64,000 nucleotides of DNA from Neelides folsomi (taxonomy: Eukaryota > Arthropoda > Collembola > Neelipleona > Neelidae): NCBI GenBank assembly GCA_034687125.1, contig JAQGBZ010000074.1:160940-224939 (forward strand), written 5' to 3'. Position numbers and translations under genes: made by a program. Positions 1 to 64,000 of this stretch are shown piece after piece (the stretch's first letter is position 1; every line of letters starts with the position of its first letter). Below the pieces are notes generated by a model. That model saw only the letters and a list, made by a program, of their open reading frames with translations. It made no database searches and had not been told where the DNA came from.

Positions 1-3000
1 ACAAATATTATTGGTAATTAAAATCATTACGTATTGAAATGCAAAGCATATATTAGAATTTTAAAAAAAATAAGTGATCCTTTTTTGAAAGAGTGAAAGG
101 AGTGCAAAACTGCTAATTGAAATGAATGTGAAAGTACCGTGAAATGTCCTCTTTATCCAAAATGGTCAGATCAGATCAGAAATTATTGAAATAAGATCTC
201 ATGTTTTGAAAGGCGCGCATAGGGAGATAAAAGCAATAAATCAGGAAAGATCAAGTATCAAGTTCCACTTAAAAATTCATCCCTCATTTGAAAGAAATGA
301 CGGCGTCTTGCACAAGCCAAAACGAATGTTGTGTTGACAAAGGTTGGTCGTTAAAAGCAAACAATGGAGTTTCGGGGCTGTCGTAAAAGTAATGTCATGT
401 AATGTGTAGTAATGAAAGGAGCGAATACTAGCAAGACCCAAATCCAAAGGCGATAAAAGATACTTATAATCAACGGCCGACTTCTCAATTTTCCTCAAAA
501 ACAATCTCATTTGTATTTTTGCGTACACGATCGACAGCATAGGTATATGTAAGCGAACATAATTTTTAATGTTTTTCATTTAAAGTTCATAACAAGGCTT
601 GAAATAATTCTCGGAATATTCTGTTGTAATAGAATATCCACATTAATCTCTGCAATTAATAATACTCGTAAACTATTACAGAGAGTGAATAGAATCAAAA
701 GCAATTATTTTACGGTTCATAATTTATGCACATGAGAATGAGAACTCGGGTAGTTTGAATTTATAATCAAAGCTGTTACGATGATTTAGATGAACAGTAA
801 TCTGATTATTGTATTTGACCTCATTTCTTCATCACTTATAATTTTCCATCATCAAATCAAGAATCGAGAATTAAATACTTATGGGGGAAAGTTGTACTCG
901 ATAGGTATACTATATATTATATTAAATGAAAGATTTAGTAGTAAAAATTAAAAGAATTTACAAATGAGACGGTTTAAAAATTTTGGTCTTAATAGAGTCA
1001 ATATAGAGAAGTTAATAGAGATTAGGACTCGGAGAAGAAAAAAAGGACGAGGATTTATGAGGTTGGGAGAGCAACTAGAAGCCAAAAAATCAGACAAAGG
1101 AGGAGGACTCGAGAACACAATAAATCCTAACTGGACAAATCTCTTGGCTTCTCCTTAATTAGTTTTCAAAAGTGGACGCTTCCCCAAAGGGGCTCTTCCA
1201 AACGTAATGATTCCTTAATCCATCGATACGCAAGGAGAACGAGGGGGGATTCGACCCGATCCTTCCTTATCTTCAAATTAAGTCAATTTCCCAGTAATAT
1301 TTATAGCCGTGACCACAACTTTTTCCCGCAGCACACGTGTCACCCTCCCCATGTATCAAGAGCCCTGTATCAGAAATTCAGGGAAACGAAGGAAATGAAC
1401 ATTCTCCTGTCATAAGGCGAGGAAATTCATCTCGATCTTTCAAGAAACATGAATTACGACGTCTTTTCTTCACCCTGTCCATTGATATATACAGATACGA
1501 GCACAATACTAGGTATAATACTAGCATACGAGTATATTATTTTGAATATTTAATAAAAATACATACCAAGAATATTATTTAAATATTTATAAACTATGAA
1601 ATTACGATACGTACAAAAGATATAGCACATGTACCATTATAAATAGTAATAGATTATGTACAGTAAGTAATATATAAACTTGTGATTTCATGAATTTATG
1701 AATGTAAGAGAATTCTCCTGCAAGACTAAATCATTTTCCAAAAGTAGAAAAGTCGAAGAAAATGACAATAAGTTTGAGGATTCTTACTAGCCTTATTTAT
1801 CCACATTGATATTTGTAGAGTATTGAGAAAAATGAAAAGAAGGGATTGGTTGTGGAATATGAGGTTCAGAGTGGCCGTTCCTTAATTCCCCATTCCAACA
1901 TTGTCTCTCTCCGTCCGAATGATCAAAATACATAACTCTGTTACGACCCCACATAAAGGAAACTGTAATATCCATCTCCAATTTCCTACTCTTCGCAACC
2001 AAATAAACCCCTTGTGTTTCGCCATATGTGTGTATTTACTCTCATTGCTCTTCTCGTCCCTCCGCTGCCAATCGAAACCAGGCGAATCTGATCAAGTGAA
2101 GTTCGGTTTACTCAAAAGCTGATACAATTTCTTAGAAGAGCAACAGTAGCCCTCCGTTATTATTGGCACTCTCCGAGCAACTCGACCCTGATTCCTTATG
2201 ACATCTTCTTTCCTCTCAGCGCTCATAAATCTGAGGGTGATTCAGCCTCAGTGGTTACATACGACGGCCTTAACTCTCAATGATCAAGATGTCAAAATCC
2301 CGTTTAAACTCTTAATGTCCATCAAGGAAAGTTGATGGCTAGAAGTATGGCAATGAGATGATTTCCATTTCCTCGCTAGCAATGCGAACGAGCGCCTTCC
2401 TGGTAACTGGCAAGTGAGAACCCCACAATGGAAAACCTTTGCCCACCACCGTCCCTATGTTGATAGGGAGATGAGATAGTGAGTGATGAGAGGAGGTCCG
2501 AAAAAGACAACATCCGCTGAGATCGCCCCCTTCAATGTGGGTCGGAGTGGACGAGGTCCGCAGCCTGGCGGCCCTTGCAACATTTGGAACTAAGTGTTCC
2601 ACTGGAGGGGATTTCACAATTGGGTTTTTTCGCATTGAAATGACTCCTCCTCGGTCCTTTCCCCCATTATTCATAAGAATAAATCAGCATCAATGGTCCT
2701 TTGGGGCGAATTCATAAAAAGGTCCCCCACGACCGTCATCTCTGCCCTCTTCGTCTGATCAATTTTATTCACTTATAAAAATCCAATGATGCTCATCTTC
2801 ATCCAGTACATAAAAATCCATCCCTTCACTCGCCTACATCGACCAACAAATGTTGATAAAGATCATGAACTTAACTAAAGTAAAAACAAAAACATTAAAC
2901 GATAAGTAGAGCGAGGCTTTATGTTACAAGAAGCTAAAAGGGAAACTCAAGCTGTGGGTTCTTGAAAAGAGTGTCCGTTGAGAGGGTGAGCATTATAATA

Positions 3001-6000
3001 TAATCAATTGACTAGCGGAGAGTCAAGTGCAAAGCAAATGTCACGAAGTGGTGGGAGAGATTTCTCAATGTGATTCGGATTTGAGGGAGAAGGCGACGGG
3101 AGGACATGGAGATGACATTACTCCACCACTCTTCCCAGATGCCTTCACCGCCCTTAGAGACAGCCAAGCTCACATCAACGTAGTGTATACTATGTACTCA
3201 CCAAGTAATCCAATTTATCTAGAGAACCTCGTCCTCCCCTTCCTCATTTCTCACCACTTCGCCCTTGGGGTGGTCCGCACCTTTCCACCTAAACACTTCC
3301 CAAAATCCACTTATTTTTTAAATCGCTCTTCAATAAATGGAATTTGAATCATTCCCACATCAAACAATAGAAATTCCATTAGACAAATACTAAAGAGAAA
3401 ATCAGTCGAGATCATTTTGGGAGTTCATTGGGAATTTGAAGGGCGAGGATCACAAATGGAAGGTATATAAGGTTGAGAGTTCTTTTCTTTGATATCCGGA
3501 AAGACCGGGAGGACATAAAATAAACTGTATTACTCCCCCAAATGGGCCTTTACATGTCTGTTTGGACTTCAAGTTCTCCATGTAGAACCTTATATGAAGA
3601 AATGTGTGTGTGGGAGACATTAGCATCGGCTCACTTCTGGGACGGAAGGGCCTTCAAAGGGAGATTCGGCTAGAAAAGTTCCCTAATGCCCAAATTAGAC
3701 ATTTATGCGGCCGTATCTCTCCCAAATACGAGTTAGATTAAAAACTTTCGACCCTATCTCCTTCTATCTATCCCCAAAGAAAATCAATTGAAAAAAAGAA
3801 GGAAATTATGCAAGGTTCAATTTCCTATTCTTTACGAGTTCAAGTCACAATTTCTACTTTGTTCTCTTCGTTCCACAATTCTAATCATAATACAATTGGC
3901 TTAAGCAGCTTGAGCTCCCACGCAATTTTAAAGTCTCATATACTTACATGGTCTTTCTCAACAGTTCCACCATTCAGATAAGGAGGAAATAACAAGACAT
4001 AAAAACGTCAAAGACAATCTCTATTGAAGCATTACCATTAAGGTAATTTCATTACGTTTTTGTCGGGCTTCAATTAGTGCCAGAAAATAACATTATTCTC
4101 AATCTGTGTATTTAATACTTATTATAAATAATATACTACCTACATACATTGATACGTATAATTACATTTTTATTATCTCCATATACTACTGATATAATAC
4201 ATATATTTTTTAGTTGTTTGCTGTTTTCTGAGACTGCTTTCGTATTACAAAACAGGGTGGGTGCAACTCAATTAGGTCATTAAATATCATTTATTTAAAG
4301 TTAGTTACAACTTTAATGCCTACATATTAATGTAAAGGAAATTTATTGAAAACAATAACACAAATTGCATGAATGAATAAATTAAAATAACCAGATTGAG
4401 TTGGCTTATCTCGGCCAATTGGACCGTTGAAAGCATAACGAGCTAATTGAAATTGGCGTGTAAAGTGGGTTAATGGAGAAAGAAGAAAATAAAGAGATTA
4501 GGGGGAGCGAAGCAATAATGTGCGTAGTGTCTAATGTGATAATCTCATTAATTACTATTGTCACTTCTCATCTCATTCCGTCGAGTATCCCAGTGGGGCA
4601 GTTGGAAGAACTTGGCTTGCGGGGTTTGGGGCTGCTGACCAGATCGCTCACAATCAGTTGGATCGAATATCTTCCGCCTCGCCCCAAACACTTTTGAGTA
4701 ATCTACTGCTTCTCTCACTTCCTCTTGCTGCTTATTCACAGTCCATTGAGTCCAGGATGTCTCTCCGAATAAATACGGTTCGGATCCTCGCTATGTACAA
4801 TCTTCTCCACAACAGTCGGGCTCAATTCAATTCTCCAAATACATACAATATGTGCTTTCCCTTTCCCAAAAATACTAAGTTCTCCCCATATAATAATGAT
4901 ATGCAGAGTTGGTATCTTAAAACCCCACCATCACCACAACAAGATTATAGTCAACATCACTTGTTCGTTGTTGGATAAGGGAACATTTTATTGATGAGCC
5001 TTCGAGGAGCAGGATGGGATCCAAGATGGGATTTGAATAATTTAATCACACCCCAATGCCCGGAACGAATCTGGATATTTTCCAGATTTGAAAAAATGAG
5101 GAAAGTGAAGGGTCCTTGATGGTCCCTTGATGGCCTCTATGATGCCTTCCATTTAACTTAAACTCCCAAATTCCCATCTCCAAATGGGAGATATCTAAGA
5201 TATGGGAGGGATGCATAATATGAATCAGCCACGATGGAACATACCTACATGTTGCACCCCACTTTCCCTTTTGCATCAGCAAATATAAAATAACCCACTC
5301 TCAATTCAATTACACATCCTACTGCTTATCTGGAATTTATTCATCTGATCATATCATTTGAATAGGCAAAACTCTGTCAGAAAGTTCCTGTGCTCGTCTC
5401 TTCGATGAGGTGAATTTTTAAAAGGAGAGAAGGACGAGTAATTTACGAGTCTGAAATATCGAGGGAATATGAGGGGAGAATTTCATATGAAAAAGAAAAT
5501 CGGAAACCACTCAATGAGAAAAACATTTGATGAAAGAAAAAACGGCTCTCATCTCATAAAGAGAAAAATCGGAGAGAAAGGAATGAAAGACAGTTGATCT
5601 CTTTTGCCCGTCCTTTTTCCTCTTGAAGGGTGAATCAAATGCAATACATAAAATCACCTTTTCCTGAAAGAATATTTGAGTTTGGAAAATGAGAGGGCCC
5701 TTGAGAAGCTTACTATATTTTATCTTTGGATCAGATATGGAATTGTAAGAGTTTATGGCGACTTCTTGAGCTGAGGGCTTGGAGGCCGGGCGGTCCTCAC
5801 ACTATGTTTTATTGTTTCAATCACGAGCTTATCGTTCCTACATGGACTGTCTCCCCTACGATCTCAACGGCTGTTGACCGCTCAACCTTCGGTTTGGCTC
5901 TCGTATTATCCCCAACCCTCCCTTACTCATCTTTTTTAATCTAAGCTCTACATTTTCTCATAATATTCTACTCTCACAATGTCACAATACTTCGGATGAT

Positions 6001-9000
6001 CTTTTGACAAAATATTGTTTTGAAACAGACGCCTCATGAATGAAAATCAAAAGTTGGAATATCCTAGATAATCCAATAATTGTGTACATACCTAGTTTAC
6101 ATTTTCTACATTTCTTTAGTAGAGGAACATTCTCATATTCAGCTGGATATAATGTTAATCTATGATAGCAGTGATTGTGAATTTAACTTAAATTACTTTT
6201 ACTAACTAACAATAAGTGGAATTAAATCTCTGATTGATTCTCTTTTACTCGAATCACCTTCCATTCACTCATCATCACCAACCATCTCATTATATCATTC
6301 ATTCATTCATCTTGGGCCTTACAAACTCAAGAAAGATCAACCAATAATAAAGCACTTATTCCAGCTGAAAGGTCAGTTGAAATATGAAAATACTTAGATA
6401 CTATCGCGTCGAAAGTCGAAAAGTGAATAGAATTCCCGGCGTTTAGAACATGATTTAGGTTCTCTAATTTTATTTTTAAAATTTTTAAAATCTATTCAAA
6501 ATTGATTACTCCAAGTCATGTCCAAAAATTCGAGAATACTGGTTTAGCCCTTCGAGACTACGATTTTGTGTTGTTTAATATGAGTTTAGTTAATTAACCG
6601 CCCACCCCAACTGAGAATTTTCATATTTCAAATGGCTTCACAGATGGAATAGTAATCAAAAAAATTTTAATATCAATTCTAAATAATCCAATAAATACTT
6701 AAATAAAACATTCTAAATTGAATTAAACTCAAATTTAAGGAAGGTGTAGAAGAAAGGGCGCAACACGTAGACGGATTTTAAATTCAGAAATCGTCCCTCG
6801 AGACCATTTGATACTGTTCTCACACAAAGTTAGAGTATTAGCTATGGAGAGATAGGAAAAAGATTGAATCTGAATGTTCCTCTTTCTTGCGTGTCCATAA
6901 ATTTCTATGCACTACATTACAGAAGGACCAACAGAAGTGTATGAGGTTGACTCTGGCTGACTGAGAGGGAATATAAATTTTGGAATGCTGAGATTCAGAG
7001 GAGAACGGATTGAGCCTCACATTAGATTTGGTTTGTGAGACTTTCATTTTTCTCATTGGAGTGGAGGATTAGGGATGGGATGAGATTTTGGGACGTTTGG
7101 CGGGGGGACAATGTATTATATAATGCGGATCGTTTAGCGGAATCGGGTTCTCCCCTTCACCCACTTCTCATTCCTATCTCTTCCACTCCCGAGATCGAGG
7201 GAATGTCGGGTGGGCCCGGAACCCTCGATAAACTCACCCGGGTCCTCGCACCCTTCAACTTCTTCCAATTTATGACCGGCATTCGATCGCCTCACTAGCT
7301 TCCTTCGTAAATGCGCTCCACTTCCAATCAGGCTCAAGTTTCACCTTCAAATTAACAACCTTTTTTAAAAAAATCCTCTCTTATAAACATTTTTAAAATC
7401 AATGACTCTCTTATTACATAGTTATTATTTTTGCAATTACCTATTTATATTAAACAATGCTCAAAGCTAGCAGAATCTGTATAATCAAGTATTATATTAT
7501 AATCTCACCATTTAATTTAATTTGCCGAATATTTATAGAATATTTGAAACTTCCCTAAAAAATACACAAATAATAATAACACATAGAGAGATTGGGATAG
7601 CTAAGAAGTGTGATGTCAAGAATTAAAGATTTTCTTGAAGAAAGAAGGGGAAAAGCAAGATGAAAATCTTGGAAGAAAGCGAAGCGGTGAAATGAAGGCG
7701 GTTCTTTGTCCGGTGAGCAGCAGAGCATAAAAAACATCAGAACACTGTCAGAAACGTTACCAATTCAAGAGGATCTTGATTTGGTCATCCTCATAATGTA
7801 ATTCACGTTAGACTTTTATCATCCCTCCAATTCCCGTCTCTCCTTCCAATGTTCCCTTCAATATACCCAATCACTGATTTCATTGTTATTTCTTCTTCTC
7901 CTCCGTCCTAACAACTCTCCCTTACTTCGCCCCTTCCAATCCCCTTTGAATCTTCAGAATCACGACCAGAACCACCACCAAACGCTCTCTCGAGATCCTT
8001 TCACTTGAATACCTTCTTTAGCCCGCTAGGGCCTTCAAACTAACGATTTATAATGTGAAAGGTAGTTGGGAAAGAGGAGGCCATGATTTACGATATTCAG
8101 GCTCGGACGAAAAGATTAAAGTTCCACTACATGATCGCCACGATAAATATTTGCTCCTCAATGTCGTTGATGGTTTGGAGGTAATTAGAGACGACCGTCC
8201 TCCCGTCTATTTAATCAAGTTAAACATTAAACAATGGCAGAGGGTTCAGCGTTAATGAGCCTCCTTTGCCTTCCATCTCCTCATCATGTATCGAGAGAAG
8301 TGGAACGTGAATCATCAAAATGATATTATCAATTCCTTCCTCATAAATATGATGATGACAGGCGAACATGGGCCATCTACATAAGCAAAGACCGCGAGAG
8401 CAAATAAAAGAAGTGGGAATGAGATCGATTCCTCGGGAGACATGGCATGAAAGAGAGGACGATGACAGGTTCGAAGCTGGCGGCTGGCCTAATCGGGATT
8501 CACTCCCGATCCTATATACGAGAGAACAATGGATCCTTGTAGTAAATCTGTCCGAGCGCCCTGCTCCTTCATCTTCGAGTTCAAAGGAGATTAAGGAAGA
8601 AACTTGTGTGGGCGAGCGGGAGGGAAAAAAACGGGCGATATGTAGGTGAAGGAAGACTCGTGGTGGCGCAGAGACACATACTCTTCGACTGTAAATAATT
8701 GAACGGTCTTCTTAAACGACGGCTCCATGGGGGAACTGCCCGAATCCAATTTCATTGAAAGAGGGCGAAATGATGCGTCGCAAAGAGAATTATCCGCACT
8801 TTGATAAAAATCTCTTCGCGATTCGTTGGGTGCCTTCCTTTTAGAGAAAAGACTCCTAATGAGACTCGAACACTCGTTCTTTAATTTCTCCCCTATTCTA
8901 TATTTCACCCAAATTTTGTTTTGTGGTTTGAATAATATCCACATACTTAAATACATACAATTTACATAGTATGTATATTGTATTTTATTTATATTTCGCA

Positions 9001-10579
9001 TTTGGCTAGGCCCTATGCCCTATTTAGATCATAATGTACAACTTTAAAGTATAGGATACTATAGCACTATAGTATTTATTTAGGTATGTAATACTGTATA
9101 TACATATAGTAGTTAAGTATACGTTATTAAATAATTTAAGCTCGATTTTCCCTTATATCCATTAATTTGAATATGCGATGAGAAAATCACTGAACCAATT
9201 TTAAATCGAAAATGTCTTTTGATCTTCAGTTCTAATGTTTTGGCCGTTCTAATATTCGACATTTATTTTGTTTTTCTCGGAAGAGAAAATGTGTTGTAAA
9301 ATGAGAAATGAGAAACATAAAATATTCAGCGAGATTACTTGGATGATTAAAAGAGCCTGTTACGAGGGAGGAAATGAGAGTGGTAAGAATTTAATAAAGA
9401 TTGAGAAACAAGGAGTAAGAAAAGAGAAATCAAAGGTTGAATTAATTGGCAAGGAGCATCCTCCTTAATTTGGCCACTCTGCCGTAACAAGAATCGTTTA
9501 GAAGAGAAATTGAATCCTTGCCTCATTCCCGAACCCAACTCATGTTTAGAGACAAGTTTATTAATACGAGTTCTTGAGAGATGATTAATGGAATCATTAT
9601 TATGCAAATGCTGAGTCAAATGGTAACTACCCACCATGTAATCACAAGGAAAGCCTTAATTCCCCCCATCTCCACATCCACACGCCACTCACCTCCTTCC
9701 TTCTCCGTCCTTCTTTCCAATCCTCTTATACCCGACATACCTTTTTTATTCTTATTTCCCCAACCACCAGAAATTCACAAATTGAGAACTTTCTCCAATC
9801 TCCACAACCAATTAAAGATATAATTAATGGAAAGAGTCTCTTAATTATTTTCCACACGGAATTATCATTTGTATGAGCCGAGAAGAGGGAATGGGAGGAG
9901 GGTGGGGGACTTAATAATATTTTTATGGCTCTGATCTCCCGGAAAGTAAAAGCCCATATCCCGCCTATTATGGAAAGTAAGGGCAATTGAGAGATTCTCC
10001 ATCGATAGTCGGGATTTGAAATAATTGCATCCAAGATCAGCCTCCGAGGGAAGCAACTCATATTCTGGCCCATAAAATTTACTCAACTTTTTCAATTTAT
10101 TGCAAAACCTGTAGAGTAGACTCATTTATTGTACATGGTTTATGGGACTTTGGATAATGGTATCAATGTAGCGTGGACGTAGCGTAGAGTGGATGGCAAT
10201 GGATTTAGGGGTCCCACATTACAATCTTAAAATAAGTAGAGGGGAGTTGAGGATTCTCATTTGATTCAAGAGAGGAGTGCCGGTTTGGGGGACTCGATCA
10301 GAGAAGTAAGAAAGTAAAAAAAGTAATAAAGGGAGTTTAGAAGTAAAACCGATTTGGCCCTCTCATCCGCTTAAATCCAACACAAATACTACTCCATAAT
10401 AATAATAGTTTTCAAAATCAGTTTTCTGCCCAACTTCACTCACCTACTTTCTCCCTAGAATAAGTTCAGTTCCCCCTCTCCCAGCCCACTAAATTTCTAC
10501 TGAATAAAATGGTTATGTCCATTAATTGAAAATTGAAACGCTTTCAAAAACTCACATAAACATATACCAATATCATGTA
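1..10579. other. Gene-free mosaic of GC-richer islands and AT-rich DNA
   Basis: I recognise no gene, RNA or transposon here. GC-richer islands lie near 1900-2110, 2340-2720, 3030-3260, 4570-4700, 5720-5900, 6840-7330, 8040-8650, 9900-10080 and 10140-10320. Between them the DNA is very AT-rich, with TATGTA/TACATA words. Open frames in the islands reach about 136 codons but show no domain, no convincing splice signals and no biased codon use. The islands could be cis-regulatory or transcribed non-coding DNA; this is inference. A short GATCAGATCAGATCAG run sits near 166-181. Confidence 0.5.
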
Positions 10580-10656
10580 CAGGGTGGGCCATAAATATCT
10601 TTCTTTTTTAAATAAACAATTGTATAAAAAAGAAAGATACTTATAGCCTAACCCTG
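10580..10656. mobile_element. 77-bp inverted-repeat mini-element (mariner-type ends)
   Basis: The unit begins CAGGGTGGGCCATAAATATC and ends in the imperfect reverse complement, ATTCTTATAGCC-like sequence closing with ACCCTG. The arms meet at TTTCTTTTTT and AAAAAAGAAA. It is flanked by TA on both sides (10578-10579 and 10657-10658), the target duplication made by Tc1/mariner transposases. CAGGGTGG ends are typical of mariner-like non-autonomous elements. A related 68-bp unit lies at 55561-55628 and a more divergent 82-bp one at 14315-14396. Confidence 0.7.
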
Positions 10657-10658
10657 TA

Positions 10659-13059
10659 TAATAGTGTTCATATCAATGGTGTATTCTACTAACAATAAGA
10701 TACTGATACATTTTATGGATTTACCTTCTAAATACAATGAATTGATATAACCACGATCCTCCTCACATAGAGGCAAGTTTGTAAAAGAAAACAACATATA
10801 CCATATTAGAATCTTGGGAGTATTGGTTAGGAAGTTGTCTCTTTTTTGCCCAAGCACGATGAGTGCTTATCTCAAGAATCTCTATTAGATTCTTCTACAG
10901 CGGATGAGGATAAATAAATTGGGGGTTTGTTCGAGATTGAGTCGGAATCTGGGCGAGGAGACAGATTGTTGAAAAGCTAATAGCAATCGATAACAAGGCG
11001 AATAAACAGTGAGGTTTGGGGAAATGGCCAGCCATCTCGAGGTCAATTTCCCTCCGAGGTAGGCCCATAATGTGGGAGAGATAAAGGAAATTCGATGGCT
11101 ACACTCCTCGTTGAGAAAATCTCCTGGTCAAGATTAAGTCGAGGAAGAACCAGGAACGGTGACAAAGTTACAAGCGGCCGTATCGCCCCCTTCTCGACCC
11201 CATCATTCCCCCTCCCTCCCATTTTAATTTTAGTAGCGGTGGAGAGATAGAAGAATTGAAATTGAGGAATCGATGACTGCGAACCCCTAATAAGTGACCG
11301 AACGAGAGGAAGTGGAGTGAGTTGGATGGACCATAATCTCATTGTTTGGACACAATGGGCCAGAGTTAAGGGATATGCTAAAGAGATTGATTGCAATGTC
11401 CATGTGGATTAGATTTACTCCCGCGGACGGAGACGGTCAAAAAGTATATCGGGGCTCGTCCTCGGCCAAACAAAGGGAAGGATGAAATGAAAGGGCCGAC
11501 TTTCCTACAGTGAACTTTTTATTGTGGGACGAGGGTAAAAAATGGAGTCACAAATTTCGGGTTCTTCGACGTCCACCTTCCCTCTCCCTCCAAAGATAAG
11601 CCTGATTTGACTCCCTGCCCGTCGCCCCCAAATTACGCTACATGATTGACCATGATTCCCCTCAGCCCACGGCCACCCATTCCACTTGATCAATCACCAC
11701 GACGAGGTCGCCCATTCATCTCCCCCACCCTGAAAGTATAGCTCATCCATAAGAACCACTACCACCTTCATCAGATAAAATTACCAATAACTTTCTCCCA
11801 CTTCCTCTCTTTACTCCTTCGGTCAACAACGCGGCAACACCAGAATAAGCATAAGAAATACTTCAAACTTACTCAATTCTGATTGAGTTAAATATTTACA
11901 TTTGAAATCCTACCGTCCCCAAACCATCAAATTACTTGGAAGGAGTGTTGAAGAAAGTGAGAGGAAGAGTGGGGGATTAGCGGCTCTTCCGACCCGCCGA
12001 GTGACCATGCATCAAAAACTAAATTTACATAGGGCTTATCTCTGGCACATTCACATTTTATGTCAGAAGATTCTCCCTCTTTTTCGCCCTTCCTAGACTT
12101 GGAAGAAATGACGGTCCCATATTTCTCACCCACGAGTTAATAAAGGAAGGACCCATTCCTTCTCAATATCCGCTCTCGTAAACGAAAAGTGTTCCATCCG
12201 CATCTGATAAACTCTTTATTTTGCTCTTCCCCCAACCATCACTCCGATTTACATGCGTAGAAATTTACTTTATTTCTCGCATTCACTCGTGGGAATTTGC
12301 ATTACATCATGTTCGGATTTTCTTCTCAAGTTGGATCAGGAGGAAGTGAAGAAGATTTGATCACAAGTTGACTCAAAATCAAGTGGACAATGAACTTGCG
12401 CGTATAAAGGGGATTTCAAACCAGATGTTATTGATGAGGTTCATTTCAGATAACCGAAGGATATATCATTTTGTTTTGAGAATAAAAAATCTCGATTTTC
12501 TGTAAATTCTTAATATTAATAATTAATACCTATACCATGCATACCTCTATTTCAACAATTCTAAACACCTTAACATATTAGGTATAATTTCCATTTTCTA
12601 ATAGTAAATATAAACCTTCAAACTTATTCTTTTGTATACCTAGGTATGTACTCTATGTATATTGTCCGATATATTATTTTATTACGTACCACCGAAAAGG
12701 AGGAAAACGATGGTGAAAAGAACTTTACTTTTCCACTTGTTTCTCTCCTCGTTATAAAGTTTCCACCAAAGATATTTAGCTAATAAAGGATCGTTAGTGT
12801 AAATTCAGGGGAATGGGAGGGACTCAACCACGAATAAAAATGAAACTCGAAACATGTCTTATTGGCCTTACAATTCAACTCTTGATTACCCCAATTGAAC
12901 TTTCCAACTTTCCCCCCTCAAGAGAAAACAATTTCACCCTTCACAAATCGTTCCCATCCACACCTTGCCACCGATTTTACCTATTTATTTTAGTCATATT
13001 GTATTCATGTACTTGTAGATATTATTTGCCACAATCACTATAATATCCAATATATAATG
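10659..13059. other. Gene-free stretch with GC-richer islands
   Basis: No gene is seen. Islands lie near 10920-11420 and 11470-11720. The second holds a GGGCCGAC word at 11493-11500, the core of a ten-base word found three times later in the window. The DNA from 12480 to 13059 is plain AT-rich. Confidence 0.45.
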
Positions 13060-13402
13060 CAGTTGAATCCTATTATAATGAAAATCCGGCTATAATGAAT
13101 GAAACCAAGAAGTCCCGGCAAAAAGATAGGCTTTACAATGTTAAGGTTCGGATATAATGAACTTCTGTTGTAATGAAACTTCGGCTTTAATGAATGAATT
13201 TTTGATCCCCCACATGACTTAGTCTTGATGTAATGAACATTCTGTGCCCCTGAATAATTCTTGACAAAACGTGTTTTATCCAAATCTTAAATTGATTTCT
13301 ACTGTTTAATAGCCTAAAATGTCGAACACGAATAAATTTAATGCTTAATTCTAAGATGTTAGGTTGGCATTAGTTCACCAATATTTAAATAAAATAAGAC
13401 TG

Positions 13403-13466
13403 ATCATAGTACTCGTATAAGAATAATTAGAATAGTCTCATTTGTCTCATATTCGAGTACTATGAT
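13403..13466. repeat. 13-bp perfect inverted repeat beside the nested foldback
   Basis: ATCATAGTACTCG at 13403-13415 is repeated as its exact reverse complement, CGAGTACTATGAT, at 13454-13466. The second arm overlaps the left flanking duplication of the nested foldback. It may be part of the host element or a remnant of an earlier excision. Confidence 0.5.
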
Positions 13467-13470
13467 TATT

Positions 13471-15255
13471 CGGCTGAGTTTTACTTATCCGACTCATATT
13501 TCCGAAAAAATTCCGGCAACTGCCGGCTGCCTTGACGGAAGTTGCCGTCTCATTACAAGAATACAAATTACGGGCTGAGTTTTACTTTTCCGGCCCATAT
13601 TTCCGGCAAATTCCGTTGATTACGGAATTTGCCAAATTTTAAGCAGTTGTCGGAAAGGCAGTTGCCGTAACGGCAATTGCCATAAATCCTAGGGAAAAAT
13701 TTCGACAATTGTCTAAATACGGCAATTTAGGCAATTGCCGTCAAATTTAAATTATTTATATATAATGAATCTTACGAATTTAATATTTTTAATTAACAAA
13801 ATTTCAAAAGTTTTACGGTAATATAGCATAATATTAAAATATATAAAAAACATTAAATCTTATCTCGAAATGAAGGTTCTATTCATTGTTACCAGGCTAA
13901 TTCATAAATACAATTTTTTTAATTTATTTTTACAACAGATAAAATTAATTATATAAACCATTTCTAAAAACGCAAATCTTAATGTTAGATATACATTATT
14001 TAAAAAAACATTTGATTTCATAGAAAAAATTGTGTTTTAAAAATGGTGTTTGTATACAGGAAGATCTAAATGAAGTGGGACTTAGAAATAATTCTAGAAA
14101 TGTGTTATATTCTCCTCTTAAAGAATTAATCCACTCTTCTTACAATTAGATTCAATCATAAGTTTTATAATAATTATAAAATTTGGTATTCTAATTGTGA
14201 AATATCGAATTTGGGAACAAAAGTTTAAGAATTTGGTTTTCTGGGGTCATGAAATAAGATTTAGAAATGTGTATATTTAGTTAAAAAATGCCCGACATGC
14301 CATTACATATAATACAGCATACAAAGTAATCCAAATTTTGCTTCTTTTTTAAATTAATGATTGATTAATAAATGAGACAAACTTTGGACCATCCTGTACA
14401 TTCAGTTTAGGGCAAATATTGGAGACAGGACTATCGACTAGTGGTAAGCTTCAGGGCCATTACTAGCGGACTATTTCTTGCGACATGATTTAAGTTAGGT
14501 TAAGTTAGGGAAGGTATGGTAAGCGGCAGACGCATACCATTTGTCAGGTGTCGGCTTACTTGCGCTTAGGGTTTTTAGTAATCCTAGCGTCGTTGGAACA
14601 AGCCGTTTGCGCTTGAAAGAAACCTTTGTAAGAACTTCCCAAACGTATGCTTGTACTCTCAAATTAAGAAATTAATGAAAGATTTACGGGAAAAGATTTA
14701 AAAAAATTAAACGATATCAAATGTTTTAATGCATTTTTAAAATAATGCTTATCTAAATATAAGACTAGCATTTTTAAAAGAAATGGTTACCTTATTATAA
14801 TGTACTATTAAATTTAGAAAATAATATGGATCAGCATTGATTAGGAAATAGTATACAAGAACTTCATTTTGAACTATTCAACGTTTTTAACATATTTTAA
14901 TATTATACCCTGTTTTTAGAGAAAAACTTGAAATTGCAATATCCGCAAATAATTTACATTGGTATCATGCTAAATTATTTACCGGTATTTGAATTTCCAG
15001 TTTTTCTTTAAAAAAGCAGGATATGATAACTTTTGTTAATTAAAAATATTAAATTCGTAAGGTTCTTTAAAAATAACTTAGGTTTGACGGCAACTGCCTA
15101 ATTACGGCAATTTAGGCAATTGCCTAAATTTTTCCGTAGGATCAACTGCTGCTGCAACTGCTTAAAATTGGGCAGTTGCCGTAATTTGTATTCTTATAAT
15201 GAGACGGCACCGGGCAACTGCCGGAAATATGGGCCTGATAAGTAAAACTCAGTCA
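13471..15255. mobile_element. 1.8-kb foldback element rich in GGCAATTGCC words
   Basis: The left arm, from 13471 (GGCTGAGTTTTACTTATC), matches the right arm read on the minus strand from 15255 (GACTGAGTTTTACTTATC). The match runs with gaps for about 300 bp, to GAATTTAATATTTTTAATTA near 13795 and 15040. ATTATT flanks both ends (13465-13470 and 15256-15261), a likely 6-bp target duplication. The arms are packed with the palindrome GGCAATTGCC (13672, 13730, 15115) and variants GGCAACTGCC and GGCAGTTGCC. The middle has no transposase; it carries an 82-bp mini-element and a GC-richer stretch near 14400-14650 with GTTAGGTTAAGTTAGGG. It lies wholly inside the pogo-like element, so it inserted later. 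Superfamily unknown. Confidence 0.65.
14315..14396. mobile_element. 82-bp TA-flanked mini-element, divergent
   Basis: The unit begins CAGCAT and ends ATCCTG, with TA on both sides (14313-14314 and 14397-14398). The arms share TCCAAA(G)TTTG and a central CTTCTTTTTTAAAT, as in the 77-bp unit at 10580. The left arm has about nine extra bases, so the pairing is imperfect. It lies in the middle of the nested foldback. Confidence 0.4.
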
Positions 15256-15704
15256 ATTATTCTTACGCATCTAATATTGATTTATATCAATACTTCCGAT
15301 ATAATGAACTTCAGTTTTAATTAACGAAATGGTCCGGTCCGTTCAAATTCATTACATACGGAGTCTACTGTACATAATGTTGTATTTTTAATTTTAATTT
15401 CCCCTATTAATACAATTTGTAATAGGTATGCATAATTTACTTATTGTTAGTTTAATGTTGAGTCATGAATAAGACAAAATTAATAATAAATATAAATATA
15501 ATAAGTAAATAATAAAGTATGTATTTATTACAATCGCAATCTAAAGGAAAATTCGCAACTTTAGAATATTGAATATTGGACAATTTTGAAGATACAGAGG
15601 TTTGATGCTGCGTGTGTCGTTGAGGTTTGAGGGTAAACGTCTGATCTGACCAGTTTCTTAGTTCGTTTCAGTTTTTTCATTCAATTTGACTTGACCATTT
15701 TAAA

Positions 15705-15806
15705 ATGGCACAAATAAAGGATATCGCTAATATTGAAATTCTCCCAACCGAAATTTTTGAACGCATAGTTAAATATTTATCTGCTGAATCTGCGAAAGTC
15801 CTCTGA
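15705..15806 (+). pseudogene. F-box N-terminal fragment (33 codons)
   Basis: An ATG at 15705 opens a 33-residue frame that stops at TGA 15804-15806. Residues 12-33 (EILPTEIFERIVKYLSAESA, then KVL) match the first half of an F-box, the Skp1-binding motif of ubiquitin-ligase adaptors, whose consensus starts LPxEIxxxIxxYL. The second half and any substrate-binding domain are missing. No later frame resumes the F-box, so I read it as a truncated gene or pseudogene. A TCAGTT initiator-like word lies at 15668-15673, 32 bases before the ATG, in a somewhat GC-richer leader. The right end of the pogo-like element is 330 bp upstream. The fragment could also be a first exon with an unseen splice before the stop. 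Confidence 0.45.
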
Positions 15807-16086
15807 CATTCTTCAACGCAAGCTTGAAATTGCATTTATTGTGACCTAAAGTAAATAATATTTTTCCACTCATAAATACTTTTAAACGCAAAACGCCCTA
15901 TTATCTGAAAGACGCAATTCAAGTGAGACACATATTTTCATATAATTCTATTTTTAATTTCAAAACAAACCATGGTTTTTGTGCAGTGCCATAAGAACCT
16001 GTGTCTCACTTGAATTGTGTTTTCCAGATATAGGTATACCTACATAAAATATTTATTTAATATACAATCTAATCGGTATGTAAGTA

Positions 16087-16350
16087 CTGTCCAAGTAATG
16101 GTTCTCCGTTGACCTTTTTTCTCTAAAATGGTTTCAAGTAAATACTTAGCAATTCAATGTTAAAAAAACTTTTATGTTATTTGCCTTCGTTACCCTCTTT
16201 TCTGTTTTCTCAAATTAAATAAACATTATTTCATCATATTTAATTCAATAGATTTCTTGTAATCATGCTTTTATAAGATATTTATGTCTTATCTGCGAGG
16301 AAAGAAGGTAATTTTAAAAAAAGGTCAACGGAGAACCATTACTTGGACAA
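16087..16350. mobile_element. TA-flanked inverted-repeat element, family A copy 1 (264 bp)
   Basis: The ends are near-perfect inverted repeats: CTGTCCAAGTAATGGTTCTC at the left, and the same with first base T at the right on the minus strand (20 of the outer 21 bases match). GTTGACCTTTTTT follows each. TA flanks both sides (16085-16086 and 16351-16352), so a Tc1/mariner-type transposase probably moved it. There is no coding capacity. Bases 16155-16329 are identical, in inverted orientation, to 17309-17483 in copy 2, although the outer ends of the two copies differ strongly. Confidence 0.8.
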
Positions 16351-16382
16351 TAAACGTAGGGGCTGATCTTGTTGCCATAAGC

Positions 16383-16903
16383 ATGACCATTTATAGCATC
16401 ATTTCTACAGGGTGTCCCATTATGCACCCAGTTTTCTTAATAAGAACTTTTTTGTTTATTAACGAATATTAATCAAAATTAAATGATAGACTCTTAATAT
16501 ATCAAGCTATAAATGACTAAACTTTATTTTGAGATTTGACCTCCGTTCACCTTAATGTAACACCATAACTAAATCTTCCACAGAGTCAACATGTTCCTAT
16601 TGAGATGTGTAAAAATACGTGCAAGTTGCAGGTCGAAAGTGGCGCTGCATTAAGGTCAACGGATGTCAAATCTCAAAATAAAGTTTAGTCATTTATAGCT
16701 TGATATATTAAGAGTCTATCGTTTAATTTTGATGAATATTCGTTCATAAACAAAAAAGTTCTTCTTGATTAAGAAAACCGGGTACATAATGGGCCACCCT
16801 GTATGTTAAATAACAAAAATTTCTAATTAAATAATTCGAAATAATAATACAGCCCAGTTCAAATCTTGTTATTTAACATAGAAATGATGCTATAAATGGT
16901 CAT
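16383..16903. repeat. 38-bp inverted repeat whose left arm is split by an element
   Basis: The right arm, 16866-16903, reads on the minus strand ATGACCATTTATAGCATC, then ATTTCTATGTTAAATAACAA. The left arm holds the same bases in two parts, 16383-16407 and 16802-16816. The 394-bp element sits between them exactly at the TA, which is duplicated. The right arm is therefore an unoccupied reference for the left. The origin of the older repeat is unknown. Confidence 0.75.
16408..16801. mobile_element. 394-bp mariner-type foldback, TA insertion proven by an empty site
   Basis: The left end is CAGGGTGTCCCATTATGCAC and the right end on the minus strand CAGGGTGGCCCATTATGTAC. The arms continue for about 165 bp with few differences, then a short GC-richer loop. 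TA flanks both sides (16406-16407 and 16802-16803). No protein is encoded. The mirror arm at 16866-16903 carries the same flanking sequence with a single TA and no insert. Confidence 0.85.
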
Positions 16904-16964
16904 ACACCGATGAGATTGTATATAAATTCATAGATTTTAATGAAATATCTGATAGTTTATTTAC

Positions 16965-18597
16965 AAGTGTTTTTGTGAAGGGACGAACTAAATTGAAGAT
17001 GATTCGCACCAGTTTCTTGAAATGTGCGTGTTTACCAAGTTTCCAGGGTGGAGTGAATTAACTGTTAATCCATGAATTGACCAACGTCGGTTAAGTTCAC
17101 AAGCAATTAAAACATGTTGTTGTAGGGATTCAATGAGTAGAAATATCTTCCTGTTTTTGGAGAAAGGTATTCATCGCCAATGTTTTCTCTTGTCATAAAT
17201 GACATTCTAATAAAAATAAATATTAAATACTTTTGTATTATTAAAATAATAATTTAGAATATCTAAAATTTTAATATCGCCTAAGTGCTGGCAAAGTCAT
17301 ATTTCTGTGTTGACCTTTTTTTAAAATTACCTTCTTTCCTCGCAGATAAGACATAAATATCTTATAAAAGCATGATTACAAGAAATCTATTGAATTAAAT
17401 ATGATGAAATAATGTTTATTTAATTTGAGAAAACAGAAAAGAGGGTAACGAAGGCAAATAACATAAAAGTTTTTTTAACATTGATCATTGAATTGCCATG
17501 TGATTTTAGTAGTTGTAGTTACTTGAAGCCAATTTAGAGAAAAAAGGTCAACACAGAAATCTGATTATGCCAGTAAATGACTCAATTGTTTTAGGTTTTT
17601 ATATTATTTAAAATACATACTATAAGTAAATATGCTATACCTGTGTGACTCGGAAGATACGAACAAACTCTCGGTGATTTTGATTAGAATAAAACATCCT
17701 TGAGCAAAGTAGCAAAGTAAAATTGACTTAGATGATTTATTTGGAATGTAGTTTCAATAGTTTCCCTGGATAACAGGAAGTCCATAAACACCAGCATTCA
17801 GAATTAAAATATTCAAACTCCTAAAATATTGTGAATAACTTGTGAAAATGTTATTTTAAGATTGAAAATTTTAAATTTTATGAACGTGCTATCTTAAGAA
17901 CATTTTATTTAATTCGCTACTTGTATTTGAGATTGACTTCAATTGCATAGTTCCTGACTGTTTGTAGGGATGAAAGAATTGATGACCCAAATGACAAATT
18001 CACTTTTGATTCCAGGTCTTACAATCTCGATTTTTTCAATGGCTTCTTTGGTTTTCTTCTCGTCTCTACAAGAAAAAATTACTTCACAGCCCATTAACGC
18101 CAATGATCTTGCAGTCTCAAATCGTATAAAAAATAAAAGAATAAAATTTATTTTAAATGTTTTGCAATAATTTATGGTATTTGAAATAAATTTAAAAATT
18201 TAATCACCAATTCCACAATTGGCCCCTGTAATTAAAGCTACTTGTTTTGAAAGGTCAATCCCTTGAAGAACTTTCAGTTTTCAGCGCTCTTCAATAAGCA
18301 TTAAACAGTTTTTAAAGTCATAAAGGAATTTTTTGTTTCACGAGGAAATGCAAGGCGAGGATCTGAATCTGTCACTTGAATAGAAACCGAATTCTCGTAT
18401 GCTGTGTCTCCTCCTTCGTTTACTTTCATCGTCCATCCAAATGGGAGATCTAAAAAGGATTTTAAACATTTAATGCACATGTTTAGATTTTAAATTGGCA
18501 TGTTTTTAAATGAAATGATTAAATACTAAAACCCTCAGAGACGATTTTTCTTTTTCCTGAACCTGGATGTTCCCAATGTGTCAATTGTATGGAATGA
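16965..18597 (-). pseudogene. WWOX-like (WW domain oxidoreductase) pseudogene, partial
   Basis: Minus-strand exons can be traced at 18597-18533, 18449-18208, 18123-17921, 17820-17641 and 17206-16965, mostly with GT/AG borders and introns of 83-100 bp (434 bp for the last, which holds a transposon). In order they give the WW1 tail (THWEHPGSGKRKIVSE), WW2 (LPFGW ... DPRLAFP), the SDR cofactor loop (LQGIDLSKQVALITGANCGIG), FETARSLALMGCEVIFSCRD, SLNILILNAGVYGLP, IETTFQINHL, VSSESHR and LTVNSLHPGN. This order and the DPRLAF motif are specific to WWOX, a cytosolic or mitochondrial SDR protein that acts as a tumour suppressor in mammals. It is dead: the acceptor at 18124 reads AC instead of AG, exons 18449-18208, 18123-17921, 17820-17641 and 17206-16965 each carry frameshifts or stops, and the catalytic YxxxK site is lost (YNNMF). 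The first exon and the C-terminal exons are absent. Introns remain, so it is a decayed or duplicated gene, not a processed copy. Confidence 0.85.
17288..17573. mobile_element. TA-flanked inverted-repeat element, family A copy 2 (286 bp)
   Basis: The ends are CTGGCAAAGTCATATTTCTG and, on the minus strand, CTGGCATAATCAGATTTCTG, each followed by TGTTGACCTTTTTT (18 of the outer 21 bases match). TA follows the right end (17574-17575); the left flank is TG, perhaps a mutated TA. It lies inverted relative to copy 1, inside the 434-bp intron between the last two traceable exons of the WWOX pseudogene. It has an extra GATCAAT beside the shared 175-bp core. Confidence 0.8.
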
Positions 18598-19357
18598 CTA
18601 TAAAACATTATGTTATATAATAAAAATAATTAGATTGTATATTGTTTATTGACTTATTGTGTTTAAAGCAAAAAAAATTCGAATTTTTATTTAACCAAAC
18701 AACGTAAACAAAATAGGGAATCAAAATTAAATGAATCAATTTAAAAAATTGACAAAAATGATCTTTTTTGATTTGCCATTGCAGTACGCGCGTTTGAATT
18801 TAATTTTAGAACGCGAATTAGAATACGATGAACTAAAATTCTCAGATTGCCTTTTATATATTAATGTTCCAATTTATTGAGCAGGAGCTTTAAAGAACTG
18901 TCGAGGGTTGTTGAGAAGTAGAAGTGACAGTGTTTTGAAATGATTCATGAGCAAATCACAAAATAAAATTTTAATTGATGAATACAGTATGGGTTATTAC
19001 CCAGATAAATCCATTTATTTTTATAACAGGTAGAGATATTCACAGTATCATAAATTGGGACACTTGAATTTGATAAACCCGCAAATAATTTTCAATGAGA
19101 CAATATTAATTATTATTTAGTTTTTAGGTTAGGTTTTATAGATATTAACATTATATTTAAAGCAAAATACGATTCTTAGGATTCTCTTTTATTATTCTTG
19201 TTTTATTTAACAAATTCTTTTAATTGATTATAAGCAATTCATTTAATTTATGGAGTCCTATTAAGTCATTTTAATATAGTATAACGATATAAAATGTTCA
19301 GCTTACAAGAAAAGAGTAGATAATAATCACTCACAGACTTAGCAAATATAGGGAAAT

Positions 19358-19594
19358 TAAGACCATCATTAGGAATGATAAAATCAAAGGAATTGATTTC
19401 ATCAATCCTAAAATTAAAGATCAAAGGAAAAATTTCAATTTCTTAAAAATCTTATAGGGCTTAACTAGGGAATTTCAACTTATCATAGGAGGAAAAGAAT
19501 GCACCAAGGATTAATTTTTTAAAACAAATTTTAATTAAGCTTTAAATTTTTATAAGAAATTTACTTGATTTCTTCATTCCTAATGATTGTCTTA
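19358..19594. mobile_element. Candidate 237-bp inverted-repeat element
   Basis: TAAGACCATCATTAGGAATG at 19358 is mirrored on the minus strand from 19594 as TAAGACAATCATTAGGAATG (20 of 21 bases). Inside, the match weakens. There is no clear target duplication and no coding frame. It lies in the probable 3' flank or 3' UTR of the ataxin-1-like gene. Confidence 0.4.
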
Positions 19595-19790
19595 TCCGTC
19601 AAATATATCTTAAGTCATTATACACTGTTACCTATATTAGTTCGAATAGTATATGGGCTATATACATAATAAACAAAATCAGTTAACTTTGTTGGAAATG
19701 CTTTTTTTAATTCCATTCAATTTATTCTTTAAAATAGATTATAAATACAGTATAAACTAGTCATTTTAATTTTAAAAATTAGACAATAAT

Positions 19791-19796
19791 TTTATT
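19791..19796 (-). terminator. Candidate poly(A) signal of the ataxin-1-like gene
   Basis: AATAAA on the minus strand, 288 bases past the TAA stop. In DNA this AT-rich the hexamer is common by chance, so this is only a candidate. Confidence 0.2.
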
Positions 19797-20084
19797 TTAA
19801 TTAATTCAAATATAAACAACATTTTTTCGGATAAGCCTAAGTTAGGTATAAATTCACTATTATATATATTTATGCTAACTTTGCGGGTTTGGTGCGAGAA
19901 ATAGATGTAATAGATCAAAGAATAGTTAAATATTTTAAAATCTACATAATAATTCTCCTCAAATATTCGACTTGAAATTAAACAGGAATCTTATGGTATA
20001 TAAAATTAAAAAGCATAAAATAATTTAAAGCTTGATTCCGATAAGATTTTCCTTATTATTTATATTCTTAATTAGAACAATTGT

Positions 20085-23000
20085 TTAAGACTTGGTCTCA
20101 ATCTTCTCTCCAGAAATGATAGCGGTTTGATCTGGCGGGGCCGACCATCGACGTCGTTTCGGACTGCATGGTCGATCGTTCTCATCCATCATTTTTTTAA
20201 CCGACATGGGAGAAGGTGGAGGCAACATTTTGAAATCCGCTGTAATCGTCGGTGGCGGAAGTGAAAGGACCGCAGGCCGTTTCCTCTGAGTCTTTATGGC
20301 AGGCTTCATAGAATTGGAATTATTTGAACTCCCAGGGCTCGCTTTGTTCCCTTTGGGCGACGAAAGAATTGATGAATTTTTCCTCCCTTTGGCTCCTTTC
20401 TCAACTCCTGTTGATTTGGGAATTCCCGCCGTTATCCCGCCGATGCTCCTCATGAGAGTAATGCAAATGTCACCAACAGCCAATTGAGAACATTGGAGTT
20501 GCAGATTCTTCTCAGTGTTGAGGGGTGAGCTCGAGGACCAACCGCGTCCCAATATAAAAAAAGGTTGTTCAGGTGTTGCTTCAATGACAACCTGTGAAAA
20601 AATTAGAAAGTAATTAGAAAATGCTATATGACAAGTTTATTTGTTTTGTATTTAAACAATTTTCACAACTATAGCATGCCTCATTCACATTCAATCTTTA
20701 CGTGAGTTTGAACAAACCGCTTAATTATTTCCAGCGATACGATTTTAGTTAAACGTTACTTTCAATTGTAGTATAGCATATGAAATGAATTATTTTATAA
20801 TTTAGAATAGAATAGATTTAAAAAATAAAATTCTTAAACAAAGTTAAATTAACCGAATATACTATAAGTTAAATGTTTAAAGATTGAAATTCTTTAAAAG
20901 ATTTAATTCAAATCTTTTTCTTGTAAAGGCTTTTATATATTTTGAATTTATCTTTGCATTAATACAACTAAAAGTAACAACAAATTAAATTCGTATCGCT
21001 GGAAATAATTACGCGGTTTGTTCAAACTCACGTAAAGATTAAATGTGAATGAGGTAAATTACAAATTAGCGAGCATCTATAGGTTCGAAAAATCATATGT
21101 GCGGCCTAGGAAACGCTTGTGCAAGTTACCATGTAAGCCCCATCATGAGCATTTTCAATATTATTTTAGCGGTTCATTCAAACTCATGGGTAAAGAAATT
21201 TAACTACATATCTAGGTATATAATATGATATATATTCAAATAATTAGGAAATTTTATAATTCTACCAATAATTAGTTTAATTATTCAGTTATGATATTAC
21301 AGATAGTAATAAAATTGTACAAACCTGATGCTTTGGAGATCCAATGGACAGTGTGACTTTGCTTAAATTGATCCCATTATCAACGTGGATTGAGAGGACA
21401 GTGCAATGTACTATTCGAATTGAGTCAACCAAGGCGGCGGCTGCATTGTGAAAGTCCTCCGTACGGAGATCCTCCACAGGACGAAGTTCTCCAGAAGTGA
21501 GTTGAATGAGCGATCCCTTTTTGAATGCTTCAATAAATGGCATCTTCTCTACAGGTACTGGCCCGCTTGTTCCATTCTTGACAACCTTCAGTGAGCTCGG
21601 CGTTGTCGAAGCTGATGGTAAAAGCGGCGATGACGGGGCGAAAGTGGGAACCGACGGTTGTTTGAAACATCCGTTCTGAGGGTTAGTTCCACTTAGGTAC
21701 TTGTTTGATTCTCCATTACTTTCCTTGTGGTTCATGGGAGGTGGAAGGGCAAAGTTCCACTCAATGCGAGGCCTTTTCGGAATCGGCGGTGGCAAATTTG
21801 ACCCCGGAGAGAGAGAAACTACATATTTAGATCCAGGTGAACTCACCCTGTTCGAATCCACAAGTATCCCCTGAGGCGGGTAGAGGCTTAGCAAACTCGG
21901 ACTCCCCCGCCGTTCATTTGAGAAATTGGTTGGGCTTTGACTTCGATCGTTGGGTGTTTCCGGTGACCGGACCAAAATCCGATGTTTCAAACTTCCCTCT
22001 TTTCCAAAAGGAACTTTCCCCACTGCTCCCTCATTTCCCTCTTCTTTGATCTCAAATTCGTGGTTCAAATTTTCTTCAACATTGTTGTTTTTTTCTCTAT
22101 TTGAATTTGACATTGAGAACCGCGGGACATGAGGCGGGTAGGTTCCAGATTTCAAATTAATTTTTCCATTACCAATTACAAGATTACTACTACTTGAGCT
22201 TGATGTAACACAAATGGGATTGTTGGTGTAATTCACCCTAGGCAGTTGGCTATTTAGAAAAGCATGATTGTTCGTCACTTGCACGTAGTTGTTGTTCCGT
22301 GTGTAGCGCTCTTCAATCATTTTCTGCTGTTGAAATTTACCCGTCGGTACTGGTGGGCTTAAATGATGAAGATGCTGCGGCGGGGACAGGTGGGGCAAAT
22401 AAGTTCCCACTCGGCTTGGTGGCGAGGGATCGCTCCTCATTGGCGACACCATTCCAGCCGTGAGATTTGAATGGAAATTTTCCAGGTACGAGGCCGCGGC
22501 CGCGGCTGAGTAGCTTGTAGAAAACAAATGCTGATGATATGGCATGGCTGCATAGAATCCAGGGCTCAAGCCATGACTATGTGGGGATGGTGGGGTCGGA
22601 ATATGAAATCCCCCTCCGCCGGAGTATAATCGCGAAGAGGTCAAGCCGTCACCAACAGGGATCTGGGCTGAGTAAGAATTTCCACTGTTACCAACAGGGC
22701 TCTGGGACTTAGGCGAGGCCGAAGAGCCGGGTGAGGGGCTCGAACAAGGAATCGGCATTGAAGAACGCCCGGAATAATTTGAACTACCTTCGGAAGGGTG
22801 GACCGAAGTATAGATAGGAGAATGGGCATCTTTTCGTGGGCTCCCTGACCCGTACAAGTGGTGATGCTGATTTTGCTGGTGTTGTTGGTGTAAATGATGT
22901 TGTTGGATTTGTTGCTGTTGCAATTGTTGTTGCTGGTGGTGATGTAAGTGATGCTTTTGATGGGTGTAAGGAACTGAGCGGGTTTTGTGAATGCCGTTCA

Positions 23001-23220
23001 TGTGCTGTTCTCCAGAGGTTCCATTTAAAATTGACCGCCGCTTCCCGCCGTCCGAAGCCAAAGGGCGGGATGATATAGGGAGGGAAGGGACTAAAAATTT
23101 CTGGGAATCGGCGGTCCGCCCAAGTCCCGTCATCCCTACGCTTGATTTGATGTGCGGGAGGGGGATGTGTGGGTGGGAGTGCTGGTTGCTCCCTCCGTTT
23201 AACGAACTCGTTGAGATCAT
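20085..23220 (-). CDS. Ataxin-1-like protein with AXH domain (two coding exons)
   Basis: Coding exons are 23220-21325 and 20591-20085, joined in phase 0 across a 733-bp GT-AG intron, giving 800 residues, close to human ataxin-1 (about 815). The start is the ATG at 23220: an in-frame TAA lies upstream in the same exon and no earlier in-frame ATG exists. A His/Gln-rich tract covers residues about 87-121, followed by a long Ser/Pro-rich region. The AXH domain spans about 561-680 (MPFIEAFKKGSLIQL, GELRPVEDLRTEDF, then EQPFFILGRGWSS and LAVGDICITL in exon 2). The C-terminal KRRRWSAP, with Ser about 782, matches the nuclear-localisation, U2AF-ligand and 14-3-3-binding motif around Ser776 of human ataxin-1. 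In animals AXH proteins bind RNA and transcriptional repressors such as Capicua; that role here is inferred from homology. The intron position within AXH resembles the human two-coding-exon layout. Expression is not shown. Confidence 0.93.
20679..21054. mobile_element. 376-bp foldback element in the AXH-splitting intron
   Basis: CCTCATTCACATTCAATCTT at 20679 continues through GTGAGTTTGAACAAACCGC and ATTTCCAGCGATACGA. It is mirrored from 21054 on the minus strand with two mismatches in about 64 bases. A weaker match extends the arms to about 100 bp. The loop is AT-rich without a coding frame. No clear target duplication is seen. In the pre-mRNA the two arms would pair into a long hairpin between the exons of the ataxin-1-like gene. 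Confidence 0.75.
21169..21195. repeat. Diverged partial copy of the intronic foldback arm
   Basis: GCGGTTCATTCAAACTCATG, followed by GGTAAAG, resembles the right arm GCGGTTTGTTCAAACTCACG, followed by TAAAG, in the same orientation, 115 bp outside it. It suggests an older or partial copy of the same element in the intron. Confidence 0.4.
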
Positions 23221-23228
23221 TTCTTCAT
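23217..23228 (-). promoter_or_regulatory. Four-codon upstream frame overlapping the ataxin-1-like start
   Basis: In the leader, ATG AAG AAA TGA (23228-23217) runs in another frame; its TGA overlaps the main ATG at 23220 as ATGA. Such an overlap could allow termination-reinitiation or lower translation. That effect is inference. Confidence 0.4.
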
Positions 23229-23252
23229 TCACACGACCAGCTATTTAAATTC
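23221..23252 (-). promoter_or_regulatory. 5' UTR tail with upstream splice acceptor
   Basis: The minus strand shows a pyrimidine-rich CTTTTCTTATTTTCCAG ending at 23253, then a 32-base leader before the ATG at 23220. This implies at least one non-coding exon upstream (higher coordinates). The leader has an in-frame TAA that fixes the coding start. Confidence 0.6.
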
Positions 23253-26200
23253 CTGGAAAATAAGAAAAGGTTTCGTTAGATCAATGGGTATTATATAATC
23301 ATGTTTTTTTTCATAAAAAGCCGATCTCTATTTTATTTTAATTAATTTAAATTGTTCCAATTTAATTCTTTCAATTAAATCTTTATGTAATATTAGCTAA
23401 AAGCTTTCCAGATTAAAGTTCATCCAATAATTATAATCTTCAACTACATGCAACTTTTTGTTATTGTGTATATTAGGTATATGTATAAGTGTCTCTACAT
23501 ACATTTGCCTGTTTGTGGTGTAGGAAGTGCCCTACTTTCACCTTGACATTTTCCTAAAAATACTTTTTTAGAGCTCATCACTTATGTAAGCAGAATACTT
23601 TGAAGAACACTCAACGGATTTATCCATTTATCTTTTCGCTCCTCCTCACTAAATTGAGCATTAATCCGAGAAAAAACAATTGAAATATATTTACCTATAT
23701 AATTAATTATCTTTACAATTAAATAATTAACTGTAGTTACTCGCTAATCCTACTGTTCAACGACTAATTAATTAAATTAAAAATCTTACAATCAACTTTT
23801 TTACACGTGAATTCTATGTATATATGGTAGAAAATTAGGTTTTAATAATTAGGTAATAAGTCAATTCCATTTTGCTTAGAATTTAATTTTGACCGCATTT
23901 TTCCTGTTTGTGCATTTTCCTAGTTTTATTTTTAGTTCGATAAAAAAATTTATCTATTAATTTATCTAGCTAATATCCCGGGGGTATAACTTGATTAAAC
24001 CCAGCCCTTGTATATTGAAGGGGACTAATAAGAATAAGGATGAGGTTCGACCTGCGGAGGGACATGAGATGCAAACGGGCAGTTTGCATTCGAGGCGACA
24101 ATCTGCATCGGGGTCACCAAACTATCAACCCTGAAGAAGGGCTTCTTCATTATCACTTATCAATCACCCACCTTCTCCTGAGTCTCCGTACTTGATCCTT
24201 ATTAGTCTCTTTCAATATAACATCTGTCTTGATTTATGTACTAATTCGAGATATTATGTTCATTTGTTCAACTTACTTCAAAGTTATCATGTTGGATATG
24301 AAATAGGAGATTGGTTGTAAAACATTATTATAATGTGTATTTCTTATGAGTTTTTTTTCCAAAATATTCACATTGTAACTTTTATAATCATTACAAAAAA
24401 GAATGAGGATGAATGAGATTAAAGGGAGATAGTTCGTACTGTCCTCGCGTCAAGAAGTGACTGAATGAAGAATCCAGTTTGAAAAATACTTCGTCTATTT
24501 TTATTGCTTCAATTCGTCACTTCGTTATCAGAATGGGAGGTCTTTGGAAGTACCACAGACGTTCTCTCTCGGACAATCTCCATCCCAGACACAATGTCCA
24601 AATACCAAAACTAAATATCCCACTTCATTAAATACCCAAATACTATACTATACTATACAATGTTACAATGCCCACTCAAAATACACGTAGGTTATGTGTT
24701 TACAATATAAAAATAGAAGATTCTACTAAATAAATAAAGAATTACATAGATACCTATCAGTGTAATGTCACTAGTATAAATATTTGCAAAAGTATGTATC
24801 CAATATGTATAGGTACATACCTAGTTATTATGCAATAATTATGGTACATTCGTATAAGTATACCAATACAAAAAATAAATAAAGCATGAGTGTATGTTAT
24901 ATGTAAGTATGTATATATGTTAGTAATAATTAATTAGTAAGTAATGGTAGTTAGTACGAAATGATAAAGATGAGTATTTAAATGACATTTTTATGGGATA
25001 AACCATGGAAGAATTAAAAGAGCGTAGATGGGAAAAATCATACAGATTCCTCTACAACAGAACAGCACATCATTATATGAATACGATTCTATTCTCCTCA
25101 ACAATTAATAGTTTTATATATTAGCTCCACATTGTCTCATCTATCCCAACCTTCCCAATGTAATCAAATATGTAGTTTGAACAATTTCTCGTTGCTTTAA
25201 ATTGGCGATCATAACTATAAAATTAAGTGGAATACTTAAGCCCCAATATTTGTGGAAACCATATTTATCACATGTGTCCATTAATATTATTGGTTGAATT
25301 ATTAAAAAATATTAAAAAATGCTCAAACGGGGCAGGGATTGGTTTAGTAACCAAATGTATTAAATTAGCAAAAGCCCGCACCAGAGCACTTATTTAATAT
25401 TTTCAATAATTATTTATACAACTATGGACCCTTGGACACGTAAAATGAAGTAGACTAATAATTAAAAGTTACAAAATTGTCCCGAATTGTTAATTATCGT
25501 TAATACGGACTTTAATCTAAAAATGAACTCGGAAATGGGATATAAAATTTGATATCCCTTAATCAAACTTATATAAATAGAGCGATATATTCTGAGCTAT
25601 AGGAGGTAGAAGTTTTAAAAATCAACTTTGAGCTGGTTTACAAGAGCTTTGAAGAACTTTTGATTAATATTAATTCCGAAAGTACTTCAATCATCAAAAT
25701 CTAACAAGTAATGTATTTGAATTTTTTTAAAATAGTGTACCAGAAACTTATTGTAGGAGGTAGACTGAAATACCTTTGTGTATATTGATCCTTAAGTTAA
25801 TCCTTGAGGTTTAAAACAAAGGCATTTTATGCAATATAAAAGCGGATTAGCAGATTAATTTATACTTCAGGTCAACTGAAGCAGGTTCTTTATTCCTCAA
25901 ACTAAACTTCAAATGGTCTTTAAAGAAAAATGTCTATTTCATTGCGATTTAAGCTACACAATGTCTAGCCAGTCGAAATTGTCAAAAATTGATGATGAAT
26001 TTGCTGAAAGCAACGGTGGCAAAATTGACCTCACTAAGATGCCTACAATTTGTTTATCTAATTATTTTTCTGCTACAATGTTTGACAAGGAAGGTAAGGA
26101 TCCAAAAATCGGGGAAAGGGTTCGAGCTCATTTATGGAGTCCTTAATGGAAATAAGGATACCTGTACAGGACATTCACGTTAAGTGTTTTTGAAGAATAT

Positions 26201-27375
26201 TATTTTTACAAAGAAAACAAAGAGATGAATTGACTTGACTTTAATGGGAGCTGAGTCTGTAATGGTTAAATTTAATTAGTTAGCTGAGCACCATTAATTT
26301 CAATACATCTTTGCAATCGTTCTCATTACAAACGTAAAAATACTATACACATCAGTCACATCACATTAACAATAGTCTAATTGTAAGTCAGTTGCGATTT
26401 ATGATTAGTACAGTTTTAATGTATATGTATTTAACACGCATCACTGTTAACTTATTGTATAGTTTCAATTGTATTTCATGGGTAATAAATAATAAAATGA
26501 TGCTTTTATAAATGTACTTACTGCATATGATAGTTATTTCACTCTTAATCATCATTTATCAGAATCAAAACTTGTAAAATAAACTTTTGGGGTGACCGCT
26601 ATTTATCAATTTCGCTTTTTAAAACTTATCAAAACTTTAAGCACTTACATATTAGTATATGTTATATTATACCTGCCATACAGATGTATGTATCAATCTA
26701 TTATAATTATAAACATACGATATTATTTATAATTTATAATCAACGAAACCGAACGTCATATCCAAATGTATTAACAAGAAAAGAACCAATTTGTTTTTAT
26801 ATAAAATATTCCAATTGCTCAATCCAAATGAATAGAAACCAATACTTAGTCTCTATATTATAATATTTAGTATTGGTTATAAATACATACATACCTACAT
26901 TCAGTTTTGTATAATACTATTAGATAATGAACTGTACATATTGCACACAATTAATTTACACTGTATCATGTTATACTTATGTAAAACATAAAGTCCATAT
27001 GTATGCTTAATATTGGATTACGACTCCTTTGCTTAAAATTAATAATGTTAATGTCGGCCTTATAATTTATCAATGTAGCTGATAAAAGGGGGTTTATTCT
27101 TAAGTTCTTTCGTCCTCTACTCGTCTTCCCCACTCACTGGCTGAGGTCATAAGAACATCCTTCTGCATAAGTGAAAGATAAGTTGAGGCGGAGTGAGGAG
27201 ACCCGCAGTCTCAAACTTACAACCCTAACTGCCTCTGCCAAATCACGTAATGTGAATCAACATCTCTTTCTAATGAAAGTATGTGCAAATGCAAATTTAC
27301 CCTTCCACCGTGCTTTATTCCTACATAAATACTATCTATGTAAGCACTTTAATAAATAAGCATGAGAAGAGACTA
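23253..27375. other. AT-rich 5' flank or first intron of the ataxin-1-like gene
   Basis: No confident gene is seen. The stretch probably holds the 5' intron and promoter of the ataxin-1-like gene, with the GC-rich block at 23977-24190 as the best candidate. A 77-codon frame at 25913-26146 and a 27-codon frame near 25617-25707 look vaguely exon-like, but I recognise no family. Confidence 0.45.
23977..24190 (-). promoter_or_regulatory. GC-rich block with paired octamer-like sites, candidate promoter or 5' exon
   Basis: This island stands out from its AT-rich surroundings, 760-970 bp upstream of the ataxin-1-like start. It has ATGCAAAC (24069-24076) and its exact inverse GTTTGCAT (24082-24089), spaced by five bases; ATGCAAA is the core of POU-factor octamer sites. 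A second perfect palindrome, TGAAGAAGGGCTTCTTCA, lies at 24132-24149. On the minus strand GAAGGTGGGTGAT and CGCAGGTCGAAC could be splice donors. Promoter or 5' UTR exon is inference from position and composition. Confidence 0.35.
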
Positions 27376-27377
27376 TA

Positions 27378-27752
27378 CAGTTCAAGCCGTTTGGAGGTTA
27401 ACATAGGAGAAATAAAATTGAGTTAATAACCTTGGATATTCTCAAATCAACAAAAAAATCATTTCTAAAAATGAAATATAATGAAATTCAAATATTTTCA
27501 ACTTTGGCTAACATGACAGGAACCGAATACTCTTTAACGAATCAGTCAAACGGGTCAGAACATTCCAATTCCAACATTCGAGATGGATAAGAGCAACTAT
27601 TATTTCAGTGTTTGTCTCAAAATGATGCTCAGTTTTAGCAATTCGTTAATTTGATTTTTTTAAAACTAAAAGTTTTTGTTTATTTGAGAATTATCCAAAG
27701 TTACTAACTCAATTTCATTTCTCCTATGTCAACTTCCAAACGGATTGAACTG
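27378..27752. mobile_element. 375-bp TA-flanked inverted-repeat element
   Basis: The left end CAGTTCAAGCCGTTTGGAGG is matched on the minus strand from 27752 by CAGTTCAATCCGTTTGGAAG. The arms extend about 70 bp with about 90% match, to GGATATTCTCAAAT. TA flanks both sides (27376-27377 and 27753-27754). No coding frame. Tc1/mariner-type non-autonomous element by target and ends. Confidence 0.8.
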
Positions 27753-28712
27753 TATTATACTTCCTAATATACTAATATAATGTTATTATTAGCTCTGTCT
27801 TTGTGTTTACAACCTACTAATACTAAAGTATAATACAGTGTTGTAGTGTCCTAATAATAAAGCATAAATTCTTATGCATATTTTAGTTCTATTACTGCTA
27901 TAACCTATAACATTAAATGTAAATTGTAACTTCTAATCCATGCTTAAGTGAATATATTATATATGCCATTAGAACACCTAATATATATGATATACAATAT
28001 CTAGAGTATATGCACATATGATATTTTCACTCTGTATTAATTCTATTAATAGCAATAACAACTGGTTGGTCGTAACCCTATCTATGAATCGTATGAAAAT
28101 GGCAAAATATTTTGCACACCTATACGTACAAATAGTATATCTTATAAATATTATTATATTTACCCAGCACTACATATTCCGAATACTCAAGTTAAACTGG
28201 ATGACTAAAGGTCTTAAATTAAACCATTAACTATATTATGTGCTTGGTGTATGTATAATGTAGGTACATAGTTGTAATATGGAAAATTTGACTCATCCAC
28301 TAAAGATAAAAATCCTCATCATAAATAAATAATATGTTTTGCATTTTTTAAGCTACTTTATCATTTTTACAACTAAATATATATATGCATACATAATATT
28401 TATTAACTCTTACTGGTTTTGAGGTACTTTTCAAGCCAAGCTTGCCAAATAATCTTTATGGAATAATCCATACCAATGCATAAAAATAGCTGATTCCATA
28501 TTATCCATCACAAAGTCCATTGAGCCTTTTAAATACAAACAATTTTTTCACACAAGGAATCACATGAATACCTACATATTGCAATAATGTAGGACTCAAT
28601 CATTATTATTCTATCATTAGAACTTTTATTCAGCATTATTATAATTACTTATAGGTATTATATTTACTCTATTTATTTTATATTTGATTTCTATTTATTA
28701 GAATGGAGTAAT

Positions 28713-28760
28713 GGAGTATTTGCTATCCAAACAATGCATTGTTTGGATAATAAATACTCC
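28713..28760. repeat. 48-bp near-perfect palindrome
   Basis: GGAGTATTTGCTATCCAAAC leads into CAATGCATTG at the centre and then the inverse, with only two mismatched positions per arm of 24. There is no loop. It may be the remnant of a foldback element or a cruciform-forming site. Confidence 0.7.
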
Positions 28761-29464
28761 AAACATTGCACTGTGTTGAGTTTTGAGATGATCATGTAAT
28801 TAAATTCATTTTTGAAATTTTACTACGATTCTTTGGACTAAATCTTCTTAAAGGCCACACACACACTTATTTTCCTCATTTTAATATATAATGACAAGAC
28901 AAATTTTTAAAACAATATCTAACATAAAATCAGTGTGGACGTGAAACGGTTTATTTAAATTTATATCTTCTACATAGTAAAAGTATTAGTGACAATGATT
29001 ATTTACAATATTTAAATACTTATTAATTTTTTATATTGTATGTATATGTATGTACCTATGTATTATATTTGTTGTAAGACATATTTGTAGATATTAAATA
29101 GGTAGGTATTTACATAGCTAACAAGAATGAGCTTTGTGATTCCAGTATCATCAGGTTAAAGTTAATTTGGAGTTCAGAGGGAGAGCAAATAGAGTTTAAT
29201 AATCTCTATCTGGAGATAAATGAGTACCTATGTTATTTATGTGTAAATGGGGTTTTCTTTTACAGCCCTCACATGATCGTCACATGCAAATGTGAGAATT
29301 ATTGAGGAATGTGAATCCGCATAGATTAAAGAGATTCTATTCATTCATCTCCTGTACAATTTAAGCTTAGAGTTCAATTCTGCTCATAAATACACACAAT
29401 GTTAGGTAATATAAGAGTAAAAGAGAGGAAAATTAAAATTAGCATATTTTCACTATATTTTATG

Positions 29465-29557
29465 ATAGATTTCTTATAGTCATGCTTTTATATATTTATC
29501 TGCGAGGAAAAACTGTAATTTTAAAAAAAAGGTCGACGCGATCCCTGACTTTCACAG
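29465..29557. mobile_element. Family A remnant (copy 3), one end only
   Basis: ATAGATTTCTTATAGTCATG and TCTGCGAGGAAAAACTGTAA match the interior of copies 1 and 2 with small deletions. The outer end on the minus strand is CTGTGAAAGTCAGGGATCGC, then GTCGACCTTTTTT, with TA just outside (29558-29559). The other half is missing. This is a third, different outer end on the same interior. Confidence 0.65.
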
Positions 29558-30555
29558 TACTTTAGTTCATAAAATACTATGGAGAGATACATATGAAATC
29601 GTGATATTAAATATAGTAGATATCAAAAATTTGTGTTAAATCTGTTACACCTCGTCATTTCGTCATATTTAGTAGTTTTGATTAAATTATCATTCATGTT
29701 TTTATTTAGAACCAATCGGAGTATATTTAACTCTTTCGCAAATCGAATCATATCCGAATCAAATTAACATTGATTTATCATCGAAAACAATTTCCATTTA
29801 TCTCCTACACTCAAATTTTTGAATTTGAAGCCTTTCTCAGAAATTATCGAACGTTCAATAGTTAAATTTTTTAAAGAGCCCACCCAAATATGTTTTTATA
29901 AAACAAATGTGTTGGTTGAGTAGATAATATCAGCAAAAAATTTACCTAATATGAATATCAAATACTTATATAAACTTATATTTGAAAGATAAATATTTGA
30001 ACGGACTCAATATCAAATTCATTTTATAACATTTATTCAATTCCATGCGAAGTCCTTCGCACGCTTCGTTTGATAAAAAGGGAAAATGCCAGAAATTCGA
30101 ATTTTCAGGTATCTTGTCCCCTTTGATATTTAATACAACAAATTCTTTTAAAAAGAATCCATATTACGTTGAGTCAAAATGTCATGAATTGTAAATCCTC
30201 ACATTTCATCTTTAACTTTTCTTTACTTTCCAAGAATCTCCCATGTATCAGTATGTAGTAGTATTTCTAAAAAATATATGTTCGATCGATTTGTTTTAAG
30301 AAAAATATTTGACTACAAAAATAATAATAAAATATTTCAATTTGCTCAAAAGTTCAAAAGAATATTTGTTAATTTCAAACTAGAAACTTTATAGTAAAAG
30401 ATCCTGCATTACTTATAAATAGAAATTACAAAGTTAAAAATAAAAGAAAATGCAATTTTTCGAAAATTGTTAATGATTTTTATGCATTTTTGAAATTAAG
30501 ATAATTTCACCATAAAAATTAACTATTCAACTATGCACTTATTTAATGTATTTGC

Positions 30556-30952
30556 GACATTCCAATGAAGAATAGGTTATCTCGGAATTAGATTAGTTTC
30601 TAACGATTTTTATTTTTATCAAACAAATAATTTTAATGGACATTACAAATATAATGATAGTACATCAAATATAAGTTTTTATTTATGGTAGATTATAATT
30701 GATAAGCAAATTTTCAATAAATATAATGAATTTGAGTGAGAAATGAGACAGAATAGAACTTTCAGTCATCGATAGCGGAACAAAGAGAATCGCATTATGT
30801 AATTTGTTCATATTTCATTTTACGCGAAATAACCCATATTTTTATAATACCGCTATGTCAAACGTCGATTAAAATTTTATGAAATTCCATTTCCAAAATC
30901 CGTTACTAACGAATTAAAAATTTCGAGATAACCTGTTCTTCTTTGAAATGTC
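30556..30952. mobile_element. Candidate 397-bp inverted-repeat element
   Basis: GACATTCCAATGAAGAATAG at 30556, running on through GTTATCTCGGAATT, is matched from 30952 on the minus strand by GACATTTCAAAGAAGAACAG and GTTATCTCGAAATT (30 of 34 bases). Weaker similarity follows (TAACGATTTTT). A second ACCTGTTCTTCTTTT lies just outside the right end, as if part of that end were tandemly duplicated. No target duplication is clear. Confidence 0.55.
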
Positions 30953-31107
30953 ACCTGTTCTTCTTTTAATGGACAACAGCTCAAATAAATACATTCTGAT
31001 AATTGGATAATTCCCAAGCCTTGATTAAACGGGATTTGAATGTCGGACTTTCTCTTTTCTCCACGAATTTCCCATCAAAATGAAATGAATGAATGAAATT
31101 CAAATCC

Positions 31108-31145
31108 ATTGTATTTAACATAAATCTTTTTATGTTAAATACAAT
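31108..31145. repeat. Perfect 16-bp hairpin with 6-base loop
   Basis: ATTGTATTTAACATAA (31108-31123) and its exact reverse complement (31130-31145) are separated by ATCTTT. Confidence 0.75.
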
Positions 31146-33019
31146 TTCCAAATATATCATTTTAGAGTTTAGTAAATACTATTTATATTTTTTATATGAA
31201 TTAGTTCATATATATATATATAATACATTTATAATTATCATTTTACATTATTGACATTTTCAAACTCAGTTGTTTAATCAATCTTTAAACTTTAAAAAGA
31301 AAGAGTTGGAAATACGAAATAAATAATTTGAGCTTCATTTAGAATTCTCTTTTAAATCAAACTGAAAATTAAACTTTACTTTTTCATTTCCCATTCAAGG
31401 AAAGTTTAGAGGTTAATCAAGGAATCATTCGCGAACATAGACTTCTTAATTATTTGCTAGAATTTTCCCGTAGCTGATCCGAATCTTGAAAAAACTTCCC
31501 TATTGACTTTATACAATTATATACAACTTACTCTATATAATTCCAGGTAGTAGGAATGTATACTTAATTCATACTCACAAACTTGACTCATTCCATCCCA
31601 AAGTCCCTTTGGAGCATTGCATTACCATTTTCATTAATATTGAGCATTTCCCCCAATTTCCTCTCCAGACGGATTTTCCTCTTGTTAGATTTTCATTTCC
31701 TTTCAAATGTAGCAATTTTATCAATATCGGCATTCCATTGAATTTATGATCAATCCATTCATTTTTAATTTCGCTTCCAATTCCGATATCGTTACTAATA
31801 ATTAACATGAGCAACTCGTAAATGTATTACATCTGCATTTACTTATTACTAACTTAAATTACTGTCATTAAAATTATATTATATTATAAAAAAATAATAA
31901 TATTTTATAGTAAAGTATTTAAATAATTTAATTGTATTACATATATTGTAATATATATTGTACATATATTGTATACTGGTACTATTATAATTTCAATTGA
32001 CTCATAAAATATTATTGACAAATATTTATAAAAATTTCAATTATTTTATGAATTTATTAATGAGAAAATGAATTCTTGATTTAAAACTTTCATCGCTCTC
32101 TGTTGATATTGACAGAGTGAAATGATTAGGGGGAAAATTCCAAAGTTAACTGTGATAGAAAGTTGTGATTAAATAATTGAACGTAACATAGAGCTCCACA
32201 TATTTGCTTTCGCCTACTTTCAATGTGAGGAATTGGAATTGTTCTTTCATCACTCTTGAAGCGTGAAATTGAGCCATGATATTAATGGAAGCATTACCAA
32301 CTTCGATCTACAAACACACGAAACGAAGAGAAACCGCAATATACTACTACACTGATGATATAAATACTTAAACGAATAAATTTATGAACTTCCAATGTAA
32401 TTTAAACTTCGTTTTTGAGTATGGCAATTATGTAAGAAAGAACACTATCATTTATATGATTTAACTAACTGTAATATAAACCATATTTATTGTGCATATG
32501 TACAATGGTCGAAATAATGAGGGAGTTTGAGGACTTTTCAATTAATATATACCTACCTACATAGATAAAGTAGTACATTTCGTTAATAGAAAGTCCTTTA
32601 TTTAAAGTCATATAAATTACATATTGATTTTGTAGTCAAAGTTCAAAGAACTTTCTCCACTTTAATTGCAGAAATATTAAATACCCCCTTTCAAGTTTTC
32701 AACATACTCTACAAGTATTTTTGTTCGTTTTTCTTTAATTGAAATTGCTCTACTATACGGTATATGTAGTGTACTATACTAAACATATTTTTAGATGCTT
32801 AGCCATTATATTTTAATGATGATAATATGATATTAAAATTTTTAACTACTACATAGATTAATACTTAAATTGTAGATTTACCTTGTAGAATAGGTAATTT
32901 TAGAAATTGGGATGTCAACTTTAAAAACAACCCAAATTCAATGAAAATTTTCTCTATATTCTCCTTTGGATCAAATGTGAATATGGGGAACAACATCATT
33001 TATTAAAATATACATGGCC

Positions 33020-33114
33020 GAGTCAATGCATGGTTTACAGTATTGTAGAACTTGATTTAGATTAACATTATTATAATCTATAGTATTGTAAAATCCCGGG
33101 AAATGCATTGACTC
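33020..33114 (+). ncRNA. Candidate hairpin RNA (pre-miRNA-like)
   Basis: Arms GAGTCAATGCAT (33020-33031) and ATGCATTGACTC (33103-33114) pair perfectly. After an asymmetric internal loop, 33034-33049 pairs with 33077-33092 over 16 positions. The three non-Watson-Crick positions (33040, 33043, 33045) are all G:U if the plus strand is transcribed; on the minus strand they would be A:C mismatches. The terminal loop is 27 bases. Length and strand bias would suit a microRNA precursor or a structured element, but the internal loop is large and no known family is recognised. Confidence 0.25.
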
Positions 33115-36100
33115 GACGACGCGAGAGGTGAGATACAAATATCTATGTACAGATATATGGTAAATATTACTCTCTGAAAACGTAGAAATCAAATAGATGT
33201 TTTTCTTGTCCCAAGATAAAGAAACGAAGACATTTAATAAGAGAGATAGAGACGAAATAAAAAATGCAAGAGATCAAAGTGTCTTACAACCTCATAATAT
33301 TTCCACCATGTCACATCCGCTTGTACTCTGCCCCTTCTTAAAAAGTAATCCGGAGATAAAAATGTAAATTGGAGTGACATTTATAAATGACGAGGACATT
33401 CGCCTATTGTATCAATGCCAATGGCCATTCAGCTCACTTTGGCTGTCCTTGTATATAAGAAATCTCCTATAGTCCATCAAATCCGTACATAAAAACTATG
33501 GGTATATCAGTACTATATGTACAAAATCTCATTCAAAAAGGGAATCTGAAAATGTGTTCTTTAATATTCAAAATTTCCCGGTATTGATAAGAGTGAAATT
33601 ACTCTCCATTTGAATAGCATAGAGGAAACATGAAAGGGTCTTTGAATATGGGAAATATATGCATGATGTATTCAGCTTCAATTCCTCCTTTGACTCTCAA
33701 TGAGACTTTGGAATTGAACGAGGAGAAAACGGCATTCGAATTATGCTAGATTTTCTCATTCACTTCTTACACTTTCTTTCTCTTTATGATTCGCTTATGC
33801 TTTTCTTATAGGTAATATATAAGTATATACTTAATATGATTCATTCACTTTTCTTAGTTTTTCACTCCAGTATCGATATGGAAAATAAATATAATATAAT
33901 GTACATAATGTAATGGACTATGTAGACAAATAGTCAGGGAGGAAGTTACGGGTAGTCACATTGGAGAGATAAGCCCAAGATGAATATCCCTTTTAATATG
34001 TTTATTTCTCCTTATGAAATAAATATGAATGAATTTAGGAAAATCAGCTTAAGAAATCTCTTACATTTCCTTCAGAATGACTCATACACTTCTGTTCCCA
34101 TTTTCGGTATTATACTCCAGCGACAAAATTTACAGATTATTTGAACCCCATGCTCTTTCAAAATGACTCTAGATCTAACTTATTTATAATTCCCTGCCAG
34201 TACAAGAGATTCCATAACTTTTCAAAATTACAACCTATGGTATTTATTATTTGAACAAATATTTTTATAATTTGGAAATTTTTAAATCGCAAATTTTAAT
34301 ATAAATTAATTCTGCATATTACCAATATGGATACTTAAATAAATATATAAACAGGTATGTATATTACATACTGAATAGACTGAGAAAACCTGAGCTTCGG
34401 CATATTTTTGATGAATGGCATAGATAGGTCGATTGACTTTTGATGAAGATGGATGACCATTTAAATGGGGAAATATTTGGGTGGTCAATAGGAGTGATGA
34501 GTTCTGTACCACCGTTAGGGTCCCAGACGAGAGACCCATGAAGGAGAAATTGGGTGAGAACCATGAGGAAAAGTGATGAACCATGTATGGCCTGTCGTCT
34601 TTTATCTTATCCTCCGCTCCTGAGGACAGATCCACACAGACGGAAGAAAGGTCAACCAAGGCAATTCCCTGGGACAGACAAGTTAATGGAAAAACAGTAT
34701 GTTTGGCGTCACAGGCGTGGCTCCCTCACAAACAACACATTTACTATAATTTATAATACAATCGAGATACACCAAATACGAAAGTACAACTAACAATTCC
34801 AATATTATTATGGTACCAAAGGTCTGAATAAATAACTTTTGACCATTTTCAAACCTCGTGTTAGAATTCAAGAAGGTGATGATAACAATGAACAGAGTAT
34901 GCCTTAAGTGAGTACATATTTTAAGGTACAGATACATAAGTAAGTATAGAGTTAAATGTCTTAAACTCATAAATAACAAATATGAAGTGGAGCATGTCAC
35001 TCTTCTGTCTTTACAAAATAATGGAAATGTTTAGATCAAGAGAGAATGGAAATGGAAGTTGATACAAAAGCTGATTCCTTGGGGTTATCTCCAGTTCGCT
35101 TATTGACGTTCAGTCGGGTGCCGAGCCCATTAGTAATTAAACAAAGATTACTCACTCAGCTATTGACATTATATATGTACATCCTCACTAAATATTGATC
35201 AATCCTCAAATAAGTAAAAAAACATTTAAACTCTCATCCTTCATTTCATTTCATTTATGTTGCAGAAAAATGAATTAAATACCTAAGGTTTGATACATAT
35301 TATAATAATTAACATGTATGATATGTATAAATTCATTGAAGAATAATACTCACTCACTAGTCACTACTTTCAAATAATAAAATTCCCCAATATATGCATT
35401 ATACTTACTTTAATTTTAATTATACTTTATGTATGTATTGTATTAATTGCCAAATTATTTAAATCGAATTGATTCTATTAATTTTTAAATAATTACAGCA
35501 AAAACATTAACATGAATACAGAGTACGAATTAATTTGCCGTAAATTCACACAGGTAAAATAAAATATGCAATTGCATTTAGTGTAAATGATAATTCAATT
35601 CAGCTTTGTATACTCTTTTTCACTTTTTCTTTCCGAGTAAAATTATATTCATTTAATAATAATGTCTTAATTCAAGATTATTCTCATTTCGCTCAATTTC
35701 ATCAACAATTTTTCCTTTCTGATCAGTATGTAATTTCTGTATAATTAATATTAAATTTATTAAGATTATTTTTATTGTGAGCTAGCATAAATAAAACCAT
35801 ACATGTATGTGTAGGTTCGTACATATTAAAATACATACCGTACATTATAATTGTTTTAAGTCTTACATATTATGTGCATATGTTAATAGGTATATAGGTA
35901 AATACATAATTTTTATTATTATACAGATATTTACTGTGTTGCATTATCGGACCTCCCCTAACCTTCACATATACCAGAACCATGATGTTTACGTTTACAC
36001 ATACACAACAAATGGTTCTCTCTCCAAAAAGAGTCCGGGAGTTTGAGAAATTATGTGGAGCGAAGGGGAAAAAGTCGGATGATCCAATGGAGGAATGTTG

Positions 36101-39100
36101 TAAAATCATAAAAGTCCAGGTTCCTCTCACGAGCCGAGACTCACTCAGAGTTAAAAATCGTCTAGGGTCGGATTGAGAGGATAATCAAGTGAAAGAATCT
36201 CGCATTGTTCCCACATTGAAGTTTGAAAAAGAACTCTTTTTTATACACAAGTTAATCACAAATTGCTCCTTGGAGCATAAATGAAAACCCAGCATATAAA
36301 GGATATCAAAATATACTTAAGTGATACAAGACAAAGAGATTCCTTTACCTAAGTATTATGCTATCAAATATAATCACGTTATATCTCAATACACATAATC
36401 ACATATGGCGTAGGGTATCCTACATGAAATCCCTTATTGTATGTATGAATGGATACAAATATTTTTATAGTTAAGTATGATACCAAATAGCATTGTTATG
36501 TATAGTATGGTTTGAAGTATTGTAATGATATTACCTCGTAAGGATACATTTAAGATTAGTACATTAGAGTAGGGTATAAGTATCTATGATCTTCTGTATC
36601 TGTTTTTTAAGTTAAGAGGTCCATTGGGCCGACGTGACACCATTACCATTCATAACCTGGACGAGTCTCCCCCTCTTCCTCTGGATCGTAATGAGAGGGT
36701 TCATGGGTTGAACATTTTAATTCCACCGTGGGATCCTCACAAACTACAGATTTAGTTCCATTCTAGGAGGTTTTTGATAGTAATGGACTTTGGATTCCTT
36801 CTGAGCCAGGGGAAAAATTAGCTATCTCTCATTCCTTATTCGACTCCATAAATGGAATCTGTCTCTTAGGGAATTCCTCATACGAACTTGTCCCTACAAC
36901 GTATTATTTCGGACTTGCTGAAAATGGAAAATCCGATTCGCCAAAAGTATACCACATATGTATATCAGTAATCAGTATGCACTAACCTATTACATTCTTA
37001 AAGTATGATATACTCGTTATATGTATCTAATATAAGATTCTCAAAACAATTAATGTCTAATATAAGTTACAGATCCATATCCTAACAAATGCAATGTAGT
37101 TATGCAGTACCTACATATTCACATGATATTATTTCTAGCCGTATCGAGATTACTCGTTTATACTGAGGTATAAGAAAGCACTTTAGGAGTTTTTATCTTA
37201 TTCACAATCCTCATTATTTATGTAGACTCAGAAATGTCTGAGGAAATCCGTAAGCGAATTGATCTGTCCCCATCTCTTCAAATGTCTCCAATGTCACGAG
37301 TGTCTGCAAGTTGTCTTTGAGCCTCTTGAGAGCCAATAAAAGGGGAAATTGGGCCGACGTAGAAAAGGAGTAATAATGTGAGACCATTTAGTAAATCAGT
37401 CCAAGAAAGACTCAGAATATTCAAATGAGATGGGGGTTGAAAGAATGAAACGAGTTGCACACTCGTTTTGCATAAATCCCAATGAAGTCATCCGATTACC
37501 ATTTTGAATGGAATTATCCCAAAGAACCTACAACAACAATCCGCCGAGGGTTTTGCACACAGTGAATCGTGATCAGGATGGTCGAACAACAGCGATGAAG
37601 GAACCGGTCGAAACCTTGGCCGTCCAACTCCATATTATTACAGCTTTACTGATTCATTCCTTCTAGGACTTTCCTATTTCAATCCTATTCAAGCTCAATA
37701 TACTATACATAATAATGGCTATGATTCTAAGTATACTATTGTCTACTATGTATGTAGGAATCTCCAACACCCGGAGAAATATCAGTATTACATGCAAATT
37801 GACCCTTTACAGAATCCCCATTTCAATCTTTCAACCATCCTAACTCCCTAGCCCAATCTTTTTTACTTTAGCCATCAAAAGACCTAAATGATTATTCAAC
37901 CAATTTAAAATTGAACGTCTTTTAAAAACATGATGATGAATCAAATTTCGCTACCCGGATCTCCCAACGTAATACACCATTCATTAAACTTTTGCTAATT
38001 CTCAAAATTCCATATTAAAACATTCACAATATACATTACATATTATATGTCCGTACCTAAGCATGTGCATAATAATTTAAATTCCAAAGGTATTCAGAAT
38101 TATTACGGGTACATACCAATACATACCAACGTGGTTTAATTAACAATTTTGTTTTTAAGAAAATATAAGTGTGAATTAGATTTATGTTGACTTATATATA
38201 AACTAATCCTTTATAAGCTGGCTTAAATACCAATTTCTAGTTTATAGAGTAAGACCTATTAAATTTTATCGTAAAACATGTATATACTAGATACCCGGAT
38301 TAAGCCTTATTGGAGAAAATACTAAAAAAGACCTTCTTTATAAATGAGGATTACATACTTTTATTATGAGTATCAAACCATTGGCCACACGCGCACCACA
38401 AGCCAAAATTCTAATTCATTCAATTTTCTTAAACCATGATTTTTATTTTTAATTTAATATGCGTACATAAGTAAGAATATATTTATTTTTTTAAAAGTTT
38501 CGTGTAAAAATAATTTACCTTTAATTTCAAAAATAGAAATTGCGCCGCATGTGTTTGATTATGATACGCGGTCCACTGGAAATTGAAGTTTTAATTCAAT
38601 ATCACATTTCCGAAGCTCTGAATGTTGAAAAAATGTTTTGAACAAAGCATAAGAGAGTTTTTAAGATGATTCTATAGGATGAGAATCGTCTGATTAAATG
38701 TTCACCACACCGAGGGATTGTACACTTCAAGGAACCCAAAGAGGCTCAACAACTGAAGATGCGATAATGTTCCAGTAGCAAAATCTTGGCCCATTTATCC
38801 CTATGAGGATCTGTGAGAGACAGGAGACGATGGAGACGCCAAAGGTCCTTCAAAACCCCTCTGTTTGAAACTCGAAACAACTCCAGAAATTCTCTCACCA
38901 ATAAAACATAAGCCGGCCGAATTTCCTCCCAACCTCACGATTCAAAAATCCAACACTTTTTTTCCACCCTTAAGATGTCAATACAGTCAAAAGCACACAA
39001 TTTCCCAATATTGTATTAACAATAATAAAGGGACAACTAAATGCATGAAACAATATACTGGAAATGGTTATTTAGAACAATATACTGTTACTAACAATAT

Positions 39101-42100
39101 TGTTATGCTGGTGGTATATATTGTAAAAACAATAAAATATCGTTTTGAATCCAATGAGTATATTTCACAGGAAAAAAGATGAATGAAGTAATAGCGATGA
39201 GTAACTGAAATGAATCTGTGAGTATTTAGAAGAATGTGTGTGTTCGAGGAACGATGTTTCCACCTGTGTTTCCTTCCTTGGAGTGGAGAGGAATGCAGGT
39301 GAGGTTGGGGAGTAATCTCACTCACAGTGACTGATAATGAGATTGGGGTTGAGCTCGAGGGTTTGGTGTGATGAGTCGGTCCTTCTGGACAACCCTCGTC
39401 CTCATGGAGTCGGGAGGAATTTACTACTCAAACCTCCCCCTAATATTCTTTATACCTCAACTCCTTGGAACTCCTTCCCACTCCAACACATCTCTCAGCA
39501 CATAGCAATGCCTTAATACAACAAATTCTGACTTACAATGCTGCACTTCATATATCTTCTTTGAGTATCCACTTTGTGTATCCACTTTATACTTTTTTAT
39601 ATTTATAATACTAGAATACTGTACATGTATGTAATTATATGTATATCTGTTTTATCGCTTCTCTTCACATTCAACTTCCAGTTTAAATGCCTATTGAGAC
39701 TGATGCAGTTCTTATAAGTTACATAGATATTTCTATCAAGTTGTAATATGCATATAGGTACAATAAAAGAATAAGAGACTTGTCTCTCTCTGTGTATGAT
39801 GGTGGTATAATGAAGAGAGATAATGGCTGGATTTTTTTCACAATGAAAATGAAGAGTAGTAACCTTGAGAGAGTTATTGTGCCTCGTTCCCTTTCTCCTC
39901 TCGATTCAATTGAGGGACCCGTAAGTCCGTAAGCTATATCTCTCTATTACACTTTCAAAAGACAACCACTACACCAGCCCCATTGTCCGCTCAACCCTTA
40001 CAACCAGCCAAAATCCCCAATCCTAAACACACATTCTTTCCCTCAACGTGCCTTCTAGAAAAATACCTATAGTGCTAGTACCTCATTCGAGACTCCATCA
40101 AGCTACTTTACTAATACCCTACTTGTTCTTTACTCGTAACTTATAAAGAATTAGGATTATACCTAGATATGTATTAATGTATTTCATGTATAAGCTTATT
40201 TCTTGCCTTCATAATATCCTCATGTAATGTTTTTTATGCATGTGATAACACAGAAATTATACAATAATATATACTATATGAAAATGCAAGTCTTTTTGTC
40301 TTCTATCGGAATTCCGCTGTCCAGCAAGGATCCTTTTATGCATAAATGCACGTTCACAATTTCCAGATAGAGTCTTACATTGTTCCTCTTTCCTATTCAT
40401 TCCCTTTTTATATGGCTTTGAAGGCTTTGTATATAAATCTTTAGAGTTTAAAGTTAAAGGTAAAGCAAATGCAAAGTGTTGATGAAATGATGGTAAAATA
40501 AGATCAAGTGCTCGTGCATATTGTGAATCTGCCGGGTCAGAATTAGTCTTCAAATTGAATGTGTATAGTAAAAAGAGAGGAGAATTACTCCAGTGGAGTA
40601 CAAACGGTCTGGATTGGGAATGGAAGCCGGCGTGAGGAAATCCCTTTATCACCATTACTCTCCGTTTTTCTTACCTTCCCTGTAGCGGACAAAGAGATTT
40701 CTGTTTGGGTCCGGAACCCTCAGTCAGATTGTTCGAATCACCGAACCACTTGATGTGCAGGACCACAATGCCACCTTTTCCACTTGACTTCTCTGCTTCA
40801 TGATGATATTATCTTTGAAATATACTTCAATTTTCCTAGGTTTTATTTTAAAAAATTATCCTATCTTCAAGCTCTCAAATAAGTTTGTATCGGAACATTG
40901 TAATTATGTACAGAATACAGAAAACTGATCTCAGAATAGTTATTTATTGTATCAAATATTAATAATATTCTATATTGTAAAAAATATTATTAAAACATAC
41001 TTAATGGTACTACTGATAATGGCAAATATCCATTTGGATACTTATATCCGGAGCGGACTTACTTATATTTATATAATATGAAAATACATCTATCGTAATA
41101 TCTAACATACATAATATATACCTACCTTCATTTATCATCTACAATCTCTGTATAACAAAATAAAAAACCTATTTACAGGTATGTAATATGATATATAAGT
41201 ATTTTGAGATTAAAAGACTAATAGTGTATGTTTGTATTTGGACTTTAGTTAGACGCTCTTCACTTTTGTGCTCTTTGTTCTTCCATGATACATGTAGAGA
41301 AATATATCCTCGAATGAATCGTATGTGTAAACCTAAACTACCAGAGCCCTTAATCCTTTCGAGGATCTTCCACATCCAAATACCAACATTCAAATATCGC
41401 TTTGGATCCTCCACATTGATTATAATAGTCCATTAGTGTTTTATACCCCAAACCGCCTACATCCGTCCAAGTCACAAACAGGACTTAGGTAAGTATATAA
41501 TATCTATTCTCCCATCTTTTCGAAACAATAGTATTACATAATATGGTATAGTAAGCACATACATATAATATAATACTACATATTATATACATATATAAGT
41601 AATACCATAAAGTATCTTTACTTATAACTTAGAAAGAATCTTTTAAATGTTTAGGCCTATATTATATCGCATCAACAAATTGTATGTATTAATTCTATAT
41701 ATCAATAATAATTGGACTCTCAATAAGTTAACATAAAAGAGAGTACAAAAGACTTAAAGGAATTCAATGTTATCAAATGTTCATTCATAATGAACACGAT
41801 GTAAATAAAATTTATGTTGTATTACATTACAGCAAGTGCGCACAATAAAATAATACACATGCAGAGATACACATAAAATGGTCGTATAATACCTACACAA
41901 CTACTTGTGTTTATTTACAGATGCGTCCTTTTCCGAGCTCCTTTGTGCGACCAACTCTTTTCACTTTTGTTTGTAATTGAAATTGAATACACATATTTAA
42001 AAAAGGCTTTTAATTCAATACAATTTCAATGGAACTTTCGTCTGGATGTCTCGATTCTCTATTTAAAAAAGTCATTGTAATTGAGAATATTTGTCTCGTG

Positions 42101-45100
42101 GTAAAACTTGTATCAACGTAAAAACATTGACATAAAAAGACAAAGGCTCCCTTTCTCATTGTCAGTTGAGCCTCTTCAATTTATACTAACTAAGTGAAAA
42201 TGTCTGGGAATTAAGTACAAATGAATTGTTTCAATATTTGTAAATGAATTTGACCACACACGCGTATTTCAATACACTTTAATTAGATTAGACCAAAGTA
42301 AAATATGGAATAAGAAAATTGAATGAAAATAGGTAATAATTATTTTTCTAGAACGAATAAATAAATACTGATAAATAACAAATGCAACAATGTTTAAAAA
42401 ATGTTTTGATATTAACTTTAGAACATCGAAATAATTGATATTATATTATTTATTATTATATCGTGTAATTTGGGGAAAGATGTTCGTGTGTGAGAATTCG
42501 TGTAGTTGGTAACATGTGGGTCTGATTGTTGTGATTAGTTGAAAATGATGAAAGAAACACAATGAGCCCCACACGTGTCGATTTATCATAAGGAATGTCG
42601 GGGGAAAAGAATCCAATTATTTGATCATTTCGACATTCGTTTTCCCCATCCGGACTCAGAGAATGTGTGGAGAGATCTTTCTGGGCTGCATTAATAATCT
42701 CTGCCTTATTGCCTCGCATTCCTCCACATTCTTTCCCCACTTAATCAAACTCCCGAATGGAAACGGATTTCCATGAATTTCTTCCCAATCTCCCACTCTC
42801 ACTCACTCTGTGATAGAAAGAATATCCGCCGAGGAAGATTGAGGGAATCCAATTTCCAATCAAGAACTCATTCACCCACTCACTTCATACCGAATTCCTC
42901 GTTAAGGCACAAAACCAAACGCAGACATTCAAAAATTTTCCTATTAAACTCAAACATTTAAATTTGATCAATATTTTATATAATATGTAAAAAAAGTATT
43001 TTATAGTTTGTTATAGCTTATTGCAAAACGAGGAATTTACAAATATGTAATATTTAAGCTTATTAATTTTAAACTTGAATTACTCTTTCTGTTCCTTTTT
43101 TAACTTCATGTTCAAGGTGAAATGAACGTAACAAGTTCTCCGACTCTGTATAAAAAATGAAAATATTTTCATGAGAAAGGATCATTAAAGGAATCTTTTC
43201 CGTCCGAGTGACTCCGAGCGAGAGGAATAAAAATTTGAAAGGAGTCTCACATTTCTATCGCCATCTGAGTCCTTGCGGTTTGGAAATTAGGCATGGAGAA
43301 AATTGGACATTTGAGAAACCATGATGAATTCCTATCCCCACAGGAAACGTGCAGTTTCACAAATAATCCTGCTAGAACTCTACAACTTACATGGCATCCA
43401 ACATCAGTTACAATTTATACATACATATTATCTCATATTTTTAAAATACTCACGCTTGTGTATGGAACTTATTGTTAGAATACTTATCTGTATGTATACT
43501 AATTCATATATTTTCAGGTTTAAATGCGTATAAACACTTTTGGTCGTCAAAAATATCTTAAGCAGTAGTTAAGAATATTATACTAGAAGAACGTGTAAAA
43601 TTGAGTTCTTATAGCCGTTAACAATAACATGTTATTAGTAAAATGAAATTGTACGAAAGGCACAGTCAGCCTAGAAAGCATCCAACTTCTCCTTAAATAT
43701 GCAATTTTACTGCCCCTTATTAAATATGAATGCCAGTATACCTATGAATATGTCTATTGCTCCAAATACCTATTAAAAGTCAATATGATCTTATGCACGA
43801 GTACCTATTACACTATAAATTGTATGACTCTTATAGCCACATTTCAAATATTTGGAATATACAGATACCTAAATTATATGTATAGTAATGTATCATACCT
43901 ATACATACATAATATGTAGTATAAATAGTATACTACCATAGATGTAAGTACGTTCTTTCCAATATGCGAAAAGCCATCAAACCTCTTTTTAATGTTTTAG
44001 CAGAGAAGAGGAGGAGAGAAAGCCATCAAATTTAAACTGTGATATTCAAAGACCTTAACCTTGAGGAAAGTTCTTTTACAACGTGAAAAGTCTGTGTTTC
44101 TGACAAACACAACTCATTCGCCCATCCATTCGGATTATAATTTCCATCCATTAATATACAGGTGCATACTATAGGAGTACTATTACGCGCCCATATGTAG
44201 GTATTTAAACTTGTATTGTGTTTAGTCTTTTTAATTCGTTTAGTCTTTTTTATTAGTATATTACATAGTTTTATTGTAGATATCTCATGAAATTTCTACA
44301 ATTCTTGGATCTGCGAAAAAAGAAGGGTGGCCTATCATTCTAGTAGGCAGTTCATCACATCAAATGTATGGGGTTAAGAATACATATTTATGTACCTGCT
44401 TGTATTTCCAATTTGAGTATTATTATTTATTAATATTATTTAATACATTGAGTACCTCGCTTCCACAAAACAAGTACCAATTTACAATAAACGCAAGAAA
44501 ATTTTCTCTCATAGCCAAGTATGATTTGGAAATGTGTTTAAAAGTCTTGACTGATATAAAATGATTGAAAAATCAAGATGCTGCTGCTCCAGGCTCCAAG
44601 GCATTTGTTCCTTTTTTAGTAGTACTCGTGTTATTACAATCACAAACTTCATTGGAATTCCATATTATTAATACCTAAGTATTATTACAAAGTATTTACT
44701 CGCATGTTACATACTTTATACCTACAGATACATACAGTCATTTTTTCATGTAGTAAGTATATATAACTACTTCTACTATTCAAAAAAGTGAATATATCGA
44801 GAAAGGTCCTTTGAGGAGTCAGGAGCCGAACAGGAGCAGAAAATGTCTGCGGAGCTACGATAGCCATCAGCCCCATCAAGTTGAACACTTCAAGTTCCAA
44901 AGGAGTTCCAACGGAGTTTAGACACTTCAATAAGCCTTAATAATCAACCCCCCTTTGCATGCAAAGGCCAAGTCCGACAATTAACGCTCCTCAACATCTT
45001 ATGCAATAAGACGCCGTGAATGGAGTGAAAGCACCAGAAATGAGCCAGGAGCTTTTTCACCCTCGTTCAGATATAAACAGGCGTCGGTCGGTTCTTCAAG

Positions 45101-47731
45101 ATGAAACTTCACTATCAACTACAGGCAATATGAAACTTCAATATAATAATACTTCAATACAAAACTTGAATGTTTCAAGGCTTAAAGGTAAGTTGGTAAT
45201 AATAAAAAGGTGTGCGAGGGTTCTCCTCCTCTCCCATTCAATCACTGATATGATTTGATGAAGAGAAAAACTCATTTGAAAGAACTTTGAACACGAAAAT
45301 TTTTAATTTACAACCCACGTGATTCGAAGTGTTAATGGGCTTTTGTATTATTTTCCTCGTTCTTTATTCATCCTCAGTCTCAGACCTCATAAGTAATAAG
45401 GAGGAGAAAAGATTCTGACACACCGAGTTTGAGAGTTCTTTCATTAAGAACATTCTCACATATTTAACAGTCGGAGTTTAAATGATGACTTAAACGCCTC
45501 TTCATGATCGCCTTTTCCCATTTCAAAGGAGCGAAGGAGAGAAAAAAGTGAAAGAGAATTAATATGAACCATTTCCTTGCATGTCAGGTTCGAATCAAAT
45601 TGAGATCCTAAATTCCTTTTCTTATTCAACCCAATCTCACATAATTGCACCACTCTTGAGTAAAACCTAGTTATACCAACCCTGCATACTATAGGTACAA
45701 ACAGGTACATACTTAATGTAATACATAATTATATTATAAAACATTTATCAGATGCATTATGTTAACCAACATTCAGTATTGCGACCAGTCTATTGGTAAT
45801 TAACACCCAGTAATCGGTTGAAATTAAAATTAAAATAGGTAATTATATTCAAATTATCCATACAACATGATGAGTTTGTAAAACAATTTAAACTACATAA
45901 CTCTTATATGTAAATCATTGTGTTACTATACTATTTTTTATACGTTGTAAGGTAATATAATATAACTTAAAAATGGAACTATCGTATGTAAAAAAAAGAA
46001 TGAAAGTCTGAATGAAAAGAAGATGACGTTCGCACTTCTTTACAATTGAACTTCAAACATGTTATCAATACTGCCGAGATAAATATGTATCTACAGTAGT
46101 TTGATAAATACATAACACATCTTTTGCTTTCTTCGCCTTAAGAAGTCGAATTTCTTCTAATGATTTTTTAACTTACATTCTCACTTGTGAAAATTCAAGG
46201 AGAGAAAGGGACCTAAAACTTGGAATAAAACCCCGCATGTAGCAATTTACTTGAAATCGAGAAAAATGATACTGCTACAGATACAATGCACCCCATTGTC
46301 CAAATTGAATATGATTGTAAAGTTCAAAAGGTCCAAATGACATTCTAATAACCGAAGAAATGATTCCAAGTAAACCTTTGAAAGATCACAATAAGAAAAG
46401 GGATCGATCCATTACTTATCCCCTATCTCCCATTCCCTTCCAAATTGCATTATCCTCTTTTCATTTTACACCTGACCAAGAAAAGTTAAAAGGTATATCC
46501 AATAAGTAAACTACCTTGTTATGTTTATACAATAATACAGGTACAATATAATCCCATGTATTTTACGTTTAGTATGGAGTCAATATAAGGGTCAATAATA
46601 AGAGATATAGGAGATGTGAAGTTTTGGACGTAAGGGTGTCTCAGGGGCGTCAAAGGACCGTAGAGGATGTGAAGATGAGAAGTGGCTCTTTGGCTGAAGT
46701 ACCATACATTGAGCTGGCTGGGTTAACTACTCCAAGTTCCTGGAATCTTTGGAGATTTGAAGGTGGGCGGAGGAGTCACTTTTCCATCCCTCACAAGGGA
46801 TCCAAGTTGGTCTTTGAGGGCCCCTTTGTTCCCCTTTTGACCATCCCCATTAAGAATGAAAGGAAGGCCTTCGTGGCAGACAAAACATTAAAGAGGAACC
46901 CCGGGGTGAGTGGCTCCAGTGAACACGCCTTCTCTCCTTACACGAGGTTCGGGTTCCCGTTCAAGGGACCCTTTGCCCCGCTAATAAGACCCATGTTCTT
47001 CCATACACATAATATATAAATAGTAATACAATTCATATATACGTACATGCTATATTACCCATTAGAAAATATAGCATGATATATCTATAAATATTATATT
47101 CAAAATATAAAGATACATAAAATACTTACATTTAGTTATATGAGCACAATATAAAATTAAATACAAAATGGTATAATACTTATCTATGGTATAACCAAGT
47201 GGTAAATATTTTCTTGCTATACTTTTCGTAGTGGCCCTTCTGAGTAAAGATCTAAATGTGAGAAATACGAGCTACGTTACGAGGAAATTCTTTCCCAAAA
47301 CTCTTCTCTGCTCCCACCCTCGTCATCCTTTCAAAAATTCCTCCGACGGGCCCTTAACTCATTTGTTGTACATTCTCTATCTCTCTTCATCAAGTTCCGA
47401 GTCTTAAATAACTTTCAACCTCCTTTGACTCACTCTCTTAGACTCAACATTACTAAGGACGAATTTTACTACCAACCAACTTACACATGTATTCCTTTCT
47501 CTGAACGTGTAAATGTACAACTCTAAAGGCAATTATGAACACTTAGCTAATTCCCTCACATCATTCTAATTTGACACGTATGAGGCCGTTTCCGCTCTTC
47601 AAGTTCCCATATCGGTCTCCTCTTACACTGTCCTCACATTTCCCTCCCATTTACTCTATTTTTACGTTTGTTTAACAACTATTAACATTCTATTTATTAT
47701 ACTATTTAGGCACTAAATAACAATAATAACG
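33115..47731. other. Gene desert with GC-richer islands
   Basis: No gene is recognised in about 14.6 kb. GC-richer islands lie near 34430-34690, 36000-36180, 36620-36760, 37240-37480, 38690-38940, 39230-39480, 40300-40760, 42460-42900, 43200-43340, 44800-45120 and 46600-47010. The last holds an open frame (46624-47019) without a domain. The word GGGCCGACGT occurs at 36626-36635 and 37351-37360. The intervening DNA is AT-rich with TATGTA words. Confidence 0.45.
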
Positions 47732-47733
47732 TA

Positions 47734-48424
47734 CAGTCGCTTTCACAGCGATAGCCTATGTTTAATTTTTCCAATAATTAAGCCCATTCCTGTCTTACAA
47801 AGTTGAGATTTACATTATATATGTATTTTTATCTCCTAAGATCATTTTTGTTATCCATTTTTGAATTTTGAGTCGCACGTGTCTACAAATGCACAATGAC
47901 ACTTTTGATTATTATACATTCGTTCAAAGCCATAGGACACGTATTAACTCCGAGAAACCCATTTTCTCCTACTTTTCCTTTGTTATTTATTAAAATTATA
48001 ATGAATTTGCAAAAATAACCCATAATTTTGATAATTTTGCAATCCTAGTGATCTTAAGGTCTCAATGAGTCAATTGGTGATTTTCCATCGTTGGTCATTA
48101 TTGACCCTTACGCCATTCTACGTTTGGAACGAATTTTATATTGAAATTTGATTTTTATAGTTGAAATGATCCATATGGAACACAATTCAAAAATTTTCAT
48201 CTTCAAATTCGAATTGGTGGTCGTAAAAGACAAAGGTGTTCTATGGCTTTGAACAATTGCATAATAAGCAAAAAGTGTCATGCGACTCAAAATTCAAAAA
48301 TGGATAACAAAAATGATCTTAGGAGATAAAAATACATATATATTGTAAATCTCAACTTTGTAAGACAGGAATGGGCTTAATTATTGGAAAAATTAAACAT
48401 GGGCTATGGCTGTGAAAGCGAGTG
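47734..48424. mobile_element. 691-bp TA-flanked foldback element
   Basis: Ends are CAGTCGCTTTCACAG and, on the minus strand, CACTCGCTTTCACAG, with TA outside each (47732-47733 and 48425-48426). The outer arms, about 145 bp, differ at only a handful of positions. They then continue with gaps to GTTCAAAGCCATAG, giving arms of over 200 bp. No coding frame of note. High arm identity suggests recent origin or arm homogenisation. Confidence 0.8.
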
Positions 48425-48426
48425 TA

Positions 48427-50481
48427 CTTAAATGATCAAATGATCCCAGAGGCGAGTCTAGTCATCTCTATTATTAAAATATTTATATGTTAATTTTAGA
48501 CTCCATAAAACCGGGTTCCATTCATTCACATCGTAAACATTTTGTACACATTTATATTGAATACATAATAATGTATACAAGATACATAAACATAAATAGG
48601 ATACATAGTGAAAATGCATCCTATACAATATTCCCTTATAAATGCTTTTACATGTTTATAAATGAAATGAAAAAGAATATTGAATCAAAGATCTCTCCTT
48701 ATTGTATTTCACTGCAGGGAAGTGTAAGAAGACCCGATAGATATTTTCTACTGATTAGGAAACCCATTCTAGAAAAGAAGGGTTTGTTCATTTTACTCTC
48801 AAAGTCTCTTCCTGTGAATGTTGATATGGAAAAGACCCTTTTTCTTTTATGATACGGCTCCAATGATGGTGGAACGTTTGTCTATAGTTAAAAAAGGACC
48901 TCGGAATAATAATCAACCTCAACTTGACTGTACTTTTACCACCATTACTTTTACGCACTTTAAAGTACCCAATACTCCTATGAATATGCGCTTTTACAAA
49001 GAAATTTGTAAATTAATATGGAGCTAAATATACGTGAATACATATACAATATGACACATAATTTAATAGTCACTTAAGTGTGCTTAATATAATACAATAT
49101 ATTGCACTCTACACTACTAAATACTAACTGACCTTTTATTTTAACCAATACATTTCCGCGTCTCGCCCTTTCTTTACAAGTCCAACCATCGGAATATATG
49201 GAATAAGAGCAGCACAGGGAGACATTGTGAGAGAATTGAGTGAAAAGACCCTTACAATCTTCCATTTTATAAAGGTGACCTCCTCCATTCTTCTCACCAA
49301 ATGAGTCACTATTGAGACTTTTGGGGAGATATAATGGATATCGTGGGAGTTTGATATACTTCAGGTCATTTACGTTTACTACGCATAGCACAATGTAAAT
49401 TGGAAATGTTTGTACCCGATACACCTCCCAAAAATATTTACACACTTATCGTTAGTATAGACAGTCCATGCATATCTTTTGCACTTCTCATACACATCTT
49501 ATATCTGTATGTTTCAATATATATTTGGTATATAGGTATTTTCTGCTTTAGGGAAATGAAAAAAGACCTGAGACCGCATTTGAACCTTCATAATGGAAGG
49601 CTGGAACACAAAGTGAGTCCATTTCTTCACACAAAGGCCCATTTTCAATTTCCCTTCATGATTGGGCCAGCGGAGACTTCTTGTAGTATTTTGTATTTAT
49701 GGACACCAAAGCGGTTTCCATTTATTGAGGGAGAGAGAAAGGCCCAGACGAACAGAGGTCCTTTCCAAGAAAGTCAAGAAGACCCTTTTGCCAGTCCTTT
49801 AGGGACTCAACTTCAACAAATATCATTTATTACTCCGATGAGATATGGCAAAATGGGATCCAGAAAACACTCAAAATCGTTTATAAAAACAAACACTCAT
49901 TTGGTCTATACCTCTATACGGTCTTACATAGGAGAGAATTACTATCATATGAATCTTCATCTTGTATTAAGAATAAGAACATACCTAAGTATCTAAGTAT
50001 TTAGTCTTACTAACATAGAGTAGTACTTTGACTACTTTGTATAATACGAATGTAAATATTCAGTCTGTCAAATAAATATAAACAACATTCAAAAGTCAGC
50101 AAAGTATTCAGATACTTTTCAGTGAGTATAGAGAATTGATATTGATATTCATCAAGGAGCTTATGCATCTCATGTTTCCACTTCCATTATTGCAACCATA
50201 TGGAAAACTGTTCACAAAAACACACATAAGACATTTAAAAGCCCATTACTCTTTCCATTTTTACAAACACTCGAGATGAATGGGTTCGTTAATAAATATA
50301 TTACAATATATGAGCCAATGACGTAATTTGTGTATTCTATGAATGAGTGAAACGGGGATTTGTAACATTAAGAAATAAGGATAATATACCTACACAATGG
50401 TTAAATCTAAATGGAGAATACTAAAATAATAAGGGCGTTTGCTTATTTGGTATTCCGCAACAAGATTAAAATTCTCGAATA
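48427..50481. other. Gene-free stretch
   Basis: Contains GC-richer islands near 48680-48800, 49180-49330 and 49550-49870. A 198-codon open frame (49400-49996) starts at TTG, is rich in hydrophobic and Tyr residues early, and has no recognisable domain; I do not call it a gene. Confidence 0.4.
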
Positions 50482-50487
50482 ATTATT

Positions 50488-51046
50488 GGGGGTACTCGCT
50501 TTCTCCTTCGTATCGTTCGCATCCAGCGTATCGTTCGTATGATACGAACGAAGGTTGGCACGAACTTCAAAAACCTCCCTTCACTCCCATGTATTTCATC
50601 GATACGAACTTTGTTCGTATGAGTAGCAGGTCCAGAGGTGTTACTTTTACGAACGCGTAACTTCGTATCCTCGTGTGAGCCCGGTTATTTTAAAATCTTT
50701 TGAGTTTAACAGAAGACGGAGACAGATATTACTATTTTTTTATTCAAAAATCTCAAATACGAACATTAGAAATCCAGTGTTTAATTTAAATATACCACCA
50801 TAATTTCTACTATTAATAATTTTATTCTGACAATTAAATTTAATAAGGTTTAAAGTATTTTGTCTATTGCCCACCTTCGGCATTTTAAATTAAGAAATAA
50901 AATTCGCAAGGATTAAAATGGGTGTAAGTTTTTGTATATACGAAGTATACGAAACAGTAGGGGCCACTCGTTATTTCACTTTGTAAACTTACAAACTTAC
51001 GAACTTACGCGGATACGAACCATACGAAGAGAAAACGAGCACCCCC
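50488..51046. mobile_element. 559-bp inverted-repeat element packed with ATACGAA words
   Basis: The left end GGGGGTACTCGCTTTCTCCT is matched on the minus strand from 51046 by GGGGGTGCTCGTTTTCTCTT; the match extends about 36 bp with one gap. ATTATT flanks both ends (50482-50487 and 51047-51052). Eleven copies of ATACGAA or its inverse TTCGTAT lie inside, starting at 50507, 50534, 50542, 50602, 50614, 50662, 50757, 50938, 50947, 51013 and 51022. They cluster near both ends, as expected of subterminal transposase-binding repeats. No transposase. Superfamily not assigned. Confidence 0.7.
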
Positions 51047-51052
51047 ATTATT

Positions 51053-54000
51053 TTATTCACCAGATACTAATACTGATCATGTATGTTAATATAATGTATG
51101 TATTTGTACAATGTAATTGTATGTATGTAAAATATTGTATAAAATGTATGTATCAAATCAGGTTGAACTCTAATGGTCGAATCGTATTCTGAAAGTTGTA
51201 GTAAAAGAAGAAATGGAAACTGACCTTGCTTAGTGGGGTGAGTAGTGGGAAGGAGAGGAAAACGACGCGCCATCAGATTCTCATCACACACCGCAAAACG
51301 CTCTCCAAAAGTTCAATCAAACCTGTAAAAAACAAATGGAAAAAATTAAATACGAGTCTTGAAGTATAAAAGTACAATTAGCAATTCTCCCTACATGATA
51401 ATCTTGTTTCCTTTTACAATAAAAAATGTACCTTAGTGCATATTAAATCCATTTTTTCTACGACCCAACAAAGTATACTTTTAATGTTCTAATAATAAGT
51501 ATAAGTTATACATAAATTGAAAAAATTGAGTTTTAATTCTATTTCATTCCTATAAATTTATATACCTAAGTATGTAGAGTAACATCTCTATACGAAGTAT
51601 ACCATAATACCATTGTATAGGCCTATAGACTGTGTTTTATGTATACCTAGTAAATCATGTTCAAACAGTACTTACTAACATTAGGTATGTAAGTTGGACC
51701 TTATTAATTATCTCCACGTGGTGCTTTGGAAAATTGAAGAAAAATATGTGCAAAACCTATGATTAACCACTCGTTATATTGCGGATACAATTTGTCTCAT
51801 CATCATCACACAAAGAAAGGAGGCCCAATAGACAACATATAGCATTACATTATTTACAAGTGATCTTCCACCTCATAAAAATGAGTAATGGATTGGAATG
51901 AAGTTTTACAACAAAAAAGCAACTTGATTTCATGCGTTTATGATCTATTATTTTTCCATAATATTAAATAAAAATTCTCACAAGAGCCCACTCCACGCTA
52001 AACTTTTGTATTGAAGCATATAGTACATCGTACATGAAAGTTTACGTCATATAGGGATTTGTACTTTTACATTTATTATTATATACATTATGTTTTCTTG
52101 TTAAGGTGCAGCAGTTAAGAGGTTGGTGCAGAAAAAGTGAATTGAGTCAGTTGTTTAAATTCCCCTGCGTAGATTCTGCATATGAATAATTCCAATTTAA
52201 CAATGGGAAAAAGTAGTTTGCAAATTTTTAGCGAGGAAGGGGTTGATAATAAAAGTGGAGGTTATGGAGGAGGTCGGCGAACTCCTTCTATCTTGCCCTT
52301 CCAGTCCTCCCAATAATGAATAATCGGATAAACTCGTCTTGGATGTCGTCGAGCGTTCGTCTCCTCCCACATTGTTCGAGTAAAATACACCAATCCGAGC
52401 ACATATCCTATATGTAAATCAGATATAGAGTACAGATGTATGTACTACCTAATACAAATGTGTTATGTTATAAGTGAATCCGTGTATAAATCCCAGTAAA
52501 AACTTAAAATGCCAAATCTCCAACAATGCGAGTAAAAGGTAATGAAGAATCGTATAGTGATGTTGGTGATAAGGTCGAGCAGAGTCCTTGAGACATTCCA
52601 TTCACCATTCAATCTCTTAATGTCTCATCATCTTCAATGAGCATCGTGGTGAGGAGTGGCGGAGTTCTTACAATCAATACACCTACCCAAACTTAAGCTC
52701 GTACACCATACTCATCCCAAGATTCCAACTATTCAGATGGGACCTGAACACGTACATATTCCTCATTTGCAATTCATTTGAGTCGTTAAGGGGAAAAAAG
52801 TTGCAAACTCCTTGTGGAGATCCTCAATGAGGAAAAACTGGATCTGATAGGCATTTTGTGCACAAACATTTCGCTCACATTAATTCTTTTACTCATTTCC
52901 TTCAACGATGGAGCCGTGGGAGGATGAGGCCAATTAACCTTACATCATGACTAATGACACCATATCGATAAATATTCATACATACCTTCATATTAAATCT
53001 GTATAAATAAAAGAAAGAATCACCTTCCACAACCCTTTCCCAACATGGCATAAATCCACCTTAAAATCTTAAGTCATTCTTGAAATTTCTTAATATCGTC
53101 TTTAATATACGAAATAAACAATTAGCATTTTGCTCAACAAAAATTTAGTTAATAATTTTTTACTTAACAATTAGAACATAATATATTTAGAGGTAATATG
53201 GGTGGAAAACATTTAATTCATGTATTTAAAAAATTTCTAATTACCATAAAATAATTTTATTCGCAAATTCCAGACCTTATTCATCACGATTTGATTTGAC
53301 CTAGAAAGTTGATTAAAATCCATGCATTAGGTAGAAAAGGCTTATTGGGGACTTTTCGGTCAAGATGGGTTCGTTTGGATGTGGTCAGAATCTCGGCGAA
53401 AAAATATGAAGGAGGCTGAGTCTGGCGCCAGCAACCCCGCCCCGTTTACTCCTCAAACAATCTCTTAGCCATTGACTCGCATTCACTCACTTCGTTTTCT
53501 AAATCTCACCACATCTATAAGGCTCAACATCTTCAATCTCAACGCCAAAAAGCTATCTACTTAAAGTTAGCAAAAGAAAAATCCACTTTTACAAAAACTT
53601 CCTCTACAACTTATCTCTTTCCAAAAGCAGTCACGATATCCTTAAAAGACGATCTTGTTCCTTATATTATTGTATATGTATTAGTAAAAAGAACAGAAAG
53701 ATGTTTTAAATATTAATATTAACTGCATTGTATTAATAACAACCTGTAACCTTCCTAAACTATTTAAAAGATATTAAATCGTAAGAATTACAAACATGCA
53801 TGCATTATGACTACATCATGTATTTATTTACATCATGCAAACCCTCAATACAATTTACGATCATCTAGCACATCCTTATGTGTATATCCTTTTTCGCATA
53901 AAAATTTTTCCCTGGTGCAGAATCTGTAATAAACTCGATCTTAGTCAAAAGATAACTTGAACTATCCTAGTATTAATAAAAGAAGAATGGGAAAACTTGT

Positions 54001-55560
54001 GCAAAAATCCCATCTTGTGACATAGTATAGATAATGTAGTGTAAATATGTAACTGCTTTTCATTTACCTTATTAAAATCTACAAATAAATCGACTTTATT
54101 ACGACCGTACATAGAGTGTGTAAATACTCAGTGTGTACCATTAAATTAAAAATCTTAAGCCACTTGTACATATTTTATTACTTATCTCTTCCCCATCTTC
54201 CCCTATAAGTGAAGCATTAATGCTAAGCTGAATTGGAATAAATAAATCGTATGCCAAAATGTAGGTATGTACAATATGTAGAAAAGGTATGGTACATTGT
54301 ACTTGTATGGTTCGTGTGGAAAATCCTTTCTTGGCACCGCGACACCTCGACTAAATTCATTCACTCCATTAACATCACTGCCAAGATATGAAGCTGGTCG
54401 TTGGGTTCGGCGAATGCAAAAACTTGCAACGAATGTTAAATACAATAATTTAGCATGGAAATTAAATGAAACCTTACTAGGACCTGACTCAAGGCACAAT
54501 GTGATGAGCAACTGATAAAAAATACTCGTTTGAAAAGTTCCACAGACAGGAACTGTTTATACCTATGTATGTATGTATGTACTCGGGTACGGCATTTACT
54601 TATACTTGTATACAGGTACTCGTATAAATGTCGAAATTAGGCTTAAATCTCTTCTCTCACTTCTCACCTTTCCGAAGATATGTACATACATAGTTATATA
54701 CTCTTCAATAAGTGGTTGATTTAATTATTTATAAAAATTTACCGACTTGAACTCTAATTTTAAATAGTTAAGAATTCTAACAATAAGTTCAAATTTGATC
54801 CATATATGGTAATAGTATCTACCATATATTTAGTAGCACATTTAATAATCTTTAATCACAAAAATTAAAAGTTACGTATTTTATAAATATTCCTTCATTA
54901 ACAACGTGGTTTTCCTGTATTTATTATTCAACACTTCTTTAACCAAATAAAAAGCCAAGGAGAGGAATGTGTGTAGTAAAGGGGGATAATTAGGCTTATA
55001 ATTTACTCAATGTGAATGAAGTAATTAATCGGAAAGAGAGTGAAGTGTCACGTAGATAAAGACAAGATTTGGGTGTAATTTATCGTCGTTTTTCATGTCG
55101 AGGCGGAGTGGTTGTCGGGACCGAAGAGATTCGGCAGTTGTACGTGGGCCGACGTGGGACGCTCATTCCCCATCTGTCCCACGAAAATCCTAATGAACTT
55201 CTCCGTCCTTTTGTACATGAGGATATTTTTAAGTCGAGGACGCGTATTTATACTACAAATCCAAATCCTTCATCCCATTCATTTTTACTATCACACACAC
55301 TTACCTCTGATTGAAAATCCTTTCAAATTGTAAACTTTAAACACTTTACACAACAATATCTGGTCAACAATTTAACTCATTTAATTTCAAGGTTTATATA
55401 TTCATAACCCATAAGATAGAGTATGTACCGTATGTATACTATGTAGGTATACATAGTACATATGGACATATGTAAATATTTAATATCATTACATAAATTG
55501 TTTTGTTCTACATATTTGATGTCTTTTGATGATGGTTAGTTACTAGTTACTACAAATGTG
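51053..55560. other. Gene-free stretch
   Basis: AT-rich, with GC-richer islands near 51230-51310, 52240-52380, 53330-53480, 54290-54430 and 55060-55240. The word GGGCCGACGT is at 55146-55155. A (TATG)n run of about four units lies near 54574. No gene recognised. Confidence 0.45.
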
Positions 55561-55628
55561 CAGAGTGCCTCAAAAGTTGCTTTCTTTTTTAAATAACATA
55601 AAAAGAAAACGAATTTTGACGAACCCTG
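55561..55628. mobile_element. 68-bp mini-element related to the one at 10580
   Basis: CAGAGTGCCTCAAAAGTTGC pairs imperfectly with the minus-strand end CAGGGTTCGTCAAAATTCG. The centre TTTCTTTTTTAAATAA is shared with the 77-bp unit at 10580. TA follows the right end (55629-55630); the left flank is TG. Confidence 0.5.
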
Positions 55629-55630
55629 TA

Positions 55631-58600
55631 TAGTATCATTGCATATTGATTTGTATTTGTATATCACATACTGATGCAAATACAAATACGCAGTAAAATA
55701 TTCAGGAATTTAAAAATAAAGAAGCGATATAAATACTGAGTATGTCATCATTGGCTTTACATTAACAATAAATCCAAAGCTCAAAATTGGCTCCAAAACG
55801 AATTCCTGGTCATTTGGAAAGCGATTTGAAGGAAAAGAGCAGAATTTTGTTCGTCAACACGTTCACTCTTCCAAATACTAGTAAAGTCACGTCTACTCAA
55901 TTTGGACTAGAAAATTGGTCCACATCTTGGAAAGATGAACTTGAGGTTCTCCCATGGGACAACTTCCTTCTCTCAAAAAAACCTCCTTACCAATGTCTCC
56001 TTTTAAATGCCTGGGTTGTCTTGATGGTTATAAGTACAACTATAGGATCGTAGGTTGGGAGAAAAGAAATAATGGGCAATTTACATTACCATTATATCTT
56101 TTGCCCATTCCTCTCTTTAAATCTACATACATACAATTATTCTATCCGGACGTATACATATACAGTACAATCATTTAACAGGCCTTTCAAGCTGTCTCGT
56201 ATTCTCAGATTTACAAAATTCTGTGAAACTGGAGATTATGTTAGAACAAAAAATGCTAAAACTAAAAAAAAAATGTTAAAACAGGAGAAAAACACGTGAA
56301 TGAGATTAAATAAACTCTTGAACAAAAAAGGAATCTAACAGAAAAAGTTTTGATTCTCTTTCTCCTTTTATATATTTTTGAGCTTAAAAGGTTTTTTACA
56401 TGGTGTAAATGGTGATGTGTGTAGTTTAATATGAAAAAAGTTTAATTCTCTTTATTGAATCAAAAGAAGTCTCTCCAGGAGAAGAGTTTGTTCGTGGAGT
56501 GGAGTGAAACGATTACCCCACTGAGAATACTCCATTTACCAACCTTCACCACCCCACACATGAGTGAGACAAAGAAGTTGTTAAACTCCTCGGTGATTAT
56601 AACAAAGTCCTAAGAGAATTCAAAGCTCAAACTATCGAGAAACTCTCGCGCCATTTCATCACACTTATCCTAATCCACTAGCTAACATTAAGAAAATGAA
56701 AAAAATCACCTTAGTCTTAAAATGTTAATTGATAATTCATCAGCTTAATTCTTAATAAAGATAATATATGTACCAACAATTTAAAATTATATAGTATTTA
56801 AATAGGTATTTACAGTAAATCATGGAAAATTAACCTTTTCACTCAAGAAAGCTTTCATTAAGCTTCATCTTGTTCATGTTGAGCAATAGCTTATTTATTG
56901 ACACAGAGACAGTGTTCTTGTTCATGGAGCTCTGCTTAGAATCCCAAGCCCCAAATCCAAATGCACAAACAAAGGAGAATCTTTTAAAGGAAAAGGGAAA
57001 CAGACGGAGTTTTTGAGACATCAATCCACCCTTGTGTATTATCTTTTGATGCTTTGGAGAGAGAGGAACAACAGTTTTACTCATTCTTGAACAATTCCAA
57101 AGACCATCTATACCACACATTATGTGCATTTGCCGAAAAGTCACTAACATTGTAGATTTGTATTGATATATAAGTATTATAATGTAGTGTAGGTAGAGTT
57201 TTATAATGTACATAATAGTAGTGTAATACTTACATAATATGTGCTTACTTGAACGTAATGGAAAGACCAAAGAATCGTAAAATATACGGACAACTTGAAC
57301 GGCATGAGACTTCTACACACGTAATAATACATATTCCACATGGCATTTCATTTATTTGTAGCCGGAGTATTTCGGAGATAACGGGACCGGGAGATGCTAA
57401 TATTAGGCCCAGTCCCGAAGGCCAATGCCAATACATTAAGCCACACATCATTCATGTGCGGAGGCGAAAAAAGAAAGTTGAGAAATGCAGGGAGAAGTTC
57501 ATGTAATGAATGGCAGCTGTTTTCCTCCAACTCCTACTCTTATTACTTCATTTATGCCCAGATAAAACTTTTTTTACATTTACTCTTTTTATCCAACCCT
57601 ATGCATTTAATCTTTTTATCGATATTAAGTTGATATTTACTATAATATGTACATACCTAATATAAATACATACTTTTGTACCATACCATATCTGTGTTTA
57701 TGAACAATTCATAAGATGCTCAGATGATTAAGAGCTCTAGAATGGCTTCAGATTTTCTTAACTGAATTTAATACATATTGTACTTAAATCTTAAATACAT
57801 ATAGTAGTTATAACCTAATTATACTTATATTATAACATAATCGTATGAGTAACTTGATGTATACATTTTGTATTACTCTGTACAATTTGTTTTTATAAAT
57901 ATACAAGAAACAAATTCAAACCACTGGCCAACTTATAATATATTTCAGCATTTTTGCCTATTATTTCTTTATTTGAGATTTACTCCATTTACTCTAAAAC
58001 TTTACATGTGGTATGTAAAGTTTTAGAGTAAATGAAGTGAAGATGCAGCCAATTGGCAATTGAATAAAAAAAGCGAGTATGTTACTACATAAAAGATACA
58101 TAAAATATTTTATTTAAATATTCCTTTGCGTAAGTTGCAATGCAGAATTTATATGCTGTGCAGTTATGGTCTAGGAAAGTAACACATGTCAAGAAAATGA
58201 TTATTAATTCCTTTCCAAACCTCTAAGTACCACATACATAAGACAATCATTAATAAGTCTCCAATTATAGAATTGTATCAATTAAGAAAATGAGCTTGCA
58301 AAGGTCAACACGATAATTGTTTTTTCATATAACAACCAAGTTGTGTCAGTAGTACAATATCTTACATAAAGAACTACTAGGTAATAATTATGTAGTAGGT
58401 ATGTAGATATTTAGGATACTTAATAGATCCATACAAAACCCAATGTTGTTTATCCAACAGTGTCTAACTTTTTTCATTTGGAAACACTGGGAATGAAATC
58501 AAAGAGAGTGCCAAGGAATTGAGCCTTAATTCAATCTCAATTCCACAACCCGTTGACATTTTCTCCGCCGTGGTTAAACGACAAGGGTTTTGGCATTAGG

Positions 58601-60540
58601 TCGACCTTTGTATACTCAACATGCTAGCAAAGCTATGTATTTAAATATAACCATTTACTAAATGTTAGCCTTGTTATTTCTTATTACCAAAATACATAAT
58701 ATATGTAGTTTGATATGTTATTCTTCTATGAACCACAGTAATATGTACACAAAGTGAACTATATTTATTGATAGTACGATGTATTACAAATACTACATAA
58801 TATACATCTCTATATCTCTAACTCTTTCTATTTTTTTTACTACCAAATCGCATGTGGAGGTTCGGAGTTCAGATTTACTCAAATCTTCAATGAAGACTCA
58901 CGCCATTCTACGATCCGAGAAATGGGCAATATCTCACCCTTCATTGGATGTAAGAAGTAAAAGCAGTGGGACACGAAGTTTAAATAAGAGTCGTCTGGCA
59001 AGCCTCACTAACTTTTTCCTTGGCCAAACCTCCGAGCCATTAAACTCAACTACCATCATTACTCAGAGGAAATCTCTTTAAGCTCTCCCTTCACACGGCG
59101 CTTCCTCCTCTCCCCCGCGTATAAGCAAAAGGAGAGATGGAGGAGAAAAGAGAAAGATAAACGAAAAATATGGTAACTAATCCCTTCCATTACAACCCCA
59201 TACATTTACCAGTCCATGTATAAATAAAAGAATTTAATCCATAACTTACTATTCCGACTTCACTTCACATATACTACCATACATATTTATTTAACATTAA
59301 CTCGCAAGTTTCTAGTGGCCCTTAAAGCGCTGATAAATAGGTACATAATAATATTATGTACAATATAATACTAACCCTTTCACAACGAGGGCATGAGAGT
59401 ATCTTCAATATAAATATGTAAGTACCTATTACATAAATGCTACTTATACATACATCCTTTGTGTGAATAATATATGGCTGCTCTTAACTTCCCGCTTTTT
59501 AATACATAATTTTGATTTACATAATTTTAAATGTGATACTGATAGAACGCACAATTTTATATGGCTTTAATTTGATAGTTTTTTGTATGTAGAAATATGT
59601 ATAAGTTTCTACAATGAAAATTCTTTGATTAAGATTGAATTTATCAGGAGCTATTTTTGGTTAAAATGTTAATTTACATAAGTTTAGGGATTGTTGTTAA
59701 ACGTTTAAGTAGAATTACAGCATTGAAACTCGATTTTTCCTATGTTTCCTATCTTAATGCATTACATGTGCTTTTCCTCCATTGCAAACTAAAAGTGTCA
59801 TCCTGTATAGTATTATGTACAGATATTTCAATTTTTACTCAAAGAATGACGCAAATTGAACGTGAGTGATTTTAAGCGATGAAAATATGAGAAATAAATT
59901 CAAAGTTCTCCCTGGGTGGGGAAAGGTGAGGGAAGTTGTCTCGGACCTCTCACAATCTCGATATAATATATTATATTCTTCTACCTCTGTATATGGATTT
60001 CATTATAAAAGAGGGAAATGAAGTGGAAGTGTTTAGCTTCAAGGATTACTCACAACTTGAAAGGTATTCCGACGACGACCAACTTCCTCTTCTGTCATTT
60101 ACACGACTCGGATCGAAAGTAAAATGTAATACATTTCACCCGACTTCGGATCCAATCACCTCACCCGTGGCAACCCGCCGACATGACAACGGCTTGAGAC
60201 GATCTTTTATGACATACACATAAGTTATTACTTCGCCTTCAACTTAGATGGATTCTCTATATTTGTACTTAATATTTTCTCTTTAATAACTTTCTCTTCG
60301 TTTTTTTTCCAGCCCTAAAAGCCCAAGGCCTCCTTTTGAAATTCAACAAAATATCTCATTCGCTCATATTAAATATTTTAAAAATTCAATGTACTCATTT
60401 ATTTAACAATGTACATAATTGTATGTATGTAAAATATAATAACATTACATATGAAAAACAATTTGACAAATGGTATAAAATATGTATAACATTAGATGTT
60501 ACTGGCAAGTAAAGTAAAATATGTTATAGTAGTAAATAAA
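55631..60540. other. Gene-free stretch
   Basis: GC-richer islands lie near 55790-56000, 57240-57530, 58840-59070 and 59930-60190. An 88-codon frame at 55787-56053 and a 143-codon minus frame at 56839-57270 have no recognisable domain. Confidence 0.4.
57986..58034. repeat. Perfect 22-bp hairpin with 5-base loop
   Basis: CATTTACTCTAAAACTTTAC plus AT (57986-58007) is followed by GTGGT and then the exact reverse complement (58013-58034). The stem ends abruptly at both sides. Confidence 0.75.
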
Positions 60541-60542
60541 TA

Positions 60543-61000
60543 CATCTGTCCGGGACTCGATGTGTCCGGGGGGCAATCCTGAGATTTTAAAAAAGGTGTA
60601 CGGGTCTCAAAAGGTTACCAGGTCAGTACAGTATAGGAACAATGTTTAAAAATATGGAACGTTTTATTTGATCAATAATTAACTCTATTTCTTTGATATC
60701 ATTTAACTACATTGTTTTAAGTCAACAATGTTCTGAAGGAAAGGTTTTCCTTCAAAAGTATAGAGAAGATGAGAATTATAAAGTTATTATTCCAAGTTAT
60801 AAACTTAATGACAACGAAGTTATTTCAGACAGTGAGGAAAGTGAGAATTCAGGTGAAGATTCTTCAATTGCTTCTGACTAAAATTAAATCTTAAATTATT
60901 TTCGAAAACATTTTTAAATGTGTCCGGGACTCGATATGTGTCCGGGTCCGATTTGTGTCCGGGGGTCACTGTCATAATTATAAAAGGTGTCCGGGGGACA
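60543..61000. repeat. Unit bounded by TGTCCGGG direct repeats
   Basis: TGTCCGGG occurs exactly at 60547, 60563, 60921, 60939, 60956 and 60988, with a one-base variant (TGTACGGG) at 60597, all on the plus strand. The left pair and the right set share TGTCCGGGACTCGAT followed by a second TGTCCGGG. The outermost bases ATCTGTCC and GGACAGAT form a short inverted repeat. Between the clusters lies an open frame ending in an acidic tail. It may be a non-autonomous or decayed transposon; no known family is recognised. Confidence 0.5.
60672..60881 (+). pseudogene. Unrecognised C-terminal-type frame with acidic Ser tail
   Basis: An open frame between TGA at 60669 and TAA at 60879 has no early ATG, so it would be the end of a longer protein or a last exon. 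It reads CSEGKVFLQKYREDENYKV and then VISDSEESENSGEDSSIASD at its end. A Ser/Asp/Glu tail is seen on several transposases and chromatin proteins, but I cannot assign it. It sits exactly between the two TGTCCGGG clusters. Confidence 0.3.
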
Positions 61001-62933
61001 GATATCGGTCTTTTACGGTAAGTGCGTATTATTTATATATTAATATTACAAATACTTAATAGTATTAGATAATGTTTTCGAAAGATATGTAAAAAGGTTT
61101 TTTTCTCTTGTAAAAGAATGAATTATCTTAATTAAGGGAATATGGACTTGGCAGCCTCACAGGGCAAAGTGAGCAAGTGAGAGGATGAATGGGACCCAAG
61201 TTATGTGAATGAATGGAGGACCGTGTGGAATTTGAGATCGGTTTGAAGATTAGTTCCCCGGATTTTGGCATGTGTGGGCAGGGGCTGAGAGATTCCTCCG
61301 TGTGAAGATGTCAAGTGGGGAGAAGTTTCGAAGGGCTCAAAGTCGAATGAGTTGAGCGGAATTCTGAGATTTTTCCAAGAAAATCCCACTCAATCAAATC
61401 CTTTTTTCTGAATATTTTCCCCACTTTCTCCCATAAACTTATAAAATTACTTATAAATTGTATATTAATAAATGTACTTACATATTTGTGTAACTTAAAT
61501 CCTTTGTCAAATAAACTCAATGTCACATCAACATTTTATACCTCTTACAATTGTAGTACATCTTCATTAAAAATACAACAAACAACAACAATTAAACCCT
61601 ACAATAATAAATAGATATAGCAAATCATGCATATTACCATATACATATTACCTGTATATGCTACAATTTATATACGTATGTAATGTATATATTTATATGT
61701 GTACATACATAGTATTTTAAAAATACCATAAGTTAAAATTGGCTTTAAATCCTTCTAAATAACTATGCAAGAAAACAAAAAAGCTAACAATGTGTGGATT
61801 ATTTATAAAAGCAGATTTATATCACCACATGCTTTAGTTTCTGACGTTCTCGGAAAAAAGTACAAATGGAATATCAAAAGGTTATAAGTTAATTCCCAAT
61901 CCTGATAAACTGAAGAAACAATTTAAAATTGAATTTTTAAAATATTTTATAAATACCCAATTCGTAAGGCTTAAAATTTCTAAATACGCGTACTAACGAT
62001 AAGTATACTAATGTTTTTATCCATATTGCATAGTATGACATTTATTACACATATAGTATCATAGTATAAAATGATACATAGACGATGTAGATTTTTATTA
62101 TATATGTAGAATACTTATTTAGTAATTATTACTTTAAAATATATTTAAATAATAATATAAGCATTGAATACATAAATGCTAAAATAACAATTTTTTATAA
62201 AAATGTTTGTGGTATGGACCTTATATGGTAGTATTATTAGGTCGGGTCTATGAATTTAAGAGTTTCTCACAAAGCATAGATATGAATCTAGATAGGGAGT
62301 ATTCGTAAAAGATGAATATTTAAAGAGGAAGGAAGTCAAAGGATGGGTGTTGAGTGGCAGGAGGTTGGAAGTTCTTGAAAGCAATTCCATCGCTTCTGGA
62401 TAGGACCATATGACTTTTCAAAATTGTCATATTTGCCATATTTTTCCTCTGACAACCCGTGGGTGGATTCCCGTAAAGTCGTTTAACTCCATCATCAATT
62501 TTTCATCTTTCCCTTTCTCCCGTTGAACTCCATTAAGAATTGATAACCAAGCCCTATATAATATAAATACAATATAACATGGATTTCTCGCTATTAAACT
62601 CAGCGTACGGATAGATGCCAAAAAGTTCTCAGCGGTAAAAATTCAAATCTAAATTAGAGGGAATGTTTGTTTTGTTCATACAAAAGAACCCATTACCTCA
62701 AATTTTATAATTTAAATCTTAAATTCACTATTAATTTTAATAATTTGAAATTGAGGCTCCTGATTCATTTCATACTATTAAACTCACACGACTTTCTTCA
62801 ATTTTAACTAGGATTGCATCATTATAACTAAAAAAGGTAAGTGATATTAAGATATTACAGTGTTTGTATATGTTATTCTTTAAATTAAATAAAATATAAC
62901 ATTAAAATTAACATTTACGTTTTATAATTAAGA
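61001..62933. other. AT-rich stretch before the Tc1/mariner transposase
   Basis: No gene is recognised. Islands lie near 61130-61380 and 62220-62480. The last 150 bp probably belong to the transposon; AAAAAGGTAAGTG at about 62832-62844 is a strong splice-donor match, but no matching acceptor is clear. CTCACACGAC near 62786 faintly resembles the inverse of the window end, so the left terminal repeat may be there. Confidence 0.35.
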
Positions 62934-63938
62934 ATGGCAAGGGGCCCGACACTTTCACCGGAAGAGCGCCGTGAAATCCGAATTTTCCATGAAAGTGGAT
63001 TGAACCAAAGGAGGATTGCGGCTAGAATTCATCGTTCACAAGGTATTGTGAAGAATGTTCTCAAAATGAGGGAAGATTACGACTTAAAAAGGACAAGAGG
63101 AAGAAATATTCTTGTTACTTCAAGAGAAAGCAGCCGAATTCTCCGTGCTGCCAGCAATTCAACCCTTTCACTGCCCCAAATCAAAGCAACTTGTGATAGT
63201 GCACGTTCAAAAACAACGATTTGGAAAATTTTGCATAAATCAAGACACATCAAAAGAAGAAGAATGGAGAAGAGATTACCTTTAAAACCAAGAAATATGG
63301 CTGAAAGGTTTACATGGGCTAATGAGCGGAGATTATGGCGGGACGAGTGAAACCAAGTCATCTTTACTGACGAAAAAATGTGGAGTTTGGATGGGCCAAA
63401 TGGCTACAAAGAATACTGGCATGATTCGCGAAAAGAAGAACTCACCTGTAAGAAACGACATACCGGTGGAGGAAAGATTATGGTTTGGGGTGGCATCGGA
63501 AGAAATGGCAAGACACCTTTAATCTTTGTTCGGGGAAAAATGGAATCCCGAGACTACCAACAAGTTCTTGAAGAAGGATTGTTCCCGACAGCAAACGAAA
63601 TCGGAGGGGAAGGGTGGATTCTTCAACAAGATAACTGCAGAGTCCATGTTTCAGCCCCAACACGCCAATGGTTAGCTCAACATGGCATCGGCAACCAGAG
63701 GATTCTTCGATGGCCCTCATGTTCACCGGACTTAAACATCATTGAGGATATCTGGGCTTATTTGACACACCAAGTTTATGGAGGAGCAAAGCAATATGAC
63801 AACAAGAGAGCGCTCCAACGTGCGGTTCAGGAGGCATGGGACAATCTTCCTCAGGATTTCATAAATACTTTATTTAACTTGGTTCCAGATAGGATTTTAG
63901 AAGTGATAATTATACGGGGAGGTAACATTAAGCATTAA
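62934..63938 (+). pseudogene. Tc1/mariner transposase, DD37E spacing, one internal stop
   Basis: A single frame of 334 codons from the ATG at 62934 to the stop at 63938 is broken once by TGA at 63348-63350 (codon 139), four codons into RDE*NQVIFTDEK. The N-terminus is a paired-type helix-turn-helix (LSPEERREIRIFHESGLNQR, then RRIAARIHRS), followed by a second helical region. The catalytic triad is D146 (FTDEK), D233 (QQDNCRVH) and E271 (SPDLNIIEDIW), with 37 residues between the last two, so DD37E rather than the DD34E of classic Tc1. IMVWGGI is also typical. The protein would cut and paste DNA at TA. Apart from the stop the frame is clean, so inactivation is recent, or the stop is a sequencing error, or the parts are made separately. 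Confidence 0.88.
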
Positions 63939-64000
63939 TGATGAGATAAGACTTTTAAATTTGTCAATTTACTTTAAATTAATCAACTTTGTCAAGTGAG
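62934..64000 (+). mobile_element. Tc1/mariner-type element, right end cut by window
   Basis: The transposase frame is followed by 62 bases of AT-rich DNA ending CTTTGTCAAGTGAG at the window edge. The right terminal repeat is therefore incomplete or absent, and the left one is not certain. Total length cannot be given. Confidence 0.6.

Follow-up and report, generated by a model that had tools for sequence, protein, structure and literature searches.

Two short MITE-like elements in the window (the whole stretch of DNA analysed, 64,000 nucleotides) lie 937 bp apart in opposite orientation and share a block of 176 bp without a single difference; on both sides of this block the copies differ, and their ends, well matched within each copy, are of different types. 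The explanation that we prefer, at about an even chance of being right, is that related elements of different end type arrived in separate insertions and that one of them later received part of its inverted neighbor's sequence. The observation is real and tidy, and it is explainable by known processes. The fact that needs an explanation is the identical block of this one inverted pair, not the matched ends. A preliminary description of the locus took the pattern to imply a coordinated change of both ends; no such change is required, because one element of one end type supplies both matching ends, and separate insertion of copies from a family with several end types thus gives matched ends within each copy.

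Both elements (Table 1) are MITE-like in being short (264 and 286 bp), in carrying TIRs, and in overlapping no open reading frame (ORF) of at least 80 aa. Each TIR comprises an outer part of 21 bp and an inner part of 13 bp, the latter being invariant across the four ends of the complete copies 1 and 2 and showing one change in copy 3. Within a copy, the outer parts match at 20/21 (copy 1) and 18/21 (copy 2) positions, exactly as first counted, and in both copies the match breaks off abruptly beyond the inner 13 bp. The outer arms start with CTG in four ends and with TTG in one. TA stands at either border of copy 1, whereas the borders of copy 2 carry TG and TA, which makes an exact TA repeat in 1/2 copies; the target duplication of the elements is probably TA. 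End-type scans, run on the window only, found two complete copies and one partial copy (copy 3); besides these, they gave one weak match (33722-33749; 9/28 mismatches), which was taken as chance. Rfam gave 0 matches at the gathering threshold.

Table 1. Coordinates of the three element copies and their parts, as positions of the window.
Feature	Position	Strand	Length	Remarks
Copy 1, inverted-repeat element	16087..16350	+	264 bp	End type 1 = CTGTCCAAGTAATGGTTCTCC + GTTGACCTTTTTT
Copy 1, left TIR	16087..16120	+	34 bp	33/34 vs copy 1 right TIR
Copy 1, right TIR	16317..16350	-	34 bp	
Copy 1, left interior beyond the identical block	16108..16153	+		First 13 bp = inner TIR
Identical block, copy 1	16154..16329	+	176 bp	= 17309-17484 inverted
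Spacer separating copies 1 and 2	16351..17287	.	937 bp	
Copy 2, inverted-repeat element	17288..17573	-	286 bp	End type 2 = CTGGCAWARTCAKATTTCTGT + GTTGACCTTTTTT
Copy 2, TIR (right end in copy 1 orientation)	17288..17321	+		31/34 vs other copy 2 TIR
Identical block, copy 2	17309..17484	-	176 bp	
Copy 2, TIR (left end in copy 1 orientation)	17540..17573	-	34 bp	
Copy 3, fragment of a related element (only its right end found)	29431..29557	+		End type 3 = CTGTGAAAGTCAGGGATCGC, inner part GTCGACCTTTTTT

Positions 16155-16329 agree at 175/175 sites with 17309-17483 read as the reverse complement, as the preliminary description had stated; one further base matches on the left and extends the block to 176 bp (16154-16329 = 17309-17484 inverted), while the block statistics were computed with 175 bp. 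Between copies, the outer 21-bp ends match at 11/21 (left with left), 13/21 (right with right), 14/21 (copy 1 left with copy 2 right), and 10/21 (copy 1 right with copy 2 left) positions; the earlier figure of about 13 therefore conveyed the poor match correctly but fits the right-hand pair only. The block itself is exact, but divergence is not limited to the ends, as had been supposed: the left interior at 16108-16141 differs at 2/34 bases, and between these bases and the block, copy 1 has 13 bp against 35 bp in copy 2 (12 against 34 with the 176-bp block). In total, 20 differences were counted in 251 ungapped columns, all of them in the 76 columns outside the block. In 200,000 random placements of 20 differences over 251 columns, the longest difference-free run was 124 (a count that omits the 13-versus-35-bp stretch, which needs gaps to align); chance is excluded as the source of block identity beside differing ends.

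Differences are spread very unevenly over the elements. The outer ends (18/42 different) and the left interior (2/34) both depart from the block (0/175), with Fisher values of 4e-15 and 0.026, respectively, and the outer ends also depart from the left interior (Fisher, 0.0002; 0.009 without the 13 inner TIR bases). The block's left border coincides with no TIR border; it lies within the element and adjoins the 13-versus-35-bp stretch. The right border falls at the boundary between the inner and outer TIR parts. That boundary is visible at the left end as well: 32/34 sites are alike on its inner side, and 11/21 on its outer side. The block is a sharply bordered tract of identity between copies that have otherwise diverged, as gene conversion leaves, with differences flanking the 176 bp on both sides. 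Within-copy TIR mismatches number 4 over 68 site pairs, against 0 in the 175-bp block (P = 0.006 for all four falling in the TIRs, assuming TIRs that were perfect at insertion and with slightly overlapping sets, since 13 inner bp of one TIR per copy lie inside the block).

One of the routes first proposed, a core exchanged between elements whose ends differ, fits; it is the class of explanation that we prefer, in the form of copying between neighbors. The family would hold several end types, with a conserved inner 13-bp TIR part and a variable outer part of about 21 bp, and two copies of different end type would have inserted separately, about 0.9 kb apart and in opposite orientation. A tract of about 176 bp, running from the element interior to the inner part of one TIR, would later have been copied from one copy onto the other, whether through gene conversion or through template switching in a hairpin that the two inverted copies can form, and the outer ends and the left interior, beyond the tract, would retain older differences. 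Template switching between inverted-repeat arms is described as homogenizing the arms in the Saccharomyces cerevisiae lineage (PMC8604942).

A block without any difference, beside TIR mismatches (4/68) and left-interior differences (Fisher, 0.026), suggests that its identity dates from after the insertions. A left border inside the element, beside the 13-versus-35-bp stretch, is what a conversion tract of arbitrary extent would show, and the close inverted arrangement (979 bp between blocks) likewise counts in favor of copying. Against copying count the block's right border at the inner/outer TIR boundary, because an end swap predicts such a border, the short tract, the dependence of the dating on TIRs that were perfect at insertion, and the two complete copies known (n = 2). 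A length of 176 bp is short for efficient gene conversion. Moreover, the outer ends (18/42) and the left interior (2/34) both lie outside the tract and differ in divergence, so that block copying alone leaves the end-type divergence unexplained; the end of copy 3, which has also diverged more than its interior, counts against this reading as well. It is likely that, in addition, ends in this family once diverged faster or were exchanged.

Copy 3 had been described as a third end type on the same interior. The third end type stands, its 20-bp end showing one gap and 6 to 8 mismatches when set against each of the other four ends, but the interior is related to the core rather than the same (92/106 aligned bases identical, 14 mismatches, plus 14 gap positions). 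Compared with the right ends of copies 1 and 2 and the left ends of copies 1 and 2, the end of copy 3 is more diverged than its interior (Fisher, 0.043, 0.043, 0.089, and 0.008, respectively, in four comparisons that share data). End-type distances are similar (7 to 11 of 21 between copies 1 and 2; for copy 3, 6 to 8 in 20 plus a gap) at an interior divergence of 0% (copies 1 and 2) and at one of 13% of aligned bases (copy 3). Judged by its sequence, with the interior different at 14/106 bases and the end at 6 to 8/20 plus a gap, copy 3 may represent the unconverted state.

The 34-bp TIRs, the lack of long ORFs, and the probable TA target duplications suggest a Tc1/mariner-type transposase acting in trans on copies 1 and 2. 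A Tc3-like transposase was found at 62934-63938 as two ORFs in the same frame, one matching HTH (62934-63350) and the other DDE_3 (63378-63938; both Pfam). Whole-window scans, allowing up to 9, 9, and 8 mismatches for end types 1, 2, and 3, found none of these ends near the transposase, shortly beyond which the window ends, and 0 of the 17 pairs of inverted-repeat arms listed for 60500-64000 flank it on both sides. Within the window, neither matching ends nearby nor an enclosing inverted-repeat pair marks it as the partner of the elements, for which it had been considered. The conserved right-end motif had 0 matches in virus and in prokaryote contig collections, which say little here, and a second interior motif had 0 matches in the virus contig collection.

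The surroundings contain further inverted repeats. A foldback of 398 bp in the spacer (16406-16803; ends TACAGGGTG(T/G)CCCATTATG) is 80% self-complementary over 403 aligned columns and is nested in a 23-bp exact inverted repeat (16383-16405/16881-16903), itself between copies 1 and 2. The motif AAGGTCAACGGA is present in both copy 1 TIRs (16105-16116 and 16321-16332), exactly in one arm of this foldback (16652-16663), and with one mismatch in the other (16542-16553). Just before copy 1 lies a small palindromic element (15902-16030) with 31-bp arms (15902-15932/16000-16030), and farther upstream lies a long diverged inverted repeat (13557-15264; 190/263 aligned columns) that encloses a palindrome (14901-15028). 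An inverted repeat at 47727-48430, with arms of about 150 bp (146/151 aligned columns identical), is perhaps another recent TIR element. Out of 46 ORFs of at least 80 aa, 17 were searched against Pfam and 4 matched: the two transposase ORFs and a pair of ORFs on the minus strand (20085-20552 and 21289-23232), each of which matches one part of the AXH (ataxin-1/HBP1) domain; the ORFs at 20085-23232 are probably exons of an ataxin-1-like gene. The G+C content of the window is about 33% (base counts), and no tRNA was found in it (bacterial setting); together with the AXH matches, this gives the window the look of nuclear DNA from an animal, probably an insect.

The main and serious rival to copying between neighbors, a tentative but real possibility, places the exchange before insertion. 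The core would have moved between source elements with different ends, by recombination or by interrupted gap repair with template switching, and the chimera would then have transposed; each end type may have its own transposase. The right border of the block, at the inner/outer TIR boundary, speaks for this order of events, the more so as the boundary is seen independently at the left end (32/34 inside versus 11/21 outside), and there are precedents in Galileo copies with the TIRs of one subfamily and the center of another (PMC3573991) and in coral CMITEs with different TIRs on a common internal region (PMC2872659). However, the 4/68 TIR mismatches and 2/34 left-interior differences, against none in the block, suggest identity gained after insertion, and no end of type 1, 2, or 3 lies beside the sole transposase seen in the window. 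Rather doubtful is the idea that the outer TIR halves are exchangeable cassettes, with both outer ends replaced together, the inner TIR and core kept, and one core carried by several transposases in turn.

It is unlikely that assembly or polishing turned two similar interiors identical: short-read polishing can homogenize nearby repeats, but here the outer ends and left interior remain distinct, with 20 differences in 76 ungapped columns outside the block. Hairpin-templated correction within each element, which would keep its ends alike and let them drift jointly over an interior that stays as it is, is about as unlikely. The within-copy matches of 33/34 and 31/34, which stop abruptly, are what such correction would give, but a common origin of both ends suffices for them, and the 0/175 interior differences would be left unexplained.

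Very improbable is a reading in which the real element is just the GTTGACC...GGTCAAC unit, inserted into preexisting palindromic sites, with the outer arms being target sequence. The constancy of the inner 13 bp (4/4 complete-copy ends, with one change in copy 3) and surroundings rich in palindromes, some of them nested, are compatible with it, but the inner borders have no direct repeat in 2/2 copies, a test that an element making no target duplication would escape, against TA at the outer borders in 1/2. Between copies 1 and 2, the outer arms also resemble each other more than unrelated sequences would, matching at 10, 11, 13, and 14 of 21 positions (binomial, 0.04, 0.015, 0.001, and 0.0002, uncorrected for multiple tests). 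The earlier proposal that a core was inserted into existing hairpins is disfavored on both counts. The similarity ends at about the element borders, and for this reason the idea that the whole locus was duplicated in inverted form was rejected.

If the core tract was copied by conversion, this pair illustrates clearly, on a small scale, how inverted copies rewrite each other, which can mislead the dating of transposons by interior divergence. If the ends are truly exchangeable, the family would show how a non-coding element can change its transposase and keep its body.

Among the papers listed by literature searches, which could not search by sequence, none was seen to report this element. Tc1/mariner-derived MITEs are short, lack long ORFs, and have TIRs and TA flanks. 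Copies 1 and 2 resemble them in length, in the lack of long ORFs, and in the TIRs, and partly in the TA flanks (exact in 1/2); they differ in that no transposase with matching ends was identified in the window. In Galileo of Drosophila mojavensis, one central region occurs with the TIRs of three subfamilies, which the authors explain by ectopic recombination and conversion, both breakpoints lying within the element (PMC3573991). The likeness is one middle with different ends; the difference is that Galileo belongs to the P superfamily, with TIRs of hundreds of base pairs and a 7-bp target duplication, whereas copies 1 and 2 have 34-bp TIRs and probably TA. In the CMITE families of Acropora corals, the interior is more conserved between families than the TIRs, and several end types occur per interior (PMC2872659). 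A conserved interior with different TIRs is common to both cases, but CMITEs are piggyBac-like, insert at TTAA, and are about 100 bp long with TIRs of 13 to 14 bp, whereas here the identical stretch belongs to one close inverted pair. The combination of the same middle with different ends thus has published precedents in Galileo and the CMITEs and is not a new kind.
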